Translations under genes and position numbers: made by a program
The notes under the pieces: generated by a model
What the model was told of the DNA's origin: nothing
Seen by the model: the letters and a program-made list of their open reading frames with translations, nothing else
Databases searched by the model: none
Shown here: positions 1-64,000 of the stretch, in pieces
Layout: every line of letters begins with the position of its first letter
How positions within the stretch are numbered: the first letter of the stretch is position 1
DNA from: Ornithinimicrobium cerasi
Lineage (GTDB): Bacteria; Actinomycetota; Actinomycetes; Actinomycetales; Dermatophilaceae
Direction of reading: 5' to 3'
Assembly: GCF_003702705.1 (NCBI RefSeq)
Contig: NZ_QZMN01000005.1
Coordinates: 1-64,000, forward strand
Length of the DNA: 64,000 nt

Positions 1-88
1 AAGCCCGACAAGCGCATCAGGAGGACGTCACCACGTCCAGACCCCCAGCGCTAAACGTCTTCCTATGCCGCGGGGAGGGCGACCGTCC

Positions 89-523
89 TTAGGAGTCCCT
101 GCGAGCTCGCCAGGCTAACGCCGCCAGCACAGCAGTAGTAGGTGTCCAAATGGTCCGCTCCGGCCAAGACGGCGAGATGCCGTTCATGATGGCGCCGACC
201 CCCATGAGCGCACTGACGCCAGTGAGCACCTGGCGGCGCACGTTCACCGAAGTGTGACGGTTCGCGACCGCAATAGAGAGCCCCGAATAGAACAGGGCCG
301 CTCCAGCGCTCACGACCCTAAGGCGGTTTGGCAGCACACCGCCGTGAGCGCCGCCGTAACTGGCGCGACCCCAAGGGGCGCCAGCGGCAAGTGCAACTTG
401 GAAAGCGGCGACCCCACCTAGACCTACGGCCGTAGCACTACGCTCCAGGGAGCGCGGCCAACCCTTACCACCCGATGTCAGGGAGCTGTCCTCAATCACC
501 GGGTCATCATGCCGCATCCTCAT
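89..523 (-). CDS. Small integral membrane protein of unknown function
   Basis: Encodes 144 residues with about four hydrophobic segments (roughly residues 28-48, 70-87, 99-117 and 127-141). The motif GAPWGRASYGG lies near residue 48 and SPSWPERTIW before the last helix. I recognise this pattern from a family of small uncharacterised actinobacterial membrane proteins (four helices, GAPWG loop, SP.W.R..W before the last helix), but no function is known to me. The N-terminus is charged and presumably cytoplasmic. It is transcribed away from the broken gene at 559-788. The start is the first ATG; no strong ribosome binding site decides it. Confidence 0.6.
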   Translation of the reverse strand: MRMRHDDPVIEDSSLTSGGKGWPRSLERSATAVGLGGVAAFQVALAAGAPWGRASYGGAHGGVLPNRLRVVSAGAALFYSGLSIAVANRHTSVNVRRQVLTGVSALMGVGAIMNGISPSWPERTIWTPTTAVLAALAWRARRDS

Positions 524-558
524 CTGCCGCTGAGGGACTGCCCAAGACTGGTTGGCGT

Positions 559-788
559 ATGTCCATGGCGTTCGTTCGTCTGGCCTTCTTCGCTGGCGGC
601 ACGGCGCGGCAGAGGGCAGGCTGGCAGGTCATGCAACTTTGGGATACCCGCGAGGACCTCGAGCGCTTCAACGACGACGTGCACCTCCCCGCTGTCGCCC
701 GGCTGGGCGGCACGGACTTTCCGCAGGCCCCATCGTGCGCGGTGTCGACACCGTCGACGTCTGGATCAGCGATGAGAAGCTGCGCTGA
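559..788 (+). pseudogene. Decayed small conserved gene (internal deletion plus frameshift)
   Basis: Two overlapping frames together resemble one short conserved actinobacterial protein. The frame starting at ATG 559 reads MSMAFVRLAFFAGGTA and then GWQVMQLWDTREDLERFNDD up to about base 725. The adjacent frame then supplies the ending GVDTVDVWISDEKLR and a TGA at 786-788. Proteins of this type normally have about 25-30 residues between the N-terminal F.GGT motif and GWQVMQ. Here they abut, suggesting an internal deletion as well as the frameshift. The family comparison is from memory, so the deletion is an inference. The remnant is unlikely to make a functional product. Confidence 0.5.
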
Positions 789-876
789 ACAGCTCCGCGC
801 CGCCCTGCAGTGTCGCGTGCGGCGTGTTTCGGCACACATTTCGGTCCAGCTGTCCGCTCGGCCGTAGGTTCGCGCT

Positions 877-1059
877 GTGGACTCCAATATCTTCGCCGGT
901 CTTCTCGCGCTCGTGTTTGTCCTGCTGCTTCTCGCCGGGAGGGCGCAGATCGTTAAAGGTGCCAACGCCCAGGTTGCGAACGGAAGCGTCGTGCTGGTGC
1001 TGGCCACCCTCGCCGGCGCCGCGGTACTGAACTTCATCGGCGCTCTGGACGTCTGGTAA
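877..1059 (+). CDS. Putative two-helix membrane microprotein
   Basis: A 60-residue frame starting at GTG 877. It has one hydrophobic stretch at residues 5-21 (IFAGLLALVFVLLLLAG) and another at about 37-54, separated by a short polar loop containing RAQIVKGANAQ. No clear Shine-Dalgarno sequence precedes it, and no family is recognised. The strongly amphipathic layout and lack of internal stops make a small membrane protein plausible. Its size and setting beside a pseudogene leave real doubt. Confidence 0.35.
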   Translation: MDSNIFAGLLALVFVLLLLAGRAQIVKGANAQVANGSVVLVLATLAGAAVLNFIGALDVW

Positions 1060-1263
1060 CGACTCACCGCCCGCGCCTTCGTTGCCCGATCGCCGAAGCC
1101 GTGCTGGCGCGGTCCTTCGCTCGGGAAGCAAGCTGGAGGTGTGCAGTGCGCGCACAATCTCCGCGCGATCGGAAGGGACCGCACTTGCCGCGAGGGATGA
1201 TCGACCCAGCGCGTCTTTTCGCCGCGTATGCATCTGGCGGCGAACAGCGGTCGGTGCCCTACG

Positions 1264-2166
1264 TCAGACCTCTGCCTGAGGAGCGGGCAAGACGTCGCGC
1301 CAAGAGTGCTGCGGGGCGTATCCGAGGAGCTCGCGGGCCTTGTCAATGGAGTAGAAAGTCTCGTCACGCCCCATCTGACGATTCAGCTTGACCCCGCCGT
1401 AGAAGCGGTCCCGGACCTCCTGGGCCGTCAGGGCGACGGACATGTCCGCGTTGGCGACGTTGAAGACCTCGTAGCCGAGCCCATCGACCTCCAGGCAGCG
1501 CTGCACCAGCTGGCTGAGGTCTCGAGTGTCGATGTAGGCGAATATGTTGCGACGCCTCGGCGACGGATCGGCCAGGAAGCCCGGGAACCTCTCGGCGTAC
1601 TCGTCCGGCTCGATGACGTTGTTGATCCGCAGGCCGTAGACGTCGGCACCGGTGCGAGCCTGGAAGGAGCGCGCCGTTACCTCGTTGGCCACCTTGGACA
1701 TGGCGTAGGAGTCCTCCGGCACGGTCGGGTGGTCTTCGTCCACCGGCACGTACTGCGGTCGCCGCTCGCCCTGAGCGAAGCAGATCCCGTAGGTGGTCTC
1801 CGAGGATGCGAACACGATCTTGCGGACACCCAACCGTGTCGCGGCCTCGAGCACGTTGTACGTACTCAGCACGTTCGTCGCGTAGGTGCTTGCGTCGGAC
1901 GCGATCAGGATCGCCGGCACCGCGGCGAAGTGCACAACGGCGTCATAGGCAGGCTTCTTCGCCAGCTCCAGCTCCTCCATCCTTGCCAGCCCTGACAACG
2001 CCGAGTACGTCTCGCCGGTGTCGGTGAGGTCGACCCTCAGGTCGGCTACGGCCGGATGCCTCAAGGGCACGAGGTCGGCGTTGGTGACCTGATGACCGCG
2101 CTCGGCCAAGTAGGTCGCGACGTGCCTGCCAGCCTTGCCGCTACCCCCAGTGAAGAAGATGCGCAT
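1264..2166 (-). CDS. NAD(P)-dependent epimerase/dehydratase (extended SDR family)
   Basis: A 300-residue sugar-nucleotide epimerase/dehydratase-type enzyme, cytosolic. The Rossmann dinucleotide motif TGGSGKAGR is at residues 6-14, right after the chosen ATG. The family's catalytic YxxxK is present as YAMSK in the middle of the chain, preceded by FASSETTYG. The motif RINNVIEPDEY and the C-terminal repeat of Rossmann-partner segments fit extended SDR proteins. The start at 2166 is preferred over a longer frame to 2223 because the beta-strand MRIFFTGG begins directly there. The substrate cannot be read from sequence, and the gene has no sugar-pathway neighbours. It sits in an accessory region. 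Confidence 0.8.
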   Translation of the reverse strand: MRIFFTGGSGKAGRHVATYLAERGHQVTNADLVPLRHPAVADLRVDLTDTGETYSALSGLARMEELELAKKPAYDAVVHFAAVPAILIASDASTYATNVLSTYNVLEAATRLGVRKIVFASSETTYGICFAQGERRPQYVPVDEDHPTVPEDSYAMSKVANEVTARSFQARTGADVYGLRINNVIEPDEYAERFPGFLADPSPRRRNIFAYIDTRDLSQLVQRCLEVDGLGYEVFNVANADMSVALTAQEVRDRFYGGVKLNRQMGRDETFYSIDKARELLGYAPQHSWRDVLPAPQAEV

Positions 2167-2277
2167 AGCTTGATTGAACCACCCGCCCGACTCTCCCCAC
2201 CGGAAGGACTGTCTCCTTGCCATCCTGGGGGGAGCGTCGCAGTAGCTTCTCTCCCAGGGAGCTGCGAAGCTCGCTCC

Positions 2278-2523
2278 ATGTCTGACAAATCAGTCTTAGA
2301 GCCGTGGATCGTCGAGGCCCTACGGGAACATGGCGGCTCGGCAGACCTACTTGATGTCTGCAAGACGGTGTGGCAGAGACACGAGGACGACCTGCGCGCG
2401 GCAGGCGACCTCTTCTACACGTGGCAGTACGACATCCGATGGGCCGGCACCAAGCTCCGGCAGCGAGGAATCCTCGCTCCGGCCTCCAGAGAGAAGGCGC
2501 GGGAGCCCTGGCGGCTGTTGTAG
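2278..2523 (+). CDS. Small winged-helix-like protein (Mrr N-terminal type)
   Basis: An 81-residue protein starting at ATG 2278. The pattern IVEALREHGGSADLLDVCKT, then YTWQYDIRWAGTKLRQRGIL, resembles the winged helix found at the N-terminus of Mrr-type restriction endonucleases and in free-standing small proteins of restriction and defence neighbourhoods. There is no nuclease domain here, so this is either a stand-alone DNA-binding protein or a cut-down remnant. The fold assignment is by pattern only. The gene is an isolated unit between the epimerase and a pair of 38-bp repeats. Confidence 0.55.
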   Translation: MSDKSVLEPWIVEALREHGGSADLLDVCKTVWQRHEDDLRAAGDLFYTWQYDIRWAGTKLRQRGILAPASREKAREPWRLL

Positions 2524-2610
2524 GTCATGATGTCCCCGCTGTCCGGGAACGCACCCAGGGCACCCCCTAGCGGACCCGGCGTGCTGGGCTGCCGGGTCGT
2601 CATCTTCCCA

Positions 2611-2686
2611 CTGGACGGCGGACGGGATGAGGCATCCGCCTCGCGGCCCTGGACGGCGGACGGGAAGAGGCATTCGCCTCGCGGCC
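2611..2686. repeat. Tandem direct repeat, two 38-bp units
   Basis: Unit 1 is 2611-2648 and unit 2 is 2649-2686. The units are head to tail and differ at two positions (t/a and c/t). Each begins CTGGACGGCGGACGGGA and ends CGCCTCGCGGCC. They lie in the 277-bp non-coding stretch 2524-2800, in which I see no gene. Confidence 0.85.
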
Positions 2687-2800
2687 CGAGAGTACGTTCG
2701 GCAACTCCGGCGGCAGTTCCGGGTGCGGCAAGAGCGGATGTGCGGAGTTCGTGCGATAGGAGCTGACCAGTATGTCGGACCTAAGTAGGACCATGGCGTC

Positions 2801-3127
2801 ATGTGGCACCTCGTCCCGTTGTTCGCGTCGCTGTCCGCCTTCGGCGGCACCCTCATGCAGGCCTACGTCAACCTGAGTCGGCTGAAGGAACTCGACCCGG
2901 AGGGGACGAAGAGCTTCAATACTGTGGACGGCTTCCGCACGGAGTACCGGCCGAGCAGGAACCCCATCCGGTGGGCGAAGTCGCAAAGCGTACTTCGACA
3001 GCTCCTTGCAGAGTCGCCCGCGGAGGCTGAGCTGTACAACCGCGTGAGGCTTCAGCTCTGGTCGTGGGTACTCCTTGTTCTCGCCTCTGCGGCGGCCGTG
3101 GGGACGACTGCTTTCGGACTCCTCTGA
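2801..3127 (+). CDS. Two-helix membrane protein of unknown function
   Basis: Encodes 108 residues. A hydrophobic N-terminal segment (about 3-24, containing LVPLFASLSAFGG) and a C-terminal one (about 88-107, VLLVLASAAAVGTTAFGLL) flank a soluble central stretch with charged residues. The layout suggests a hairpin membrane protein with a cytoplasmic middle. No family is recognised. The ATG at 2801 is the first in frame. The neighbours are a winged-helix protein upstream and a toxin-antitoxin-like pair downstream, so it may belong to the accessory gene set. Confidence 0.5.
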   Translation: MWHLVPLFASLSAFGGTLMQAYVNLSRLKELDPEGTKSFNTVDGFRTEYRPSRNPIRWAKSQSVLRQLLAESPAEAELYNRVRLQLWSWVLLVLASAAAVGTTAFGLL

Positions 3128-3311
3128 ACCTCCCCCCGCGCCGAGTCGGTCACGTGCTGTCCACTGTGAACGAACCAGGCGTGGCAGAAGCGGATGGGAA
3201 CCGCGGATCTGCTCTCGCGCGCGACTGAAGCCGTCATGCGCGAATCGTGTGCCATACTGAAGTCACAGTCCTGGCCGATTCCCCGGTTCCGGACGCGGAT
3301 TCAGGAGGTAC

Positions 3312-4010
3312 ATGGTGGTTCCAGGATCACCCGCCGAGGCCCTCGGCGCCAACGCACCCGGCGTCCGTGACGAGCTCGTCGAGGTTGTGCGGTCGGTGCA
3401 CGGTCGGTTCGCCGAGGCGCACTTGGTGTCGAGGTCTCGCTACGGAATGGGATTCGGGAGTCAGTGGCGCGATCTACTAGACGAAGCCCACGACGCGCTG
3501 ACGAAGCACGGCTTCCAATCGCACACGCTGAGCCCCGGTGGGCACAAGGTCGCGGTGGTCCACGGTTGCTTGATCTACGTTTGGCGCGTCCCGGACAACC
3601 CAGATGCTGTGAGCAAGTTCGCGTCGAGTCCGACCCGCCAGTCGGGTTTCGGCGCACCGCCGCCTCCGACGATGCTGTTCCAGCCCACCTTTCCCTACGA
3701 GGCGGAGTGGAACGAGGGCGATGTGGACACAGCCGAGACCGAGGCCATGCTCGAGGCCGTCTGCAACACAATGCCAGTGGTGCTCGTCATGGTCCGATCG
3801 ACACCTCGACTGTTGCAGTCGATCGAATGGGCAGTCGCCGACCTCGATGCCGTAGGCAAGGTCCGGCTTCACGGGCATGAAATCATCTGGGAGCCGGAGC
3901 TTGTCGCGGCCGCTGCGGTGCCCGGCGTCGAGTCGTTCAGCGAAGGCAGTCCGATCGAACCCGTCGTCGAGCCCCGAAAGCAGGAGGGCACCGATCCGGA
4001 TGCGCGATGA
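3312..4010 (+). CDS. Unknown protein paired with XRE/ImmA-type regulator; possible toxin
   Basis: A 232-residue soluble protein with a strong ribosome binding site (AGGAGG at about 3304-3309) just before ATG 3312. No catalytic motif is recognised. It has a charged N-terminal half with RSVHGRFAEAHLV, a Pro-rich loop GAPPPPTMLF near residue 115, and a disordered C-terminus. Its stop overlaps the next gene by 11 bp, so the two are translationally coupled. An uncharacterised protein followed by an XRE plus ImmA/IrrE metallopeptidase is the layout of peptidase-controlled toxin-antitoxin modules such as RosmerTA. By that analogy this would be the toxin. This is an inference from layout only. Confidence 0.6.
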   Translation: MVVPGSPAEALGANAPGVRDELVEVVRSVHGRFAEAHLVSRSRYGMGFGSQWRDLLDEAHDALTKHGFQSHTLSPGGHKVAVVHGCLIYVWRVPDNPDAVSKFASSPTRQSGFGAPPPPTMLFQPTFPYEAEWNEGDVDTAETEAMLEAVCNTMPVVLVMVRSTPRLLQSIEWAVADLDAVGKVRLHGHEIIWEPELVAAAAVPGVESFSEGSPIEPVVEPRKQEGTDPDAR

Positions 4011-5121
4011 CACCCCGAGCCTGTTCGATCTGTCCGGCTCGGGGCAGACCTACGGCCGCTTCGAGCCCGCGCGTCTGACCCAAGCGCGAGTTCTGCAGTC
4101 CGTGACGAAGACGGATCTGGCCGCGAAGGTGGGCGTGTCCGCCGCAGCCATTGGGCAGTACGAGGCCGGGGTCAACTCCCCCCGCGCCGATGTACTTGAG
4201 CGCTTAGCGAAGGCACTGGACGTGAGTCCAAGATTCTTCGGCGTGGGTCGTCCGCTAGCACGCATGGACACCGTCCACGCTCACTTTCGGAGTCTTCGAT
4301 CGGCCCGCGTGAGCGATCGGCAAAAGGCGCTGGCGTCCGCGACGCTGCTGTGGGAGCTAACATTCGCGCTCGAACGCCACGTCAAGCTTCCCGAGGTAGA
4401 TCTACCCGGGATCAAGCCAGGGGGCTCTCCCTCCGAGGCTGCTGCCCTATTGCGCCTACATTGGGGTCTGCCCGACGGTCCGGTGAAGCACCTGGTCGCC
4501 TTGGCCGAGTCACACGGCATCGTCGTGGCCGTGCGCCCGCTGGCCGAGATCGACGCCGTCGATGCCTTCTCGGTCGTCATCGTCGACCGCCCGATCATCA
4601 TTACGACCCCGCGCAGGACCGAGAACGTGTTCAGGCACCGGTTCTCGATCGCCCACGAGCTCGGGCACCTGCTTCTGCACAACGACTCCGGGGAGCACAG
4701 CGCGGCCATCGAGAAGGAGGCCGACGAGTTCGCCGCCGCGTTTCTTACTCCCGCGGCAGCCATGGACGCGGCGCTGCCGCAGCGGCTCGACCTTGCCGCT
4801 CTCGACCGACTGGGCCGGACCTGGGGCGTCTCACCGCACTCACTCGTCCGCAGAATGGTCGAGCGCGGTCGCACAACAGAGTCGTCGGCACGGCGGGCCT
4901 ACCAGCGCCTATCCACAATCGCCGACCCCTTGGCCGACCCAACAAGCGCGTATCCGGGAGAGGTTCCTACGCTGCTGAAGAAGGCCGCAGAATTGGCCGG
5001 CGATCACGGTGCGCCCATTCCCGTGCTCGCCGAATCTCTGAGGATCAGCCCAGCGCAGGTCCGCTTCCTACTCGGCGTTGCTGACGAGCGCCCCGTGCTC
5101 CGCCTCGTCCGCAGCAAGTGA
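4000..5121 (+). CDS. XRE-family regulator with ImmA/IrrE metallopeptidase domain
   Basis: A 373-residue protein. A helix-turn-helix spans about residues 24-76 (LTQARVLQSVTKTDLAAKVG, then VSAAAIGQYEAG). It is followed by a zinc-peptidase domain with HELGH at 219-223 and a downstream EKEADEFAAAFLTP that supplies the third ligand region. The C-terminal 100 residues are helical. ImmA/IrrE peptidases cleave partner repressors or act as antitoxins. The ATG at 4000 is chosen because it follows an AGGAGGG site at 3982-3988 and begins MRDDTPSLFDL just ahead of the DNA-binding domain, giving an 11-bp overlap with the upstream gene. It probably autoregulates the pair and controls the upstream product. 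Confidence 0.85.
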   Translation: MRDDTPSLFDLSGSGQTYGRFEPARLTQARVLQSVTKTDLAAKVGVSAAAIGQYEAGVNSPRADVLERLAKALDVSPRFFGVGRPLARMDTVHAHFRSLRSARVSDRQKALASATLLWELTFALERHVKLPEVDLPGIKPGGSPSEAAALLRLHWGLPDGPVKHLVALAESHGIVVAVRPLAEIDAVDAFSVVIVDRPIIITTPRRTENVFRHRFSIAHELGHLLLHNDSGEHSAAIEKEADEFAAAFLTPAAAMDAALPQRLDLAALDRLGRTWGVSPHSLVRRMVERGRTTESSARRAYQRLSTIADPLADPTSAYPGEVPTLLKKAAELAGDHGAPIPVLAESLRISPAQVRFLLGVADERPVLRLVRSK

Positions 5122-5166
5122 CGGCTTGCTAGGCTCGTCTTAGGTCATGACCCGCCCGGGCGGTGC

Positions 5167-5172
5167 CCTAGG
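5167..5172. repeat. IS481 target-site duplication, left copy
   Basis: CCTAGG, identical to 6280-6285 and directly abutting the inverted repeat. The CTA at 5168-5170 is the transposase stop codon TAG when read on the minus strand. Confidence 0.85.
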
Positions 5173-6157
5173 TGTACTGACCGGGGACGTTGGTCAATCG
5201 GCTGAAGGGTGGCTGGTTCCCGCAGGCTGAGTGGGGCCGGTGGTGATTGTAGGCGTGGAGCCAGGCGGGTAGGGCTGCGCGGCGATCGGTCTCGCTGGTG
5301 TAGTGCCGGGCGTAGGCCCATCCGTCGGCCAGGGTGCGGTGGAAGCGTTCGATCTTGCCGTTGGTCTGCGGGCGGTACGGGCGGGTGTGCTTGGGCGTGA
5401 TGCCGAGCTCGGCGCAGGTCTCACGCCACAGGTGCGAGCGGTAGGCGGACCCGTTATCGGACAGGACCCGCTCGACGGGGACGCCGCGCGTGCCCAACCA
5501 GGCGACCGCCCGGCGTAGGACGGCGGCCGCGGTGGCGGCGGTCTCGTCGTCGTGGACCTCGGCGTACCCGACGCGGGAGTGGTCGTCGGTGACGGTGTGG
5601 ACGAATGCGTGGCCCATCTTGGGGTTGTGGTGGGCGTTCCTGGCCTTGCCCGGGGTGCCGGCGCGGTTCTTGTCGCCCTGGGCCCGTCCGACGTAGCGCC
5701 AGCCACCGCCGTCGGGGATGTTGCCCAGCTTCTTGACGTCGACGTGGATCATCGACCCCGGGTGGGGGTGCTCGTAGCGACGCACCGGCTCCCCGGTGGC
5801 CCGGTCCACGTGGGCCAGCCGGTTCAACCGGCACCGCACCAGGATCTGGTGGGCGGTCGAGGGCGCGACCCCACAGCGCGCGGCGAGCTGGACCGGTCCC
5901 TCCCGCAGCCGCAGTCGCAGGCTCACCAGCCGCTTGGTCACCTGCGGCCGGGTCTTGGTCGGCATCGTGCGCGGCCGCGAGGAGAGGTCCTGCATCTCGC
6001 GGTCGCCGTCCCGGTACCGGTCCACCCACCGCTTCACGGTGGGCCAGGAGCACTGGAAACGAGCCGCGACCTCGCTGATCGGGTAGCCGTCCTCGACGAC
6101 AAGCCGGGCGACCTTGAGACGGTGCCGCGGAGTCAGCGCTGCATTAGCGTGGGACAT
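5168..6157 (-). CDS. IS481-family transposase
   Basis: A 329-residue DDE transposase. The N-terminal helix-turn-helix contains YPISEVAARFQCSWPTVKRW (about residues 25-44). The integrase core shows its acidic residues in HVDVKKL, SDNGSAYR and NGKIERFHRT. The C-terminus WLHAYNHHRPHSA is typical of IS481. The ATG at 6157 (MSHANAALTPRHRLKVARL) is chosen over an upstream one at 6202 because the family starts shortly before this segment. The last threonine codon and the TAG stop use bases of the flanking CCTAGG duplication, so the reading frame is completed by the target DNA. No frameshift is seen. Confidence 0.92.
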   Translation of the reverse strand: MSHANAALTPRHRLKVARLVVEDGYPISEVAARFQCSWPTVKRWVDRYRDGDREMQDLSSRPRTMPTKTRPQVTKRLVSLRLRLREGPVQLAARCGVAPSTAHQILVRCRLNRLAHVDRATGEPVRRYEHPHPGSMIHVDVKKLGNIPDGGGWRYVGRAQGDKNRAGTPGKARNAHHNPKMGHAFVHTVTDDHSRVGYAEVHDDETAATAAAVLRRAVAWLGTRGVPVERVLSDNGSAYRSHLWRETCAELGITPKHTRPYRPQTNGKIERFHRTLADGWAYARHYTSETDRRAALPAWLHAYNHHRPHSACGNQPPFSRLTNVPGQYT

Positions 6158-6279
6158 CGGGAGGACCTTTCTGGTGAGTGAACCTTCAGCAGTTCCACTC
6201 AACCGCGGGAAGGTCCTCCCTTCACGTCAGCTCAGACCGTGTCGTCACACCGACTCGACCAACCTGTCCGGTCAGTACA
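5173..6279. mobile_element. Complete IS481-family insertion sequence
   Basis: The element is 1107 bp. Its ends are inverted repeats beginning TGTACTGACCGG: the left end from 5173 and the right end reading inward from 6279, matching over about 23 bp with three mismatches. Both ends are flanked by the 6-bp sequence CCTAGG, at 5167-5172 and 6280-6285. CTAG-centred targets with short duplications are typical of IS481. A single transposase gene occupies most of the element on the minus strand. Intact ends, intact gene and identical duplications suggest recent insertion. Confidence 0.92.
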
Positions 6280-6285
6280 CCTAGG
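6280..6285. repeat. IS481 target-site duplication, right copy
   Basis: CCTAGG directly after the right inverted repeat, identical to the left copy at 5167-5172. Confidence 0.85.
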
Positions 6286-6396
6286 TGAGGCGCTCCGGCG
6301 GCCGGACCGATCTTTGCAAGGGCAATCCAGCAGGGCGCCAGTCAGACGACGAGTCACGACCACCGGAGCACTTGCCATCATGTATGTCGGACGAGA

Positions 6397-6427
6397 GCAC
6401 GTAGCCGTCCTCCACGCGGCTACGTGC
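6397..6427. terminator. Stem-loop, terminator-like
   Basis: GCACGTAGCCG (6397-6407) and CGGCTACGTGC (6417-6427) form a perfect 11-bp stem with a 9-base loop. There is only a weak T-rich tail. It sits in the gene-free stretch 6286-6651 between the IS481 element and the IS110 remnant. I see no other feature there apart from one GGTATGCC octamer at 6579. Confidence 0.4.
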
Positions 6428-6651
6428 TTCATTCACGGCAGGATCGGGCCCGGTCAGGCTCGGTCTCAGGTGACCGGGGCGGTCGTGTTCTTTCTGGCTG
6501 CCCACGCCCCTGGCGTAAGGCTCACAATTGGCTTGCCTCGTCCCGGTCACCCCCAGGCCTGCGAGAGCCTCAAGAGGGGTATGCCCAGCCGTACGTAGAG
6601 ATGACCTCCCAGCTCGACACACCGTTGTTGGCGCGAGCAAGGGAGCACAGC

Positions 6652-6840
6652 ATGGACGAGCGGTCACCGCGGCTCGCGATCGGGATGAACCCGCACAAGC
6701 GCAGCGTCACGATCGAGGGATGACCGCCGGTGAGGTGATCGTGGGCAGCAGGCCCTCGACGACTGCGAGGGGCACAACCGCATGCTGGCCTACGCCAGGT
6801 CGTGGCCGCAGCGGGTCTAGGCGGTCGAGGGCTACGCCGG
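6652..6840 (+). pseudogene. IS110-family transposase remnant (N-terminal part only)
   Basis: From ATG 6652 the frame reads MDERSPRLAIGMNPHKRSVT, the N-terminal catalytic-region signature of IS110 transposases (usually IGVDPHK.SVTIEV). The frame is then lost around 6720. Adjacent frames continue the family pattern: MTAGEVIVG, then RMLAYARSWPQRV, a stop at about 6818, and AVEGYA. The rest of the roughly 400-residue protein, including the C-terminal serine-containing domain, is absent. It is a dead fragment of an old insertion. Confidence 0.7.
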
Positions 6841-6992
6841 ACGCGACGAAGCGGCCAGTGGTCGTGACGGGTTTGGGCCCACGGTGTCCATCACTGCCGG
6901 TAGACCATGTCCTGCTCCTGGGAAGCTTATCGCCTGCGGTTAGTGTGGCTCACGTACGCTCGCCAATCACGCACTTCTGACGGAGGGTCGCA

Positions 6993-8015
6993 ATGTCGCG
7001 ATATGGACTGAGAGTTTTCGAGTTGAGCATGGTAAAGAATGCCCGCGGTAGGGACATGCTCAATTTCGCAAACCCCTTGGGGTCGGATCCAGAGAAATCG
7101 GCGGGGTCATACATCCTCGACGCAGCCACGCAACTAGTTGGAGAGCGTCTCGCCGGACTGCCCAACACCGGCTCTCCGGCAGTTTGGGAACGGCCTGACC
7201 TGCAAAACCTTGATAGCACCACTCTTTACAGCCAGATGCGAATCAATAAGGTTGAATCGAACACTGACGATAGGAAGGTGTCCATAGTTCTCGATTACGG
7301 CTTCATTGGGGAATTTCCGAGAGCGGTCGGCGATTCGGAAATTGACCTAAAGGGCAGTGCTCCGTCGGGTCGTTTTCGTGCCCTACTCCTCATGCCGGCG
7401 GACGGAACGAAGGCTCGCGCGGTGGTCGAAACCCATGGAACGCGCTGCCCAGTAAACATTCTAATGAAATGGTTGTCGTGGACTATGTATGAGGAGGCGA
7501 CCGCCCCCTCCAAGCCGAACGACTGGATCAACTTGAAGGCCTACCAGCTCGGAGACGCCCAGCGTTTGAGTGAGCTGATCTCAAAGGCCGACAAGGTGGA
7601 GATAGAATTGACTGAGCACCACCCCACCAAGCCGGGTGCCCGGGTTCCCGTGTTGCGAAAGATGACCCAGAACGTGACTACGAACGCTGTTAAGACCCGC
7701 CTGGGAAAGATGGCCTCGAAGTTCCTGGAAGACAATTATGACAGACAGGGGTACGTCGCGAAGCTGACCAAAATCGCCGGGCTGGACGTGGACCAACTTG
7801 CCGATGCTGGCGCACACTTCGACGCCGGCGGTATCCGGGTGACAGAGAAAAACGGCGATTCTCGACTTCTAACGCCGGATAATGCGCGCGACGTGTTTAC
7901 TTACGACAGAACGGATTTGCAGCGCAGCGATGAGGACTGGCTGAAGACAGCGCTGAACCGGCTCAAGGGCCATCTGTCGGAGGGGACTGATATCTTCGAC
8001 GGTCTCACGGACTAG
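6993..8015 (+). CDS. Unknown 340-residue soluble protein, first gene of a low-GC operon
   Basis: The ATG at 6993 follows a GGAGGG ribosome binding site. No signal peptide or membrane segment is seen and no domain is recognised. Visible features are an N-terminal segment YGLRVFELSMVKNARGRDML, a central hydrophobic strand FRALLLMPADGT followed by AVVETHGTRCPV, and a charged helical C-terminal third. Base composition is unlike the chromosome: line 7021-7080 is 31 of 60 G+C, against 48 of 60 in line 23041-23100 upstream of gyrA. The next gene, a membrane protein, begins 22 bp downstream. A soluble protein plus small membrane protein, horizontally acquired beside insertion sequences, is a layout often seen in anti-phage modules. 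That role is an inference. Confidence 0.7.
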   Translation: MSRYGLRVFELSMVKNARGRDMLNFANPLGSDPEKSAGSYILDAATQLVGERLAGLPNTGSPAVWERPDLQNLDSTTLYSQMRINKVESNTDDRKVSIVLDYGFIGEFPRAVGDSEIDLKGSAPSGRFRALLLMPADGTKARAVVETHGTRCPVNILMKWLSWTMYEEATAPSKPNDWINLKAYQLGDAQRLSELISKADKVEIELTEHHPTKPGARVPVLRKMTQNVTTNAVKTRLGKMASKFLEDNYDRQGYVAKLTKIAGLDVDQLADAGAHFDAGGIRVTEKNGDSRLLTPDNARDVFTYDRTDLQRSDEDWLKTALNRLKGHLSEGTDIFDGLTD

Positions 8016-8037
8016 AGTTAGGTAGGAGGCTCGCGCG

Positions 8038-8595
8038 ATGCTCCCCATCACAACGTTTCGGGCGCACATTGACGCGCTTCGAAACCAGCGAACCGGTTCG
8101 GGTGGGCGTCCCACTTGGACTGCGGTGGCGCTTTACTTAGTGCCTTTCGCAGCGGGCGTTTGGTCCTACGTCGCGACTTGGAACCTGTCGTCTTCGGTGG
8201 CCAACCTAATCGGTGGGTTCGCTCTGATTGCCGGCGTGCTAATGGCAGTATTTTCTCTTCTCGCTGGCTGGCGTCGAGAGTTGGAGAACCGAGCATCGAA
8301 GCGCCCTTCGTCGGAATCGTGGGCCCGGCGTGAGGTTCATGCGGCGGTTGCCCACACACTGGTTGGAGTTTGGGCGTCCGTAGTGGCGGCCATCATGGTG
8401 ATTCTCCTGGGTGCGTTGCCTGCTGAATCGTCGGTCGAGCAACTGGTCAACGCCGGAGTCGCGGGTCTGGGGGTCTATATTGCCCTGCTGATAATGGTGA
8501 TCGTTAACGCCCTACACGCGGGCTATGAGGCTTCCATTGATCTCGATTTGCTTGAGCGCGACAAGCAGGAGCGGGACCAGAGAAGCGAGGTCTAG
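8038..8595 (+). CDS. Four-helix membrane protein, second gene of the unknown operon
   Basis: A 185-residue protein with AGGAGG about 10 bases before ATG 8038. Four hydrophobic segments are visible, at about residues 25-45, 52-73, 102-125 and 138-159. They form two hairpins separated by a basic, soluble loop of about 28 residues (WRRELENRASKRPSS). The C-terminus is highly charged (LDLLERDKQERDQRSEV), probably cytoplasmic. No family is recognised. Co-transcription with the 340-residue protein is implied by the 22-bp gap. Small multi-helix proteins in such pairs often act as membrane effectors, for example KwaA of Kiwa is a four-helix protein, but I see no sequence relation. Confidence 0.7.
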   Translation: MLPITTFRAHIDALRNQRTGSGGRPTWTAVALYLVPFAAGVWSYVATWNLSSSVANLIGGFALIAGVLMAVFSLLAGWRRELENRASKRPSSESWARREVHAAVAHTLVGVWASVVAAIMVILLGALPAESSVEQLVNAGVAGLGVYIALLIMVIVNALHAGYEASIDLDLLERDKQERDQRSEV

Positions 8596-8598
8596 ATA

Positions 8599-8910
8599 GT
8601 GGTGAAGGGGTGGGCCACCGGTGTGGTTGAGTTCGGCTCTGAGTTTCCACCAAAAACCGTGTGGCGGTCCGAGTGTCTCGCTCACGGCTGGGACCTTGGC
8701 GGGAACAGCGGCACGTCCATCTTTCCACCTCCCCTAGAGCTCCGTCAGCGCTGCGCAGGTAGTACCGTCGCCAAAGCGAGGGTGGACCTCTTCGACATCA
8801 TTTGCTCCGGTGCAGGGGACGAAGATGTTGACCTTCGTTCGGTGTGTCACTCTATAGGCATTCTGGGGCCGCCTAATCGCACGCGGGTGCGCCCGACTAT
8901 TGTGGCTTGA
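8599..8910 (+). CDS. Possible third small gene of the unknown operon
   Basis: A 103-residue frame beginning at GTG 8599, three bases after the stop of the membrane protein gene, with GAGG about 9 bases upstream. It contains segments such as VDLFDIICSGAGDEDVDLRSV and several cysteines, and has no membrane helix. Codon use is mixed, with no decisive third-position bias. Its tight spacing argues for a real gene; its length and lack of recognisable domain argue against. A start at GTG 8602 is equally possible. Confidence 0.35.
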   Translation: MVKGWATGVVEFGSEFPPKTVWRSECLAHGWDLGGNSGTSIFPPPLELRQRCAGSTVAKARVDLFDIICSGAGDEDVDLRSVCHSIGILGPPNRTRVRPTIVA

Positions 8911-8983
8911 TATCCCTGCCGCCATGAAGGTGTGCGTAGCCACTAGCCACAGAAGGCAACGCCTGGGCATCGAGGCCTATCCC

Positions 8984-9001
8984 GACGTCTGTACAGACGT
9001 C
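8984..9001. promoter_or_regulatory. Perfect 18-bp palindrome
   Basis: GACGTCTGTACAGACGTC is fully self-complementary. It lies in the 160-bp gap between the unknown operon and the end of the relaxase gene. It may be an operator or the stem of a terminator; no T-tract follows. Confidence 0.5.
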
Positions 9002-9070
9002 CGGTCATCGGCGGTACAGCAATGTATCGACCACGGCGGTGCTTAGGGGACGCCGTCCGCTGCGGATCGG

Positions 9071-12000
9071 TCATCGGGTGGGGCCCGGAACCTCGCGCGA
9101 AGGACCCTCGAAAGTGTGATGTTCTGCGCGTCGCTGGCTGGCTCGGAGGCGCTCACCCGCAGCATTTGGCGTGGGCCTGCGGACAACCGGAGATGGCGCG
9201 GTCAGTCGCCGGGCCAGCCTGGCTTGGTGCCTCGCTGCTTCGGGCTCTTTCATGGGCGGCCCGGTGGGGTCGGCGTCGGTGGGTGGGATGCCATGGGCGG
9301 CTCGCCAGACCGCGAGGTCGCCGATCAGGCGGTCGTGAGCGTGCCGCGGTAGTGCGCGCCGCCAGGAGACGCGGTCGGGCGCTGCTGACTGCTGCGCCTC
9401 GCCGGCAACCCGTTGCTTGAGATCTTCGACGCGCTCGGTCAGGCGGTCAAGGTAGTCACGCACATCTGGTGCCTCTCGAAGCGCCAGCGGGACGTCGGGG
9501 AGCCAGGGCAGGGGGGCGTTCCGGTGAGATGGTGGGGTGGTGCCGCTGACGCGCCAGGAGAGGGCGGCGGCAGGGTCGTCGGCCTCGAGCAGGCTCTGCC
9601 TGCCGCGGTACCAGGTGGCCTCCTCGATCACGGCCAGAGGTGCGGTTCCGTCGACCCAGCGCAGCGCGAGCTGGCCGCGCAGGTGCGGGTAGGCCGGCTG
9701 CTCTATGAGACCCGGTAGCCACCGCTCGAGCGCGTCGTCCAGGTCCGCCATGCGCTCGCGTCCGAGGTGCTGCTGGGCCAGGACCGGTAGCGCGTCCTGG
9801 TAGGCCAGCACCGCTTGGCGCAGCAGCTGAGCCGCGTCGCCGCTCTCGACGGTCGTGGCGGACAGCGCACGGCCGTCCCGGGCGAGGATGTCGGTGAGCA
9901 CCTGCCGCGGCTCCATCGCCGTGTCCTGCACCTCGGGCCCGACACCGTCCAGCGAGGCGGGAGGCGTGGCGAGGTAGAGGTGGTTGGTCTGGCGGCCGCG
10001 GGAGAGCGCTACGTACAGCGCCTGACGGGTCTCCGTGCCGGTCAGGACGGTGTGGGAGGTGTCGACGGTCGCGCCCTGGGCTCCGTGGATGGTGCTGGCA
10101 TACCCCAGCTGGACGTGCTCGGCCACGTACCCGGCCGGCAGGGTGACGTGAGCCGGCCTGCTGACACGCCCGACACGGTGGCGCTCGACCAGGACGGCGC
10201 CGTGAGGATGGACTTCGACGACGTGCCATCGGTCGCCGTTCTTGACCCAGGAGCCGTCCCGGTCGCGCAGGGTTCGGTCGTTGCGGCGGGTGATGATCGT
10301 GTCCCCGGCACTGGCGCGGGTGCCGTCGCCCAGCGTCACCTCACGTCCGGGCGGTTGTCCGGTGCTGTCGAGGCGGTCCTGCCGGGCGCGCTGGTTCAGC
10401 TCACAGACGGTGTCCCGGGTCGCGGCCAGCAGCAGGCTGGACAGCCCGACCTGCTGGTCCGCATTCCAGGCGGCGTACGCCGCCTCGACCACCTCCCCGG
10501 TGTCACCGGCGTGGACCCGGCCGTGGTCGTGGTAGTGGTCCAGGACGGCGGGGTCGCCGTCGCGGATCGCAAGGGTGGCCGCGCCTTCGGCCGGGTCGGT
10601 GAACCGGTGCAGCTCGGTGAGGGTGACGGTGGAGCCGTGCGCGTGCCCCTGCTCGGCCAAGTCTCGAAAGATCCCGCCGGCCGCGACGGCGGCCAGCTGC
10701 TGGTCGTCCCCGACCAGCCGGACACTGCCTCCGACGTCGACGACCTGCCGGACCACGGCCACCAGGTCGCGGGTGCCGGCCATCCCGGCCTCGTCGATCA
10801 GCACCAACGTCCCCGGCCCCACACCGTGGATTGCGTCACCTCCGTGGTCGGCGGCCGAGTGGCCAGCTGTGCTGGTCTGGTGGAGGTACTTAGCGAGGGT
10901 GTCGGCGCCGATGCCTGTGGCGCTTCCCAGCTCCTCGGCCGCGACCGCGGTCGGGGCCAGACCCAGGACCGTGCCGCCGGAGGCCTCCCAGGCCCGGGCC
11001 AGCACGCGCAGCGCAGCGGTCTTGCCCGCCCCTGCCGGGGCGAGGGCGACCTGCACCCGGCACCCGCTCATGGCAAGGGTGCGGACCATCGTCGCTTGCG
11101 ACCGATCCAGGCTCGGCCCATCTCCACTCTGGGCAGCCAGGACGTCCTCCACGAGGACCAGGTTGGCCTGTCGGCCGTCGCGCCGGAGGCCCAGCGCGAG
11201 CAGCTCCTCCTCGGCGGCCAGGATCGCCTTCGAGGTGTAGGCCTGGCCGCCGTGCACCGTGTGCGCAGACTGCCCGTCCGGGCGGCGCAGCACCTCAGGT
11301 TCGCCCAACTGCGGCGGTACTCCGACCGGCACCGAGAACCCCTGCAGGACCCAACGCTCGACCTCCCGCCCGTGCTCCTCGAGCCGCGCCAGCGGCACCT
11401 GCGCGGTCCGGAGCTGGCGTAGCGCCTCGGCACGCACATGCCACACCTGCCACGTCGCCCGCGACCCCTCCAACACCTTCACGACACGCGCGGCGACCAC
11501 CTGGGGACGCACGTCCCCACCCCGCCGCTGCCGGAGGTGTCCCGGCAGCGTCCCCACCCGATGACCTGCAGAGATACCCGTCTCTGGGCCGCGTCCCCGG
11601 TTGCGTCCCCACCCCGCCCCCACCGCCGATGCGACCATCTCCTCCGGGCTGCGTCCGTCGTGGGCTAGCACGGTGGTGGCCTGCGCGCGCCAGGTCTGGC
11701 GTTGGTCGGCCTCGGAGCGGGGTTCGTGCTTGTCCGGTCGCGTCTCCAGGTTCGCCTGCTGCGCCAGCGCCAACGACTCAATCGTGGTCGGTGCCCGGCT
11801 GTGGTCGGCACGGAAGGCCGAGGCGAGCTCGCGCTGCCGGGCCTCGATCACCTGCCGCCGCGATGACCAGGCACTGAGCAGGGCCGGGGTGACACCGTCG
11901 ATCTCCCGCACCGGACGCTTGCCCTCCATCCCCGGGCGGTCGACGAACCTGACCCCGAGGCGGTCCACGAGCCCGGCCTCCAGGTGGGTGTTGTAGTGCT

Positions 12001-12874
12001 CGGAGGCCATCACCTTGGCCTTGAACAGCATCCGCCCGTCCAACGTCAACCACCGCCCGCCCTCCTCCGGCAGGGACTGCACCTTGTTCGAGACTACGAC
12101 GTGGGTGTGCAGATCCGGGTCCCCGGTGCGCGAGTCGCGGTGGTCGAACGCCGCCGCCACCAACCCCACCACGGGGACCTGACGGATCCCGCCCTTGCCC
12201 ACCCTCGTGAACGCGACCTCACGCTCCAGCAGCGCCAGCGTGGCGCGGACCGCGTCCTGGTGCGCGGCCTCCACCTGCTGGGCGACGTCGGTCGGGGCCA
12301 GGGCCCACAGGGCCGAGACCGACTTCACCGGCGAGAACGTCAGGTCGAACCCGGCCACCGGCACCTGCGCCGGCCGCGACGCCTTCGCCACGAACCTCGT
12401 CAGCTCGGCCTCGTCCACGGGTGCCCGGCCGTGCCGCTGCTCGAACGCCTCCCGGGCGACCTGCGTCCTGATTGCAGCCCGCTCCTCCGCCGGGATGGAG
12501 GCGTTCCACGCCAGCCCGCGGCTGGTGTTGTGCTCGCTGAACGCCCGCGCCGTCACCTGCCGCAGCGTCGTGGCGTCGAACGTCGGAAACGCCCGGCCCA
12601 GCTGGCCCCACCTGCGCGCGGCGGCCTCGGGTTCGTCGGAGCGGGGGTGGCGGCCCTGCCCGAACAGCAGCTTCATCTGCTCCTCGGTCACCACGTCACC
12701 CTCGGTCAGATCCAACCCGGCCAGGCCGGTGCCCAGCCAGCGACCCGGCGTCTCACCCTTCTCCTCGTAGTAGGAGGCGAGGCCGACCTGCCGCTTCTCG
12801 GTGGCGTCGTGGGCCGCGACCTGCTTCGTCAGGTACTTGTACCCGCTGCCCGCGGCGAGCTTGTGCAACGTCAT
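9071..12874 (-). CDS. MobF-family relaxase/helicase (TraA-like)
   Basis: A 1267-residue conjugative relaxase. The N-terminal TrwC-type domain begins MTLHKLAAGSGYKYLTKQ, with candidate catalytic tyrosines at about 12-14 and in LASYYEEKG. The metal-binding histidine triad follows in FDHRDSRTGDPDLHTHVVV at about 243-261. A RecD-like helicase follows, with Walker A APAGAGKTAAL near 615 and Walker B VLIDEAGMAGT near 690. It nicks and unwinds DNA at an origin of transfer during mobilisation. The start at 12874 matches the family N-terminus; an in-frame extension to 12949 is rejected. It lies next to excisionase and integrase genes, transcribed divergently. No other transfer genes are in the window. 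Confidence 0.92.
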   Translation of the reverse strand: MTLHKLAAGSGYKYLTKQVAAHDATEKRQVGLASYYEEKGETPGRWLGTGLAGLDLTEGDVVTEEQMKLLFGQGRHPRSDEPEAAARRWGQLGRAFPTFDATTLRQVTARAFSEHNTSRGLAWNASIPAEERAAIRTQVAREAFEQRHGRAPVDEAELTRFVAKASRPAQVPVAGFDLTFSPVKSVSALWALAPTDVAQQVEAAHQDAVRATLALLEREVAFTRVGKGGIRQVPVVGLVAAAFDHRDSRTGDPDLHTHVVVSNKVQSLPEEGGRWLTLDGRMLFKAKVMASEHYNTHLEAGLVDRLGVRFVDRPGMEGKRPVREIDGVTPALLSAWSSRRQVIEARQRELASAFRADHSRAPTTIESLALAQQANLETRPDKHEPRSEADQRQTWRAQATTVLAHDGRSPEEMVASAVGAGWGRNRGRGPETGISAGHRVGTLPGHLRQRRGGDVRPQVVAARVVKVLEGSRATWQVWHVRAEALRQLRTAQVPLARLEEHGREVERWVLQGFSVPVGVPPQLGEPEVLRRPDGQSAHTVHGGQAYTSKAILAAEEELLALGLRRDGRQANLVLVEDVLAAQSGDGPSLDRSQATMVRTLAMSGCRVQVALAPAGAGKTAALRVLARAWEASGGTVLGLAPTAVAAEELGSATGIGADTLAKYLHQTSTAGHSAADHGGDAIHGVGPGTLVLIDEAGMAGTRDLVAVVRQVVDVGGSVRLVGDDQQLAAVAAGGIFRDLAEQGHAHGSTVTLTELHRFTDPAEGAATLAIRDGDPAVLDHYHDHGRVHAGDTGEVVEAAYAAWNADQQVGLSSLLLAATRDTVCELNQRARQDRLDSTGQPPGREVTLGDGTRASAGDTIITRRNDRTLRDRDGSWVKNGDRWHVVEVHPHGAVLVERHRVGRVSRPAHVTLPAGYVAEHVQLGYASTIHGAQGATVDTSHTVLTGTETRQALYVALSRGRQTNHLYLATPPASLDGVGPEVQDTAMEPRQVLTDILARDGRALSATTVESGDAAQLLRQAVLAYQDALPVLAQQHLGRERMADLDDALERWLPGLIEQPAYPHLRGQLALRWVDGTAPLAVIEEATWYRGRQSLLEADDPAAALSWRVSGTTPPSHRNAPLPWLPDVPLALREAPDVRDYLDRLTERVEDLKQRVAGEAQQSAAPDRVSWRRALPRHAHDRLIGDLAVWRAAHGIPPTDADPTGPPMKEPEAARHQARLARRLTAPSPVVRRPTPNAAGERLRASQRRAEHHTFEGPSREVPGPTR

Positions 12875-13153
12875 CACGTATACCAAATGCGGCCGAGCGA
12901 GCCTCAGGGGTTCACGAGTTTCGCCGAGTGCACCAGGTGTGTCCTCCATCTGCTGCTGCTGGGTGTCGGTCGGTCGCGGACCTGCTCGGAAAAAAGTTTG
13001 AAGAAAGTGAGTCCCGGAGGGGGGTCTAGTCCGCTTATGGGGGGTAGGCAGGTTCGTCGTCCGGGTGGGTTATCCACAGGGACGGTCGAGTGCCTGTCTG
13101 GTCCGCACGGGATCTGGCCTACTGGAGGTTGGTCCCTGACGAAGGGAGTGGAC
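12875..13153. other. Divergent intergenic region of the mobile module, possible oriT
   Basis: A 279-bp gap between the divergent relaxase and excisionase genes. It holds G-runs and a short AT-rich patch (AAAAAAGTTTGAAGAAAG at about 12990-13007). It also has a DnaA-box match TTATCCACA at 13070-13078 and the ribosome binding site of the excisionase. MobF origins of transfer usually sit close to the relaxase gene, so oriT may be here, but I can identify no nic site. Confidence 0.35.
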
Positions 13154-13402
13154 ATGTCAACGATGGCAAGCGGGAGTCCGGAGCAGCGGCGCAAGGCGCC
13201 GGTCGGCCCGATCCAGCGGCGGTGGTACACCGTGGCCGAGGTCGCGGAGATGCTCGGCTACGGACCGACCAAGGTGCGGATGATGTGCATCAGCGGCGAC
13301 CTGCGCTCGCTGAAGGACGGTGGGTCGCGCCGCATCCTGCCGGCGTGGGTCGACGAGTACGTCGCCATGCGGGCCGCTGAGGCAGAGGCGGACTGGCCGT
13401 GA
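13154..13402 (+). CDS. Excisionase-like helix-turn-helix protein (MerR/HTH_17 type)
   Basis: An 82-residue protein with a winged-helix excisionase fold: WYTVAEVAEMLGYGPTKVRM at about residues 25-44, then CISGDLRSLKDGGSRRILPA. It binds DNA as a directionality factor for the integrase encoded next, with which it overlaps by 4 bp (GTGA). GAAGGGAG lies upstream of ATG 13154. Xis-Int pairs of this kind are standard in integrative elements of actinobacteria. A role as activator of relaxase transcription is also possible. Confidence 0.85.
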   Translation: MSTMASGSPEQRRKAPVGPIQRRWYTVAEVAEMLGYGPTKVRMMCISGDLRSLKDGGSRRILPAWVDEYVAMRAAEAEADWP

Positions 13403-14616
13403 GCCGGCGGGCGAACGGCGAGGGCTCGATCTACCCGTACCGGAACGGCTTCGCCGCGCACGTGTGGATCACCACCCCAGCGGGCCGGCGCCAGCGCAAG
13501 TCCGTCTACGGGAAGACCAGGGCCGAGGTCCACGAGAAGTGGCTGCGCCTGCACGAGCGGGCAAGGCGTGGCCCGGTCGTCCCGGTCTCGCCCAAGCTGC
13601 GCGACTTCCTCGAGCAGTGGCTGACGGAGACCGTTCGGCCCGGGCTCTCGCCGGCCACCGCGAGCAACTACGAGATGTTCACCCGGCTCTACATCGTCCC
13701 CGACCTGGGGGACCGCAGCCTCGAGAAGCTGGCGGTCCGCGACGTCCAGACCTGGGTCAACGAACTGAGGGTGCGCTGCCAGTGCTGCTTTCAGGGCAAG
13801 GACGCCGCCCGGCCGGAGCCGCAGTGCTGCGCGCGTGGGCAGTGCTGCCACGAGGTCGCGTCGGAGTGGACGGTCCATCAGGCGTGGCGGGTGCTCCGCG
13901 GGGCGCTGACCCAGGCGATGCGGGAGGAGCTTGTGTTCCGCAACGTGGCCGCGCTCGTACGCGTGCCCGTGCCCCGGGCGAAGCGATCAGCCGTGTGGTC
14001 GGTCGACGACGCGCGGCGCTTCCTCGAGTCCGCACGTGACGCCGGGGACGCGATGTATGCGGCCTACGTGCTGCTCCTCGTACTCGGGCTGCGGCGCGGG
14101 GAGGTGCTCGGCCTGGCGTGGGAGGACGTCGACCTGGAGCAGGGCGAGGCCTACATCGCCTGGCAGGTCCAGCGGGTCGACGGCCAGCTGCTCCGGCGGC
14201 GGACAAAGACCCCCTCCTCGGACGCGCCGCTGCCCCTGCCGGACATCGCGGTGCGGGCCCTCGAGCAGCACCGGGCCGAGGAGGAACGGCGACGGGTGGC
14301 CGCCGGCGACATGTGGGGCGACTGCGGCCTCGTCTTCACGACCCGCCTCGGCGACCCGCTCGACCCGCGCAACTTCCATACGGCGTTCAAGACCCGGGCA
14401 GGCAAGGCCGGCGTCCCGATTATCCCCGTGCACGCGACGAGGCGGACCTGCGCGAGCCTGCTCGTCGCGCTCGACGTGCACCCACGGGTGGCGATGGCGG
14501 TGCTCCGGCACAGCCGGATCTCGATGACCATGGAGGTCTACTCCCAGGTCTCGTCGCAGGCCACGCGCGAGGCACTGCGCGAGCTCGGCGGACGGCTGGG
14601 CGGCTCGGTTGGCTAG
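13399..14616 (+). CDS. Site-specific tyrosine integrase (pSAM2-like)
   Basis: A 405-residue tyrosine recombinase. The N-terminal arm-binding segment begins GEGSIYPYRNGFAAHVW and the core-binding domain spans about 65-180. Catalytic residues are Arg232 (GLRRGEV), His345 and Arg348 (HATRRTC), His371 (LRHSRISM) and Tyr381 (MEVYSQ). A cysteine-rich insertion at about residues 127-150 (RCQCCFQGK, then QCCARGQCC) is known from actinobacterial integrative element integrases and may bind metal. GTG 13399 overlaps the excisionase stop. No tRNA gene adjoins it, and no attachment-site duplication was found by eye. Confidence 0.92.
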   Translation: MSRRANGEGSIYPYRNGFAAHVWITTPAGRRQRKSVYGKTRAEVHEKWLRLHERARRGPVVPVSPKLRDFLEQWLTETVRPGLSPATASNYEMFTRLYIVPDLGDRSLEKLAVRDVQTWVNELRVRCQCCFQGKDAARPEPQCCARGQCCHEVASEWTVHQAWRVLRGALTQAMREELVFRNVAALVRVPVPRAKRSAVWSVDDARRFLESARDAGDAMYAAYVLLLVLGLRRGEVLGLAWEDVDLEQGEAYIAWQVQRVDGQLLRRRTKTPSSDAPLPLPDIAVRALEQHRAEEERRRVAAGDMWGDCGLVFTTRLGDPLDPRNFHTAFKTRAGKAGVPIIPVHATRRTCASLLVALDVHPRVAMAVLRHSRISMTMEVYSQVSSQATREALRELGGRLGGSVG

Positions 14617-14697
14617 ACCGGCTGTGGCCCCCTGTGCGACAACGAAGATGTCGCGGTTCGACGACAAATGCACATGTCGCGGTACTGTGATATTCCG

Positions 14698-14721
14698 AGA
14701 TGTCACAGATCTGTGACATCT
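14698..14721. promoter_or_regulatory. 24-bp palindromic operator upstream of hipB
   Basis: Bases 14698-14721 form a perfect palindrome built on ATGTCACAGA and TCTGTGACAT. It ends 20 bp before the hipB start, where a HipB dimer would repress. Two related half-site copies, ATGTCGCGGT, lie upstream at about 14648-14657 and 14674-14683. Confidence 0.75.
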
Positions 14722-14741
14722 ACGGTTGGGAGGTGGGTCGC

Positions 14742-15008
14742 ATGCTTAGGACGGTCCGAGACGTCGGTGCGGCGGTGCGCCGAGCACGCCGGGAGGCCGG
14801 GCTCACTCAGCAGGCTCTCGCGGACCGGGCGGGGGTCTCCCGCCAGTGGCTCTCCCGCGTGGAAGCGGGGAAGGGTCCCTCCGCCGAGATGGGCAAGGTG
14901 CTCGACGTCCTTGCCGCGCTCGGACTCGCGGTCGACCTGGTCACCACCCCCGTGGCCGAGGCCACGGACGATGACCCGTTTGCCGGTCTCTTCGAGGACG
15001 GCTCATGA
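14742..15008 (+). CDS. hipB: HipB-like XRE antitoxin/repressor
   Basis: An 88-residue protein with an XRE helix-turn-helix spanning about residues 10-62 (VRRARREAGLTQQALADRAG, then VSRQWLSRVEAGKG). HipB dimers bind operator palindromes and neutralise the HipA kinase. ATG 14742 is chosen because GGGAGG lies about 9 bases upstream. An in-frame ATG at 14700 falls inside the 24-bp operator palindrome. Its end overlaps hipA by 4 bp (ATGA), indicating translational coupling. The C-terminal tail (DDDPFAGLFED) is acidic. Confidence 0.88.
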   Translation: MLRTVRDVGAAVRRARREAGLTQQALADRAGVSRQWLSRVEAGKGPSAEMGKVLDVLAALGLAVDLVTTPVAEATDDDPFAGLFEDGS

Positions 15009-16300
15009 CGGCGTTCCTGAACGTCTACCTCGACGGCGTCCTTGCCGGACAGCTGGCGCAGACCCCTGGTGGGGCGTTTGCCTTTGCCTACGACAGTTCC
15101 TACACCGCCCGTGCCAACCCCACGCCGCTCTCGCTGTCGATGCCGCTGAGTGGGTCGCGGCACTCGAACCGTGTCGTCGCCGCCTGGCTCGAGGGGCTCC
15201 TCCCGGACAACCTCGCCGTGCGGGAGGAGTGGGCTCGTAGGTTTGAGGTGTCAGCGCGCAACCCGTTTGCCCTGCTTCGGCACGTCGGGCGCGATGCCGC
15301 GGGGGCCGTGCAGGTGCTTCCCGTCGACGTCGACCCACCGGATGCAGCTCGGCGCACGGGCGACGTCCGCCGGCTCACCGTAGACGAGCTCTCGGGTCTT
15401 CTTCTGCGCCTGACGGTGGGGGACCACGGCTGGGACGTCGGTGCCGGTTCCGGACGATGGAGCCTGGCGGGAGCGCAGAACAAGGTGGCGCTGCACCGCC
15501 TCGACGACGGCGGGTGGGGTGTTCCCCAGGACGCGACGCCGACGACGCACATCTTCAAGCCGACCCGCGCCGGCACCCGCTTCGAGGACCTGCACGTCAA
15601 CCAGTTCGTCTGCCTGCGTGCCGCGGGTCTGCTGGGCCTGCGCGTCGCCCGGGTGGACCTGGTCGACGTCGGCGGGGCCAAGACGCTGGTCTCCACCCGC
15701 TACGACCGCGGTCGCGGACAGGACGGGATGTGGTTGCGCCTCCATCAGGAAGACCTGCTGCAGGCCATGAGATACCCACCGACCAAGAAGTACCAGTCCG
15801 ACGGCGGCCCCAGCGTCAAGAACGTCGCCTCGCTCCTGTCGACGCTGACCCTCGCGGACCGCGATGCCGTGCGGTCGGCGTTCTTCGACGCCTTCGCCTT
15901 CAACGTCCTGGTGGGCGGGACCGACGCCCACGCGAAGAACTACTCCCTGCTCCTGCGCGGGCCACGGGTGGCCCTGGCACCCCTCTACGACGTCGCGTCC
16001 TATGCGCCGTACCTGAAGAGGGGCGAGGCGGTGCGGAGCTCGATGAAGGTGGGGCGCACCTGGCTCGTCCGCGACGTGACCGTCGAGGACTGGGCGGCGG
16101 TCGGCCTCTCCCTGGGTCTGCGCGCGACCGAAGCCGTGGATCGCGTGGAGCAGCTGCGCACGGGCCTGCCCGAGGCGGTGGTAGCAGCGGCTGAGGCCGC
16201 ACCCGCGCCCTTCGTCGAGGCCGCCCGCCGGGTCGCGACCGCCGTCGCTGCGCAGGGCCACCTCCAGGCTTCGCGTCTGCCGCGCGGACAGCTGAGTTGA
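15005..16300 (+). CDS. hipA: HipA-family serine/threonine kinase toxin
   Basis: A 431-residue protein with an N-terminal HipA_N domain (about 5-110) and a C-terminal kinase domain. Catalytic Asp307 and Asn312 lie in GGTDAHAKN, and metal-binding Asp329 lies in LYDVAS. WSLAGAQNK carries Ser153, in the position of the autophosphorylated serine of E. coli HipA. HipA toxins phosphorylate glutamyl-tRNA synthetase or other aminoacyl-tRNA synthetases and cause growth arrest. The gene is intact. It forms an operon with hipB and converges on the TetR gene. The module is probably part of the mobile region, though no boundary is visible. Confidence 0.9.
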   Translation: MTAFLNVYLDGVLAGQLAQTPGGAFAFAYDSSYTARANPTPLSLSMPLSGSRHSNRVVAAWLEGLLPDNLAVREEWARRFEVSARNPFALLRHVGRDAAGAVQVLPVDVDPPDAARRTGDVRRLTVDELSGLLLRLTVGDHGWDVGAGSGRWSLAGAQNKVALHRLDDGGWGVPQDATPTTHIFKPTRAGTRFEDLHVNQFVCLRAAGLLGLRVARVDLVDVGGAKTLVSTRYDRGRGQDGMWLRLHQEDLLQAMRYPPTKKYQSDGGPSVKNVASLLSTLTLADRDAVRSAFFDAFAFNVLVGGTDAHAKNYSLLLRGPRVALAPLYDVASYAPYLKRGEAVRSSMKVGRTWLVRDVTVEDWAAVGLSLGLRATEAVDRVEQLRTGLPEAVVAAAEAAPAPFVEAARRVATAVAAQGHLQASRLPRGQLS

Positions 16301-16318
16301 ATCAGTGCCGCGCCGGTC

Positions 16319-17023
16319 TCACTGGCTCAGGGACATCTCGAACCTGTCGATGAGGGTCTCCAGGGCGATCTCGAACTCCTGGGCGCTCTTGTCCTGGCTC
16401 AGCAGAGGCCGCAGCCGGGTGATGGTGGGCATCTGCGTGAGGTCGAGGTCGGCGTCGTTGCCGGGGATGTCGGCGTTGCCCTCGTCGAGGGGTTCTTCGA
16501 CCGGGCCGGTCTCGGCGCCTTGCTGCGCCGATTCCAGCAGGAGATGACCGAGCAGGAAGGAGCTGAACGCCTGGTAGGCCTCGACGGTCTGCTCGTCGGA
16601 GAAGCCCTTGCTACCCAAGGTGGCCAGGAAGTGCTCGACGATGTCGAGCCGGCGCAGGGGTGGGCGCAGCCAGGGAGCGGCGGGGTGCCGGGTGGCGACG
16701 AGGGGGAAGGCGTGGGGGTGTTCGCTGGCCACTTCGCGCACCTGGTGCGCCAGTGTCTGCAGGTAGCCCTGCCACGTGCTGGTGAGGTCGTCGTCGAGGC
16801 TGGGGAGCATCCCTTCCAGGAGATGGTCGACGACGGCCTCCAGAAGGTCCTCGCGACCTGAGACATGGCGGTACAGGGCCATCGCCTCCACACCCAGCTC
16901 TGCCCCCAGCTTGCGCATGGTCAGTCCCTGGGCGCCGTGGGTGTCGATGAAACGCAGCGCCGAGTCCACGATGAGGTCCCGGCTCAACCGGGTGCGCGTC
17001 GCGGTGCTCCTGGGTCCGGCCAC
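16319..17023 (-). CDS. TetR-family transcriptional regulator
   Basis: A 234-residue repressor. The helix-turn-helix near residues 35-55 reads LTMRKLGAELGVEAMALYRH and is preceded by RLSRDLIVDSALRFID. The C-terminal ligand domain is of the TetR_C type. GTG 17023 is chosen because GAGGGGG lies 8 bases upstream and the protein then begins close to the DNA-binding domain; a longer start at 17065 is possible. The neighbouring stress genes carry TTTAC-N3-GTAAA palindromes of the size TetR dimers bind, so it may control them. The ligand is unknown. Confidence 0.85.
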   Translation of the reverse strand: MAGPRSTATRTRLSRDLIVDSALRFIDTHGAQGLTMRKLGAELGVEAMALYRHVSGREDLLEAVVDHLLEGMLPSLDDDLTSTWQGYLQTLAHQVREVASEHPHAFPLVATRHPAAPWLRPPLRRLDIVEHFLATLGSKGFSDEQTVEAYQAFSSFLLGHLLLESAQQGAETGPVEEPLDEGNADIPGNDADLDLTQMPTITRLRPLLSQDKSAQEFEIALETLIDRFEMSLSQ

Positions 17024-17125
17024 TTGGAGGCCCCCTCGCGTGTCGACTGCGTAGACGAGGACCACGGTAACCCCATCCCTTCGCGCGCTCGTGCTCGGCC
17101 CCGGCCGGGCAGTGCGCCGCGCGGC

Positions 17126-17148
17126 AGCCTCGCTCCCTCAGCGAGGCT
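17126..17148 (-). terminator. Stem-loop downstream of the membrane protein gene
   Basis: AGCCTCGCT (17126-17134) and AGCGAGGCT (17140-17148) form a perfect 9-bp hairpin with a 5-base loop. It lies between the end of the four-helix protein gene (17204) and the TetR start. There is no U-tract, so termination is only likely. Confidence 0.5.
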
Positions 17149-17203
17149 CCCACGCGGCGGAGCGGCCGGGCGGCCGGGTCTCAGCGGTGGTGGTCCCGAG
17201 GTC

Positions 17204-17878
17204 TCAGCGGTGCTCGCCCAGGCCGGCCCTGTCGACGTTGCGGTGGAAGCGCATGCCGGTCAGGCCACCCAGGACGGCGCCGACGAGGGTGGTGACGGCG
17301 ACGGCGAGCAGCGCGAGGATGCCGGTGGTGGTGGCGTCCTCGGCGCTGACCGGGATGGCGGGCAGGGCGTCGAGCTGGGAGAGGACGTTGAACCGGTCAC
17401 CGGCGACCAGACCGAGCACGGTCACGACCACGGCGATCAGGATCGCCCAGAGCCAGACGGCCAGTCCCTGCTTCAGCCCGTCGAAGCGGGCCATCCGGCC
17501 GGCCACGTAGCCGCCGGCGAGGTAGGCGACGAAGAGGACGAGCAGCAGGAGGACGGCGCTGCCGATCCCGACGGCCTGCGCGTTGTCACCGGCGTCGGCA
17601 GCCGCGTCCTCGACGGTGGTGTCGGTGGCGAAGCCGATCGCGCTGCCTGCCGCTGCGACCAGCGCCGCGAGGAGCACGGTGGTGCCGACGGCGGTCAGCC
17701 ACCCGAAGAAGCCCGCGCCGACCTTCATGCCGCCGTAGGCCTCCTCCTCCCGTTCCTGGACGATGCGACGGTCCGCCTCGGTGATCGTGGTGCGGTCGGT
17801 GTCTCGGTGGGTGGTGCCCGGGGTCGGGTCGGGGCTGGTGCTCGTGGTGGGGCGGTTCTCGCCCGTGCTGGTGCTCAT
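17204..17878 (-). CDS. Four-helix membrane protein of a stress cluster
   Basis: A 224-residue protein. A disordered Thr/Pro-rich N-terminus (1-50) is followed by four hydrophobic segments at about 57-82, 101-125, 134-160 and 182-208. The turn AYLAGGYVAGRMARFDG between helices 2 and 3 is a motif I associate with small membrane proteins of the TIGR04086/YrzE type. No enzymatic residues are seen. Its neighbours, a PRC-barrel/DUF2382 protein and an MscS-like channel, suggest a role in envelope or osmotic stress. That role is inferred from context only. Confidence 0.75.
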   Translation of the reverse strand: MSTSTGENRPTTSTSPDPTPGTTHRDTDRTTITEADRRIVQEREEEAYGGMKVGAGFFGWLTAVGTTVLLAALVAAAGSAIGFATDTTVEDAAADAGDNAQAVGIGSAVLLLLVLFVAYLAGGYVAGRMARFDGLKQGLAVWLWAILIAVVVTVLGLVAGDRFNVLSQLDALPAIPVSAEDATTTGILALLAVAVTTLVGAVLGGLTGMRFHRNVDRAGLGEHR

Positions 17879-17969
17879 CTAGGGTCGTCCATTTCTCTGG
17901 TTGGTGCCGGGCCCGTCACGGCCCCGCCGCCGGGTCGGGCGGCGGGGCCGTGAGGGGCTGCGGGGGTGG

Positions 17970-18758
17970 TCAGGCGCGGTCGGTGCGGCCCTCGCCGAGG
18001 TCGGCCTCGATCTGCTCCTTGCGGACGTCCTCGGTGACCTGCACCTGCTCGGTGACGGTCTCCTTGCCCAGGGCGACGCGCTCGACCGGGACGGTTTCCT
18101 TGTCCACCACGACGCGCTCCTCGGACAGGACCACCTCGTGCTCCTCCTCGGTCAGCTCACCACCGGCCATGGCCTGGCCGCGGTTGGCCTCGGTGATGGG
18201 CTCGCGCTCCAGGCGCACCTCCTCGCGCTGCACCGGGACGGTGGTGCTCACGTTCTCGGTCACGACGTACTTGCGCAGCCGGGCCCGACCGGCCTCCACC
18301 CTCTCGGTGTGGACGTCCAGATGCTCCTCCGAGCGGGTCATCGCCTCGTCGGTGTTCGGGCCTGACGTGTCGTGCCCGACGTTCATGTCCACGTCACCAG
18401 CCCGGGCGACGCTCTCCTGGCGGCCGGACGCGTCGCCGCCGGCGCCGTCGATGCCGTAGTAGCGGTAGAGCTCGGCCTCCTGGTCCTCGCTGAGGTGGTC
18501 GTCGACGTTCACCCGGGGGGCGTTCTTGATGAACTCCGTGGCGTAGGGCACGCGGACCTCGTTGCCCTGGACGGTGGCGGCCTGCAGCGGGACGAACGTC
18601 TCGCTGGTGCCGAACCACCCGGTGCTGACAGTGACCCACTCGGGGTCGCCGCTCTGGTCGTCCAGGAAGACCTGGCCGACCTTGCCGACCTTGCTGCTGG
18701 ACTCGTCCAGGACGACGCCGTCGTCGAGGAGGTGGCGAACTTGCTCTTCGGTGATCAT
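17970..18758 (-). CDS. PRC-barrel/DUF2382 stress-response protein
   Basis: A 262-residue soluble protein. An N-terminal PRC-barrel (about 1-90, MITEEQVRHLLDDGVVLDES, then KVGKVGQVFLDD) is followed by a linker and a C-terminal DUF2382 domain (about 145-255). The latter has the repeated charged pattern VVTENVSTTVPVQREEV, then ERVVVDKETVPVERV. Such proteins are common in desiccation- and radiation-tolerant bacteria and usually adjoin general-stress genes; their molecular function is unknown. ATG 18758 has GGAGAA upstream. The promoter region holds the palindrome GTTTACAACGTAAAC at 18785-18799, shared with the downstream channel gene. Confidence 0.85.
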   Translation of the reverse strand: MITEEQVRHLLDDGVVLDESSSKVGKVGQVFLDDQSGDPEWVTVSTGWFGTSETFVPLQAATVQGNEVRVPYATEFIKNAPRVNVDDHLSEDQEAELYRYYGIDGAGGDASGRQESVARAGDVDMNVGHDTSGPNTDEAMTRSEEHLDVHTERVEAGRARLRKYVVTENVSTTVPVQREEVRLEREPITEANRGQAMAGGELTEEEHEVVLSEERVVVDKETVPVERVALGKETVTEQVQVTEDVRKEQIEADLGEGRTDRA

Positions 18759-18784
18759 GGGGATTCTCCGGTCTTCTTGAGGAT

Positions 18785-18799
18785 GTTTACAACGTAAAC
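18785..18799. promoter_or_regulatory. Operator-like palindrome GTTTACAACGTAAAC
   Basis: A perfect inverted repeat GTTTAC-AAC-GTAAAC, 27 bp upstream of the DUF2382 gene start. A near-copy (GCTTACAACGTATG) and a second perfect palindrome occur upstream of the neighbouring channel gene. This is a likely TetR-type operator. Confidence 0.65.
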
Positions 18800-18876
18800 T
18801 TACGCTGCCGGTGGCTGGCCAGCAACCTGGCACGACGCGGTGCCCGGTGGCGACCCAGCTCGGGGTTGGCCGTGGC

Positions 18877-19671
18877 TCAGTGCTTGTCGCGGTCGAACGG
18901 CACGTCGGCCGGGCTCGCGCCGTGGCCGGTACGGGTGCCGGCGTCAGCCGCCTCGACCTTCGCCTTGGCCTGCTGCGCCTGCTCCTTCAGCGAGGGGGCC
19001 TTGGCCGCCTCGGCCTTGATGTTCTCCGACTCGGTGGCCATGGTGTCCAGGTAGCGCTCCCACCGGGTCTGCATCGGCTTGATCAGGCCACCGCCGACCC
19101 CGACGACGAGGATGCCGCCGACGGTCGCGAGCACGGTGATCAGGACGGGCAGCGTCACGGTGGTGGCGATGCCCACCTGGTTGAGGGCCGCGATCACGCC
19201 CAGGCCCAGGACGAACACGGCGGCCACGTTGGCCAGGATGTTGCCGTAGGACAGCCCGCCGAGGGTGTTGGAGATGAGCTCCTTGACCGCCGCGGCGATC
19301 GCGGCCGCGATGACGATGATGACGATGGCGACGATGACGCTGGGCAGGAAGGCGATCACCCGGGTGAGCAGCTCACTGATGGGGTTGGGCCCGAAGACCC
19401 CGAACGCCATCTGCAGCACGAACAGCAGGAGGGTGTAGTACACGAGCTTGCCCACGATCGAGGAGGCGTCGTACTTCGACCCTGCCAGGGCCTTCTTCAC
19501 GCCGCCGCGCTCGACCGCTCGGTCGAACCCGACTCGCTCGAGCACCTTGTCGACGGCCTTGCCGATCGCCTTGGCCACCAACCACCCCACCACGATGATG
19601 AGCAGGAACAGGACGACCTTCGGGACGTACACGACCAGGGTGGTCCACAGCTGGTCCAGCGCGTTGTTCAT
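18877..19671 (-). CDS. MscS-like mechanosensitive channel protein (CmpX/TM_helix type)
   Basis: A 264-residue membrane protein with about four or five hydrophobic segments (about 15-37, 77-97, 103-130, 140-163 and 170-195). It shows repeated TM_helix features: VGWLVAKAIGKAVDKVLERV and AVKELISNTLGGLSYGNILA. The glycine-rich segment TVGGILVVGVGGGL resembles the pore-lining region. The C-terminal 55 residues are soluble, charged and probably coiled (KEQAQQAKAKVEAAD). The classical MscS beta domain is missing, as in CmpX-like proteins. It probably acts as a stress-linked channel or scaffold in the membrane. Two palindromes precede it. Confidence 0.82.
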   Translation of the reverse strand: MNNALDQLWTTLVVYVPKVVLFLLIIVVGWLVAKAIGKAVDKVLERVGFDRAVERGGVKKALAGSKYDASSIVGKLVYYTLLLFVLQMAFGVFGPNPISELLTRVIAFLPSVIVAIVIIVIAAAIAAAVKELISNTLGGLSYGNILANVAAVFVLGLGVIAALNQVGIATTVTLPVLITVLATVGGILVVGVGGGLIKPMQTRWERYLDTMATESENIKAEAAKAPSLKEQAQQAKAKVEAADAGTRTGHGASPADVPFDRDKH

Positions 19672-19697
19672 GACGACTTCTCTCTTCTCACGGAATG

Positions 19698-19724
19698 CTT
19701 ACAACGTATGTTTACGCAGTAAAC
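19698..19724. promoter_or_regulatory. Double operator-like site upstream of the channel gene
   Basis: GCTTACAACGTATG is followed directly by the perfect palindrome GTTTACGCAGTAAAC (19710-19724). It shares the TTTAC-N3-GTAAA design of 18785-18799, consistent with co-regulation of the two genes. Confidence 0.65.
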
Positions 19725-19907
19725 GCCGCGTGCGCAAGTCCGGGGGCCCAGCGCGGAGTGCTCGACACCGGAGGGTGTCGGCTGAGCTGAGAGGCCCCAC
19801 CGACCTGACGTCCACGTGCGCGAGAACCCCCTGCCCACCGCATACCTGCAGGTCACAGCGTTGCGCAGCACATCTGCTGCAGTACTTCCCTGGGGTACGG
19901 GCACGAA

Positions 19908-19940
19908 AGAGGCCCTTCCCGGAACCCGGGAAGGGCCTCT
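19908..19940 (-). terminator. Strong hairpin terminator after tRNA-Ala
   Basis: AGAGGCCCTTCCCGG (19908-19922), a three-base loop AAC, then the exact complement (19926-19940) form a perfect 15-bp stem. It starts 9 bases beyond the 3' end of the tRNA on the minus strand. An A-rich stretch next to the stem (AAA at 19906-19908) reads as U's on the transcript. Confidence 0.85.
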
Positions 19941-19948
19941 GACCTGGG

Positions 19949-20021
19949 TGGAGGCGAGGGGACTCGAACCCCTAACCCCCTGCTTGCAAAGCAGGTGCGC
20001 TACCAATTGCGCCACGCCCCC
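19949..20021 (-). tRNA. tRNA-Ala (anticodon TGC)
   Basis: 73 bases on the minus strand. The acceptor stem GGGGGCG pairs with CGCCTCC (one G-U), the discriminator is A, the anticodon loop is CTTTGCAAG with TGC, and the T-arm is GGGGTTCGAGTCCCC. The CCA end is not encoded (ACC follows). Confidence 0.97.
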
Positions 20022-20064
20022 GTGGTGCCCGGATGGACCGGGCGGGGTGTTCAGTTTGCCGGAC

Positions 20065-20193
20065 CTACTGGCCCGGGTCGGTCACGTCGTCGGTGGCCTC
20101 GGCCCACAGGTCGCGCTCCGCCTGGGAGTCCTGCATCTTCTTCAGGACGGCCAGGCCGGCCGCGGCCGCCGCCAGGAGGAGGAATCGCCTCAT
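20065..20193 (-). CDS. DLW-39 family microprotein
   Basis: A 42-residue protein: an N-terminal hydrophobic segment MRRFLLLAAAAAGLAVLKK, then the signature ERDLWAEATDDV. This short conserved actinobacterial protein is named for its DLW motif and is typically found next to the gyrA-linked tRNA genes. Function is unknown; it is predicted to be membrane-anchored. GGGAG lies 7 bases upstream of ATG 20193; the in-frame ATG at 20199 is too close to that site. It lies between the tRNA-Ile and tRNA-Ala genes on the same strand. Confidence 0.85.
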   Translation of the reverse strand: MRRFLLLAAAAAGLAVLKKMQDSQAERDLWAEATDDVTDPGQ

Positions 20194-20234
20194 GGTCATC
20201 TCCCAGGATCGGTTGACGTGATCGAGCGGGTGGG

Positions 20235-20308
20235 TGGGCCTAACAGGACTTGAACCTGTGACCTCTTCCTTATCAGGGAAGCGCTCTAACCGTCTGAGCT
20301 ATAGGCCC
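20235..20308 (-). tRNA. tRNA-Ile (anticodon GAT)
   Basis: 74 bases on the minus strand. The acceptor GGGCCTA pairs with TAGGCCC, the discriminator is A, the anticodon loop is CTGATAA with GAT, and the T-arm is ACAGGTTCAAGTCCTGT. The gyrA - tRNA-Ile - tRNA-Ala order is typical of actinobacteria. Confidence 0.97.
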
Positions 20309-20412
20309 TCCACGTGCTGACGCACGCGAGGATCGAGATTACCCCACCGGCTCGACACCGCCCAAATCTGCGGGGCGGACCGCCAGAGCGCTGAGCAACT
20401 CTCCCACGGTAT

Positions 20413-20428
20413 GTAGCAGTCCTGCTAC
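20413..20428. promoter_or_regulatory. Inverted repeat upstream of the ABC transporter operon
   Basis: GTAGCA-GTCC-TGCTAC, 9 bases before GTG 20438. Its position would block transcription or translation initiation. A plausible binder is the XRE protein encoded at the end of the same operon. Confidence 0.5.
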
Positions 20429-20437
20429 CGTGCTCGC

Positions 20438-21370
20438 GTGACTACGTACGGGGAGACGGTCGTCCGCTGCCGGGGGTTGTCGATGGCCTACGGGGCGAAG
20501 GTGGTGCTCGACGCGGTCGACCTCGACATCCCGCGGGGACAGGTCGTCGCGCTGCTCGGCCCCAACGGGGCCGGCAAGACGACCACGGTGGAGATCCTCG
20601 AGGGCTTCCGCCGCCCCGGCGCCGGCGAGGTGGAGGTGCTCGGCGTCGACCCGGCGCACGCGCCGGAGGCCTGGCGGGCCCGGGTGGGGGTCGTCCTCCA
20701 GAGCTGGCGCGACCACGGCACCTGGCGCGTCGCCGAGCTGCTGGAGGTCATGGGCGCCTACTACGCCCCCTACGCCACGCCCGAGGTGCAGCGCCCGTGG
20801 GACACCGAGGAGCTGCTCGAGCGGGTGGGCCTGGCCGACCACCACCGGCAGCGCATCGACCGGCTCTCCGGGGGGCAGCGTCGCCGGCTCGACGTCGCCA
20901 TCGGTCTGGTGGGCCGCCCCGAGCTGCTCTTCCTCGACGAGCCGACGACCGGGCTGGACCCGGCCGGCCGCCGGGACGTGCACGACCTTGTCGCCGACCT
21001 CGCCGACCTCGACACGACCATCCTGCTGACGACCCACGACCTGGCGGAGGCTGAGAAGGTGGCCGACCGGCTCCTCATCCTCGCCGGGGGCGCGATCGTC
21101 GCCGACGGCAGCCCCGACGAGCTGCGCCTGCAGTTGTCCCGGTCCAGCGAGGTGCGGCTGCGCGACCTGACCACCGGGGAGGTGAGCGTGCACGCCGAGC
21201 CGGACCCCACGGCATACCTGACCGAGGTGCTGACCGCGCGCCGCGGCGAGGTCCAGGTGGTCGAGGTGCGCGCGGCGTCCCTGGAGGACGTCTACCTCGA
21301 CATCGTGCGGCGGGCCGAGGCCGGCGACGACCTCGGCTCCCTGCGCAGCCTGCAGGAGGTGACCCGGTGA
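20438..21370 (+). CDS. ABC transporter ATP-binding protein
   Basis: A 310-residue ATPase of a drug/export-type (DrrA-like) transporter. Walker A is GPNGAGKTTT (about 41-50), the signature is LSGGQRRRLD (about 145-154), Walker B is LLFLDEPTTGLDP, and the switch histidine lies in TTHDLAEAEKVADR. A C-terminal domain of about 80 residues is typical of this subfamily. GTG 20438 is the start and the 4-bp overlap (GTGA) couples it to the permease. The substrate is unknown. The operon is inserted between the tRNA-Ile gene and the gyrA block, where many relatives have no transporter. Confidence 0.92.
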   Translation: MTTYGETVVRCRGLSMAYGAKVVLDAVDLDIPRGQVVALLGPNGAGKTTTVEILEGFRRPGAGEVEVLGVDPAHAPEAWRARVGVVLQSWRDHGTWRVAELLEVMGAYYAPYATPEVQRPWDTEELLERVGLADHHRQRIDRLSGGQRRRLDVAIGLVGRPELLFLDEPTTGLDPAGRRDVHDLVADLADLDTTILLTTHDLAEAEKVADRLLILAGGAIVADGSPDELRLQLSRSSEVRLRDLTTGEVSVHAEPDPTAYLTEVLTARRGEVQVVEVRAASLEDVYLDIVRRAEAGDDLGSLRSLQEVTR

Positions 21371-22224
21371 CCGGCCGGGGCGTGCCGGGCGCCGTGCTGC
21401 GGGCCGCCTGGCGTCAGGCCGGGACGACGCTGCGGCGCAAGTACACGACCGCGGCGGGCCTGGGCAGCGTCGTGACCGTCGTCATCGTCCTGGGAGTCCT
21501 CCTCCTCGTCCGCGACGTCGACTTCTCCGGCGGGCAGGTCGCCGCCGGGGGATACCTGCTCAGCGGCTTCCTCGCCTTCGGTGCGGTCGCCGCGGCGGTC
21601 ATGGGGGTGGCCGGCGAGCTGCAGACCGAGCGCGAGGACGGCACCCTCCTGCGCGCCAAGGCGGTGCCCCACGGCATGAGCGGGCACCTGATCGCCAAGC
21701 TCCTCGTCACCCCCCTGGACGCGCTCGTCCCGGTGATCCCGATGGTCGTGGGCGCCTCGATCCTCCTCCCGGGCACGATGCCGACCGACCTCGGCCGCTG
21801 GCTCCTGCTGCTGCTCGTCTACCTCCTCGCCGTGGCGGCGATGCTGCCCTGGGGCGCCGTGCTCGGGTCGGTCTTCCGCACGATGATGGGGCTCGCGTGG
21901 TCGATGATCGCGATCTACGGCCTGGCCGCCCTCTCCAGCCTCTTCTTCCCCGTCACCGCGATGCCGACCTGGCTCCAGTGGGTGGCGCAGGCCAGCCCGC
22001 TCTACTGGATCGGCCTCGCCTTCCGCTGGGTGCTGCTGCCGGAGAGCGCGGCGGTGGTCGAGATCGGCGGGGTATGGCGTGCCGGCGTCACCCTCGCGGT
22101 CCTCGCCGCCTGGGCCGTCGTCGGGATGATCGTGGCCCCGGTGCTGCTGCGGCGGATGGCGCGACGGCAGTCGGGCAGCGTCGTCGCGGCCGCGCGCGAG
22201 CGGGTCCTCAACAAGGGCTACTGA
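21367..22224 (+). CDS. ABC-2 type transporter permease
   Basis: A 285-residue integral membrane protein with six hydrophobic segments (about 30-50, 63-85, 118-140, 148-172, 180-200 and 238-260). It contains the ABC-2 family pattern ELQTEREDGTLLRAKAVPHG between helices 2 and 3 and SSLFFPVTAMPTWLQWVAQA before the last helices. It forms the membrane part of the exporter with the preceding ATPase. GTG 21367 overlaps the ATPase stop by 4 bp. The XRE gene starts 4 bp after its end, so all three genes form one operon. Confidence 0.92.
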   Translation: MTGRGVPGAVLRAAWRQAGTTLRRKYTTAAGLGSVVTVVIVLGVLLLVRDVDFSGGQVAAGGYLLSGFLAFGAVAAAVMGVAGELQTEREDGTLLRAKAVPHGMSGHLIAKLLVTPLDALVPVIPMVVGASILLPGTMPTDLGRWLLLLLVYLLAVAAMLPWGAVLGSVFRTMMGLAWSMIAIYGLAALSSLFFPVTAMPTWLQWVAQASPLYWIGLAFRWVLLPESAAVVEIGGVWRAGVTLAVLAAWAVVGMIVAPVLLRRMARRQSGSVVAAARERVLNKGY

Positions 22225-22228
22225 GCGC

Positions 22229-22471
22229 GTGACGCCCCGGCCGGAGGAGACGGGAGCCATCCACAACCGGATCGCCATGCTCCGCCTGGAGCGGGGGGTC
22301 AGCCGGCGGGAGCTGGCGGAGGCCCTCGGGGTGCACTACCAGACCGTGGGCTACCTCGAGCGGGGTGAGTACAGCCCCTCGCTCCTCCTCGCGCTGAGCA
22401 TCGCCCGCTACTTCGACGTGCCGGTCGAGGTGGTCTTCTCCCTCGAGCCGTTCCCGCGCCTGGGCAGCTGA
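22229..22471 (+). CDS. Small XRE-family helix-turn-helix regulator
   Basis: An 80-residue protein that is almost entirely a DNA-binding domain: IHNRIAMLRLERGVSRRELA, then EALGVHYQTVGYLERGEYSP, then LALSIARYFDVPVEVVFSLE. It belongs to the YozG/Cro-like group often found with ABC-2 transporters. GTG 22229 lies 4 bp after the permease stop. It probably regulates its own transporter operon, perhaps through the inverted repeat at 20413-20428. That target is an inference. Confidence 0.88.
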   Translation: MTPRPEETGAIHNRIAMLRLERGVSRRELAEALGVHYQTVGYLERGEYSPSLLLALSIARYFDVPVEVVFSLEPFPRLGS

Positions 22472-22476
22472 GGCCT

Positions 22477-22494
22477 CGGGTGCGGGCGCACCCG
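22477..22494. terminator. Hairpin between convergent genes
   Basis: CGGGTGCG-GG-CGCACCCG, an 8-bp perfect stem in the 29-bp gap between the XRE gene (+) and the DUF3566 gene (-). It probably serves both directions; no T-tract is seen. Confidence 0.6.
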
Positions 22495-22500
22495 GACGGG

Positions 22501-23193
22501 TCACTCGTCGGAGAGAGTCACCTGGGCGCCGCCCACGAGGGCCGCGCAGATGTTGTAGAGGAAGGCGGTCAGCGTCGCCAGCGCGGTGAGCAGGAAGACG
22601 TTGAGCACGCCCACCACCGCCGCCAGCGAGATGACCCGGCCGATGCCGAGGTAGTCCATCAGGTCGAACGACGCACCGCCGGTCTCGCCGCTGGTCACCT
22701 GGGTGAAGAAGTCGCTGACGGTCGAGAAGACGTTCATCCCGGACAGCACGGTCCACAGCACGGCGACCATGACCACCCCGGCGATGCCGAGGGCCACCGA
22801 GACCAGGAAGCTGATCTTCAGCACCGACCACGGGTCGATCCGCTGGGCCGTGAGCCGGACGCGACGAGGTCCGCCGCGGCGCGGTGCCGCCGTCCGGGGG
22901 GCACCGCTGCGTGCGGCGGACCCGCCACCCGTCCGGGCCGTCGACGCACGCCCGGCGGTGGCTCCCGCCGCGGAGCCGGACGCCAGCCCGGCGGAGGCGC
23001 CCTGGAGCGCGCGCGCCTTGCGGGCCGCGAGGTCGCGGCCCTGGGCCGTGCGGGCCAGGGCGCCGTCGCGCATCTTGGCGGCCGTCGAGCGCTCGTCCGC
23101 CGAGGGTGCGTCGGACCCTGGCCTCACGCGGGCGTGGACCTGGGTCTCGTCGCCGGAGGTCGATGCGCCGGCCTGGCTACCCGTGGTGCTCAT
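22501..23193 (-). CDS. DUF3566 transmembrane protein
   Basis: A 230-residue protein. A long Ala/Arg-rich disordered N-terminus (about 1-112) precedes the DUF3566 domain, which starts [19 protein letters not shown]. Two transmembrane segments follow, at about 128-153 and 190-218. The family sits directly after gyrA in most actinobacteria; its function is unknown. Its ATG overlaps the gyrA stop (ATGA), so it is co-translated with gyrA. Confidence 0.9.
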
Positions 23194-25880
23194 TCATCGT
23201 CTCCCGTGCCGGACTCGTGGGGGGCGCCGTCCGGGTCGTCCCCGGTCGGTTCCTCCGACGGTACGCCATCGACCACGCTCGCGTCGTCGACCGCCACGTC
23301 CTCCTCGGCGGTCTCCTGGGCCCCGGCGAGCTCCTCCTCCGCCTCCTCGGTGGCCTCGGGGTTGCGGGCCACGGCCACGATCGAGTCGTTGCGGCCGGGG
23401 GTCGCGAAGATCACACCGGCGGTGTCGCGGCCGGTCTGGCGCACCTGGTCGATGGGCGAGCGCACCACGTTGCCGCGCTCCATGACCACCATCACCTCGT
23501 CGCCCTCGTCCACGGTCAGCGCGCCGACGAGGTCACCACCCTTGCCGTTCGTCTTTGCCACCTTGATGCCCAGGCCGCCCCGACCCTGCACCCGGTAGGC
23601 CGAGACCGGGGTGCGCTTCGCCATACCCGTCTCGAAGACGACGAAGACGAAAGGTTCCTCGCCCTCGGGCACCACGGACATGGACAGGAGGTCGTCGTCC
23701 CGGCGGAACTTCATGCCGGTGACACCCGAGGTCGCGCGGCCCATCGGGCGCAGCGCCGAGTCGGTCGCGGTGAACCGCACCGACTGCCCGCCGCGGGAGA
23801 CCAGCAGCACGTCGTCCTCGGCGAACGCCAGCTGCGCACCGACCAGCTCGTCCCCGTCGCGCAGGTTGATCGCGATCAGCCCGCCGGAGCGGGGCGAGTC
23901 GTAGTCGGCGAGCCGGCTCTTCTTCACCAGCCCGTTGCGGGTGGCCAGCAGCAGGTAGGGCGCCTGCTGGTAGTCGCGCAGGGGGAGCACCGAGCGGATC
24001 CGCTCGTCGGGCTGGAACGCCATCAGGTTGGCGACGTGCTGGCCCTTGCCGGTCGGGCCGCCCTCGGGGAACTCGTAGGCCTTGGCCCGGTAGACCCGCC
24101 CCTGGTTGGTGAAGAAGAGCATCCACCGGTGGGTGCTGGTGACGAAGAAGTGCTCCACGACGTCGTCCGCGCGCAGGGCGGCGCCACGGCGGCCCTTGCC
24201 GCCCCGGTTCTGGGCCCGGTACTCCCGCACCGGCGTGCGCTTGACGTAGCCGCCCCGGGTGATCGTGACGACCACGTCCTCCTCGGTGATGAGGTCCTCC
24301 ATCGACATGTCGCCGTCGAAGGGCACGATCCGCGTGCGCCGCTCGTCGCCGAACTTGTCGACGATCTCGGCCAGCTCGGTGGAGACGATCGAGCGCTGGC
24401 GCTCGGGCCGGGCCAGGATGTCGGTGAGGTCCTCGATCTGGGCCGCCAGCTCGTCGTGCTGGTCGATGATCCGCTGCCGCTCGAGGGCGGCCAGCTGGCG
24501 CAGCTGCATGTCGAGGATCGCCCGGGCCTGGACGTCGTCGATCCCGAGCAGCTCGACGAGACCCTGGCGGGCGGCGTCGGCCGAGGGGCTGCGGCGGATG
24601 AGCGCGATCACCTCGTCGAGCTGGTCCAGCGCCGCGAGCAGGCCGCGCAGCACGTGGATCCGGCGCTCGGCCTCGTCCAGCCGGTAGCGGGTGCGCCGGA
24701 CGATGACCTCGATCTGGTGGTCCACCCAGTGCCGGATGAACGCCGACAGCGGCAGCGTGCGCGGCACCCCGTCGACCAGCGCCAGCATGTTGGCCCCGAA
24801 GGACTGCTGCAGCTGGGTGTGCTTGTAGAGGTTGTTGAGGACGACCTTGGCGACGGCGTCGCGCTTGAGCACGATGACCAGCCGCTGGCCCGTCCGCCCG
24901 GAGGTCTCGTCGCGCAGGTCCGCGATCCCGGTGAGCTTGCCGTCGTTGACCAGCTCGGCCATCTTGCGGGCGAGGCTGTCCGGGTTGACCTGGTAGGGCA
25001 GCTCGGAGACGACGAGGCAGGTCCGCCCCTGGATCTCCTCGACCTCGACGACGGCCCGCATGATGATCGAGCCGCGCCCGGTGCGGTAGGCGTCGTCGAT
25101 CCCCTTGCGGCCCATGATGAGCGCGCCGGTGGGGAAGTCCGGCCCGGGGATGATCTCGATGAGCCGCTCGAGCAGGTCCTCGCGGCTGATCTCCGGGTTC
25201 TGCAGCAGGAACTGGGCGCCGGCGGCGACCTCGCGCAGGTTGTGCGGCGGGATCTGGGTGGCCATGCCGACGGCGATGCCGGCGGAGCCGTTGACGAGCA
25301 GGTTGGGGAACCGCGCCGGCAGGACCAGCGGCTCCTTGTTCTTGCCGTCGTAGTTGTCGCCCATGTCGACGGTGTCCTCGCGGATGTCGCGCACCATCTC
25401 CATGGCCAGCGGCGCCATCCGGCACTCGGTGTAGCGCGGCGCCGCGGCCGGGTCGTCCCCGGGGGTGCCGAAGTTGCCCTGACCCTCGATGAGCGGGTAG
25501 CGCAGCGACCAGTCCTGGACCAGCCGCACCATCGCGTCGTAGATGGCGCTGTCGCCGTGCGGGTGGTAGTTGCCCATGACGTCGCCGACGACGCGCGCGC
25601 ACTTGTTGAAGCCGCGGTCCGGCCGGTAGCCGCCGTCGTACATCGCGTAGAGGACGCGCCGGTGCACCGGCTTGAGGCCGTCGCGCACGTCCGGCAGGGC
25701 GCGCGCGACGATGACGCTCATCGCGTACTCGATGTAGCTCTTCTGCATCTCGGCGTTGAGGTCGACGACCTCGATCTTGTCCGTCTCGCCGGGGGAGCGG
25801 TCGACCGGCGCCGTGGTCGGGTCGGGGTTGTCGCTCCCCTGCTCGTCCTCGGGCAGGTCCGGGGTCTCGTCGTCAGCCAC
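23190..25880 (-). CDS. gyrA: DNA gyrase subunit A
   Basis: An 896-residue type IIA topoisomerase subunit that breaks and rejoins DNA, introducing negative supercoils with GyrB. The catalytic tyrosine is Tyr150 in APRYTECRM. The quinolone-determining segment reads [14 protein letters not shown]. The C-terminal beta-pinwheel domain has blades carrying the GyrA box QRRGGKG-like motif as [12 protein letters not shown], and the extreme C-terminus is acidic (about 60 residues). GTG 25880 has AGGTGAG just upstream. It lies 61 bp downstream of gyrB and overlaps the DUF3566 gene. Confidence 0.98.
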
Positions 25881-25941
25881 AGCTCACCTTGGTCTCGGGG
25901 TTCTTCGGTATGTCGTCGGTCGGGCCGAAGGGCCCGTCCCG

Positions 25942-28080
<2,139 letters not shown>

Positions 28081-28257
28081 CTAGGGTGGGGAGAAAGAGG
28101 GCAACCTTGCCCATCCTACCGTCGCGGGATCGATAATCCCGCATTCCACAGGCCCGATCCGGCCCGTGGCGGCCGATCTGACCGGCCCGGGGCCAGGTGT
28201 TCCATCCCCACCATGCCGACGGGGTGCTCGGAGGCTCTGCGCGCGTTTCTTCGGGGC

Positions 28258-28827
28258 TCACCCGTAGGTGTCGCGCGGCCCCCGTCCGCCCGACGAGAGC
28301 GGTCCTTTCCGCCAGGACGGTCCGCCCGGTGAGCGGACCACGATCTCGGTCACCACCCCGACCCCCACCTCGGTCTCGATGCGGCCCAGCACGGTGGAGG
28401 TGAGCAGCCGCATCTGCGTGGCCCACGCCGTCGAGAGGGCGCGCACGGTGAGCACCGAGCCCTCGAAGGCGACCACCTCGACGTTGGCCGCCACCTGCTC
28501 CCCGACGATGGCCGGCCACCGGCCGACGACGGCACCGACCTGGACGTCGCTGTCCCAGCCCCGGGTCGAGACGAGCCGGTCGATCTCGGCGCCGACGAGG
28601 TGCGGGTCGCGGTCGTCCCGGGACTCACGGGGCGCCTCACCGACCGCGCGGCGACGACCTGCCCCGGCAGGGGCCCCGGGACGGAGCCCGCGCCGGCGGG
28701 CGCTGCGCCGGGCCCGGGCCAGGGCGTCGTGCGCGGCGTCGAGCGGGTCGGGCGGATCGGCTGGCGGGTCGGGCGGGGTGACGGGCGGGTCGAGCTGCGG
28801 GTCGGTCGGAGGGTCGTCGGTGCTCAC
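28258..28827 (-). CDS. dciA: DciA-like replication protein (DUF721)
   Basis: A 189-residue protein. A Pro/Asp-rich and then Arg-rich disordered N-terminus (1-85) is followed by the DUF721 domain (about 86-170): [20 protein letters not shown], then [17 protein letters not shown]. DciA loads or assists the replicative helicase DnaB in bacteria lacking DnaC. The recF-dciA-gyrB order is conserved in actinobacteria. The ATG overlaps the recF stop (ATGA). The 186-bp gap to gyrB contains no gene. Confidence 0.92.
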
Positions 28828-30083
28828 CGCGCGGCCACCGCCCCCAGGGTGACGTCGAGGATCTGGCCGGAGAGGAGCCGCTCGGGCACGTCCTGGACCA
28901 CCGCGGCCGTCACCAGCACCTGCTCGCAGTCGACGACCAGCTCGGCCAGGCGCTCACGACGACCGGTGTCCAGCTCGGCGAACACGTCGTCGAGCACGAG
29001 CACGGGGTCGGTCCCCAGGTCGTGCCGCAGCAGCTGGAAGGCGGCCAGCCGCAGGGCGAGCGCGAGGCTCCACGACTCACCGTGGCTGGCGTAGCCCTTG
29101 GCCGGCAGCTCGCCCAGCGTGAGCACCAGGTCGTCGCGGTGCGGACCGACGAGGCTCACCCCGCGCTCCTGCTCCTGGGTCCGCACCTGGGCCAGGCTCT
29201 CGTGCACCGCCCGGACGAGGTCCTCCTGGTCGGGGACGTCGCCGGCGGCGAGCGCGGCAGCCGTCGGCTCCGCGAGGCTGGAGCGGTATGCCGCGTCCGC
29301 CCCGACCGTCCCGTCGTCATCGTCGTCGCCACCGCCGTCACCGCCGCCGCCGCCGCTGATCGTGCGGTAGGCCTCGTGGAGGTAGGGCCGCAGGTCGCGC
29401 AGCAGCCGCAGCCTCGCGTAGACCAGCGCACCGGCGATGCTCGCCAGCTGGTCGTCGAAGACGGCGAGGGTCGCCAGCGCCGAGGAACGGGCGTCCTCGA
29501 GCGACTCGCCGGGGGAGAGCCGGGGGCCGGAGCCGGGGCGGGGCGCGCCCGCGCGTCGGGGGTCACGCCACAGGTGCGCGGCCGAGCGCAGGAGCGCGTT
29601 GCGCTGCCGCAGCGCGCGGTCGTAGTCGGACCGGACGGCCGCCCAGCGCGGTTGCCGGGCCACGAGGAGGTCGTCGAGGAAGCGGCGGCGCTCGGCGGGG
29701 TCGCCCTTGACCAGCGCCAGGTCCTCGGGGGCGAAGAGCACGGTCCGCAGGGTGCCCAGCACCTCGCGCTGGCGCGTCACGGGCGAGCGGTTCAGGCGCG
29801 CCTTGTTGGCCCGGCCGGGCACGATCTCCAGCTCGACCAACGACTCGTGCCCGTCACGCACCACGGTGGCGCGCACGATCGCGGTCTCGGCCCCCGCCCG
29901 CACCAGCGGTCCGTCCTGGGCGACGCGGTGACTGGCCAGCGACGCGACATACCCGGCCGCCTCGACGAGGTTGGTCTTGCCCTGGCCGTTGCGGCCCAGC
30001 AGGACGGTCACCCCCGGGAGGAGGTCCACCTCCGCGGAGGGGTAGCTGCGGAAGTCGGTGAGCGAGAGCTGACGCAGGTGCAC
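28824..30083 (-). CDS. recF: DNA replication and repair protein RecF
   Basis: A 419-residue SMC-like ATPase that loads RecA at gaps. Walker A is [14 protein letters not shown] at about 30-43, the signature region is [10 protein letters not shown], and Walker B is [14 protein letters not shown] near the C-terminus. A low-complexity insertion of Gly/Asp (about residues 245-260) is unusual, since family members are about 370-390 residues. GTG 30083 ([15 protein letters not shown]) matches the family N-terminus. A longer frame to 30221 would overlap gnd and is rejected. Confidence 0.95.
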
Positions 30084-30105
30084 GACGTCGCGGCGGGACC
30101 CCGAC

Positions 30106-31218
30106 TCAGGCGTCGGTGCCGGACCGCTCGGCGTGCTCCCCGGTCTCGCCGGAGCCCGAGGTCGGACCGGCCTGCCCGCCCGTCGAACCGCTGCCCGAGC
30201 TGGGTCCGGCCTGGTCGGCATCGGCGGCGTCGGGCGCAGCCTCGGTCTCGTCCGCGCCGGGACGCTCGCCGTCGTCGTGCTTGGGCTCGGCCCCGCGGTG
30301 CACCTCGACCTGGCCCTCGTCCTTGCTGGCAGCGTCGTCGAGCAGCTTGACGGCGTGCCCCCCGAACTGCCCGCGGAGCGCGGCGACGGCCTGCATGGCG
30401 GGGGAGTTCTCCTGGCGGGAGGCGAAGCGGGAGAAGAGGGCGGCGCTGATGACCGGCATCGGCACGGCCATCTCGATGGCCTCCTCGACGGTCCAGCGAC
30501 CCTCGCCGGAGTCGGACGTGTAACCGCTGACGTTCTCCAGGCCCGGCCGCTCGTCCAGCGCCTTGACGAGGAGGTCCAGCAGCCAGGAGCGGACGACGGT
30601 GCCGCGGCTCCACGCCTGGAAGCAGCCCTTGACGTCGGTGACGATGTCCTTGGCGGTGAGCAGCTCGTAGCCCTCGGCGTAGGCGTGCATGAGGCCGTAC
30701 TCGATGCCGTTGTGGACCATCTTGGCGTAGTGGCCGGCGCCGACCTCCCCGGCGTGCACGAAGCCTTCCTCCCGCGGCCCCTCCGGGCGGAGGGCGTCGA
30801 AGATCGGCATCGCGAGCTCCACGTGCTCGGCCCGACCGCCGCACATCAGGCCGTAGCCGTTCTCCCGGCCCCAGATCCCGCCCGAGACGCCGCAGTCGAC
30901 ATACCCGATGCCCCTGGGGCTCAGGATCGCGTCGAGCTCGACGTCCTCGGTGAACTTGCTGTTGCCCCCCTCGATGACGAGGTCCCCCTCCTCGAGCAGG
31001 TCGCCGAGCTGCTCGACCGTGGCGCGCGTCGGCCTGCCGTGCGGGACCATCACCCAGACGACCCGCGGAGCCTCCAGCGCGCCCACCAGCTCCTCCAGGG
31101 AGGAGACGTCACGCAGGGACTCGTCGAGGTCGAAGCCGACCACCTCGTGCCCCGCCGCGCGCAGCCGCGCGCGCATGTTGCCGCCCATCTTGCCCAGGCC
31201 GATCATGCCGATCTTCAT
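30106..31218 (-). CDS. gnd: 6-phosphogluconate dehydrogenase, decarboxylating (short GntZ/YqeC type)
   Basis: A 370-residue enzyme oxidising 6-phosphogluconate to ribulose 5-phosphate and CO2. The N-terminal NAD(P)-binding motif is [11 protein letters not shown], the substrate loop is GVSGGIWG, and the catalytic lysine lies in [12 protein letters not shown]. The catalytic domain ends at about residue 305. The remaining 65 residues are an acidic Gly/Ser-rich tail ([11 protein letters not shown]). Its place between dnaN and recF is as in Streptomyces. ATG 31218 begins [10 protein letters not shown]; an upstream ATG at 31287 is rejected. Confidence 0.95.
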
Positions 31219-31290
31219 TGCTGTCGCGTCTCCTCGGGAGTCTCGGGTGCCGTGCCAGGGGGTGTGCCGCGCAGCTGCGGCCGGCACCGG

Positions 31291-32424
31291 TCAGCCGGCG
31301 AAGCGCACCGGCATCAGGACGTAACGGTAGGACTCGTCGGACTCGCCGTCGACCTCAGCCTGTCCGGAGAGGACCGCGGGGCGGGAGGGCTGGGTGAAGG
31401 CCATCCGGGCGTAGGGGGCGCCGAGGACGCCGAGACCGTCCAGCAGGAACTGGGGGTTGAAGGCGATCTCGATCTCCGGGCCGGTGAGCGTGGCCTCCAC
31501 GGCCTCGCTGCCCTGGGCGTCGTCACCGGTGCCCGCCTCGATGGCGACCTGGCCGTCGGTGAAGCGCAGCCGGACAGGGGTGTTGCGCTCGGCGACCAGC
31601 GCCACGCGACGGACGGCCTCGACGAGGGCCTGGGTCTCGACGACCGAGACGCTGTCGACCGAGCTCGGGAAGATCGAGGTCACCTTGGGGTACTCGCCGT
31701 CGAGCAGGCGGGTGGTGGTGCGACGCTGACCTGCCTCGAAGCCGACGAGGCCGTCCGAGCGCGACCCGTCCCCGAAGCTGACGTTGACCGACGCCGACGC
31801 ACCCAGGGCCTTCGCCGTCTCGGACAGCGTCCGGGCCGGGATCAGGCTGACCTGGCTCGCGTCGGAGGTGTTCGGGCTCCAGGTGAGCTCGCGCATCGCG
31901 AGCCGGTAGCGGTCCGTGGCGAGCATGGTGACCTTCTCGCCGTCGATCTCGACCCGCACCCCGGTGAGGATGGGCAGGGTGTCGCCGCGGTCCGCGGCCA
32001 CCGAGACCTGGTGCACGGCCTGGGTGAAGACGTCCCCGGCGACGCTGCCGCTCGCCTCGGCCTGGGTCGGCAGCTGCGGGTAGTCGCTGACCGGCATCTG
32101 GATCAGCGAGAACCGGCTGGAGCCGCAGGTCAGCTGGACCTTGGCGCCCTCGGTCGAGACCTCGACCGGCTTGGAGGGCAGGTTGCGGGCGATGTCGGAC
32201 AGCAGCCGGCCGAGCACGAGCACCTGGCCCCCCTCGGTGACGTCCGCCTCGACGGTCACGGTGGCCGAGACCTCGTAGTCGTAGGCGGACAGGGTGAGGG
32301 TGCCCTGCTCGTCAGCGGTGAGGAGGACGCCGGCCAGGACCGGGACGGGAGGACGGCTGCTGAGACCACGGACGACCCAGGCCACGGCCTCGGAGAGGAC
32401 ATCGCGCTCGACTCGGAACTTCAC
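31291..32424 (-). CDS. dnaN: DNA polymerase III sliding clamp (beta subunit)
   Basis: A 377-residue ring-forming processivity factor with three clamp domains of about 120 residues each. Recognisable segments are MKFRVERDVLSEAVAWVVRG at the N-terminus, LTCGSSRFSLIQMPVSDYPQ in domain 1 and YRLAMRELTW in domain 2. The C-terminal YRYVLMPVRF hydrophobic-pocket strand is present. It reads away from oriC, in the direction of the left replication fork. Confidence 0.97.
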   Translation of the reverse strand: MKFRVERDVLSEAVAWVVRGLSSRPPVPVLAGVLLTADEQGTLTLSAYDYEVSATVTVEADVTEGGQVLVLGRLLSDIARNLPSKPVEVSTEGAKVQLTCGSSRFSLIQMPVSDYPQLPTQAEASGSVAGDVFTQAVHQVSVAADRGDTLPILTGVRVEIDGEKVTMLATDRYRLAMRELTWSPNTSDASQVSLIPARTLSETAKALGASASVNVSFGDGSRSDGLVGFEAGQRRTTTRLLDGEYPKVTSIFPSSVDSVSVVETQALVEAVRRVALVAERNTPVRLRFTDGQVAIEAGTGDDAQGSEAVEATLTGPEIEIAFNPQFLLDGLGVLGAPYARMAFTQPSRPAVLSGQAEVDGESDESYRYVLMPVRFAG

Positions 32425-32982
32425 GACACAAGGCCTTTCGGCTCACCGGGACAGATTGTCGGCCGCGACACGTCCACCTGACGAAGCGCGCGGGAAGTGC
32501 AGCATAGCGCCGCAGCGTCCGGGCGGTTCGGTGTCCTCCTCCGGCCCGGCGCCCGTCCGACCCCAGGGACGTGGGACGAGATTCTCCTGGTCAAGGGATT
32601 CGTCGTCGTCGTAGGGCCTGTGGACAGTGTGGACGAGCGGCCCGGAGCGGGTCGTCCTCGCAGGTCCGCGGCCCTGCCGGGTGCGAGTTCACCCTGTGTA
32701 CACGCGGTGGGCCGGCCTGGGGACGCCCGCTGTCCGCTGTGGACGGACGGGGCCCGTCCACACGGCATACCCCGGTCCGTCGTCGTCGTCCCCAGGCTGA
32801 CCGGCGTTGATCCGGAGCTGTCCACAGGGTGGTGCACAGGCGTCGACCAGGCCGCGGGGGCGCCTCGGTCGGGGGAGGTCGGGGCAGATGTGACGACGGT
32901 GAACGGTGAGCAACAACTCACAGGGTTATCCACAGGTGTGGACAACCCTGGACCGGGGCGTCGTCCCCCGACGCCGCGCACC
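32425..32982. other. Chromosomal replication origin oriC with DnaA boxes
   Basis: The 558-bp dnaN-dnaA gap has no gene. DnaA-box sites: TTATCCACA at 32926-32934 (consensus) and TGTGGACAA at 32937-32945 (consensus reversed). Degenerate copies are at 32619-32627, 32628-32636, 32695-32703, 32738-32746, 32754-32762 and 32818-32826. Both orientations occur. No long AT-rich unwinding element is obvious; the most AT-rich patch is around 32908-32920. Gene directions flip around this region: gyrA to dnaN run left and rpmH to rsmG run right. Confidence 0.93.
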
Positions 32983-34413
32983 TCAGCGCGAGCTGGACCT
33001 GCGGATGATGCCGGTCAGCTCGGTGATCTGGTCGTAGAGCTGACGGCGCTCGCCCATCTGCTGGCGGATCTTGCGCTCGGCGTGCATCACCGTGGTGTGG
33101 TCGCGCCCGCCGAACTCGCGACCGATCTGGGGCAGCGAGAGGTCGGTGAGCTCGCGGCACAGGTACATCGCCACCTGGCGGGCGTTGACCAGCATCCGCG
33201 AGCGCGAGGTCCCGCAGAGCTCCTCGAGGGAGATCTGGAAGTAGGTGGACACCTCGGCCATGATCGTCGCCGCCCCGATCGCCGCCGACTCGGTGGTCGG
33301 GATGATGTCCTTGAGCACGTGCGCCGCCAGCGCGACGTCGGCGGGCCGGCTCGACAACGACGCGAAGGCCGTCACCCGGATCAGCGCCCCCTCGAGCTCG
33401 CGGATGTTGGAGGAGATCTTGGAGGCGATGAGCTCCAGTACGTCGTCGGGCAGCTGCATCCGCTCCTGGGCGGCCTTGCGCTGCAGGATCGCGATCCGGG
33501 TCTCCAGGTCGGGCGGCTGGACGTCGGTGAGCAGTCCCCACTCGAACCTGCTGCGCAGCCGCTCGGCGAAGCCCGAGAGCTTCTTCGGCGGCTGGTCGGA
33601 GGTGATGACCACCTGCTTCTCGCTGTTGTGCAGCGTGTTGAAGGTGTGGAAGAACTCCTCGATCGTCTGTTCCTTGCCCTGCAGGAACTGGATGTCGTCG
33701 ACGAGGAGGAAGTCGACGCTGCGGTAGCGCTGCTGGAAGGCGCCGGCCTTCTCCTCGCGGATGGAGTTGATGAAGTCGTTGGTGAACTCCTCGGAGTTCA
33801 CGTAGCGCACCCGCACGCCGGGGTACATGTTGCGGGCGTAGTGGCCGATGGCGTGCAGCAGGTGGGTCTTGCCCAGGCCGGACTCGCCGTAGATGAAGAG
33901 CGGGTTGTAGGCGCGGGCCGGCGACTCGGCGACCGCGAGCGAGGCGGCGTGGGCGAAGCGGTTGGAGCTGCCGGCGACGAAGGTCTCGAAGGTGTACTTC
34001 GGGTTGAGCCGGGCGTCCTCGACGCTCGTCTGGACCGTGGAGCCCCGGCTGCCCGGTGGCCGGGCGTGCTCGATCTCCTGCGGGTATGCCGTGCCGGACT
34101 CCGCGGGCGCGCTGCTCTGGTCGTCCTGGGCCTCGACCTGGCGGCGCAGGTCCTCGTCGACCGTGATGGCCAGCCGCACCTCCTGCCCGAGCTCGGCCGA
34201 GAGCGCGTCCACGATCGGCTGACGCAGGCTCGTCTCCAGGGTCTCCTTGGTGTGGGGATAGGGCACAGCGAGGAGCGCGGTGCCGTCCAGGAGGCCCACG
34301 AACCGGGTCAGGGCAAGGAAGGCGCGGTCGCGCGGGGGCAGGTCCCCGGACTGGAGGGAGGAGATGACGCGCTGCCACACGGCGGTCGGGTCGACCGGGG
34401 ACTGCTGCGTCAT
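32983..34413 (-). CDS. dnaA: Chromosomal replication initiator protein DnaA
   Basis: A 476-residue AAA+ initiator. Domain I is about 1-90 and begins VDPTAVWQRVISSLQSGDLP. A variable linker (about 90-140) precedes the ATPase domain, with Walker A GESGLGKTHL and Walker B FLLVDDIQFL. The C-terminal DNA-binding domain carries the DnaA signature GGRDHTTVMHAERKI. ATG 34413 (MTQQSPVDP) is chosen; an in-frame start at 34482 would run through the upstream DnaA-box cluster and is rejected. It is transcribed towards oriC, and the boxes at 34463-34494 suggest autoregulation. Confidence 0.98.
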   Translation of the reverse strand: MTQQSPVDPTAVWQRVISSLQSGDLPPRDRAFLALTRFVGLLDGTALLAVPYPHTKETLETSLRQPIVDALSAELGQEVRLAITVDEDLRRQVEAQDDQSSAPAESGTAYPQEIEHARPPGSRGSTVQTSVEDARLNPKYTFETFVAGSSNRFAHAASLAVAESPARAYNPLFIYGESGLGKTHLLHAIGHYARNMYPGVRVRYVNSEEFTNDFINSIREEKAGAFQQRYRSVDFLLVDDIQFLQGKEQTIEEFFHTFNTLHNSEKQVVITSDQPPKKLSGFAERLRSRFEWGLLTDVQPPDLETRIAILQRKAAQERMQLPDDVLELIASKISSNIRELEGALIRVTAFASLSSRPADVALAAHVLKDIIPTTESAAIGAATIMAEVSTYFQISLEELCGTSRSRMLVNARQVAMYLCRELTDLSLPQIGREFGGRDHTTVMHAERKIRQQMGERRQLYDQITELTGIIRRSSSR

Positions 34414-34462
34414 CGGGAGGTTCCATCCTTCGGGTCGGTCCAGTATGCCCTGCACGTCCGAC

Positions 34463-34494
34463 CCGTCCACAAGGTTGTCCACAGGTGTGGACGG
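34463..34494. promoter_or_regulatory. DnaA-box cluster upstream of dnaA
   Basis: CCGTCCACA at 34463-34471, TTGTCCACA at 34475-34483 and TGTGGACGG (reverse) at 34486-34494, three boxes in 32 bp, 50-80 bp upstream of the dnaA start. This fits autoregulation of dnaA. Confidence 0.75.
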
Positions 34495-34660
34495 AGGGTG
34501 GACAGCGGAGCCGAAGGCGTGACGCTAACAAGGCCTGCGCCCGGTCCGCAAGTGGCTCGGTCATCATTTCTGGCATCCTCGGCGTGTCGCGGCAACGGGC
34601 GGCGCGGCGCGGGTCGACCATGTCAGGTTGACCCTCGGGCGGCGCCTCCACGTCGCGGGT

Positions 34661-34690
34661 TTGACCGGTGCGGACCCCCTCCCGTACCGT
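34661..34690 (+). promoter_or_regulatory. Housekeeping-type promoter for rpmH-rnpA
   Basis: TTGACC (34661-34666), an 18-bp spacer, then TACCGT (34685-34690). A second TTGACC at 34628-34633 may be an alternative -35 box. The leader to rpmH is about 170 bases. The rest of the 452-bp dnaA-rpmH gap holds the DnaA boxes and no gene. Confidence 0.6.
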
Positions 34691-34865
34691 GGACTCGGCC
34701 GATCTACCGGCCGCTTTCGCCTGCCCACGGGCGCGCGTGTCCGCGCGGTGGGCTTTCGTTGGCGGCCGGACCGACCGCCCCAGACCACCGGGCCGGCACC
34801 GCAGCACGCGGCGTCGTCCTGTCCACGGACGTCCTCGGACGTCCCCGTTCCCCGGAGCACCAGCC

Positions 34866-35003
34866 ATGAGCAAGCGCACGTTCCAGCCCAACAACCGTCG
34901 CCGCGCCAAGAAGCACGGCTTCCGCCTGCGCATGCGCACGCGTGCCGGTCGCGCCATCCTGGCGGCGCGTCGCCGCAAGGGCCGCTCCGAGCTGTCCGCC
35001 TGA
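34866..35003 (+). CDS. rpmH: 50S ribosomal protein L34
   Basis: 45 residues, [19 protein letters not shown], ending [12 protein letters not shown]. This is the complete, highly basic L34 protein of the large ribosomal subunit. It is the first gene of the rightward operon rpmH-rnpA-yidD-yidC-khpB-rsmG. Upstream lies a consensus-like promoter with a long leader. Confidence 0.98.
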
Positions 35004-35032
35004 GCGGACCGAGGGCCGTCCGGCGCCTCTCG

Positions 35033-35431
35033 ATGCTCCCGCGCCAGCACCGTCTGACCCGACCTGCCGACTACCGCGCCGTGCTGCGCGGCGGGGACGG
35101 GCGGCGACGCCGCCGTGCGGGGACCGACCTCCTCGTCGTCCACGTGGCGATGCCCACCGGCATCCACCCGGATGACGCCCCTGACGACCACCGACCCACG
35201 CGCCCGCCGCGCGTGGGTCTCGTGGTGTCCAAGGCGGTCGGCGGATCGGTTGTGCGTCACCGGGTCCAGCGACGGCTGCGGCACCTGCTGAGGTCCCGTC
35301 TCGCGGCCCTGCCGTCGGGGGCCGACGTCGTCGTACGCGCCCAGCCGTCCTCGGCGCAGGCCTCCTCCGCGCAGCTCGACGCCGCGCTCGAGCTGGCCCT
35401 CGCCCGGGCCGGCGTGGGGGCGGCCCGATGA
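35033..35431 (+). CDS. rnpA: Ribonuclease P protein component
   Basis: A 132-residue basic protein that assists the RNase P RNA in removing 5' leaders of tRNA precursors. The N-terminal [19 protein letters not shown] and the RNR motif region [19 protein letters not shown], then QRRLRHLL, are visible. An insertion of about 20 residues ([17 protein letters not shown]) occurs in the middle. ATG 35033 lies 29 bp after rpmH. The stop overlaps yidD (ATGA). Confidence 0.95.
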
Positions 35432-35820
35432 CCACCGGGTCCGCCGAGGGCCAGATGCGGGACGTGCACCGTGGGGGTGTCCCCACCGGTGAGCGGCGCG
35501 CCGTGCTCGCGCTGCCCCTCGTCTGGCTCGTCCAGCTCTACCAGCGCACCGTCTCCCCGCTGCTCGGGCCGGTCTGCCGCTACTACCCCTCGTGCTCGGC
35601 GTACTCCGTCACCGCGCTGGAGCGGTTCGGACCCGTTCGGGGCAGCTGGCTCACCGCACGCCGGCTCCTGCGCTGCAACCCGTTCGCCCGCGGCGGCGTC
35701 GACCACGTGCCGCCCCGGTGCTCCCGCGCCGTCGGCGAGCCACGCCATACCTCCGGCCTCCCGCGACCTGCGGTCGCGACGGCCCCCACCCCGGTGAGCG
35801 ACCCTCACCACCGACACTGA
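35428..35820 (+). CDS. yidD: Membrane protein insertion efficiency factor YidD
   Basis: A 130-residue protein. The signature [20 protein letters not shown], then [17 protein letters not shown], then [15 protein letters not shown] carries the conserved cysteines. An N-terminal amphipathic extension and a C-terminal Pro/His-rich tail of about 30 residues lie outside the family core of about 75 residues. It assists YidC, encoded 7 bp downstream, in membrane insertion. Overlap with rnpA implies coupled translation. Confidence 0.95.
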
Positions 35821-35827
35821 GGACCCC

Positions 35828-36799
35828 ATGGGATTCTTCGACGCGATCCTCTTCCCCTTCATCTGGTTCGACTCCGCGATCCTCGTCGGGTTCGAGTGGC
35901 TGCTCACCCGTGCCGGCCTGCCGGACACGAGCGGGTGGACCTGGGTGCTGGCCATCGTCGGCCTGGTCGTCACGCTGCGCGCGCTGCTGACGCCGCTGAT
36001 GATCCGCCAGATCAAGAGCCAGCGCCGCCTGCAGATGGTGCAGCCGGAGCTGGTCAAGATCCAGGCCAAGTACAAGGGGAAGAAGGACCAGGCGTCGCAG
36101 AAGGCGTTCCAGGAGGAGACGTTCGGCCTCTACCGGGAGGCCGGGGCCAACCCGTTCGGCGCGTGCCTGCCGATCCTCATCCAGATGCCCTTCTTCTTCG
36201 CGCTCTTCCGGCTGCTCAACACGGCCGAGACGGTGGCCGAGTCGCGGATGGAGCCACTGGGTCTGTTCACCCAGGAGCTGGCCGCCAAGATGGCCGGCTC
36301 CGACATCTTCGGGGCGGGGCTGACCTCGACGTTCCTGCACGACCAGGACATCTCGGCCAAGATCCTGTCGTTGGTCCTCATCATCGTGATGTCGATCACC
36401 CAGTTCATCACCAGCCACCAGCTGATGCGGCAGAACATGTCGCCCGAGGCGTTGAACAGCCCGATGGCGCGGCAGCAGCAGATCCTCATCTACATCCTGC
36501 CGATCGTCTTCGCGGTCACCGGGGTGAACTTCCCGGTGGCGCTGCTGATCTACTGGACGGTGAGCAACTTCTGGACGATGGGGCAGCAGTTCTTCGTCAT
36601 CCGCAACATGCCAGCGCCGGGCTCCCCGGCCGAGCAGAAGTACCGCGACCGGATGGCCCGCAAGGGTCGCGAGGCGGTCGGGATCCAGCTGAAGAACCCG
36701 AACCTCATCGCCGAGCGCAACGCCGTGGACACCGACACGGTCCGCCAGAGCGGCCAGCGTGTCCAGCCCAAGAGCAAGAAGCGCGCCAAGAAGCGCTGA
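35828..36799 (+). CDS. yidC: Membrane protein insertase YidC/Oxa1
   Basis: A 323-residue polytopic membrane protein. The N-terminal segment IWFDSAILVGFEWLLTRAG and the conserved FGACLPILIQMPFFFALFRL (helices 2-3) are present. So is FPVALLIYWTVSNFWTMGQQ near the end. The typical positively charged cytoplasmic loop KSQRRLQMVQPELVKIQAKY is present, and the C-terminus is basic (KSKKRAKKR). It inserts membrane proteins with or without SecYEG. It has no signal-peptide lipobox and is of the Gram-positive short type. Confidence 0.96.
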   Translation: MGFFDAILFPFIWFDSAILVGFEWLLTRAGLPDTSGWTWVLAIVGLVVTLRALLTPLMIRQIKSQRRLQMVQPELVKIQAKYKGKKDQASQKAFQEETFGLYREAGANPFGACLPILIQMPFFFALFRLLNTAETVAESRMEPLGLFTQELAAKMAGSDIFGAGLTSTFLHDQDISAKILSLVLIIVMSITQFITSHQLMRQNMSPEALNSPMARQQQILIYILPIVFAVTGVNFPVALLIYWTVSNFWTMGQQFFVIRNMPAPGSPAEQKYRDRMARKGREAVGIQLKNPNLIAERNAVDTDTVRQSGQRVQPKSKKRAKKR

Positions 36800-36818
36800 C
36801 CCCGAGGAGACCACGCAC

Positions 36819-37679
36819 ATGAGCACCACGCCCGAGACCCGGACCGAGACCGCCACCGACATCGAGAGCGACGCCGGCACCGACGTCGAGAGCGACGCCG
36901 GCACCGACGTCGATACCGTCGCAGAGACCACGGACCTGAGCGTCGACGACCTGTCGGAGACGACCCCGCCGAGCGCCCACGAGCCCCAGGACCCGGAGGA
37001 GGCCGTGGGCGACGACGCCCCCGAGCCGGTTGGCGCCGGTGCCCCCGACCTCGACCTTGAGGGGGACGCCACCACGGCAGTCGACGCCGACCCTGACGAC
37101 GAGGCCGTCGTGGGTGGCGACGCCGGCGACCCGGACGAGGACGCCCCGGAGGCTGAGGAGGCCGTCGCCGGGACCGAGGCGCCGGGGGGTGGCAAGGCCC
37201 CGGCACGCACCGAGCAGCTCGTGCGCGAGGGTGAGATCGCGGCCGACTTCCTGGAGGCCCTGCTCGACATCGCCGACCTGTCCGGGGATCTCGAGGTGGA
37301 CATCGAGGGCGACCGCGCGGCCATCGCGATCGTCGACTCCGAGGACGGGGCCGCCCCGCGCCGGCTCGTCGGGCCGGGTGGCCAGGTGCTGGACGCCCTC
37401 CAGGAGCTCACCCGACTCGCCGTCCAGGCGGAGACCGGCGAGCGCACCCGCCTGATGCTCGACGTCGCCGGCTACCGCGCTGACCGGCGCTCGACGCTGG
37501 TGACCAGCGCCCGCCACGCGATCGCCGAGGTGAAGAAGTCCGGGCAGCGTCGCGAGCTCGAGCCGATGACCGCGTTCGAGCGCAAGGTCGTGCACGACGA
37601 GGTCCTGGCCGCCGGGCTGCACTCGGAGTCCGAGGGCGCGGAGCCGTCGCGCTACGTCGTCATCCTGCCCTCGGCCTGA
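36819..37679 (+). CDS. khpB: KhpB/Jag RNA-binding protein (KH + R3H domains)
   Basis: A 286-residue protein. Its N-terminal 125 residues are a very acidic, disordered extension containing a duplicated segment (IESDAGTDVESDAGTDVDT), encoded by a 24-bp tandem repeat at about 36858-36910. A KH-like domain follows at about 145-215 (LVGPGGQVLDALQELTRLAV), then an R3H domain (about 225-286, RHAIAEVKKSGQRRELEPMT). It binds RNA and influences cell division and elongation. The acidic extension is much longer than in many relatives. Confidence 0.93.
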   Translation: MSTTPETRTETATDIESDAGTDVESDAGTDVDTVAETTDLSVDDLSETTPPSAHEPQDPEEAVGDDAPEPVGAGAPDLDLEGDATTAVDADPDDEAVVGGDAGDPDEDAPEAEEAVAGTEAPGGGKAPARTEQLVREGEIAADFLEALLDIADLSGDLEVDIEGDRAAIAIVDSEDGAAPRRLVGPGGQVLDALQELTRLAVQAETGERTRLMLDVAGYRADRRSTLVTSARHAIAEVKKSGQRRELEPMTAFERKVVHDEVLAAGLHSESEGAEPSRYVVILPSA

Positions 37680-37704
37680 CCTGCGGGGGGCGAGGCGCGC
37701 GGGC

Positions 37705-38451
37705 ATGAGCGAGATCCCCGAGCCGGTCACCGCCGCCCCTCCGCCGCCGGCGGAGGCCGCCGACGTCTTCGGCGACCAGCTCCCGCTGGCCCGCAGGTAT
37801 GCCGATCTCCTCGCCACCACGGGCATCTCCCACGGGCTCGTCGGCCCCCGGGAGGCACCCCGCCTGTGGGAGCGCCACCTGGTGAACTGCACCGTGATGG
37901 AGAGCCTCCTCCCGGTCGGGTCGAGCCTCATCGACATCGGTTCTGGCGCAGGGCTTCCCGGGCTAGCGCTCGCGGTGGCCCGACCCGACCTGAGGGTCCG
38001 TCTCGTCGAGCCGCTCCTCCGCCGGACGACGTGGCTGGAGGGAGCGGTGGACACGCTCGGCCTGGGCGACCGGGTGAGCGTCCACCGGGGTCGGGCGGAC
38101 GAGGTCTCGCTGACGGCGCCCGTCGTCACCGCCCGGGCGGTGGCCTCCCTGGACAGGCTGGTGCGCTGGTCCTTCCCGCTGCTGGAGCCGGGTGGGCGGC
38201 TGCTCGCCCTCAAGGGCGAGGCCGCCCAGCGTGAGCTCGACGAGGCCTGGCCCCTGCTGCGGGACCTGGGGGTCACCGCCGCGACGGTGCACGTGGTGGG
38301 CGAGGGCCGGGTGAGCGAGCCGGTGCGGGTCGTGGAGATCGTCCGGCCGGCGGACCCGCCGCGCGGAGGTGGCCGAAAGGGCCGACGGCCCGGGACCGGG
38401 AACGGCACCCCGCGGCGGCCTGGCGGCCGCGGGGCGAGACGCGGGTCCTGA
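37705..38451 (+). CDS. rsmG: 16S rRNA (guanine527-N7)-methyltransferase
   Basis: A 248-residue methyltransferase. The SAM-binding motif is LIDIGSGAGLPGLALA near residue 72, the preceding signature is LWERHLVNC, and VTARAVASLDRLVRW follows. The C-terminal 35 residues are Gly/Arg-rich and disordered, beyond the usual family end. It methylates G527 of 16S rRNA; loss gives low-level streptomycin resistance in other bacteria. It is the last gene of the rightward operon and converges on parB with a 23-bp gap. Confidence 0.95.
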   Translation: MSEIPEPVTAAPPPPAEAADVFGDQLPLARRYADLLATTGISHGLVGPREAPRLWERHLVNCTVMESLLPVGSSLIDIGSGAGLPGLALAVARPDLRVRLVEPLLRRTTWLEGAVDTLGLGDRVSVHRGRADEVSLTAPVVTARAVASLDRLVRWSFPLLEPGGRLLALKGEAAQRELDEAWPLLRDLGVTAATVHVVGEGRVSEPVRVVEIVRPADPPRGGGRKGRRPGTGNGTPRRPGGRGARRGS

Positions 38452-38474
38452 GGGCGCGGGGGGCGGCTCGCGGG

Positions 38475-39491
38475 TCAGTCGGTCGTCAGCGCCGCGACGA
38501 TGCGGTCCAGGTCGTCCTGGTCGGCGAACTCCACGGTCAGGCGTCCCTTGTGGCGGCCCATGACCACCTGCACCCGGGTGTCCAGCCGCTGGGAGAGGTC
38601 CGAGGCGACGCGCTGCAGCTCGGGGGCGGGTTCGTTCCGGCTGCGTCCGCGGCGGGCCCTGGGCTCGGAGTCGCCTCCGAGCACGACGATCTCCTCCACC
38701 GACCGGACGGAGAGCCCCTCGGCGACGATGCGCTGCGCCAGCCGCTCCATGGCGGCACCGTCCTCGAGGCCGAGCAGGGCGCGCGCGTGACCCGCGGAGA
38801 GCACGCCGGAGGCCACCCGTCGCTGGACGAGCGGGGGGAGCTTGAGCAGGCGCAGAGTGTTGGAGATCTGGGGTCGGGACCGCCCGATCCGGGCCGCCAG
38901 GACCTCGTGGGTGCAGCCGAAGTCCTCGAGCAGCTGCTGGTATGCCGCCGCCTCCTCCAAGGCGTTGAGCTGGGCCCGGTGGAGGTTCTCCAGCAGGGCG
39001 TCCCGCAGGAGGTGCTCGTCCTCGGTGAGCCGGACGATGGCCGGGATGGTGTCCCTGCCTGCCTCACGCGAGGCTCGAAGCCGTCTCTCGCCCATGACCA
39101 GCTCGTAGAGCGCATCGCCGTCCCCGCCGTCCTCCGGTGGTACCGGTCGGACCACGATGGGCTGGAGGACCCCGAGCTCGCGGATGCTCGTCACCAGCTC
39201 GGCGAGCTCGTCCTCGTCGAACACCTGGCGCGGCTGCCGCGGGTTGGGGCGGATCGAGTCGATGTCCAGCTCGCCGAACCGGGCGCCGGGGACGGGCGCG
39301 AGCTCGGGTCGGTCGGCGTCGCCAGGGCCGTGGGCGGCCGGCAGCGAAGGGTCCTGCACGACGACGTTTCCCGTGAAACCGTCACCGTTGGACCGGGGGA
39401 AGAAGACATCGCTGGGTCGGTCTCCCGTCTGTGTCGAGGGGATGAGGGCACCGAGCCCCTTGCCGAGACCGCGTCGCCGGTCGCTGCTCAT
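38475..39491 (-). CDS. parB: Chromosome partitioning protein ParB
   Basis: A 338-residue CTP-dependent DNA clamp that loads at parS. The N-terminal box is YELVMGERRLRASREAG (GERRxRA CTP-binding motif). The helix-turn-helix reads CTHEVLAARIGRSRPQISNT, followed by LRLLKLPPLVQRR. The C-terminal dimerisation domain is about 285-338. ATG 39491 overlaps the parA stop (ATGA). A parS-like site, GTTTCCCGTGAAAC, lies within its own coding region (39366-39379). Confidence 0.97.
   Translation of the reverse strand: MSSDRRRGLGKGLGALIPSTQTGDRPSDVFFPRSNGDGFTGNVVVQDPSLPAAHGPGDADRPELAPVPGARFGELDIDSIRPNPRQPRQVFDEDELAELVTSIRELGVLQPIVVRPVPPEDGGDGDALYELVMGERRLRASREAGRDTIPAIVRLTEDEHLLRDALLENLHRAQLNALEEAAAYQQLLEDFGCTHEVLAARIGRSRPQISNTLRLLKLPPLVQRRVASGVLSAGHARALLGLEDGAAMERLAQRIVAEGLSVRSVEEIVVLGGDSEPRARRGRSRNEPAPELQRVASDLSQRLDTRVQVVMGRHKGRLTVEFADQDDLDRIVAALTTD
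39366..39379. promoter_or_regulatory. parS-like site in parB
   Basis: GTTTCCCGTGAAAC, one mismatch to the parS core GTTTCACGTGAAAC. Confidence 0.75.
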
Positions 39492-40552
39492 ACGAGAACC
39501 TCCTGCTGCCGCATCTGCGCGGCCGCTTCCATGTAGGACAGGGCACCGGAGCTGGCCGGGTCGTAGGTGATGACGGTCTCCCCGTGGCTGGGCGCCTCAC
39601 TGATCCGGACCGAGCGCGGGATGACCACCCTCAGCACCTTCTCGCCGAAGTGCTCACGGACCTGGTCGGCCACGTCCGAGGCGAGGCGGGTACGAGCGTC
39701 GAACATGGTGAGCAGGATGGTGCTCACCTCCAGGTCGCTGTTGAGGTGCTGCTGGATGAGCTCCACGTTCTTCAGCAGCTGGCTCAGTCCCTCGAGCGCG
39801 TAGTACTCGCACTGGATCGGGATGAGGACCTCGCGGGCGGCCACGAAGGCGTTGACCGTCAGCAGCCCGAGGCTGGGTGGGCAGTCGATGAGCACCATGT
39901 CGAACTGCTCGTCGGGGGCACGGGAGTCGAGGAAGGCGGTCAGCGCGCGTCGGAGCCTGTTCTCCCGGGCGACGAGGGGCACGAGCTCGATCTCGGCACC
40001 GGCCAGGTCGATCGTGGCCGGCACGCACCACAGCCCGGGGACCTGCGGCGTCTCCCGCACGACGTCGGACATCGGCACGCCGTCGATGAGGACGTCGTAG
40101 ATGCCGGCGGTCCCGCTGAGGTGCGGGATGCTCAGCGCCGTGCTGGCGTTGCCCTGGGGGTCCATGTCGATGACCAGGACACGCAGACCGGCGCGGGCCA
40201 TGCTTGCGGCGATGTTGACCGCCGTGGTCGTCTTGCCGACACCCCCCTTCTGGTTGGCGACCGTCAGGACGCGGGTCCCGGACCAGCCGACGGATGGTGC
40301 GGGGAGGGGCGTTTCACGTGGAACAGGGGCCGTCTCCCGGGATTCCGGGGCAGGGGTGGAGGTTTCACGGGAAACCTTGCCGTCGCGAGCGCCCTTGCCC
40401 GGGACGGATGTTTCACGGGGAACGGAGAGCGGGGGACGGTGAGCGCCCGGCCAGCCCAGCCCGCCGTGGTCCTCGAGAAGATCCTCGTCGGAGGCGACAC
40501 GCAGCCCACCGTGCTCCGGCCAGCCCAGGGCGCGATGTGGAGGGGTAGTCAT
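39488..40552 (-). CDS. parA: Chromosome partitioning ATPase ParA
   Basis: A 354-residue deviant Walker ATPase that positions ParB-parS complexes. The deviant Walker A is KGGVGKTTT at about 105-113, and IDMDPQGNAST and LIDCPPSLGLL follow. The N-terminal 90 residues are a non-conserved extension with repeats of the form V(P/S)RET. These are the translation of embedded parS sites rather than a conserved domain. ATG 40552 is preferred over GTG 40561 because GAGG lies 11 bases upstream of it. The stop overlaps parB. Confidence 0.97.
   Translation of the reverse strand: MTTPPHRALGWPEHGGLRVASDEDLLEDHGGLGWPGAHRPPLSVPRETSVPGKGARDGKVSRETSTPAPESRETAPVPRETPLPAPSVGWSGTRVLTVANQKGGVGKTTTAVNIAASMARAGLRVLVIDMDPQGNASTALSIPHLSGTAGIYDVLIDGVPMSDVVRETPQVPGLWCVPATIDLAGAEIELVPLVARENRLRRALTAFLDSRAPDEQFDMVLIDCPPSLGLLTVNAFVAAREVLIPIQCEYYALEGLSQLLKNVELIQQHLNSDLEVSTILLTMFDARTRLASDVADQVREHFGEKVLRVVIPRSVRISEAPSHGETVITYDPASSGALSYMEAAAQMRQQEVLV
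40311..40324. promoter_or_regulatory. parS site 1 in the parA 5' region
   Basis: GTTTCACGTGGAAC, one mismatch to the parS palindrome. It is translated as VPRET in ParA. Confidence 0.85.
40362..40375. promoter_or_regulatory. parS site 2 in the parA 5' region
   Basis: GTTTCACGGGAAAC, one mismatch to the parS palindrome. It is translated as VSRET. Confidence 0.8.
40410..40423. promoter_or_regulatory. parS site 3 in the parA 5' region
   Basis: GTTTCACGGGGAAC, two mismatches to the parS palindrome. A further, poorly matching copy is at 40332-40345. Confidence 0.65.
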
Positions 40553-40605
40553 GAGGTCCACATCCTCTCACGACGGAACCAGGTCACAGCGGAGGCCAGG
40601 ACGCG

Positions 40606-40656
40606 CCACAGCCGTCCACAGGGTTGTGGACAACCCCGGTGGACGGCTGTGGATAA
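40606..40656. promoter_or_regulatory. Nested inverted repeats with DnaA boxes between parA and trxA
   Basis: A perfect 14-bp inverted repeat, CCACAGCCGTCCAC (40606-40619) and GTGGACGGCTGTGG (40639-40652), encloses a second palindrome, GGGTTGT-GG-ACAACCC (40621-40636). DnaA boxes: TGTGGACAA at 40625-40633 and TGTGGATAA (consensus reversed) at 40648-40656. Related CCGTCCACA and GTGGACGG motifs lie in the arms. It sits in the 135-bp parA-trxA gap. Confidence 0.75.
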
Positions 40657-40687
40657 CGCGGGGCACGGCGCCCCTGATCTGCCGGTC

Positions 40688-41011
40688 TCAGGCGGTGAAC
40701 TGCTCCATCTCGGAGGCCAGCTTCTTCTTGGGGAGCGCGCCGACGACGGTCTTGACGACCTCGCCGCCGGAGTAGACGTTCATGGTCGGGATGCCGGTGA
40801 TGCCGTACTGGCGGGTGACCTCGGGGTTGTCATCGGTGTTGAGCTTGACGACCTTGAGCTTGTCGCCCCACTCCTCGGACAGCTCCTCGAGGATGGGGGC
40901 GATCATCTTGCAGGGTCCGCACCAGGGCGCCCAGAAGTCGACGAGCACCGGCCCGTCGTGCTGCAGCACGTCCTCGGTGAAGGTGGCGTCGGTGGTCTGC
41001 GTGATGGCCAT
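40688..41011 (-). CDS. trxA: Thioredoxin
   Basis: A 107-residue thioredoxin. The active site WCGPCK lies in VDFWAPWCGPCKMIAPIL at about residues 24-41. The cis-proline is in GITGIPTMNVYSGGEVV. ATG 41011 begins MAITQTTDATF. It is reduced by thioredoxin reductase encoded upstream in the same operon (43-bp gap) and keeps cytosolic thiols reduced. Confidence 0.97.
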   Translation of the reverse strand: MAITQTTDATFTEDVLQHDGPVLVDFWAPWCGPCKMIAPILEELSEEWGDKLKVVKLNTDDNPEVTRQYGITGIPTMNVYSGGEVVKTVVGALPKKKLASEMEQFTA

Positions 41012-41054
41012 GGGGGTGGTTCCTTCCGTTCGCGGGATCTGGGTCGAGGGTAGG

Positions 41055-42077
41055 TCAGTGGGCCGACAGGGCGACGGCGACCTCGGTGGGCAGCTCGTCG
41101 TCCAGCGCCGACAGGTAGCGCTCGGCGTCCAGCGCGGCGGCGCAGCCGCTGCCGGCGGCGGTGATGGCCTGCCGGTAGGTGTGGTCCACGAGGTCACCGC
41201 AGGCGAAGACGCCGGGGACGTCGGTCGCGGTGCTGCGGCCCTGGACGAGGACGTAGCCCTCCGGGTCCAGCGCGACCTGCCCCTGGACGAGCTCGTTGCG
41301 GGGGTCATGGCCGATCGCGATGAACAGGCCGGTGGTGGGGTGCTCACGGGTCTCACCGGTGAGCGTGTCGCGCAGGGTGATGGAGGCCAGCTTGGGCCGG
41401 CCGTTCAGGGCGGTGACCTCGGTGTTCCAGACGAAGCGGATCTTCGGGTCGTTCATCGCCCGCTCGGCCATGATCTTGCTCGCACGCAGCTCGCCCCGGC
41501 GGTGGATGACCGTCACCGAGCTCCCGAAGCGGCTCAGGAAGGTCGCCTCCTCCATCGCGGAGTCGCCCCCGCCGACGACCACGATGTCCTGGTCGCGGAA
41601 GAAGGCGCCGTCGCAGGTCGCGCACCAGGAGACGCCGTGACCGCTGAGCTCCTTCTCCTCGGGAAGACCGAGCTCGCGGTAGGCGGAGCCCATCGCGAGG
41701 ATGACCGCCCGCGCGCGGTGGGTGGTGCCCTCCGCGTCCGTGACCGTCTTGACGGTGCCGGCGAGATCCATGGCCACGACGTCGTCGCGCACGAGGGTGG
41801 CGCCGAAGCGCTCGGCCTGCTCGCGCATGTTCATCATCAGCTCGGGGCCCATGATGCCCTCGGCGAACCCAGGGAAGTTCTCCACCTCGGTGGTGTTCAT
41901 CAACGCACCGCCTGCGGTCACCGACCCCTCGAAGACGAGGGGGGCGAGGTTGGCACGGGCGGCGTACACGGCTGCCGTGTACCCCGCCGGCCCGGAGCCG
42001 ACGACGATGATCTCGTGGACCGCACCCTCCGCGTCCGGGGAGGGGCTGCCGGTCTGCGACGGGAGCTGGATGGTCAT
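41055..42077 (-). CDS. trxB: Thioredoxin reductase
   Basis: A 340-residue FAD/NADPH disulfide reductase. The FAD motif is [16 protein letters not shown] near residue 24, the redox pair is in [11 protein letters not shown], the NADPH motif is [15 protein letters not shown], and [15 protein letters not shown] lies near the end. The ATG at 42077 follows GGAAGGAC. The SigR-type promoter at 42135-42161 (minus strand) lies about 50 bp upstream of the start region, linking the operon to thiol-oxidative stress control. Confidence 0.97.
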
Positions 42078-42134
42078 TGTGTCCTTCCTCGGGGCACGGG
42101 GAGACCCGGGCGGTGTGGCGTGGTTCCTACGCTC

Positions 42135-42161
42135 AACCGATCCTAGGGCCGTGGTGTTCCC
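42135..42161 (-). promoter_or_regulatory. SigR/SigH-type promoter of trxBA
   Basis: On the minus strand GGGAAC (42161-42156), an 18-base spacer, then GTT (42137-42135). This matches the GGGAAY-N18-GTT consensus of the disulfide-stress sigma factors SigR (Streptomyces) and SigH (mycobacteria), whose regulons include thioredoxin genes. Confidence 0.72.
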
Positions 42162-42175
42162 TGCCGGACCCGTGG

Positions 42176-43051
42176 TCAGCGGGGAAGGACCGCGTCCGCG
42201 AGAGGCTGGACCGAGGGGTTGACCGCGCACTCCCCGGGCATCAGCCAGGCGTGACCGTCCCCGTCGCCCTGCCGCGCCCAGAGCACGACCGCGGGCTGCT
42301 CGCCCAGGGTGGCCGGAGCGGCATACCACTCCTCCCACCCGTCCTGGTCGGCGACGGCGGACCAGCACGACTTCGCCTGTGCCGCAGTCAGACCGGAGGA
42401 CTCAGCAGGTGACGCGGGGGCGGTCATCGCGTCGTCCACGCGCTGCGCCAGCTGGTCGGCGTCCAGCGGGCCCAGGGAGGGCAGGATGAGCGGGTCGGCC
42501 GGTACGGCCCCGTCAGCAGCGACGCCGGCACCACCCTCGTCCGCGGCACCGCCGGCACCCCCGGAGGAGTCGTCACCAGCAGCCTCCGCACGTTCCTCCT
42601 GCGCGTCCGCCTGCTCCTCGTCGGCAGCCCCACCACCGGCGTCCGATCCCTCCTCGTCGGCGGATCCTGAGGCGGGGGCGAAGGCGGCGGTATCCGCCCC
42701 GCCCACGACCCCGGACCCCAGCAGGTCGCTCACGGTGACAGCGGTCACCAGCAGGCCGGCGGCCGCCGCGCCGAGGATGATGACGGTCCGGCCGGGGCGC
42801 CGTCGGGTGCGCTCGGCCCCCAGGTCCACGACCCGGCCCCCGTGCGGGGTCCCGCGCTCGTCCCCGAAGGGGGCCTCGGGCCGGCGGTGGGCGAGCTCGA
42901 CCGCCAGTCGGGTCTCGATACGGCGGACCAGGTCCTCCGGCATGGGGCCGGGCTCGGGCAGGGAGCGGAGGAGGTCACGGATGCCGGTGGGGTCGACGTC
43001 GTCCGTCCCCGGGCTGGGGGCGGATCGGTGCCCGTCGTCGCTGGGCGTCAC
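42176..43051 (-). CDS. Putative anti-sigma factor membrane protein (RsmA-like position)
   Basis: A 291-residue single-pass protein. The N-terminal cytoplasmic part (1-88) is charged and contains [19 protein letters not shown]. One transmembrane helix spans about 89-112 ([20 protein letters not shown]). An Ala/Asp/Glu/Gly-rich linker follows, and then an extracytoplasmic domain with two cysteines ([20 protein letters not shown] and PGECAVNP). It lies between trxB and sigM, the place of the SigM anti-sigma gene in mycobacteria. No zinc-binding HxxxCxxC motif is visible, so the anti-sigma role rests on topology and position. GTG 43051 is the start. Confidence 0.6.
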
Positions 43052-43205
43052 AGGGTGACCTCCTCACGGTGCTCGCACTGTGGATGGTGGCGGGGTCCGG
43101 CCGGACCGCGGTGCCGGACGTCGCGAGCCGGGTCAGGCTCACTCGGGTACGACGCTCGGGAGCCCGTGCGGGTTCCCGCAGCAGACGCGACCCCTGTCGC
43201 GACGC

Positions 43206-43775
43206 TCATCGTGGGTCCTCGGCGTCGTGACCGTGGGGGGAGACGAGGATCGCGGCCATCGCCTCCCGCCCGCGGGAGCAGCGCGACTTGACGGTGCCCT
43301 CGGCGACCCCCAGCACCGAGGCAGCCTCCGCGACGCTGAGGCCGTGCATGTCGACGAGCGTCAGGGCCAGGCGCTGACCCTCGGGGATCTGCGCCAGCGC
43401 TGCCTGGACGTCGAGCCGCACGTCGACGCTGTGGTGCCGGTCCCGGGGCTCCACGGGGTCGTGGTCGGCGAGGTCGGAGGTGGGACGCACCCGGCGCAGC
43501 CGGTCCAGGCTGGCATTGACGGTGATCCGGTGCAGCCAGGTGGTGACCTGGGAGTCCCCCCGGAAGGAACCGGCCCGGCGGAAGGCGTTGAGGAAGGCGT
43601 CCTGGACCGCGTCGGACGCGATCTCGGGGTCCCGGGTGGTGCGGAGCGCGAGCGCCCACATCCGGTCCCGGTGGCGGCGGAACAGCTCGCCGAAGGCGTC
43701 GGGGTCCCCGGCGGCGTGCCTGCTCAGCAGCGTGGCGTCGTCCAGGTCGGTGAGCGCGTCCACCCCCGCCACCAC
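43206..43775 (-). CDS. sigM: ECF RNA polymerase sigma factor SigM
   Basis: A 189-residue group 4 sigma factor. Region 2 reads AGDPDAFGELFRRHRDRMWA and DAVQDAFLNAFRRAGSF. Region 4 reads LVDMHGLSVAEAASVLGVAE, then GTVKSRCSRGREAMA. It recognises promoters of envelope-stress genes in relatives. The start is uncertain: GTG 43775 is used, and GTG 43763 is also possible. The order anti-sigma/sigM/murJ is conserved with mycobacteria. The 154-bp gap to the anti-sigma gene holds no recognised feature. Confidence 0.9.
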   Translation of the reverse strand: MVAGVDALTDLDDATLLSRHAAGDPDAFGELFRRHRDRMWALALRTTRDPEIASDAVQDAFLNAFRRAGSFRGDSQVTTWLHRITVNASLDRLRRVRPTSDLADHDPVEPRDRHHSVDVRLDVQAALAQIPEGQRLALTLVDMHGLSVAEAASVLGVAEGTVKSRCSRGREAMAAILVSPHGHDAEDPR

Positions 43776-43778
43776 CGG

Positions 43779-46700
43779 TCAGCGCACCGTGATCTCCCGC
43801 ACGCCGACGATCTCGCCGGCGGGGGAGGTGTAGGCACGGTCGAACCACAGGATGAGGTATCGACCGGTCTGCGGCGCCTCTGGCGTGACGGTCCAGGTCT
43901 CGCTGACAGGGTCGCCCGAGCCGAGCTCGACGGCGCCGTCGAGGGAGGGCCGCTCAGCGAGCAGCAATCGGGCTCCCATGTCGCCCTCGCCGAGGGTGAC
44001 GTCGACGCCGCTGACCTGCGCCCCCTCGCCCAGGTCGAGGATGAGCCCGGTCCCCGACTTCAGGCCGCCCCACCCGGGGGAGAGGTAGGTGTGGGAGGTC
44101 CACAGCGTCTCGGGGTCCCCGTCCACCGCCAGCGGGGTGAGGTCGTTGCGCTCGTCGCCGTCGCCCTGCGGGTCGAAGGAGGTGATGCCCAGGACGGGCA
44201 GCCCACCCTCCGCGGGAGCGGGCGCGGCGGGCGCCGCCTCCTCGTCCTCCGGAGCAGCGGTGGTCGCCGCGGGGTCCTGCGCGACGGGGGCCGTCTGACC
44301 TGCCGCGTCGGTCGTCGGGGCGGTCGCCGTCGGCGCCGCGGGCGTCTGCGCCTCGTCGCCCCCGAGCCCGCGGAGCACGCTCCACCCGAGCACGACGGCC
44401 AGGCCCAGGATCCCGAGGACGACGAGCAGCACGACGAACGTCTGCCCCCCGGTCCCCCGCTCCTCGCGCAGACCGCGCTCGTCCTGGTCCCCCGGTCTGA
44501 TCGGCGCACCGGCGGGCCGCGCACCTGCCGGGCGTGGGCCCCGGGACGGGGCCACGGGGTCACCGGTGCTGCGCACGCCGAGCAGCTCCGCGGTCGAGGG
44601 CCGACGGGTCGCCTCGGTCGGGGCGCCCGGGTCCAGGGGTGCCTCCACCGTCCCGGCACCCGCGAGGATCCCCGCCCCGGGACCGGTCGGGTCGGTGCCG
44701 CGGCGCGCGTCCTGCGCGGCGTGGCGGTCCGCAGGCCGGTATGCCGTCGACCCCTCCCGCGCGGGCTCGTCGCCCGAGCGGTAGAACGGCTTGGGCACTA
44801 GGGACGTCACGTCGGACTCGTCGGCCCGCGTGGGGTGCGCGGCCGTCGCCGCGGCCGCCGCGCCGGCGGCACGGCTGATCGCCGCGGTGGTGGCCTCGCC
44901 GGGTTCGCCCTGCCGAGCGTGGTGCAGGGACCCCGGGCGAGCGGCACGGACCATCTCGGAGGCCCACGGCGAGAGCTGTCTGGCCAGCTCACCCGGTGTG
45001 TGCGGGGCGCGCGAGAGGTCGGCGTCGGGGCCCAGGACGAGACGGCAGAGGGCGTCGAGGTCACCCGGCACGCCTCCCACGGCCTCGGACGGGGCGGCCA
45101 CGGAACCGTCGGCGAGCCGCCGGGCGGGGCGGATGCCGGGCATCTCCTCACCCGGCCACTCCCCGGTGAGGCCCGCGTAGAGGAGAGAGACCAGGTCGGC
45201 CGTGTCGATGAGGGACGCCTCGACCGCGGTGACGTCGTCGGTGCCCTCCAGGGCCGAGGCCATCCCGACACCGGAGACCTTCACGGTGCCGTCGCTGGTG
45301 CGCAGGATGGAGTGGGGGTTGAGGTAGAGGTGGTGCAGCCCGCGGCGGCGCGCGGACTCAAGGCCGGCGGACGTCTCGCCGATGATGCGGCGGACCTCCT
45401 CGGCGGGGAGCGGCTGGTCGGACACCAGGGAGGCCAGCGACTCGGCCTCGCTGAGGCCCTCCTCGACGATCCAGCACAGGCCGTCCTCGGTCCCGACGTC
45501 GAGCACCCGCACCAGGCGCGGGTCGTCGACCGAGGCGACCCGGCGGGCCCCGTCGACGACGGCCTGGGCGACCGGCTCGTGCGGACCGGTCGCCGGCAGC
45601 ACCGTGACCGCCACCAGCCGGCCCAGGGTGGTGTCGTGCGCCACCCAGTAGTCGAGCGTGCCCCCGTCTCGGCGTGCCAGCAGCTCGTCGAGGGCATAGC
45701 GCTCCCCCAGGAGGGTGCCCACCTCGAGCCGTTCCATGTCCGTGTCCTTCCGGTCTTCCCCCGTCGGAGGGTTGTCCCAGCCTAGTGCGTCCGCCTCGTG
45801 CATCCCGGTGACCACGGCCTCCCGTGCGTCGTGGCCGTCAGTCCGGGCGGGCGGGGGGACCGGGCCGGTGGCGGGGGCGAGACGGCTCAGGCCCGGCACG
45901 CGCCTCAGCACCGGGCCGGTCACGGCGGCGACCTCCTCGACCCCGAGGAGGTGGGCGACCACGGCATACAGGGCGAGGTAGACGGTCCCCGCCAGGAGGA
46001 GGGTGAGGGCCGCGCCGAGGAAGCCGGGGCGGTCGAGGACGCGGACCAGCAGCCAGGCGGGCAGCAGCGCGACGGCGGCGGCAGCGGCCGCCCGGAGGAA
46101 GGTGCCGGCGACCGGGCGCAGGGCGAGGCCGGGGAGCCGGCGACGCACCGTGCGCAGCCCGAGCCCGGCCGCGACCCCCTGGCCCAGGGCCTGGCCGAGC
46201 GCCAGGAGGACGGCGACCCGGCCGGGGGGCTGGGTGAGGCACAGCACCGCGACGACGAGCAGGGTGGTCGTGATCGAGACCTGGAACAGGAACGGCGTGC
46301 GTGCGTCCTCGAAGGAGTAGAAGACGCGCGCGCAGAGGAGGTAGACGCCGTAGGGCACCAGCCCCAGGACCAGCGCCACGAGGATGGCGGCGATCGCGCG
46401 GCTCTCCGACAGGGTGGTGCCGGGGTAGAGGACCCTGGCTAGCAGCGGCGCCAGCAGCAGCATGCCCAGGCTGATCGGGACCATCGCGGTCCCCAGCAGC
46501 CGCAGCCCCCGGGCCACGTCGGCAGCCATCGCCCGCAGGTCCTGCACCGCCGCGGCCCTGGACAGGACCGGGTAGATCGCGGTGAGCAGGGACAGGGCGA
46601 TGAGGGAGTGGGGGAGGATGAAGATCGAGAAGGCGTAGTCGTAGGACGCCTTTCCGGGGGCGTCCGGGACGTCGCGGACCGCGCTGTTGAGCAGGTTGGT

Positions 46701-47507
46701 GGCGGTGATGACGCCGGTCTGGGACACCGCGACGTCGGCGAGCGCCCAGCCGGCCATCACCGACGCGGTACCCAGACCGACGCCGCGGAAGCCCCAGCGG
46801 AAGCGCCAGGTGAAGCCGGTCGCCCGCACCGCCGGGAAGAGCACGAGCGCCTGCAGGACGATGCCGAGCGTGGCCGAACCGGCGAGGACGGCGATCATGC
46901 CGCCGGTCCAGTCCTGGACCGGCAGCCCCCGCACGTCGGGGTAGAGCCGGGCGAAGAGCAGGAGGCCGGCGATGGTGACGATGTTGGCGAGGGCGGGGGA
47001 CCACGCGAAGGCGGCGAAGCGGTGGTGGGCCGCGAGGATCTGCCCGAGGAGCGTGTGCAGGCCGTAGAACAGCATCTGGGGGATGCACAGGTAGGCGAAG
47101 AGGATCGCCAGCTCCAGCATCGGGTCCCCGCGCGGGTAGTCCAGCATGACCAGCTTGGTGACCAGGGGGGCGGCGAGGACGAAGAGGACGGTGCCGCCGG
47201 TGAGGACGACGACCGAGAGCGTCAGGAGCCGGTCGCTGTACTCCTTCCCCTCCTTGCCCCGCGTCATCGCGCGGGTCAGCTGCGGCAGCAGCAGGACGTT
47301 GAGCACGCCGGCGGCGAGCAGCAGGTAGATCGTGTTGGGCAGCGTGTTGGACGTCTGCCAGACGTTGGCCGCGGGGGTGCGGGTGCCCAGGACCCAGGCG
47401 AGCAGGGCCATCCGGACCACGCCGAGGATGCGTGAGGTGAAGGTGCCGCCGGCCATGACCAGGCTGGAGCGGGCCAGGGAGCGTGCGGAGGAGGCGTCGC
47501 CGCTCAT
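43779..47507 (-). CDS. murJ: MurJ lipid II flippase fused to a pseudokinase and extracellular domain
   Basis: A 1242-residue protein. The N-terminal MurJ/MviN part (about 1-540) has about 14 hydrophobic helices and begins SLVMAGGTFTSRILGVVRMA. It moves lipid II across the membrane. A cytoplasmic kinase-like domain (about 590-830) follows, VGTLLGERYALDELLARRDG, lacking a clear HRD/DFG set and so probably a pseudokinase. After a disordered stretch comes one transmembrane helix (about 1070-1095, FVVLLVVLGILGLAVVLGW). The C-terminal extracytoplasmic part is discoidin-like (DPETLWTSHTYLSPGWGGL). M. tuberculosis MviN has the same fusion. An internal start at ATG 45737 with GGAAGGAC upstream could also yield the kinase part alone. 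Confidence 0.92.
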   Translation of the reverse strand: MSGDASSARSLARSSLVMAGGTFTSRILGVVRMALLAWVLGTRTPAANVWQTSNTLPNTIYLLLAAGVLNVLLLPQLTRAMTRGKEGKEYSDRLLTLSVVVLTGGTVLFVLAAPLVTKLVMLDYPRGDPMLELAILFAYLCIPQMLFYGLHTLLGQILAAHHRFAAFAWSPALANIVTIAGLLLFARLYPDVRGLPVQDWTGGMIAVLAGSATLGIVLQALVLFPAVRATGFTWRFRWGFRGVGLGTASVMAGWALADVAVSQTGVITATNLLNSAVRDVPDAPGKASYDYAFSIFILPHSLIALSLLTAIYPVLSRAAAVQDLRAMAADVARGLRLLGTAMVPISLGMLLLAPLLARVLYPGTTLSESRAIAAILVALVLGLVPYGVYLLCARVFYSFEDARTPFLFQVSITTTLLVVAVLCLTQPPGRVAVLLALGQALGQGVAAGLGLRTVRRRLPGLALRPVAGTFLRAAAAAAVALLPAWLLVRVLDRPGFLGAALTLLLAGTVYLALYAVVAHLLGVEEVAAVTGPVLRRVPGLSRLAPATGPVPPPARTDGHDAREAVVTGMHEADALGWDNPPTGEDRKDTDMERLEVGTLLGERYALDELLARRDGGTLDYWVAHDTTLGRLVAVTVLPATGPHEPVAQAVVDGARRVASVDDPRLVRVLDVGTEDGLCWIVEEGLSEAESLASLVSDQPLPAEEVRRIIGETSAGLESARRRGLHHLYLNPHSILRTSDGTVKVSGVGMASALEGTDDVTAVEASLIDTADLVSLLYAGLTGEWPGEEMPGIRPARRLADGSVAAPSEAVGGVPGDLDALCRLVLGPDADLSRAPHTPGELARQLSPWASEMVRAARPGSLHHARQGEPGEATTAAISRAAGAAAAATAAHPTRADESDVTSLVPKPFYRSGDEPAREGSTAYRPADRHAAQDARRGTDPTGPGAGILAGAGTVEAPLDPGAPTEATRRPSTAELLGVRSTGDPVAPSRGPRPAGARPAGAPIRPGDQDERGLREERGTGGQTFVVLLVVLGILGLAVVLGWSVLRGLGGDEAQTPAAPTATAPTTDAAGQTAPVAQDPAATTAAPEDEEAAPAAPAPAEGGLPVLGITSFDPQGDGDERNDLTPLAVDGDPETLWTSHTYLSPGWGGLKSGTGLILDLGEGAQVSGVDVTLGEGDMGARLLLAERPSLDGAVELGSGDPVSETWTVTPEAPQTGRYLILWFDRAYTSPAGEIVGVREITVR

Positions 47508-50164
47508 GCCGGTCCCGTCGAGGTGCTCGTCGCGGAGGTCGTCCCGCCCGGGCGGTGCGTGCCGGCCAGCACGGCCCGGGGGGTGGAGCGCAGGGACCGG
47601 GCGAGGCCGAGCGCGAGGACGACCCCGGCGACGCCGCCCAGGACCCAGTAGATCCACACGCCGGTCGGCTGCACCCGGACCTCGACCGGCGCGTTGTCAC
47701 CGAGGGACGTGCCGTTCGGGGCGGTGAGCTGGGCGGTCACCGTCGTCTCACCGCGCGTCACGGCCCGGGCGGAGAAGGTCACGGTGGCGCGGCTGTCCCC
47801 CCCGATGGTGAGCGGATCGGGCTGGTCGACGATCTGCAGGATGCTCGAGCTCGACACCAGCCGCACACGCACGTCCTGGACGGCCACGGGGAGCGTGTTG
47901 ACGATCGTCACGCGCATCAGGCCCTGGTCGGCGAGGAAGTTCACGGTCCCGGGGTTCACGTGCAGGGCGGCCCGCGCCTGCGAGCTCGCGGCCCGCACCG
48001 GGCGCCAGGACTCGCCCCAGGCGTCCGGCTCCCCGCGCCAGCGGGTGGACCACGCCTGGGTCAGCGCCCGGTCCCACGAGTCGACGGCCGTCGTCCCCAC
48101 CAGCACCTCCCGAAGCCCGTCCAGGTGTCCGCGCAGGGTGGCGAGCGAGCGCAGCGCCGCATCGTCGAGCGGGCTCACGCCCGGGTCCAGGTATGCCGCG
48201 GACTCACCGAGCTGCCCCCCGTCCGGTCCCGCGCCAGTGAGGGTGGAGGGCGGCGTGGCGCCTGCGCCGGTCCCGCCCCCCGCGGCCACGGGGGCGGGGG
48301 AGAGCCAGGGGGCGTCGCGGACCCCGTCGTCGAGCTCCTCGAGCACCGCTGGGGTGAGCACCGTCCCGCGCGGCGGCGCGATGACGAGGGACCGGGGGAG
48401 GTCGGGGTCCTGCTGATAGGCGGTGAGCGTGTCCGCGAGCAGGTGCTGCACGGCGGCCCCGGTGCCGTGGGCCGCCCCCTCCTCCGCCGAGGCGGCGAGC
48501 AGCGCGGAGGCGCGGGAGTCGGTCGCGACGACGTCCAGGCCCGAGGGCGTCGCGAGCGGGACGACCGCGCTCGAGACCGGTGGCAGGGAGGACCCGGTGA
48601 CCGACTCGCGCGGCAGCACCACGGCCGACAGGGGCGAACCGGTGGTCGCCCAGACGGAGCGCAGCCGCTCCAGGTCACCGGCGGAAGCACCGGTCAGGAG
48701 CGGCCAGGCGACGTCGGTCCGGCCGCGGTCGAGCAGCTCCGCCACCCCCTCGGCCAGGTCCGTCGCCCCGTCCCCACCGGGCTCGTCCGGCGCGCCGGAC
48801 CCCGTCGCAGGGCCCGGGTCGCCCGGCGTGGTCCCCAGGAGCTCGCGCAGCGTCCCGTCGTCCTCGGTCCTGGACAGCAGCGCCGCGAGGTCGGGGTCCG
48901 TGGGGGGCAGCCACCACAGCTGCGCCTCGTCGAGACCCAGCAGGCGGTCGGTCAGCTCACCCACGCCGTCCCGGACGGCCTGCTCGGCGGACACGGGCAC
49001 GGGCAGGGGCGGGGTCGGCTCCGCGGTGGGGGAGGCCGGGTCCTCCGGGGGCGACCCGGGCCCGGGGGTGGTGGGGGAGGCGGTGCTCGTGCTGCCGTCG
49101 CCGTCGGCATCCTCCGGGGGCGGTGCCACGGTGGGGGCGGCACCCGCACCGGTCACGGCGGCCCCGTCGGGAGCTGACGTCTGCCTCGACCCGTCCGTGC
49201 TCCCCCCGCCCGGCTCCTCGTCGCCGGTGGTCCCCTCCGCCGGCTCACCCTCGGTCGGCTGCCCCTCGGTCGGCTGCCCCTCGGTGGGCTGCCCCTCGGT
49301 GGGCTGCCCCTCCGTCGGTCCGTCGTCCGGCTCGTCCCCCTCCGTCGGCCCCCCCTCCTCCGGACCCACGGCCGTGAGCGCGTCGGGGCGGACGGGGGTC
49401 AGGAGTGCGGGGTCCACCACCCAGGTCGCGCCCGGGCTCGTGAACGCCTCGAGCCAGGTGCGCGCGGGCGACCCCTCGCCCGTGGCCCGCTCCCAGGCCG
49501 CCCGCCACAGCTCGTCGTCGTCGGCCGTCAGGTCGGGGTCGGGCGGCAGGGTCAGCGGGACCAGCCAGGACGCGCCCAGCGGCGTCGCCACCTCCTCGCC
49601 TCGGTCGACGGCGAGCACGGTCCGCAGGGTCGAGGCCGCCGCCGTGACCAGGCCGGGGAGCCCGTCCTCCTGGTCGTGGGCGTGGATCTCCAGCCCCAGG
49701 ACGGCACGGTCCTCGGTCAGGCCCCCGAGGGTCGACCCGGGCACCCGCACCGTGAACGGCACCTCCGAGCCCGCCGCCACCACCGGGCCCACGGCGTCCA
49801 CCCCCAGCAGCCACTCGGTGCCCGACCCGACCTCCGCGGTGAACCACTCGGCGAGCCCGCCGCGCGTGGTGAGCAGGCTCCACGACGCCTCGACACTGAC
49901 GTGGCCGACGCGTTGCTGCGTCCCCGTCCCGTTGACGACGCGGCCCCGCAGCACGACCTCCTCGCCGATCCGCGGCACGGTCGGCTCGACGTCGTCGAGG
50001 ACGACCCGCAGCCCGGGGACCGGCGGGTGCGCGGCATACCGCGGGGCGGAGGTGACCGCCCCGCCCGCCGCGGCGGGCGCGAGGACGAGAGCGGCGGCGA
50101 GGACGGCGCACGCCGCGGCCCGGGTCCGGGCCGCCCACGCAGGTCGGCGGGCAGGGGTGCGCAC
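47504..50164 (-). CDS. Large secreted DUF6049 family protein
   Basis: An 886-residue exported protein. The signal peptide is about 1-36 (CAVLAAALVLAPAAAGG). A beta-rich domain (PTVPRIGEEVVLRGRVVNGT) follows, then a central polymer-like region with repeated PTEGQ units and Pro/Thr/Gly-rich segments (about 285-400). A catalytic-looking but unassigned middle domain comes next, then a C-terminal beta domain and one anchoring helix (about 835-858, WVLGGVAGVVLALGLARSL). Its counterpart in M. tuberculosis is Rv3909, between the NUDIX and MviN genes. Overlap with murJ (ATGA) suggests joint function in envelope assembly. Confidence 0.85.
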   Translation of the reverse strand: MRTPARRPAWAARTRAAACAVLAAALVLAPAAAGGAVTSAPRYAAHPPVPGLRVVLDDVEPTVPRIGEEVVLRGRVVNGTGTQQRVGHVSVEASWSLLTTRGGLAEWFTAEVGSGTEWLLGVDAVGPVVAAGSEVPFTVRVPGSTLGGLTEDRAVLGLEIHAHDQEDGLPGLVTAAASTLRTVLAVDRGEEVATPLGASWLVPLTLPPDPDLTADDDELWRAAWERATGEGSPARTWLEAFTSPGATWVVDPALLTPVRPDALTAVGPEEGGPTEGDEPDDGPTEGQPTEGQPTEGQPTEGQPTEGEPAEGTTGDEEPGGGSTDGSRQTSAPDGAAVTGAGAAPTVAPPPEDADGDGSTSTASPTTPGPGSPPEDPASPTAEPTPPLPVPVSAEQAVRDGVGELTDRLLGLDEAQLWWLPPTDPDLAALLSRTEDDGTLRELLGTTPGDPGPATGSGAPDEPGGDGATDLAEGVAELLDRGRTDVAWPLLTGASAGDLERLRSVWATTGSPLSAVVLPRESVTGSSLPPVSSAVVPLATPSGLDVVATDSRASALLAASAEEGAAHGTGAAVQHLLADTLTAYQQDPDLPRSLVIAPPRGTVLTPAVLEELDDGVRDAPWLSPAPVAAGGGTGAGATPPSTLTGAGPDGGQLGESAAYLDPGVSPLDDAALRSLATLRGHLDGLREVLVGTTAVDSWDRALTQAWSTRWRGEPDAWGESWRPVRAASSQARAALHVNPGTVNFLADQGLMRVTIVNTLPVAVQDVRVRLVSSSSILQIVDQPDPLTIGGDSRATVTFSARAVTRGETTVTAQLTAPNGTSLGDNAPVEVRVQPTGVWIYWVLGGVAGVVLALGLARSLRSTPRAVLAGTHRPGGTTSATSTSTGPA
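49241..49315. repeat. Five 15-bp tandem repeats within the DUF6049 gene
   Basis: Units CGGCTGCCCCTCGGT (with small variants) at 49241-49255, 49256-49270, 49271-49285, 49286-49300 and 49301-49315. They encode PTEGQ-type pentapeptides on the minus strand and probably vary in copy number. Confidence 0.85.
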
Positions 50165-50171
50165 GGTGCGG

Positions 50172-50654
50172 TCAGGCGCTCCGGGTCAGGCGCGACCACG
50201 CCTCACGGGCGATGCGTCGCTCGTTCGGGAAGGTCAGCTTGCGGTGCACCTCGTCCAGCGGGACCCAGATGGCGTCGATCGCCTCCTGGTCCGGGTCGTT
50301 GTCGATCGTCAGCCGGCCACCGGTCGCCTCGAGGAGGTAGTGGTGGACCATCTTGTGGATGCGGTGGGAGGGCGTGGTGAACCAGTACTCGATCGTGCCC
50401 AGGGTGATCAGCACCCGTCCCTCGATGCCCGTCTCCTCGGCGACCTCGCGCTCCGCGGTCTGCACGAGCGTCTCCCCGGGCTCGACGTGGCCCTTGGGCA
50501 GGCACCACTCGACCTTGCCGGAACGGTTGCGGCGGGCGATGATCGCGATCCTCGCCCGCCCCTCGTGGACGTCGATGACCACTCCCCCCGCGGACGTCTC
50601 GCTCACCGACGGCAGTCGTCGCGAGGACGACGCGGGTCGGGAGGTGGCGGTCAT
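50172..50654 (-). CDS. NUDIX hydrolase (MutT4-like)
   Basis: A 160-residue pyrophosphohydrolase. The Nudix box GHVEPGETLVQTAEREVAEE, followed by TGI, lies at about residues 55-77, and the entry strand is SGKVEWCLPKGH. It corresponds by position to mutT4 (Rv3908) of mycobacteria, next to the CCA-adding enzyme. It probably hydrolyses nucleoside diphosphate derivatives. ATG 50654 is the start; the gene is divergent from cca with a 101-bp shared promoter region. Confidence 0.93.
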   Translation of the reverse strand: MTATSRPASSSRRLPSVSETSAGGVVIDVHEGRARIAIIARRNRSGKVEWCLPKGHVEPGETLVQTAEREVAEETGIEGRVLITLGTIEYWFTTPSHRIHKMVHHYLLEATGGRLTIDNDPDQEAIDAIWVPLDEVHRKLTFPNERRIAREAWSRLTRSA

Positions 50655-50741
50655 CGCCCCACTGTAACCAGAGTTCCGTGACCTGCACAGGAGCTCCTCC
50701 GGCGGGCCCGGAGGAGGCCGTCCGCCCCCAGCGGCGTCCCC

Positions 50742-50747
50742 TACCCT
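50742..50747 (+). promoter_or_regulatory. -10 element of cca, consistent with a leaderless transcript
   Basis: TACCCT ends 8 bases before ATG 50756. A start site 7-8 bases downstream would fall on the ATG. No Shine-Dalgarno sequence is present. Confidence 0.55.
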
Positions 50748-50755
50748 AGAACCCG

Positions 50756-52231
50756 ATGCCCACTCCCACCGCCCCCGACGGCACCCTCCTGCTCCAGGCC
50801 CTGCGACACCTGACCCCGACCCTCCCGCTGCTCACCGAGCTGGGGGAGCGCTTCGGCGCGTCCGGGCACGAGCTGGCCCTCGTCGGCGGACCCGTCCGGG
50901 ACGCCTTCCTGGGACGGCCCTCCCCGGACCTCGACTTCACCACGTCGGCGTCGCCGGAGCAGATCGAGACGGTGCTCGAGGGCTGGGCCGACACCACGTG
51001 GGACGTCGGGCGGGCGTTCGGGACCATCGGTGGCCGGCGGGACGACCTCACGGTGGAGGTCACGACCTACCGGGCCGACGCCTACGACCCCGAGTCGCGC
51101 AAGCCGGTGGTCGCCTTCGGCGACAACCTGGAGGACGACCTGGTCCGCCGCGACTTCACCGTCAACGCGATGGCGCTGCGGCTGCCCGACCTGGTCTTCG
51201 TCGACCCCCACGGCGGGCTGCGCGACCTGCACGAGCGCGAGCTGCGGACCCCGCACGCCCCCGAGGTCTCCTTCAGCGACGACCCCCTGCGGATGATGCG
51301 CGCCGCGCGGTTCGCGGCGCAGCTGCGCCTCGTGCCGGCGCCGGAGGTCCTCACCGCCATGTCCGGTATGGCGTCGCGCCTCTCGATCGTCTCCGCCGAG
51401 CGGGTGCGCGAGGAGCTGGTCAAGATCCTCCTCTCCGACGACCCGCGGACGGGCCTGGAGGTGATGGTCGAGACCGGTCTGGCCGACGTGGTGCTGCCCG
51501 AGCTGCCCGCCCTGCGCCTGGAGGTCGACGAGCACCACCGGCACAAGGACGTCTACGAGCACAGCCTCACGGTGCTGGAGCAGGCGATCGCGCTGGAGGA
51601 CCCGCCGGAGGCCACCGGTGAGGACGAGGTGCCCGGTCCCGACCTCGTGCTCCGCCTCGCGGCGCTCCTGCACGACATCGGCAAGCCGGCCACCCGGCGC
51701 TTCGAGCCGGGCGGCGGCGTGAGCTTCCACCACCACGAGCTGGTGGGGGCCCGGATGACCCGCACCCGGCTGCGGGAGCTGCGCTTCGACAAGGACACGG
51801 TCAAGGCGGTCTCCCGCCTGGTCGAGCTGCACCTCCGCTTCCACGGCTACGGCACCGGGGAGTGGACCGACTCGGCGGTGCGCCGCTACGTCACCGACGC
51901 CGGGCCCCTCCTCGGCCGGCTGCACAAGCTGACCCGGTCCGACTCGACGACGCGCAACCGTCGCAAGGCCGCGCGGCTGGCCGCCAGCTACGACGACCTC
52001 GAGCGACGCGTCGACGCCCTGCGCGCCCAGGAGGAGCTGCAGGCGGTCCGCCCCGAGCTCGACGGCAACCAGATCGCCGAGGTCCTCGGCATCGCCCCCG
52101 GCCCGCTGCTGGGCCGCGCCTACAAGCACCTCCTCGCCTTCCGTCTCGACGAGGGCAGGGTCGGCGACGACGCCATCCGCGCCGAGCTCCTCCGGTGGTG
52201 GGGAGAGCAGCCGGAGTCCGGCGATGGCTAG
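50756..52231 (+). CDS. cca: CCA tRNA nucleotidyltransferase
   Basis: A 491-residue enzyme adding or repairing the 3' CCA of tRNA. The nucleotidyltransferase motif GGPVRDAFLGRPSPDLDFTT is at about 44-63, and RRDFTVNAMALRLPDLVFVD follows. An HD domain carries LLHDIGKPATRRFEPGGGVS (about 301-320). It is needed here because the tRNA genes at 19949 and 20235 do not encode CCA. It appears to be leaderless. Its stop overlaps the next gene by 8 bp. Confidence 0.95.
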   Translation: MPTPTAPDGTLLLQALRHLTPTLPLLTELGERFGASGHELALVGGPVRDAFLGRPSPDLDFTTSASPEQIETVLEGWADTTWDVGRAFGTIGGRRDDLTVEVTTYRADAYDPESRKPVVAFGDNLEDDLVRRDFTVNAMALRLPDLVFVDPHGGLRDLHERELRTPHAPEVSFSDDPLRMMRAARFAAQLRLVPAPEVLTAMSGMASRLSIVSAERVREELVKILLSDDPRTGLEVMVETGLADVVLPELPALRLEVDEHHRHKDVYEHSLTVLEQAIALEDPPEATGEDEVPGPDLVLRLAALLHDIGKPATRRFEPGGGVSFHHHELVGARMTRTRLRELRFDKDTVKAVSRLVELHLRFHGYGTGEWTDSAVRRYVTDAGPLLGRLHKLTRSDSTTRNRRKAARLAASYDDLERRVDALRAQEELQAVRPELDGNQIAEVLGIAPGPLLGRAYKHLLAFRLDEGRVGDDAIRAELLRWWGEQPESGDG

Positions 52232-52886
52232 GCACCGCGTCCCCGGTGAGTCGTCCGTCGCGCGGCTGACCCGACCGGTGGCGGCGTGGGCGACCCGCAG
52301 CAGCCGACCGCCCGCTCCCCAGCACACCTCCCGCCGCGCCTCCCGCCAGGGCACCGCCGTCCGACGCGGCCGCCTGGCCGCCCTGCCGTGGCTGACCTTC
52401 GTCCTCCTCCTGCTCGTGGTCACGGTCGGGGCGTCCGTGCTGCGCGCCGACAGCTATGCCGCGACCGCCACCGTCAGCGCCTCGAGCGACCGCGCCGCCT
52501 CCGCCGGCGCCGTGGAGCTCACCCGTGCGGACCTCCTGCCCCGGGTGCGGGAGGCGATCGAGATGGGGCGCGAGCCGTCCGTGCGGCTGGCGGTCGACCA
52601 CCCGCCCGGCCGGCCCGAGCTCCTCGTGACCGCCCGGGCCGACGACCCGCGCCTCGCCGCCCTGGCCGCGGACACGGCTGCCGCCCTCGTCGTCTCGGAG
52701 CGCCAGGACCACCTCACGCTCTCCGCGCCCGCGACCGTCCCGTCCGCGCCCGAACGGTCGCCCTCACCCTGGTGGGCGGCCGCCGGTCTGACCGCGCTCG
52801 CCCTGGCGCTGCTCGTGGAGCGCGCCCACGGACGGTGGGAGCTGCGGCATACCCCGGCCCGGCCCCCCGCGGAGGGTGCCTGGTGA
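52224..52886 (+). CDS. Two-helix membrane protein, Wzz-like layout
   Basis: A 220-residue protein. A basic disordered N-terminus (1-52) precedes helix 1 (about 53-72, LPWLTFVLLLLVVTVGASVL). A periplasmic domain of about 95 residues has alternating charged strands (SYAATATVSASSDR, then LPRVREAIEMGREP). Helix 2 follows at about 178-197 (WWAAAGLTALALALLVERAH). The topology resembles small polysaccharide chain-length regulators (Wzz), but no Wzz motif is certain. ATG 52224 overlaps cca and its stop overlaps the acyltransferase gene, so the three genes are coupled. A link to surface polysaccharide is inferred. Confidence 0.6.
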   Translation: MARHRVPGESSVARLTRPVAAWATRSSRPPAPQHTSRRASRQGTAVRRGRLAALPWLTFVLLLLVVTVGASVLRADSYAATATVSASSDRAASAGAVELTRADLLPRVREAIEMGREPSVRLAVDHPPGRPELLVTARADDPRLAALAADTAAALVVSERQDHLTLSAPATVPSAPERSPSPWWAAAGLTALALALLVERAHGRWELRHTPARPPAEGAW

Positions 52887-55294
52887 CCCCGACCACCCCC
52901 GAGGTGCCGGTCTCGCGCGCCGGGCTCCGCGCCCTGCGGGCGGCGCGGCACGCGCTGAAGGTGCCACCGGTCCCGCGGGACTTCCGGCGCGACATCGAGG
53001 GGATGCGCGCGATCGCGGTGATCGGCGTGCTGCTGTGGCACGCGGGTGTGCCCCTCGTCCCGGGCGGCTTCGTCGGGGTCGACGTCTTCTTCGTCGTCAG
53101 CGGGTTCCTCATGACCGCGCTGCTGCTCGAGGAGGCCCGGGCGCGCGGCCGGATCGACGTCGGACGCTTCTACGCGCGCCGCGCCAGACGCCTGCTGCCG
53201 GCCGCTCTCACGGCGCTGCTGGGCACCGCCCTGCTCACCGTGCTGTTCCTGCCGCGGACCCGCTGGTGGGACACCGGGGTCGACGTGCTCTCGGCCGCCG
53301 CCTACCTCGTCAACTGGCGGATGGCCTCGGGCGCCACCGACTACCTCGACGTCTCGCGCGCGCCGAGCCCGGTCCAGCACTACTGGTCGCTGGCGGTCGA
53401 GGAGCAGTTCTACGTCCTCTGGCCGCTGCTGCTGCTCGCGATCCTCCTCGTCGCGCGCGGGCGGGCCGGCGTCTTCCGCGCCGGGTCCTGGACGATCACC
53501 GCGCTGCTGCTCGCGGGCTCGCTGGGGATCTCCTGGTGGTGGACGCAGAGCTACTCCGCGCAGGCCTACTTCGTCACCCCGACCCGGGTCTACGAGCTCA
53601 TGCTCGGTGCGGTGGTGGCGCTCGGTGCGCTGGCCTGGCCGACGATCCCGCGGTTCCTCTCCGCCGTGCTCGGGTGGCTGGGGCTGGCGATGGTGGTGGC
53701 CTCGCTGTTCGTCATCGACCAGCACACCCCCTTCCCCGGGACCGCCGCGCTCCTGCCGACCGTCGGCGCCGCGCTGGTGCTCGTCTCCGGCTTCCGGGCC
53801 GGGTCGTGGGGTCCGGAGCTCGCGCTGCGGGCGCGGTGGATGCAGTGGGTGGGCCGGATCAGCTACAGCCTCTACCTGTGGCACTGGCCCTTCGTCGCCG
53901 CCGCAGCCTCGATCGTCGGCGTCGGCGCGGGGGGCCCGGTCTCGCTCCCGGTGCAGTGGGGCCTGGTCGCGGTGCTCGTCTCGGTGGTCCCCGCCTGGCT
54001 CTCCTTCCGGTATGTCGAGGAGCCGGTCCGCGTCCACGGTCGCCTCCTCCAGCGTCGGGTGGGTCCCGGCGTGGCGACCTGGCGGACGCTGCGGCTGGGG
54101 GTCAACTGCAGCCTCGCCGGGGTGCTGCTGGGCCTGACGCTGATGGTCGCCGCGCCGCCGACGGTCTCGGGGGAGCAGGTCGCCTGGCGCACCCCGGCGG
54201 TCGTCGACGAGCTGCGTGCGCCGGTGGGTGCGGGGACGCTGGGTGCGGGGGGCGCGGTGGCGCCGCCGGCGTCCGGTGACGGTGGGGCGGGGGAGGACGA
54301 CGGGGCGGGGTCCGGCGGGGACGGGGTCGGGGCCGACGGCGGGGCGGGGACGGCCGGGCCCGACGGGTCGTCGTCGACGGCGGACGGCGCCGCGGCGACC
54401 GAGGAACCGGTGGCCGCGCCCCCGGAGCCGGAGCCGACGCCCGAGCCGGTGCCGGACGTGCTGGGCCAGCTGGCCGTGCCCGTGGAGCAGGTCCCGGCCG
54501 ACCGGCCGCTGATGGTGCCCGAGGGGTGCTTCCCGGGCCTGACCGAGAGCCAGGTCGGCGTGTGCGAGGCCGGTGACCCGGACGGTCCGGTCACGGTCGC
54601 GCTCTTCGGGGACAGCCACGCCGGGATGTGGGTCACCGCCCTCGACGAGATCGGCCGGGAGCGCGGCTGGCGCGTCGTGACGCTCGCCAAGTCGTCCTGC
54701 CCGCCGACCGCCGGGCTCGAGTTCGCCCGCGGTGCGGCACCCCAGGGCTACGAGCAGTGCACCGCCTACCAGCAGGACGTGCTCGAGCGGCTGCTCGCGG
54801 AGCAGCCGGACGTCGTGCTCATCTCCTCGGCCTCCTACGACGCCCCGGCGGAGGCGGTCGCGGAGGCCCTCGCCCGGCGGGTCGACCAGCTCGCCGCCCG
54901 CGACGTGCTGCCGGTGCTCGTCCGCGACGTGCCCCGCCCGCCGTTCGACCTCCCGGAGTGCCTGGTGGAGAACCCCGACCGCGCCAGCGCCTGCGCGTTC
55001 GACCGGGCCGACGCCCTCGCCCGCTCCGGCACCGGGCACGAGGAGCTCGCGCGGATCCGGCCGGGGATGCCGTTCGTCGACCTCACCGAGGCGATCTGCC
55101 CGGCCGAGACGTGCTCGCCCGTGGTGGGCGGCGTCGTCGTGTGGCGGGACAGCAACCACCTCTCGGCCACCTACGTGCGCTCGCTGCGCGACCTCGTCGA
55201 GCAGCGGCTCCTCCCGCTCGTGGCCCTGTCCCAGGTCAGCCTGCCCGCGGCGCCGGGCGGCCTGCTCGGCGGAGCGGCCCTCGGCTCGGGCTGA
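52883..55294 (+). CDS. Membrane acyltransferase (AT3/OafA) with C-terminal SGNH domain
   Basis: An 803-residue protein. The N-terminal acyltransferase-3 domain has about 10-11 helices (about 45-430), starting FRRDIEGMRAIAVIGVLLWH (the conserved histidine is in LLWHAG), then GFVGVDVFFVVSGFLMTALL. A Gly/Ala-rich linker follows (about 440-525). The periplasmic SGNH hydrolase domain has the catalytic serine in ALFGDSHAGMW and the DxxH pair in WRDSNHLSATYVRSL near the C-terminus. Such enzymes O-acetylate surface glycans. GTG 52883 overlaps the upstream gene by 4 bp. Confidence 0.92.
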   Translation: MTPTTPEVPVSRAGLRALRAARHALKVPPVPRDFRRDIEGMRAIAVIGVLLWHAGVPLVPGGFVGVDVFFVVSGFLMTALLLEEARARGRIDVGRFYARRARRLLPAALTALLGTALLTVLFLPRTRWWDTGVDVLSAAAYLVNWRMASGATDYLDVSRAPSPVQHYWSLAVEEQFYVLWPLLLLAILLVARGRAGVFRAGSWTITALLLAGSLGISWWWTQSYSAQAYFVTPTRVYELMLGAVVALGALAWPTIPRFLSAVLGWLGLAMVVASLFVIDQHTPFPGTAALLPTVGAALVLVSGFRAGSWGPELALRARWMQWVGRISYSLYLWHWPFVAAAASIVGVGAGGPVSLPVQWGLVAVLVSVVPAWLSFRYVEEPVRVHGRLLQRRVGPGVATWRTLRLGVNCSLAGVLLGLTLMVAAPPTVSGEQVAWRTPAVVDELRAPVGAGTLGAGGAVAPPASGDGGAGEDDGAGSGGDGVGADGGAGTAGPDGSSSTADGAAATEEPVAAPPEPEPTPEPVPDVLGQLAVPVEQVPADRPLMVPEGCFPGLTESQVGVCEAGDPDGPVTVALFGDSHAGMWVTALDEIGRERGWRVVTLAKSSCPPTAGLEFARGAAPQGYEQCTAYQQDVLERLLAEQPDVVLISSASYDAPAEAVAEALARRVDQLAARDVLPVLVRDVPRPPFDLPECLVENPDRASACAFDRADALARSGTGHEELARIRPGMPFVDLTEAICPAETCSPVVGGVVVWRDSNHLSATYVRSLRDLVEQRLLPLVALSQVSLPAAPGGLLGGAALGSG

Positions 55295-55337
55295 CCGGAT
55301 CCGACGTCAGGGACCGGGGCACGCGCGGTCCTGGACG

Positions 55338-56684
55338 TCAGCCGCCCGGCGCGGAGAGGACCGGGGCACGCGCCGGGACGGCTGACCTCCGGGGCGGTCG
55401 TTCGTGCGCCACCCGCCACAGCACCCACGCCCAGGCGGCGACGCGCAGCACGACGACGAGGGAGTACGTCGACGCCGGGAGGCCGCGGCCCGGGTCGCTG
55501 GAGTAGGCGATGTGCAGCCACGTCATGACGAAGTGGAGGGTCTCGAGGAACGCCCAGACGAGGTGCTCCCACCACGGCCGGGACGACAGGGCCAGGAACG
55601 GCAGCAGCCACAGGCCGGACTGCACCGACAAGGACGGCGCGGTCAGCACGACCACGAGCATGATCAGGGCGGCCACCTGGTGGACCGCGAGCACGCGTCG
55701 CCACGGTCGGCTGACCACCCAGGCCGCCAGTCCGAGCCCCCCGACCCAGCCCGCGACGGCCACCGTCACGGTCAGCTCGGCGGGCACGGACAGGCCGTGC
55801 AGGGCGGGGACCATCTGCAGCGCGCCGAACCCGGCCCCCTGGCTCCACCACTGCTGCGCGCCGGCGAGGGCCTGCGGCTCGACCAGCACGAGCGGAAGCA
55901 CGACCCCGAGCGCCCCCAGCACCGCCCCGACGACGAGCCGTCCGGCCGGCAGCAGGTCCCGACGCCGCCAGGCGACGAGCACGATGGCGGCCACGAAGAC
56001 CAGCGGGAAGGGACGCACGAGCGTCGCCAGCCCGAGCAGCAGGCCGGCGACCCAGCCGCGGTCCCGTCGCCACGCGAACAGACCCAGCATGGTCAGCGCG
56101 ACCCCGAGGAGGTCGGTCGAGACGAGGGCGAGGGTGACCAGCACCGGGCTGACGGCCAGGTGGGCGGCCTGCCACGGGCGGCCCGGCTGCAGCCCCACGG
56201 TCGCCGTCACCGCCGCGGAGAGGAGCAGCACGGCGGCCAGCGCCCACAGCGAGAAGACCCACTGCTGCGCCGCCAGGCCCTGCCCTCCCTCGGGCGAGAT
56301 CTGCGCCGCCAGCCACATGGCGATCCCGGACAGGGGCGGTTGGTTGGAGGGGACGTCGCCCACCCACGGCAGCTCCCGCTGCGCCAGCGGCGAGCTGACG
56401 TGGACGACCGGCAGGTCGGAGTAGCAGGCCCGCCAGAACTGGTCGGGCGTGCTCCAGCCCTTCATCAGGCAGTGGCCCTTCTGCCACACGCCGAGGGCGA
56501 GCACCGCGGTGCCCATCAGGACGAGGCTCACCGCGGCGCCCACGAGACCGCGGGCGCCGACCACGGCATACCTGCCCGCCGGTCCGCCGACCACCGCGGT
56601 GGCGCGCTCGACGACCGGGTCGACCCAGGACGGCACGACGTACGGGACGTCGCCGCGGGTGCGCTCGGGGGGCGGCGGCGTCAT
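55338..56684 (-). CDS. Polytopic glycosyltransferase-like membrane protein (GT87/DUF2029 type)
   Basis: A 448-residue protein with about 10-12 hydrophobic segments. It contains the loop DLPVVHVSSPLAQRELPWVG with acidic residues in the first extracytoplasmic loop. The core RPFPLVFVAAIVLVAWRRRD, then GWLLPFLALSSRPWWEHLVW, fits polyprenyl-phosphate-dependent (GT-C) mannosyl/arabinosyltransferases. Its mycobacterial counterpart by position is Rv0051, next to ponA1. The donor and acceptor cannot be read. GTG/ATG choice is not decided by an obvious ribosome binding site. Confidence 0.82.
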   Translation of the reverse strand: MTPPPPERTRGDVPYVVPSWVDPVVERATAVVGGPAGRYAVVGARGLVGAAVSLVLMGTAVLALGVWQKGHCLMKGWSTPDQFWRACYSDLPVVHVSSPLAQRELPWVGDVPSNQPPLSGIAMWLAAQISPEGGQGLAAQQWVFSLWALAAVLLLSAAVTATVGLQPGRPWQAAHLAVSPVLVTLALVSTDLLGVALTMLGLFAWRRDRGWVAGLLLGLATLVRPFPLVFVAAIVLVAWRRRDLLPAGRLVVGAVLGALGVVLPLVLVEPQALAGAQQWWSQGAGFGALQMVPALHGLSVPAELTVTVAVAGWVGGLGLAAWVVSRPWRRVLAVHQVAALIMLVVVLTAPSLSVQSGLWLLPFLALSSRPWWEHLVWAFLETLHFVMTWLHIAYSSDPGRGLPASTYSLVVVLRVAAWAWVLWRVAHERPPRRSAVPARAPVLSAPGG

Positions 56685-56705
56685 GCGGTCAGGGTAGGTG
56701 CTGCG

Positions 56706-59021
56706 TCAGCCGTCGCCCGGCTGACCGCCCCCGGCGCCGTCCCCGGGCGGTCCGCCCCCACCCTGACCGGGCGGCGCGCCCCCACCCTCACCGGGCGGTT
56801 CGGTGGTCGGCGGCGGTGGCGGCGGCACCGGCGTGGTCGGGGCGGGCGTCGTGGGTTCCGGGGTGGTCGGCGCGGGTGTCGTCGGCTCGGGCGTCGTCGG
56901 CACCGGCTCGGTCGTGGTCTGCGTCGGCGCGTCCGTCGTGGTCTCCGTGGGCTCCTCCGACGTGGTCGTCTCGGTCGGCTCGTCCGTGGTCGTCGGTGCG
57001 GGCTCCTGGGTGGTCGGCTCGACCTCGGTCGGCGCCTCGGTGGTGTTCAGCACCTCGCCCACGCCGACGCGCTCGGGGAACGGGAGGACCTCCTCGCCCT
57101 CCATCGCGAGCCGCATGAACTCGCCCCAGATCTCCGCCGGGAACGTGCCGCCGGTGACCTGGTCCAGGCCGGCGACGTCCTGCATCGGCACGGTGCCGTC
57201 GCCCTTGTACATGACCACCCCGGCCGCGAGCTGCGGCACGAAGCCGTCGAACCACGCCGAGACGTTGTTCTCGCTCGTGCCCGACTTTCCGGCGCTGGGC
57301 CGGCCGATGTCGCCGGAGGTCACGCCCGAGCCCTGGGTCATCACGTAGGTCATCGCGTCGGTGACGTCGACGGCGACGTCCCGGTCGACGCCCTCCTCGG
57401 TCGTGGGTTCCGCCTCGAAGGTGGTGGCCCCGGTGCGGTCCACGACCCGGGCGACCAGGTAGGGCTGCGCGCGCTCGCCCTCCGCGGCGAGGGTCGCGTA
57501 GGCGTTCGTCATCTCCACCAGGGTCGGCGAGGCGGTGCCCAGCACGTTGGTGAGGTCGGCGCCCAGGCCCGGGGTGTCCTCGGGGATCCCCAGGTCGATC
57601 GCGGCCTCCACCGTGCGCTCCGGACCGATCTCCTCGTTGAGCTGCACGTAGATGGTGTTGACCGACTCGGCCAGCGCCACCCGCAGGTCGAGGGTGCCGA
57701 AGGAGACGTCCCGGAAGTTGCGGACGTCCACCTCCCCGCTCTCCACCCCGAAGGTCATCGGGCTGGGACCGGGGTAGGTCGTCAGCGTGTCCACCCCGTC
57801 GGCGACGGCCGCCAGCAGGGTGACCGGCTTGAACAGCGAGCCCGCCTGGACCCGGGCGTCGGTGGCCGCGTTGAGCTGGGTCTGCTGGTAGTCGGCGCCG
57901 CCGTACATCGCGGTGATCGCCCCGTCGCCGGGTCGGACGGCGGTGAGGCCGACCGACAGGTCGTCGGTGCCCTCGCCGGTGGGGCGGAACTCCTCGACCG
58001 CGGCCTTGGCCGCGTCCTGGTGCTTCTCCACGATCGTGGTGGTCACCCGCAACCCGCCGCTGTCGATCGCGGCGTCGTCGAGCTCCAGCTCCTCGGCGAG
58101 CTCGGAGCGGACCAGCTGCGCGACATACCCGTCGACCCCCTGGACCGCCGTGGTCGGCTGCGGCTCGGTGATCTCGGGGAACTGCACGCTCTCGCGGGTT
58201 GCGGCGTCGAGCCAGCCCTCCTCCACCATCCCGTCGAGGACGTAGTCGAGACGCGCCTCGACCCGCTCCTGGTTGCCGTCGGCGTAGGCGGGGTCGAAGA
58301 GCGCCGGGGCGTTCATCACCGAGGAGAGGAAGGCTCCCTCCTCGACGGTGAGCTCGGAGACGTCCTTGTCGAAGTAGGCCTGGCTCGCCGTCTGGATCCC
58401 GTAGGCGCCGCGGCCGAAGTAGATGGTGTTGAGGTAGTTGGAGAGGATCTGGTCCTTGGACTGCTCGTTGTCGATCTTGACCGAGATGAGGATCTCGCGG
58501 ACCTTGCGCTGCAGGGTCTGGTCGGCGGTGAGGTAGTAGTTCTTCACGTACTGCTGGGTGATCGTCGACCCGCTCTGGACGCCGTCACCGGCGAGCGTTC
58601 GCCAGGCCCCGCGCAGCGTCCCGGTGACCGAGACGCCCTCGTTCTCGTAGAAGGAACGGTCCTCGGCGGCGAGCACGGCCTGCTCGACGTGGTCCGGCAC
58701 CTGCTCCAGCGTCACGTCCTCCCGGTCGTAGCCGCCGGTGAAGCGTGCCAGCTCGGTCTCCCCGTCGGCGTAGTAGAGGATCGTGCTCTGCGCGTCGGCG
58801 AAGTCGTTGGGCTCGGGGATCTCGGTCCGCGAGTAGGCGACGGCGAACGCGCCCGCCGCGACGGCGACGCCGAGCAGGCCGAGGCCGAGCAGCCAGAGCA
58901 GCAGGAGGCGCAGACGCGAGCGGCCGGTGCGACGTGCGCCGGCACGTCGGCCGGACCGCTTGCCGGTGCTCTTCTGCGTCGCGCGCGCCTCCCGGCGGGT
59001 GGCTGGGGTGGAGGGATTCAC
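56706..59021 (-). CDS. ponA: Class A penicillin-binding protein PonA
   Basis: A 771-residue bifunctional peptidoglycan synthase. A basic cytoplasmic tail (1-35) and a transmembrane helix (about 38-62) precede the GT51 glycosyltransferase domain, which shows its glutamate motif in [13 protein letters not shown] and then [14 protein letters not shown]. The transpeptidase domain carries the catalytic Ser395 in GSLFKPVT and the KTGT-like box [15 protein letters not shown]. The last 110 residues are Thr/Pro-rich repeats ([18 protein letters not shown]) ending in a Gly/Pro tail, likely cell-wall spanning. GTG 59021 is the start. It sits divergently from ino1, as in mycobacteria. Confidence 0.95.
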
Positions 59022-59176
59022 CCCGTCATTGTGCCCGCAGTCGCTGGGCGGTCTCTGCGAAGCGCGCTGGTATGGGGTCGCTCACCGGCGGAATGGACCC
59101 GGCACGGGCGGCGTTGACGCTCTCTGGTGGGTGGCCGGTCGGCCGCCTTGAGTCGATCCCCCGAGGAGAACTGCAG

Positions 59177-60244
59177 ATGGCATCGGTGCGCGTGGCGATC
59201 GTGGGCGTGGGCAACTGCGCCAGCTCGTTGGTGCAGGGCGTCGAGTACTACAAGGACGCCGACCCCGACGCGACGGTCCCCGGCCTCATGCACGTGCAGT
59301 TCGGCGACTACCACGTCTCGGACGTCGAGTTCGTGGCCGCCTTCGACGTGGACGCCAAGAAGGTCGGCTTCGACCTGTCCGAGGCGATCTCCGCGAGCGA
59401 GAACAACACGATCAAGATCGCCGACGTCCCCCCGACCGGGGTGACGGTGCTGCGCGGCCCGACCCTGGACGGCCTGGGTAAGTACTACTCGCTGACCATC
59501 GAGGAGTCCGACTTCGAGCCGGTCGACGTCGTGCGGGCCCTGCGCGAGGCCGAGGTGGACGTGCTGGTGTCCTACCTGCCGGTCGGCAGCGAGGCGGCGG
59601 ACAAGTTCTACGCCCAGTGCGCCCTCGACGCCGGGGTCGCCTTCGTCAACGCGCTGCCCGTCTTCATCGCCTCCGACCCCGAGTGGGCGCGCAAGTTCGA
59701 GGAGGCCGGCGTGCCGATCGTCGGCGACGACATCAAGAGCCAGGTCGGTGCGACCATCACCCACCGGGTGATGGCCAAGCTGTTCGAGGACCGCGGCGTC
59801 GCCCTGGACCGCACCTACCAGCTCAACGTGGGCGGCAACATGGACTTCAAGAACATGCTGGAGCGCGACCGGCTGGAGTCGAAGAAGCTCTCCAAGACCC
59901 AGGCCGTGACGTCCAACATGTCCGCGACGATGGCGGACCGGGACGTCCACATCGGCCCGTCCGACTACGTGCAGTGGCTCGACGACCGCAAGTGGGCCTA
60001 CGTCCGCCTCGAGGGCCGCGCCTTCGGCGACGTGCCGCTGAGCCTGGAGTACAAGCTCGAGGTGTGGGACTCGCCCAACTCCGCCGGCATCATCATCGAC
60101 GCCATCCGCGCTGCGAAGATCGCTGCGGACCGCGGCCAGGGCGGCCCGGTCGTCGGGGCCTCCGCCTACCTGATGAAGTCTCCGCCGGTGCAGATGCCCG
60201 ACGAGGAGGGCCGCGCGGCCGTCGAGGCGTTCATCCGTGGCTGA
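59177..60244 (+). CDS. ino1: Inositol-1-phosphate synthase
   Basis: A 355-residue NAD-dependent synthase making 1D-myo-inositol 3-phosphate from glucose 6-phosphate, the first step to mycothiol and phosphatidylinositol. The NAD motif is [20 protein letters not shown] at residues 6-25. Conserved segments are [35 protein letters not shown] and [23 protein letters not shown] 59177 has GAGGAG 9 bases upstream. Mycothiol use fits with the SigR-type control of trxBA elsewhere in the window. It converges on the secreted protein gene. Confidence 0.96.
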
Positions 60245-60277
60245 AGGGGGCCCGGTCCCCGCCGGAGCGTCCGGGCG

Positions 60278-62665
60278 TCAATCGCTGACGTAGCCAGCCA
60301 CGCGGCGGGGTACCGACCCGTCCAGGTCGCCGGACCCGGTCTGACCCTGCCCGGCAGCCCCCCAGCACCAGGGTGTCCCGGAGGCGAGGACGCAGTTGGT
60401 CGTCCCGCTCGCCGTGACCCGGGTGACCCCGGCTGGCACACCGCTCACGGGCACCGGTCCCCACGGGTCGCCGTACACGGGTGACACGACGAGGTTGTCG
60501 TTGCCGCCCCAGCACACGAGCCCGGTGGAGGTGGCGCCGCAGGTGTGCCGCGCCCCGGCGTCGAGCGACCCGAGCCCGGTGGGGAGTCCCTGTACGGGCG
60601 CGGGGGTCATGGCGTAGGCAGGGTAGGAGGGGGTGCCGTAGCCGAGCTGTCCACGGTGGTTGTCCCCCCAGCAGGAGACGGCCCCGTCAGCGAGCAGGGC
60701 ACAGCTGTGCGACGCCCCCACGGCGACGACCTGCACCTCTGTGACACCGGGGACCCGTGCAGGCAGGGGCCGGTTCGTCGTCGTCCCATCGCCCAGCTCG
60801 CCCCGGTAGTTCTGCCCCCAGCACCACGCGGTCCCGGAGTCTGCGGTCGCACAGGTGTGGTAGCCGCCGGTGACGACACGCCGGACCGGCTCCCCCAGCC
60901 CCTGCACGCGTGTCGGCGTCGACCTGGAGGTCGTGGTCCCGTCGCCCAGGCCCCCGTACGTGTTCAGTCCCCAGCACCAGGCGTCCCCGGTGTCGGTCAC
61001 GGCGCAGGTGACGCCTGGCCCGGTGCTGAGCGACCGCACAGCCCCCGGGAGCACCCGGACCGTGACGGGGCCAGGGCGGTCGACGCTCGAGCCGTCGCCC
61101 AGCTGGCCGGCGTAGTTCGCGCCCCAGCACTGGACCGTCCCGTCCTCCAGGAGGGCGCAGGCGTGGGTGCCGCTCGCGCTGACCGCGTCGGCTCGCCCCG
61201 ACAGCCCGACGACCTCGATCGGCGTCGTGCGCGCCCAGGGCAGGGTGGAGCCGACGCCGAGCTGTCCGCGGGAGTTCGCGCCCCAGCAGGTGACGCCCCC
61301 GCCACCGGTCGTCGCGCAGCTCGCACCGTCCCCGGCCGAGACGTCCGTCGCGGTCCAGCCCGTGCCGGGCGGGCTCGCGCTGATCGCCAGCGACAGGGTC
61401 GTGCGGACCGTGCCGACCCGGTCCTCCAGAGCGATCGCGACCTCATGGTTGCCGGGGGACAACGGGACGCCGGTGATGACCAGCTGGTTGGCGTCGGTGT
61501 AGGACTGGAGACCCGCCGGAAGGACGCCGTCGCCGCTGACGGACCACCGGTAGGGGCCCCCCGTGCCCCCGCGCGCGCTCACCCGCGCCGTGTACGGCCG
61601 GTTCTCCTGCCCCTCGGGCAGCACGGTCGAGTCGACCCACAGCAGGTCGACCGCGTGGGCGGCGGCGCGGAGCGTGTCCTCGCACAGCCCCAGAGATCCG
61701 CCCAGGGCGACGACCCGAGTAGGGGCCGCGGCCCGGAGGTAGTCGCGGACAGCGGTGGGCAGGGTGCCGCAGGTGGTGCCGTTGACGAGGAGGATGGGGC
61801 CGTCGGTCAGGGCTCCACCCGCGATGGCGTCCGCGAAGACGTCTCCCCGTGCCAGGTAGGCGGTGGCCGGCCGGTGCGGGTGGCGGTAGGTCGCCACGGC
61901 GGCGGACGTGGCATAGCGGCTGGTCCCGGAGAGGCGTGTCGTCGCGCGTCCGCCGGCCACCTCCTGCAGCAGCGTGTCGGGAAGGGCCACCGGGCCGCCG
62001 AGCGCGATCACCCGCTCCGGCCCGAGCCGTGCGATCTCCTGCCGGACCACGTCGGGTACCCCCGAGGGGGGCAGCAGCAGGACCGGTCCGGCGGTGAGGA
62101 CACCCCCGGACACGGCGTCCGGCGAGTCCGCGCCGCTCGCCACGTAGACCTCACGGACAGCTCCGGTCGGGAACGCGCGCCGGCTGATGGCGACCGCGGT
62201 GGCGTAGCGGGTCGGGCCGCTGAGGCGCGTCGTCGGACGACCTGCGGCCACCTCGCGCAGGACGTCGTCGCACACGGCCGTGGGGCCGCCCAGCGCGACG
62301 ACACGGGCGGGGTCGAGTCGGGCGACCTCCGCACTGACCACCCCTGGGACAGGACCGCAGGACCGCACGAGCAGCACCGGCCCGTCGATCAGAGCCCCGC
62401 CGGCGAGCGCGTCGGCGAAGACGTCGGCCCGGGCGATGTAGACGGCCCCGGTGCCCTGGGGGAACTCGGTCGGGAAGGCGCTCCGCGCGACGGCGGCGGC
62501 GGTGCCGTAGCGGTCCGGCCCCCAGAGTCGGTCCGTGGTCGCGGGTGCGGCGGGCAGGACGGCTGCGGCTGGCGCGGACGCCGGCCCGAGGGCCGGGAGG
62601 CCCAGGAGGAGAAGGAGGGCAGAGAGCAGGCCGAGGAGGGCGCGGGCGCGGGTGCGGGGAGTCAC
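60278..62665 (-). CDS. Secreted protein with three CW_binding_2 repeats, Ig-like domain and RCC1 repeats
   Basis: A 795-residue exported protein. The signal peptide is about 1-34 (ALLGLLSALLLLLGLPALGP). Three cell-wall-binding repeats of about 95 residues follow (about 42-320), marked by DRLWGPDRYGTAAAVARSAF, TTRLSGPTRYATAVAISRRA and TTRLSGTSRYATSAAVATYR, each with a VALGG motif. An Ig-like He_PIG domain comes next (about 330-430), then about seven RCC1 repeats marked by VTCWGANSRGQLGVGS and similar (about 445-780). GTG 62665 is the start. It is a likely surface adhesin or wall-anchored binding protein; the ligand is unknown. Confidence 0.9.
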   Translation of the reverse strand: MTPRTRARALLGLLSALLLLLGLPALGPASAPAAAVLPAAPATTDRLWGPDRYGTAAAVARSAFPTEFPQGTGAVYIARADVFADALAGGALIDGPVLLVRSCGPVPGVVSAEVARLDPARVVALGGPTAVCDDVLREVAAGRPTTRLSGPTRYATAVAISRRAFPTGAVREVYVASGADSPDAVSGGVLTAGPVLLLPPSGVPDVVRQEIARLGPERVIALGGPVALPDTLLQEVAGGRATTRLSGTSRYATSAAVATYRHPHRPATAYLARGDVFADAIAGGALTDGPILLVNGTTCGTLPTAVRDYLRAAAPTRVVALGGSLGLCEDTLRAAAHAVDLLWVDSTVLPEGQENRPYTARVSARGGTGGPYRWSVSGDGVLPAGLQSYTDANQLVITGVPLSPGNHEVAIALEDRVGTVRTTLSLAISASPPGTGWTATDVSAGDGASCATTGGGGVTCWGANSRGQLGVGSTLPWARTTPIEVVGLSGRADAVSASGTHACALLEDGTVQCWGANYAGQLGDGSSVDRPGPVTVRVLPGAVRSLSTGPGVTCAVTDTGDAWCWGLNTYGGLGDGTTTSRSTPTRVQGLGEPVRRVVTGGYHTCATADSGTAWCWGQNYRGELGDGTTTNRPLPARVPGVTEVQVVAVGASHSCALLADGAVSCWGDNHRGQLGYGTPSYPAYAMTPAPVQGLPTGLGSLDAGARHTCGATSTGLVCWGGNDNLVVSPVYGDPWGPVPVSGVPAGVTRVTASGTTNCVLASGTPWCWGAAGQGQTGSGDLDGSVPRRVAGYVSD

Positions 62666-62773
62666 AGGGGGTCCTCGGCAGGTGGGACGGAGCCGCCCAG
62701 GACTGTGCGACGCGGGCAGTATGCCCGATCCGGTGCCCGGGGGGAAGACCGGGCAGCCGCGTATCGTCGGGGG

Positions 62774-64000
62774 GTGGCCACCTCCGCACCCCCCGCACCC
62801 GCCCCCACCGTCGTCTCCACCACCGAGAAGCAGCGGATCGTCGTCGTGGCGGCGGACGCCGCCCAGCTCGACGAGTGTGCCAAGAAGCTGCGCGGCCTGA
62901 GCGCCTTCGGGCACCGTGTCGTCCTCGTCTGGCTGCACGGCGAGCCGGGGCCGCGGCTCAGCTCGTTCCGGGCCAGGGTGCCGATCCGTCCCCCGTCCCA
63001 GCGGCCGCTGCGCGCCCGGGTCCGGCACGCGGCCTCGACCGCCCCGCAGCACTGGCTCCGCGACCGCGGGACCCTGCTCTCGGCCCTGCGGCTCGACCCG
63101 GTCGCCAGCCGCACCCTCGCCTCCGCCGACGCCGTCGTCCCGGTCGGGCAGGAGGCCTGGCAGATCGTGGACCACCTCACCGCCCGCCGCCGCCCGCTCG
63201 TCACCGCCGAGGAGCTCAGTGGGTGGGAGGAGGTCGGGGCGGTCTGGCGCAAGCTGCAGCGCCGCGTCGACGCCGGGCCCGCGCGCCTCGACGCGCGCTA
63301 CGCCACCCGCCTCCTCGACCACATCACCCTGCTCGGCGGCGAGGTCCCCGCCGTCCACCAGCGGATGCTGGTGCCCCTCGTGGAGGCGCTCCACAACGGC
63401 GGCGCGTATGACGTCGCCGCACGGCTCGTCCCGTACCTCGCTCCTGACGCCCCCGGCCTCGACGACGTCGCCCGGGCCCTGCGGCGCGGGCTGCGCGCCC
63501 TCGTCGAGACCTCGGCCGCCGGCGCGGAGGTCCCCGCGCTCCGCCGGGTCGCGGGCGAGGTGGTCGCCGCGGCCGACCTGGCCCTGGAGGCCGGTGACAC
63601 CGACCGTGCGGTGGAGGCCGCGACCCTGGCCCTGCAGCTGCTCTTCCACCGTGAGCTGCACGCCGACAACCTCAGCTCCCCGCTCGTGGAGGAGCCGGAG
63701 GCCTTCCTCGCGCAGTGGCGGGCCTCGCGGGTAGGCCGGCTGCTGGCCAGCCCGACCCCGCGCCGACCGGCGCTGCGCCGCCGGGGCGAGCAGGCGGCAT
63801 ACCTCGCGCCGGCGGAGCCGGGGAGCACCCGGCCGCGGGTGGTGGTGACCCCGGGGTCCTATGCGCAGTTCGCGCGCCCCGTCATCGCCGCGCTGCGCGA
63901 GAAGGCGGACGTCCACGTCGTGGAGCTCGCGGCGCGGGCCGAGCTGCGCGGGCTGGGGACCCGGCGCGAGCTCGTCGGCGCCCGGCTGCGGCAGGCGCTG
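62774..64000 (+). CDS. Partial glycosyltransferase-like protein, open at the window edge
   Basis: At least 409 residues from GTG 62774 with no stop before the end of the window, so the C-terminus is missing. The N-terminus begins with a disordered Pro/Ala stretch and then KQRIVVVAADAAQLDECAKK. A Rossmann-like part follows (FGHRVVLVWLHGEPGP), then a helical middle region. A second segment near residue 355 (RPRVVVTPGSYAQFARPVIA) looks like the start of a GT4-type N-terminal Rossmann half-domain. A glycosyltransferase role is an inference from these patterns. It is divergent from the secreted protein, with a 108-bp gap. Confidence 0.6.
   Translation, partial: MATSAPPAPAPTVVSTTEKQRIVVVAADAAQLDECAKKLRGLSAFGHRVVLVWLHGEPGPRLSSFRARVPIRPPSQRPLRARVRHAASTAPQHWLRDRGTLLSALRLDPVASRTLASADAVVPVGQEAWQIVDHLTARRRPLVTAEELSGWEEVGAVWRKLQRRVDAGPARLDARYATRLLDHITLLGGEVPAVHQRMLVPLVEALHNGGAYDVAARLVPYLAPDAPGLDDVARALRRGLRALVETSAAGAEVPALRRVAGEVVAAADLALEAGDTDRAVEAATLALQLLFHRELHADNLSSPLVEEPEAFLAQWRASRVGRLLASPTPRRPALRRRGEQAAYLAPAEPGSTRPRVVVTPGSYAQFARPVIAALREKADVHVVELAARAELRGLGTRRELVGARLRQAL

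Follow-up and report, generated by a model that had tools for sequence, protein, structure and literature searches.

A Diverged Rex-Like Gene Pair on a Probable Mobile Element of Ornithinimicrobium cerasi

Two adjacent genes of Ornithinimicrobium cerasi, ORF1 and ORF2, are very probably members of the actinobacterial family of Rex-like pairs known from the phages Toast, Butters, CarolAnn and Sbash, an assignment drawn from sequence comparison of both proteins. The fuller reading is that they constitute a deeply diverged member of this two-component phage exclusion family, reside on a mobile element and would act by abortive exclusion; as a whole, this is considered fairly likely. The resemblance goes beyond a shared layout, since the two proteins, searched separately, reach the same neighbouring genes in Toast and on the plasmid pCP105.

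The genes lie in a stretch of 64,000 nucleotides that is referred to here as the window. An earlier note had proposed that the genes were acquired by horizontal transfer as a defence or abortive-infection module, one partner being soluble and the other in the membrane; the relatives found fit this proposal. Defence has been published for phage-borne relatives only, and for the window copy we infer it by analogy. The family is known already; what is added is the depth of its divergence and its non-phage settings.

The Operon

The coordinates of the features are given in Table 1. ORF1 and ORF2 are tightly spaced, with a gap of 22 bp, and ORF3 follows ORF2 after 3 bp. A simple hydropathy scan places four hydrophobic stretches in ORF2 (residues 28-46, 57-75, 108-126 and 141-159) and none of membrane length in ORF1, in agreement with the initial description of a soluble protein of 340 residues beside a membrane protein. 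The ribosome-binding sites, described at the outset as good, are GGAGGG 5′ of ORF1 and AGGAGG 5′ of ORF2; the description suits these two genes but not ORF3, which has a poorer site. No sigma-70-like site was found in 6700-9100.

Table 1. Positions of the genes and loci discussed (window coordinates unless a locus is named)
Feature	Position	Strand	Remarks
HTH-Peptidase_M78 protein	3877-5121		Pfam; PADLOC RmrA models, best E 3.3e-83
DDE transposase	5168-6202	-	Pfam
ORF1, Rex-like soluble component (RexA position)	6993-8015	+	ATG, 340 aa
ORF2, Rex-like membrane component (RexB position)	8038-8595	+	ATG, 185 aa, four hydrophobic stretches
Central positively charged loop of ORF2	8263-8358	+	Residues 76-107; predicted cytoplasmic
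ORF3, probably outside the module	8599-8910	+	GTG, 103 aa
TrwC/MobF relaxase	9071-12949	-	Pfam TrwC, E 3e-87
Excisionase-like HTH protein	about 13160-13399	+	Pfam HTH_17, E 1.6e-9
Tyrosine integrase	13399-14616	+	Pfam Phage_integrase, E 1.2e-16
HTH protein and HipA, immediately following the integrase	14700-16300		Pfam HipA_C, E 2.9e-46
Rex-like pair and type I R-M locus	L026 2728-8449; L027 2794-8376		Related Microbacteriaceae loci

The 1.6 kb spanning ORF1 and ORF2 have a GC content of 57.4%, against 71.6% for the whole window. Just one of 624 sliding 1.6-kb windows is lower, and it overlaps the operon itself. The two counts behind the original remark on low GC, 31/60 at 7021-7080 and 48/60 at 23041-23100, are both exact.

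The positive-inside rule serves as a basis for membrane-protein topology. As the central loop of ORF2 contains seven lysines and arginines and the two short other loops contain none, both ends of the protein and the central loop are predicted to be cytosolic. Within this loop, Arg79 is invariant and Val104 nearly so (alignment A8, 14 sequences).

The small third ORF had been listed as a possible further gene of the operon. This finds no support, as a search of 38 other genomes gave no relative of ORF3 and its matches in the fetched loci lie at E 0.2 or worse. It is probably not part of the module.

Relatives Found by Sequence and Profile Search

The inability of the earlier note to recognise a family is borne out: neither ORF1, ORF2 nor ORF3 has a match at E 0.001 in Pfam, NCBIfam, PADLOC or PHROGs. 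The weaker values are read as chance or hydrophobic matches, the best for ORF1 being PADLOC CARF_RelE (E 0.016), with phrog_22743 (E 0.0041), NCBIfam TIGR03943 (E 0.0053) and Pfam LapA_dom (E 0.008) for ORF2. All lie below the curated cut-offs where such exist. A profile search of solved structures gave no match, and a single-sequence structure model for comparison with the two-domain RexA/RdgC fold reached a mean pLDDT of 34 and was not usable.

Relatives are instead found among phages and plasmids. By tblastn, ORF1 matches gp42 of Gordonia phage Toast (E 8e-8, 95% of the query) in three phage records (Toast twice, PCoral7 once), as well as the plasmids pCP105 of R. opacus (E 2e-5) and pA of P. 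ureafaciens (E 8e-6). A separate search with ORF2 leads to Toast gp41 (E 1e-6 over 89%), again in those three phage records, and to the gene adjoining the ORF1 match on pCP105 (E 1e-2 over 88%); the partner gene on pA was not reached. Toast gp42 in turn matches Butters gp30 over its whole length (E 2e-22), and ORF1 gives E 3.3e-6 against Butters gp30 by pairwise blastp.

The CarolAnn and Sbash pairs are not reached by tblastn from the window proteins and are linked to them through profiles. The soluble profile scores 51.9 (probability 88%, 235 columns) against a set of CarolAnn gp44, Sbash gp30, Sejanus 46 and DumpsterDude 44, while 40 column shuffles give at most 22.5 and the reversed control 17.3. 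With 15 sequences, the soluble profile scores 51.1 against the CarolAnn/Sbash set, compared with at most 18.6 in 20 shuffles. The membrane profile scores 35.2 (probability 62%) against the CarolAnn gp43/Sbash gp31 set, the 40 shuffles reaching no more than 14.0 and the reversed control 18.4, and a second run gave 40.7 (83%), with a maximum of 11.9 over 20 shuffles. When fewer sequences and CarolAnn alone were used, the profile link was not significant (probabilities 4-6%).

The same hydropathy threshold reveals four stretches in the membrane proteins of the window, Toast, Butters, G438, pA, CarolAnn, Sbash and lambda, and three in the partners from pCP105, Sejanus and DumpsterDude. Single-protein scans of 7, 40, 3 and 16 stretches yielded no confirmed relative. 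The genome searches matched 1/98 relatives (with a single protein), 2/394, 1/396, 2/187 and 3/396, the window's own genome being counted each time; these rates are rough lower figures that give no single prevalence, as different profiles were used on overlapping samples and scoring was confined to the few best candidates of each genome.

The identity of the window pair to 14 other aligned pairs is 17-25% for the soluble and 19-29% for the membrane protein. Such very low values would also suit a relative with another function, for example in stress or as a toxin-antitoxin-like pair, whose link to the exclusion pairs is common ancestry or no more than layout; phenotypes are known from phage-borne copies only. 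This explanation is judged very improbable, given that the searches with the two proteins converge on the same adjacent genes in phages and on a plasmid, and that members on two branches give exclusion in the available parts of the papers. Membership of the exclusion family remains the preferred reading.

Conservation of the Pair

A failure of the two genes to occur together had been named beforehand as the finding that would count against the module. Both genes are present in 16/16 distinct loci besides the window, with the first gene broken in pA and L022. The loci are pCP105, pA, Toast, Butters, L015, L019, L022, L023, L024, L025, L026, L027, G438, G934, G1073 and G1108. Toast and PCoral7, the Butters records, L015 and L018, and L019 and L020 were each counted once; the last two share gene positions and profile scores, though their stretches are not letter-identical.

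The scan with membrane alignment A6 yielded six viral-contig loci and five genome loci. The soluble gene lies directly upstream in all 11 loci reached through the membrane protein, one of these (L022) carrying it in split form. Searches in the opposite direction with soluble profiles led to G438, G934, G1073 and G1108, and a membrane gene adjoins in 4/4. CarolAnn, Sbash, Sejanus and DumpsterDude were reached from CarolAnn gp44 and stand outside the 16-locus count; a hydrophobic protein also adjoins the soluble gene in each of them.

The distance matrices of the soluble and membrane proteins are strongly correlated (Mantel r 0.944, reached by 0/5000 permutations, 15 pairs including the window). 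As judged from the sequences, this parallel divergence supports a stable pair; it is no sign of physical contact, because linked genes with a common history give the same result. Both trees group the window with G934 (local support 0.87 and 0.88). The deeper placement differs: the membrane tree joins them to Toast/L015 (0.78), the soluble tree to the Microbacteriaceae copies (0.82).

In the pA pair (L003 4405-5786), the soluble gene occupies two reading frames and the membrane gene is open; the first gene of L022 is likewise split.

The Mobile Element and Its Neighbourhood

The setting described in the earlier note, with a relaxase/integrase module and HipA, is confirmed by Pfam, which identifies the TrwC relaxase, the tyrosine integrase, an HTH protein and HipA. 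Among the listed plasmid matches of the relaxase, the best are MobF relaxases from Rhodococcus plasmids, with about 46% identity. No viral genes were noticed next to the pair in the window. The pair probably sits on an integrative, mobilisable element rather than in a prophage. A search of 1-20500 for attachment sites, as direct repeats of at least 20 nt, found two short families, neither of which flanks the element. The window starts at a contig end, which limits the view of the left border.

Further features lie upstream of the pair. Short broken frames at 6600-6990 resemble what we take to be the start of an IS110-type transposase, and they agree with the insertion-sequence debris noted earlier. 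A 38-nt unit occurs twice, head-to-tail and 95% identical, at 2611-2686. An ORF of 232 aa without a family match overlaps the HTH-Peptidase_M78 protein (window 3312-5121), and the latter also matches the NCBIfam spr1629 repressor/antitoxin below its cut-off. The region 3312-5121 may hold another pair of the defence or toxin-antitoxin-like kind.

Settings of the Relatives

The relatives occur in several settings. Toast, Butters, L015, L019/L020 and L022 are phages or viral contigs, and G1108 (L032) lies in a region that looks prophage-like by eye (HTH, IrrE-like, pair, integrase-like). On plasmids, the pair adjoins MobC and the relaxase of the mobilizable pCP105, and it is also carried by the conjugative pA. 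An IrrE-like ORF (by eye) and further unidentified ORFs are located downstream of the pair of G934 (L031 5433-8728).

In L026 and L027, the pair is located about 370 and 130 bases, respectively, upstream of hsdM, which is followed by hsdS and the start of hsdR. Pfam recognises HsdM and HsdS in L026, and HsdS and HsdR in L027. The hsdM of L027 is 81% identical to that of L026, and the hsdR start of L026 is 70% identical to that of L027. Since the two loci are related, the adjacency to restriction-modification (R-M) genes is, on these comparisons, one association seen twice and not two independent ones. It is possible that the Rex-like pair and the R-M genes form a joint defence locus here.

These neighbourhoods bear on a matter called unknown in the available part of the paper on Toast gp42 (PMC11077077), namely whether Rex homologues truly serve for exclusion or exclude as a by-product. 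The pair could control the excision, transfer or maintenance of the element that carries it, with ORF1 binding DNA, much as RexA has been proposed to tune the lambda switch, and exclusion would be a side effect. RexA homologues bind DNA and adjoin repressors in several phages; the repressor is reported not to be adjacent in Sbash and Butters (PMC11077077). In the window, no repressor gene, such as the CI-like repressor beside lambda RexAB, adjoins the pair, and the nearest HTH protein lies beyond the transposase gene, which is on the other strand. The scanned neighbours in L026 comprise an upstream Mg-chelatase-type protein and HsdM/HsdS, with no repressor and 0/4 phage proteins. Self-regulation is regarded as quite improbable, and exclusion is retained as the preferred function.

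Proposed Mechanism

In the parts of the published accounts that are available, CarolAnn 43/44 and Sbash 30/31 are each reported to defend, with both genes required (PMC6426606, PMC7542560, PMC6426596). In the cited papers, likewise as far as their available text extends, Kita gp53 is described as toxic together with CarolAnn 43/44, and it has been proposed that the membrane protein is activated as an ion channel. Toast gp42 has been named a RexA homologue, is described as a dimer with non-specific DNA binding, and has been modelled (PMC11077077). The same dimeric, non-specific DNA binding is reported for CarolAnn gp44 and Sbash gp30 in the cited papers.

By analogy, ORF1 would be a dimeric DNA-binding sensor, with a trigger supplied by the invading phage in the form of a DNA intermediate or an early protein. 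Triggered ORF1 would act on ORF2, probably at the central loop. ORF2 would then lower the membrane potential and ATP, halting growth and aborting the infection. In this way the element would protect both its host and itself. The direction of this scheme, in which ORF1 senses and activates ORF2, is held with confidence slightly better than even.

Butters presents a different picture. Its gp30/gp31 pair is reported to alter phage plating, gp30 alone abolishing PurpleHaze and inhibiting Alma, and gp31 weakening the effect (PMC7542560). The antiviral effect in Butters is attributed to the soluble protein in the available text of two papers (PMC7542560, PMC12894663); together with the low identities, this counts against the preferred explanation. 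The alternative is that the membrane protein is a regulator that holds the soluble protein at the membrane until infection frees it, whereupon the soluble protein blocks the phage. In favour of this, Butters gp30 is directly related to Toast gp42, which is in turn related to ORF1. However, neither tree places the window with Butters, and CarolAnn and Sbash, of the same family, are described as requiring both genes. Such a role of the soluble protein in the window is rather unlikely, and abortive exclusion through ORF2 remains preferred.

Distribution and Detection

Bacterial relatives have been touched upon before. In the sections available, the Sbash paper mentions gp30 relatives with a small downstream membrane protein in Mycobacterium and Rhodococcus isolates, most likely as prophages, and the Butters paper lists actinobacterial genomes in which relatives of its pair keep the gene order. 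A literature search of main texts, mostly outside the subscription journals, found no account of a Rex-like pair carried by an integrative element other than a phage, by pCP105 or pA, or next to type I R-M genes. With members located on plasmids, near a relaxase and integrase, and next to such R-M genes, the question of true function becomes testable outside a prophage.

There is also a gap in detection. The Pfam RexA model (PF15969) finds lambda and misses the window's genome, Toast, Butters, CarolAnn and Sbash, and the PADLOC models miss both window proteins. According to the available part of the DefenseFinder paper, its RexAB models derive from Pfam or COG, and RexAB is reported only in Proteobacteria (PMC9090908). 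It is suggested, tentatively and with confidence below even, that Rex-like exclusion is a free-standing actinobacterial immunity module that is moved by integrative elements and plasmids, stored beside R-M genes and borrowed by phages. Such a family would have no detectable relation to lambda RexAB, be missed by the models tried and be underestimated in its spread.

Comparison with Known Systems

Kiwa consists of a four-helix membrane protein, KwaA, and a soluble partner, KwaB. The doubt expressed earlier about a Kiwa identity was justified, as no PADLOC Kiwa model (KwaA, KwaB) matches either protein up to E 10.

Lambda RexA/RexB shares the order of a soluble protein followed by a four-helix membrane protein, and by analogy the window pair may work in the same manner. 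Unlike the layout, the sequences give no profile homology above shuffled controls. After three further lambda-type pairs had been added to lambda RexA and RexB, the soluble profile scores 16.9, reached by 4/20 shuffles, and the membrane profile 11.8, reached by 10/20; none of the profiles rose above the shuffles. One-to-one blastp values (ORF1-RexA E 0.039, ORF2-RexB E 0.23, G438 membrane protein-RexB E 0.004) are not upheld by the profiles. PF15969 has no match in the window's genome (G000) up to E 10. In the available text of the cited papers, RexA-like proteins are reported to match DUF4747 weakly by HHpred; neither DUF4747 nor RexA appears among the Pfam matches up to E 1 in the 12 members of A7. 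The tie of the actinobacterial family to lambda RexAB is founded on layout and on the biochemistry and modelling published for Toast gp42 in the available part of PMC11077077, not on sequence tests.

The pairs of pCP105 and pA, annotated as hypothetical proteins, are homologous to the window pair and likewise lie beside transfer genes. They differ in that the pCP105 proteins are 19.5% and 23.1% identical to those of the window, and in that the first gene of pA is in two frames.

CarolAnn gp44/gp43 and Sbash gp30/gp31 share the layout and show profile-level homology in both proteins, but they form a separate branch and are phage-borne, and it is for them that defence requiring both genes has been published. 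Butters gp30/gp31 is a homologous pair with a reported effect on phage plating; its proteins are 17.8% and 19.5% identical to those of the window, its genes overlap and are phage-borne, and its soluble protein is the reported effector. Toast gp42/gp41, also present in PCoral7, agrees with the window pair in gene order, in sizes (337 and 200 aa), in the four stretches of the partner and in tblastn matches of both proteins, whereas identity is 20% and 26% and the Toast pair lies directly 3′ of the phage immunity repressor.
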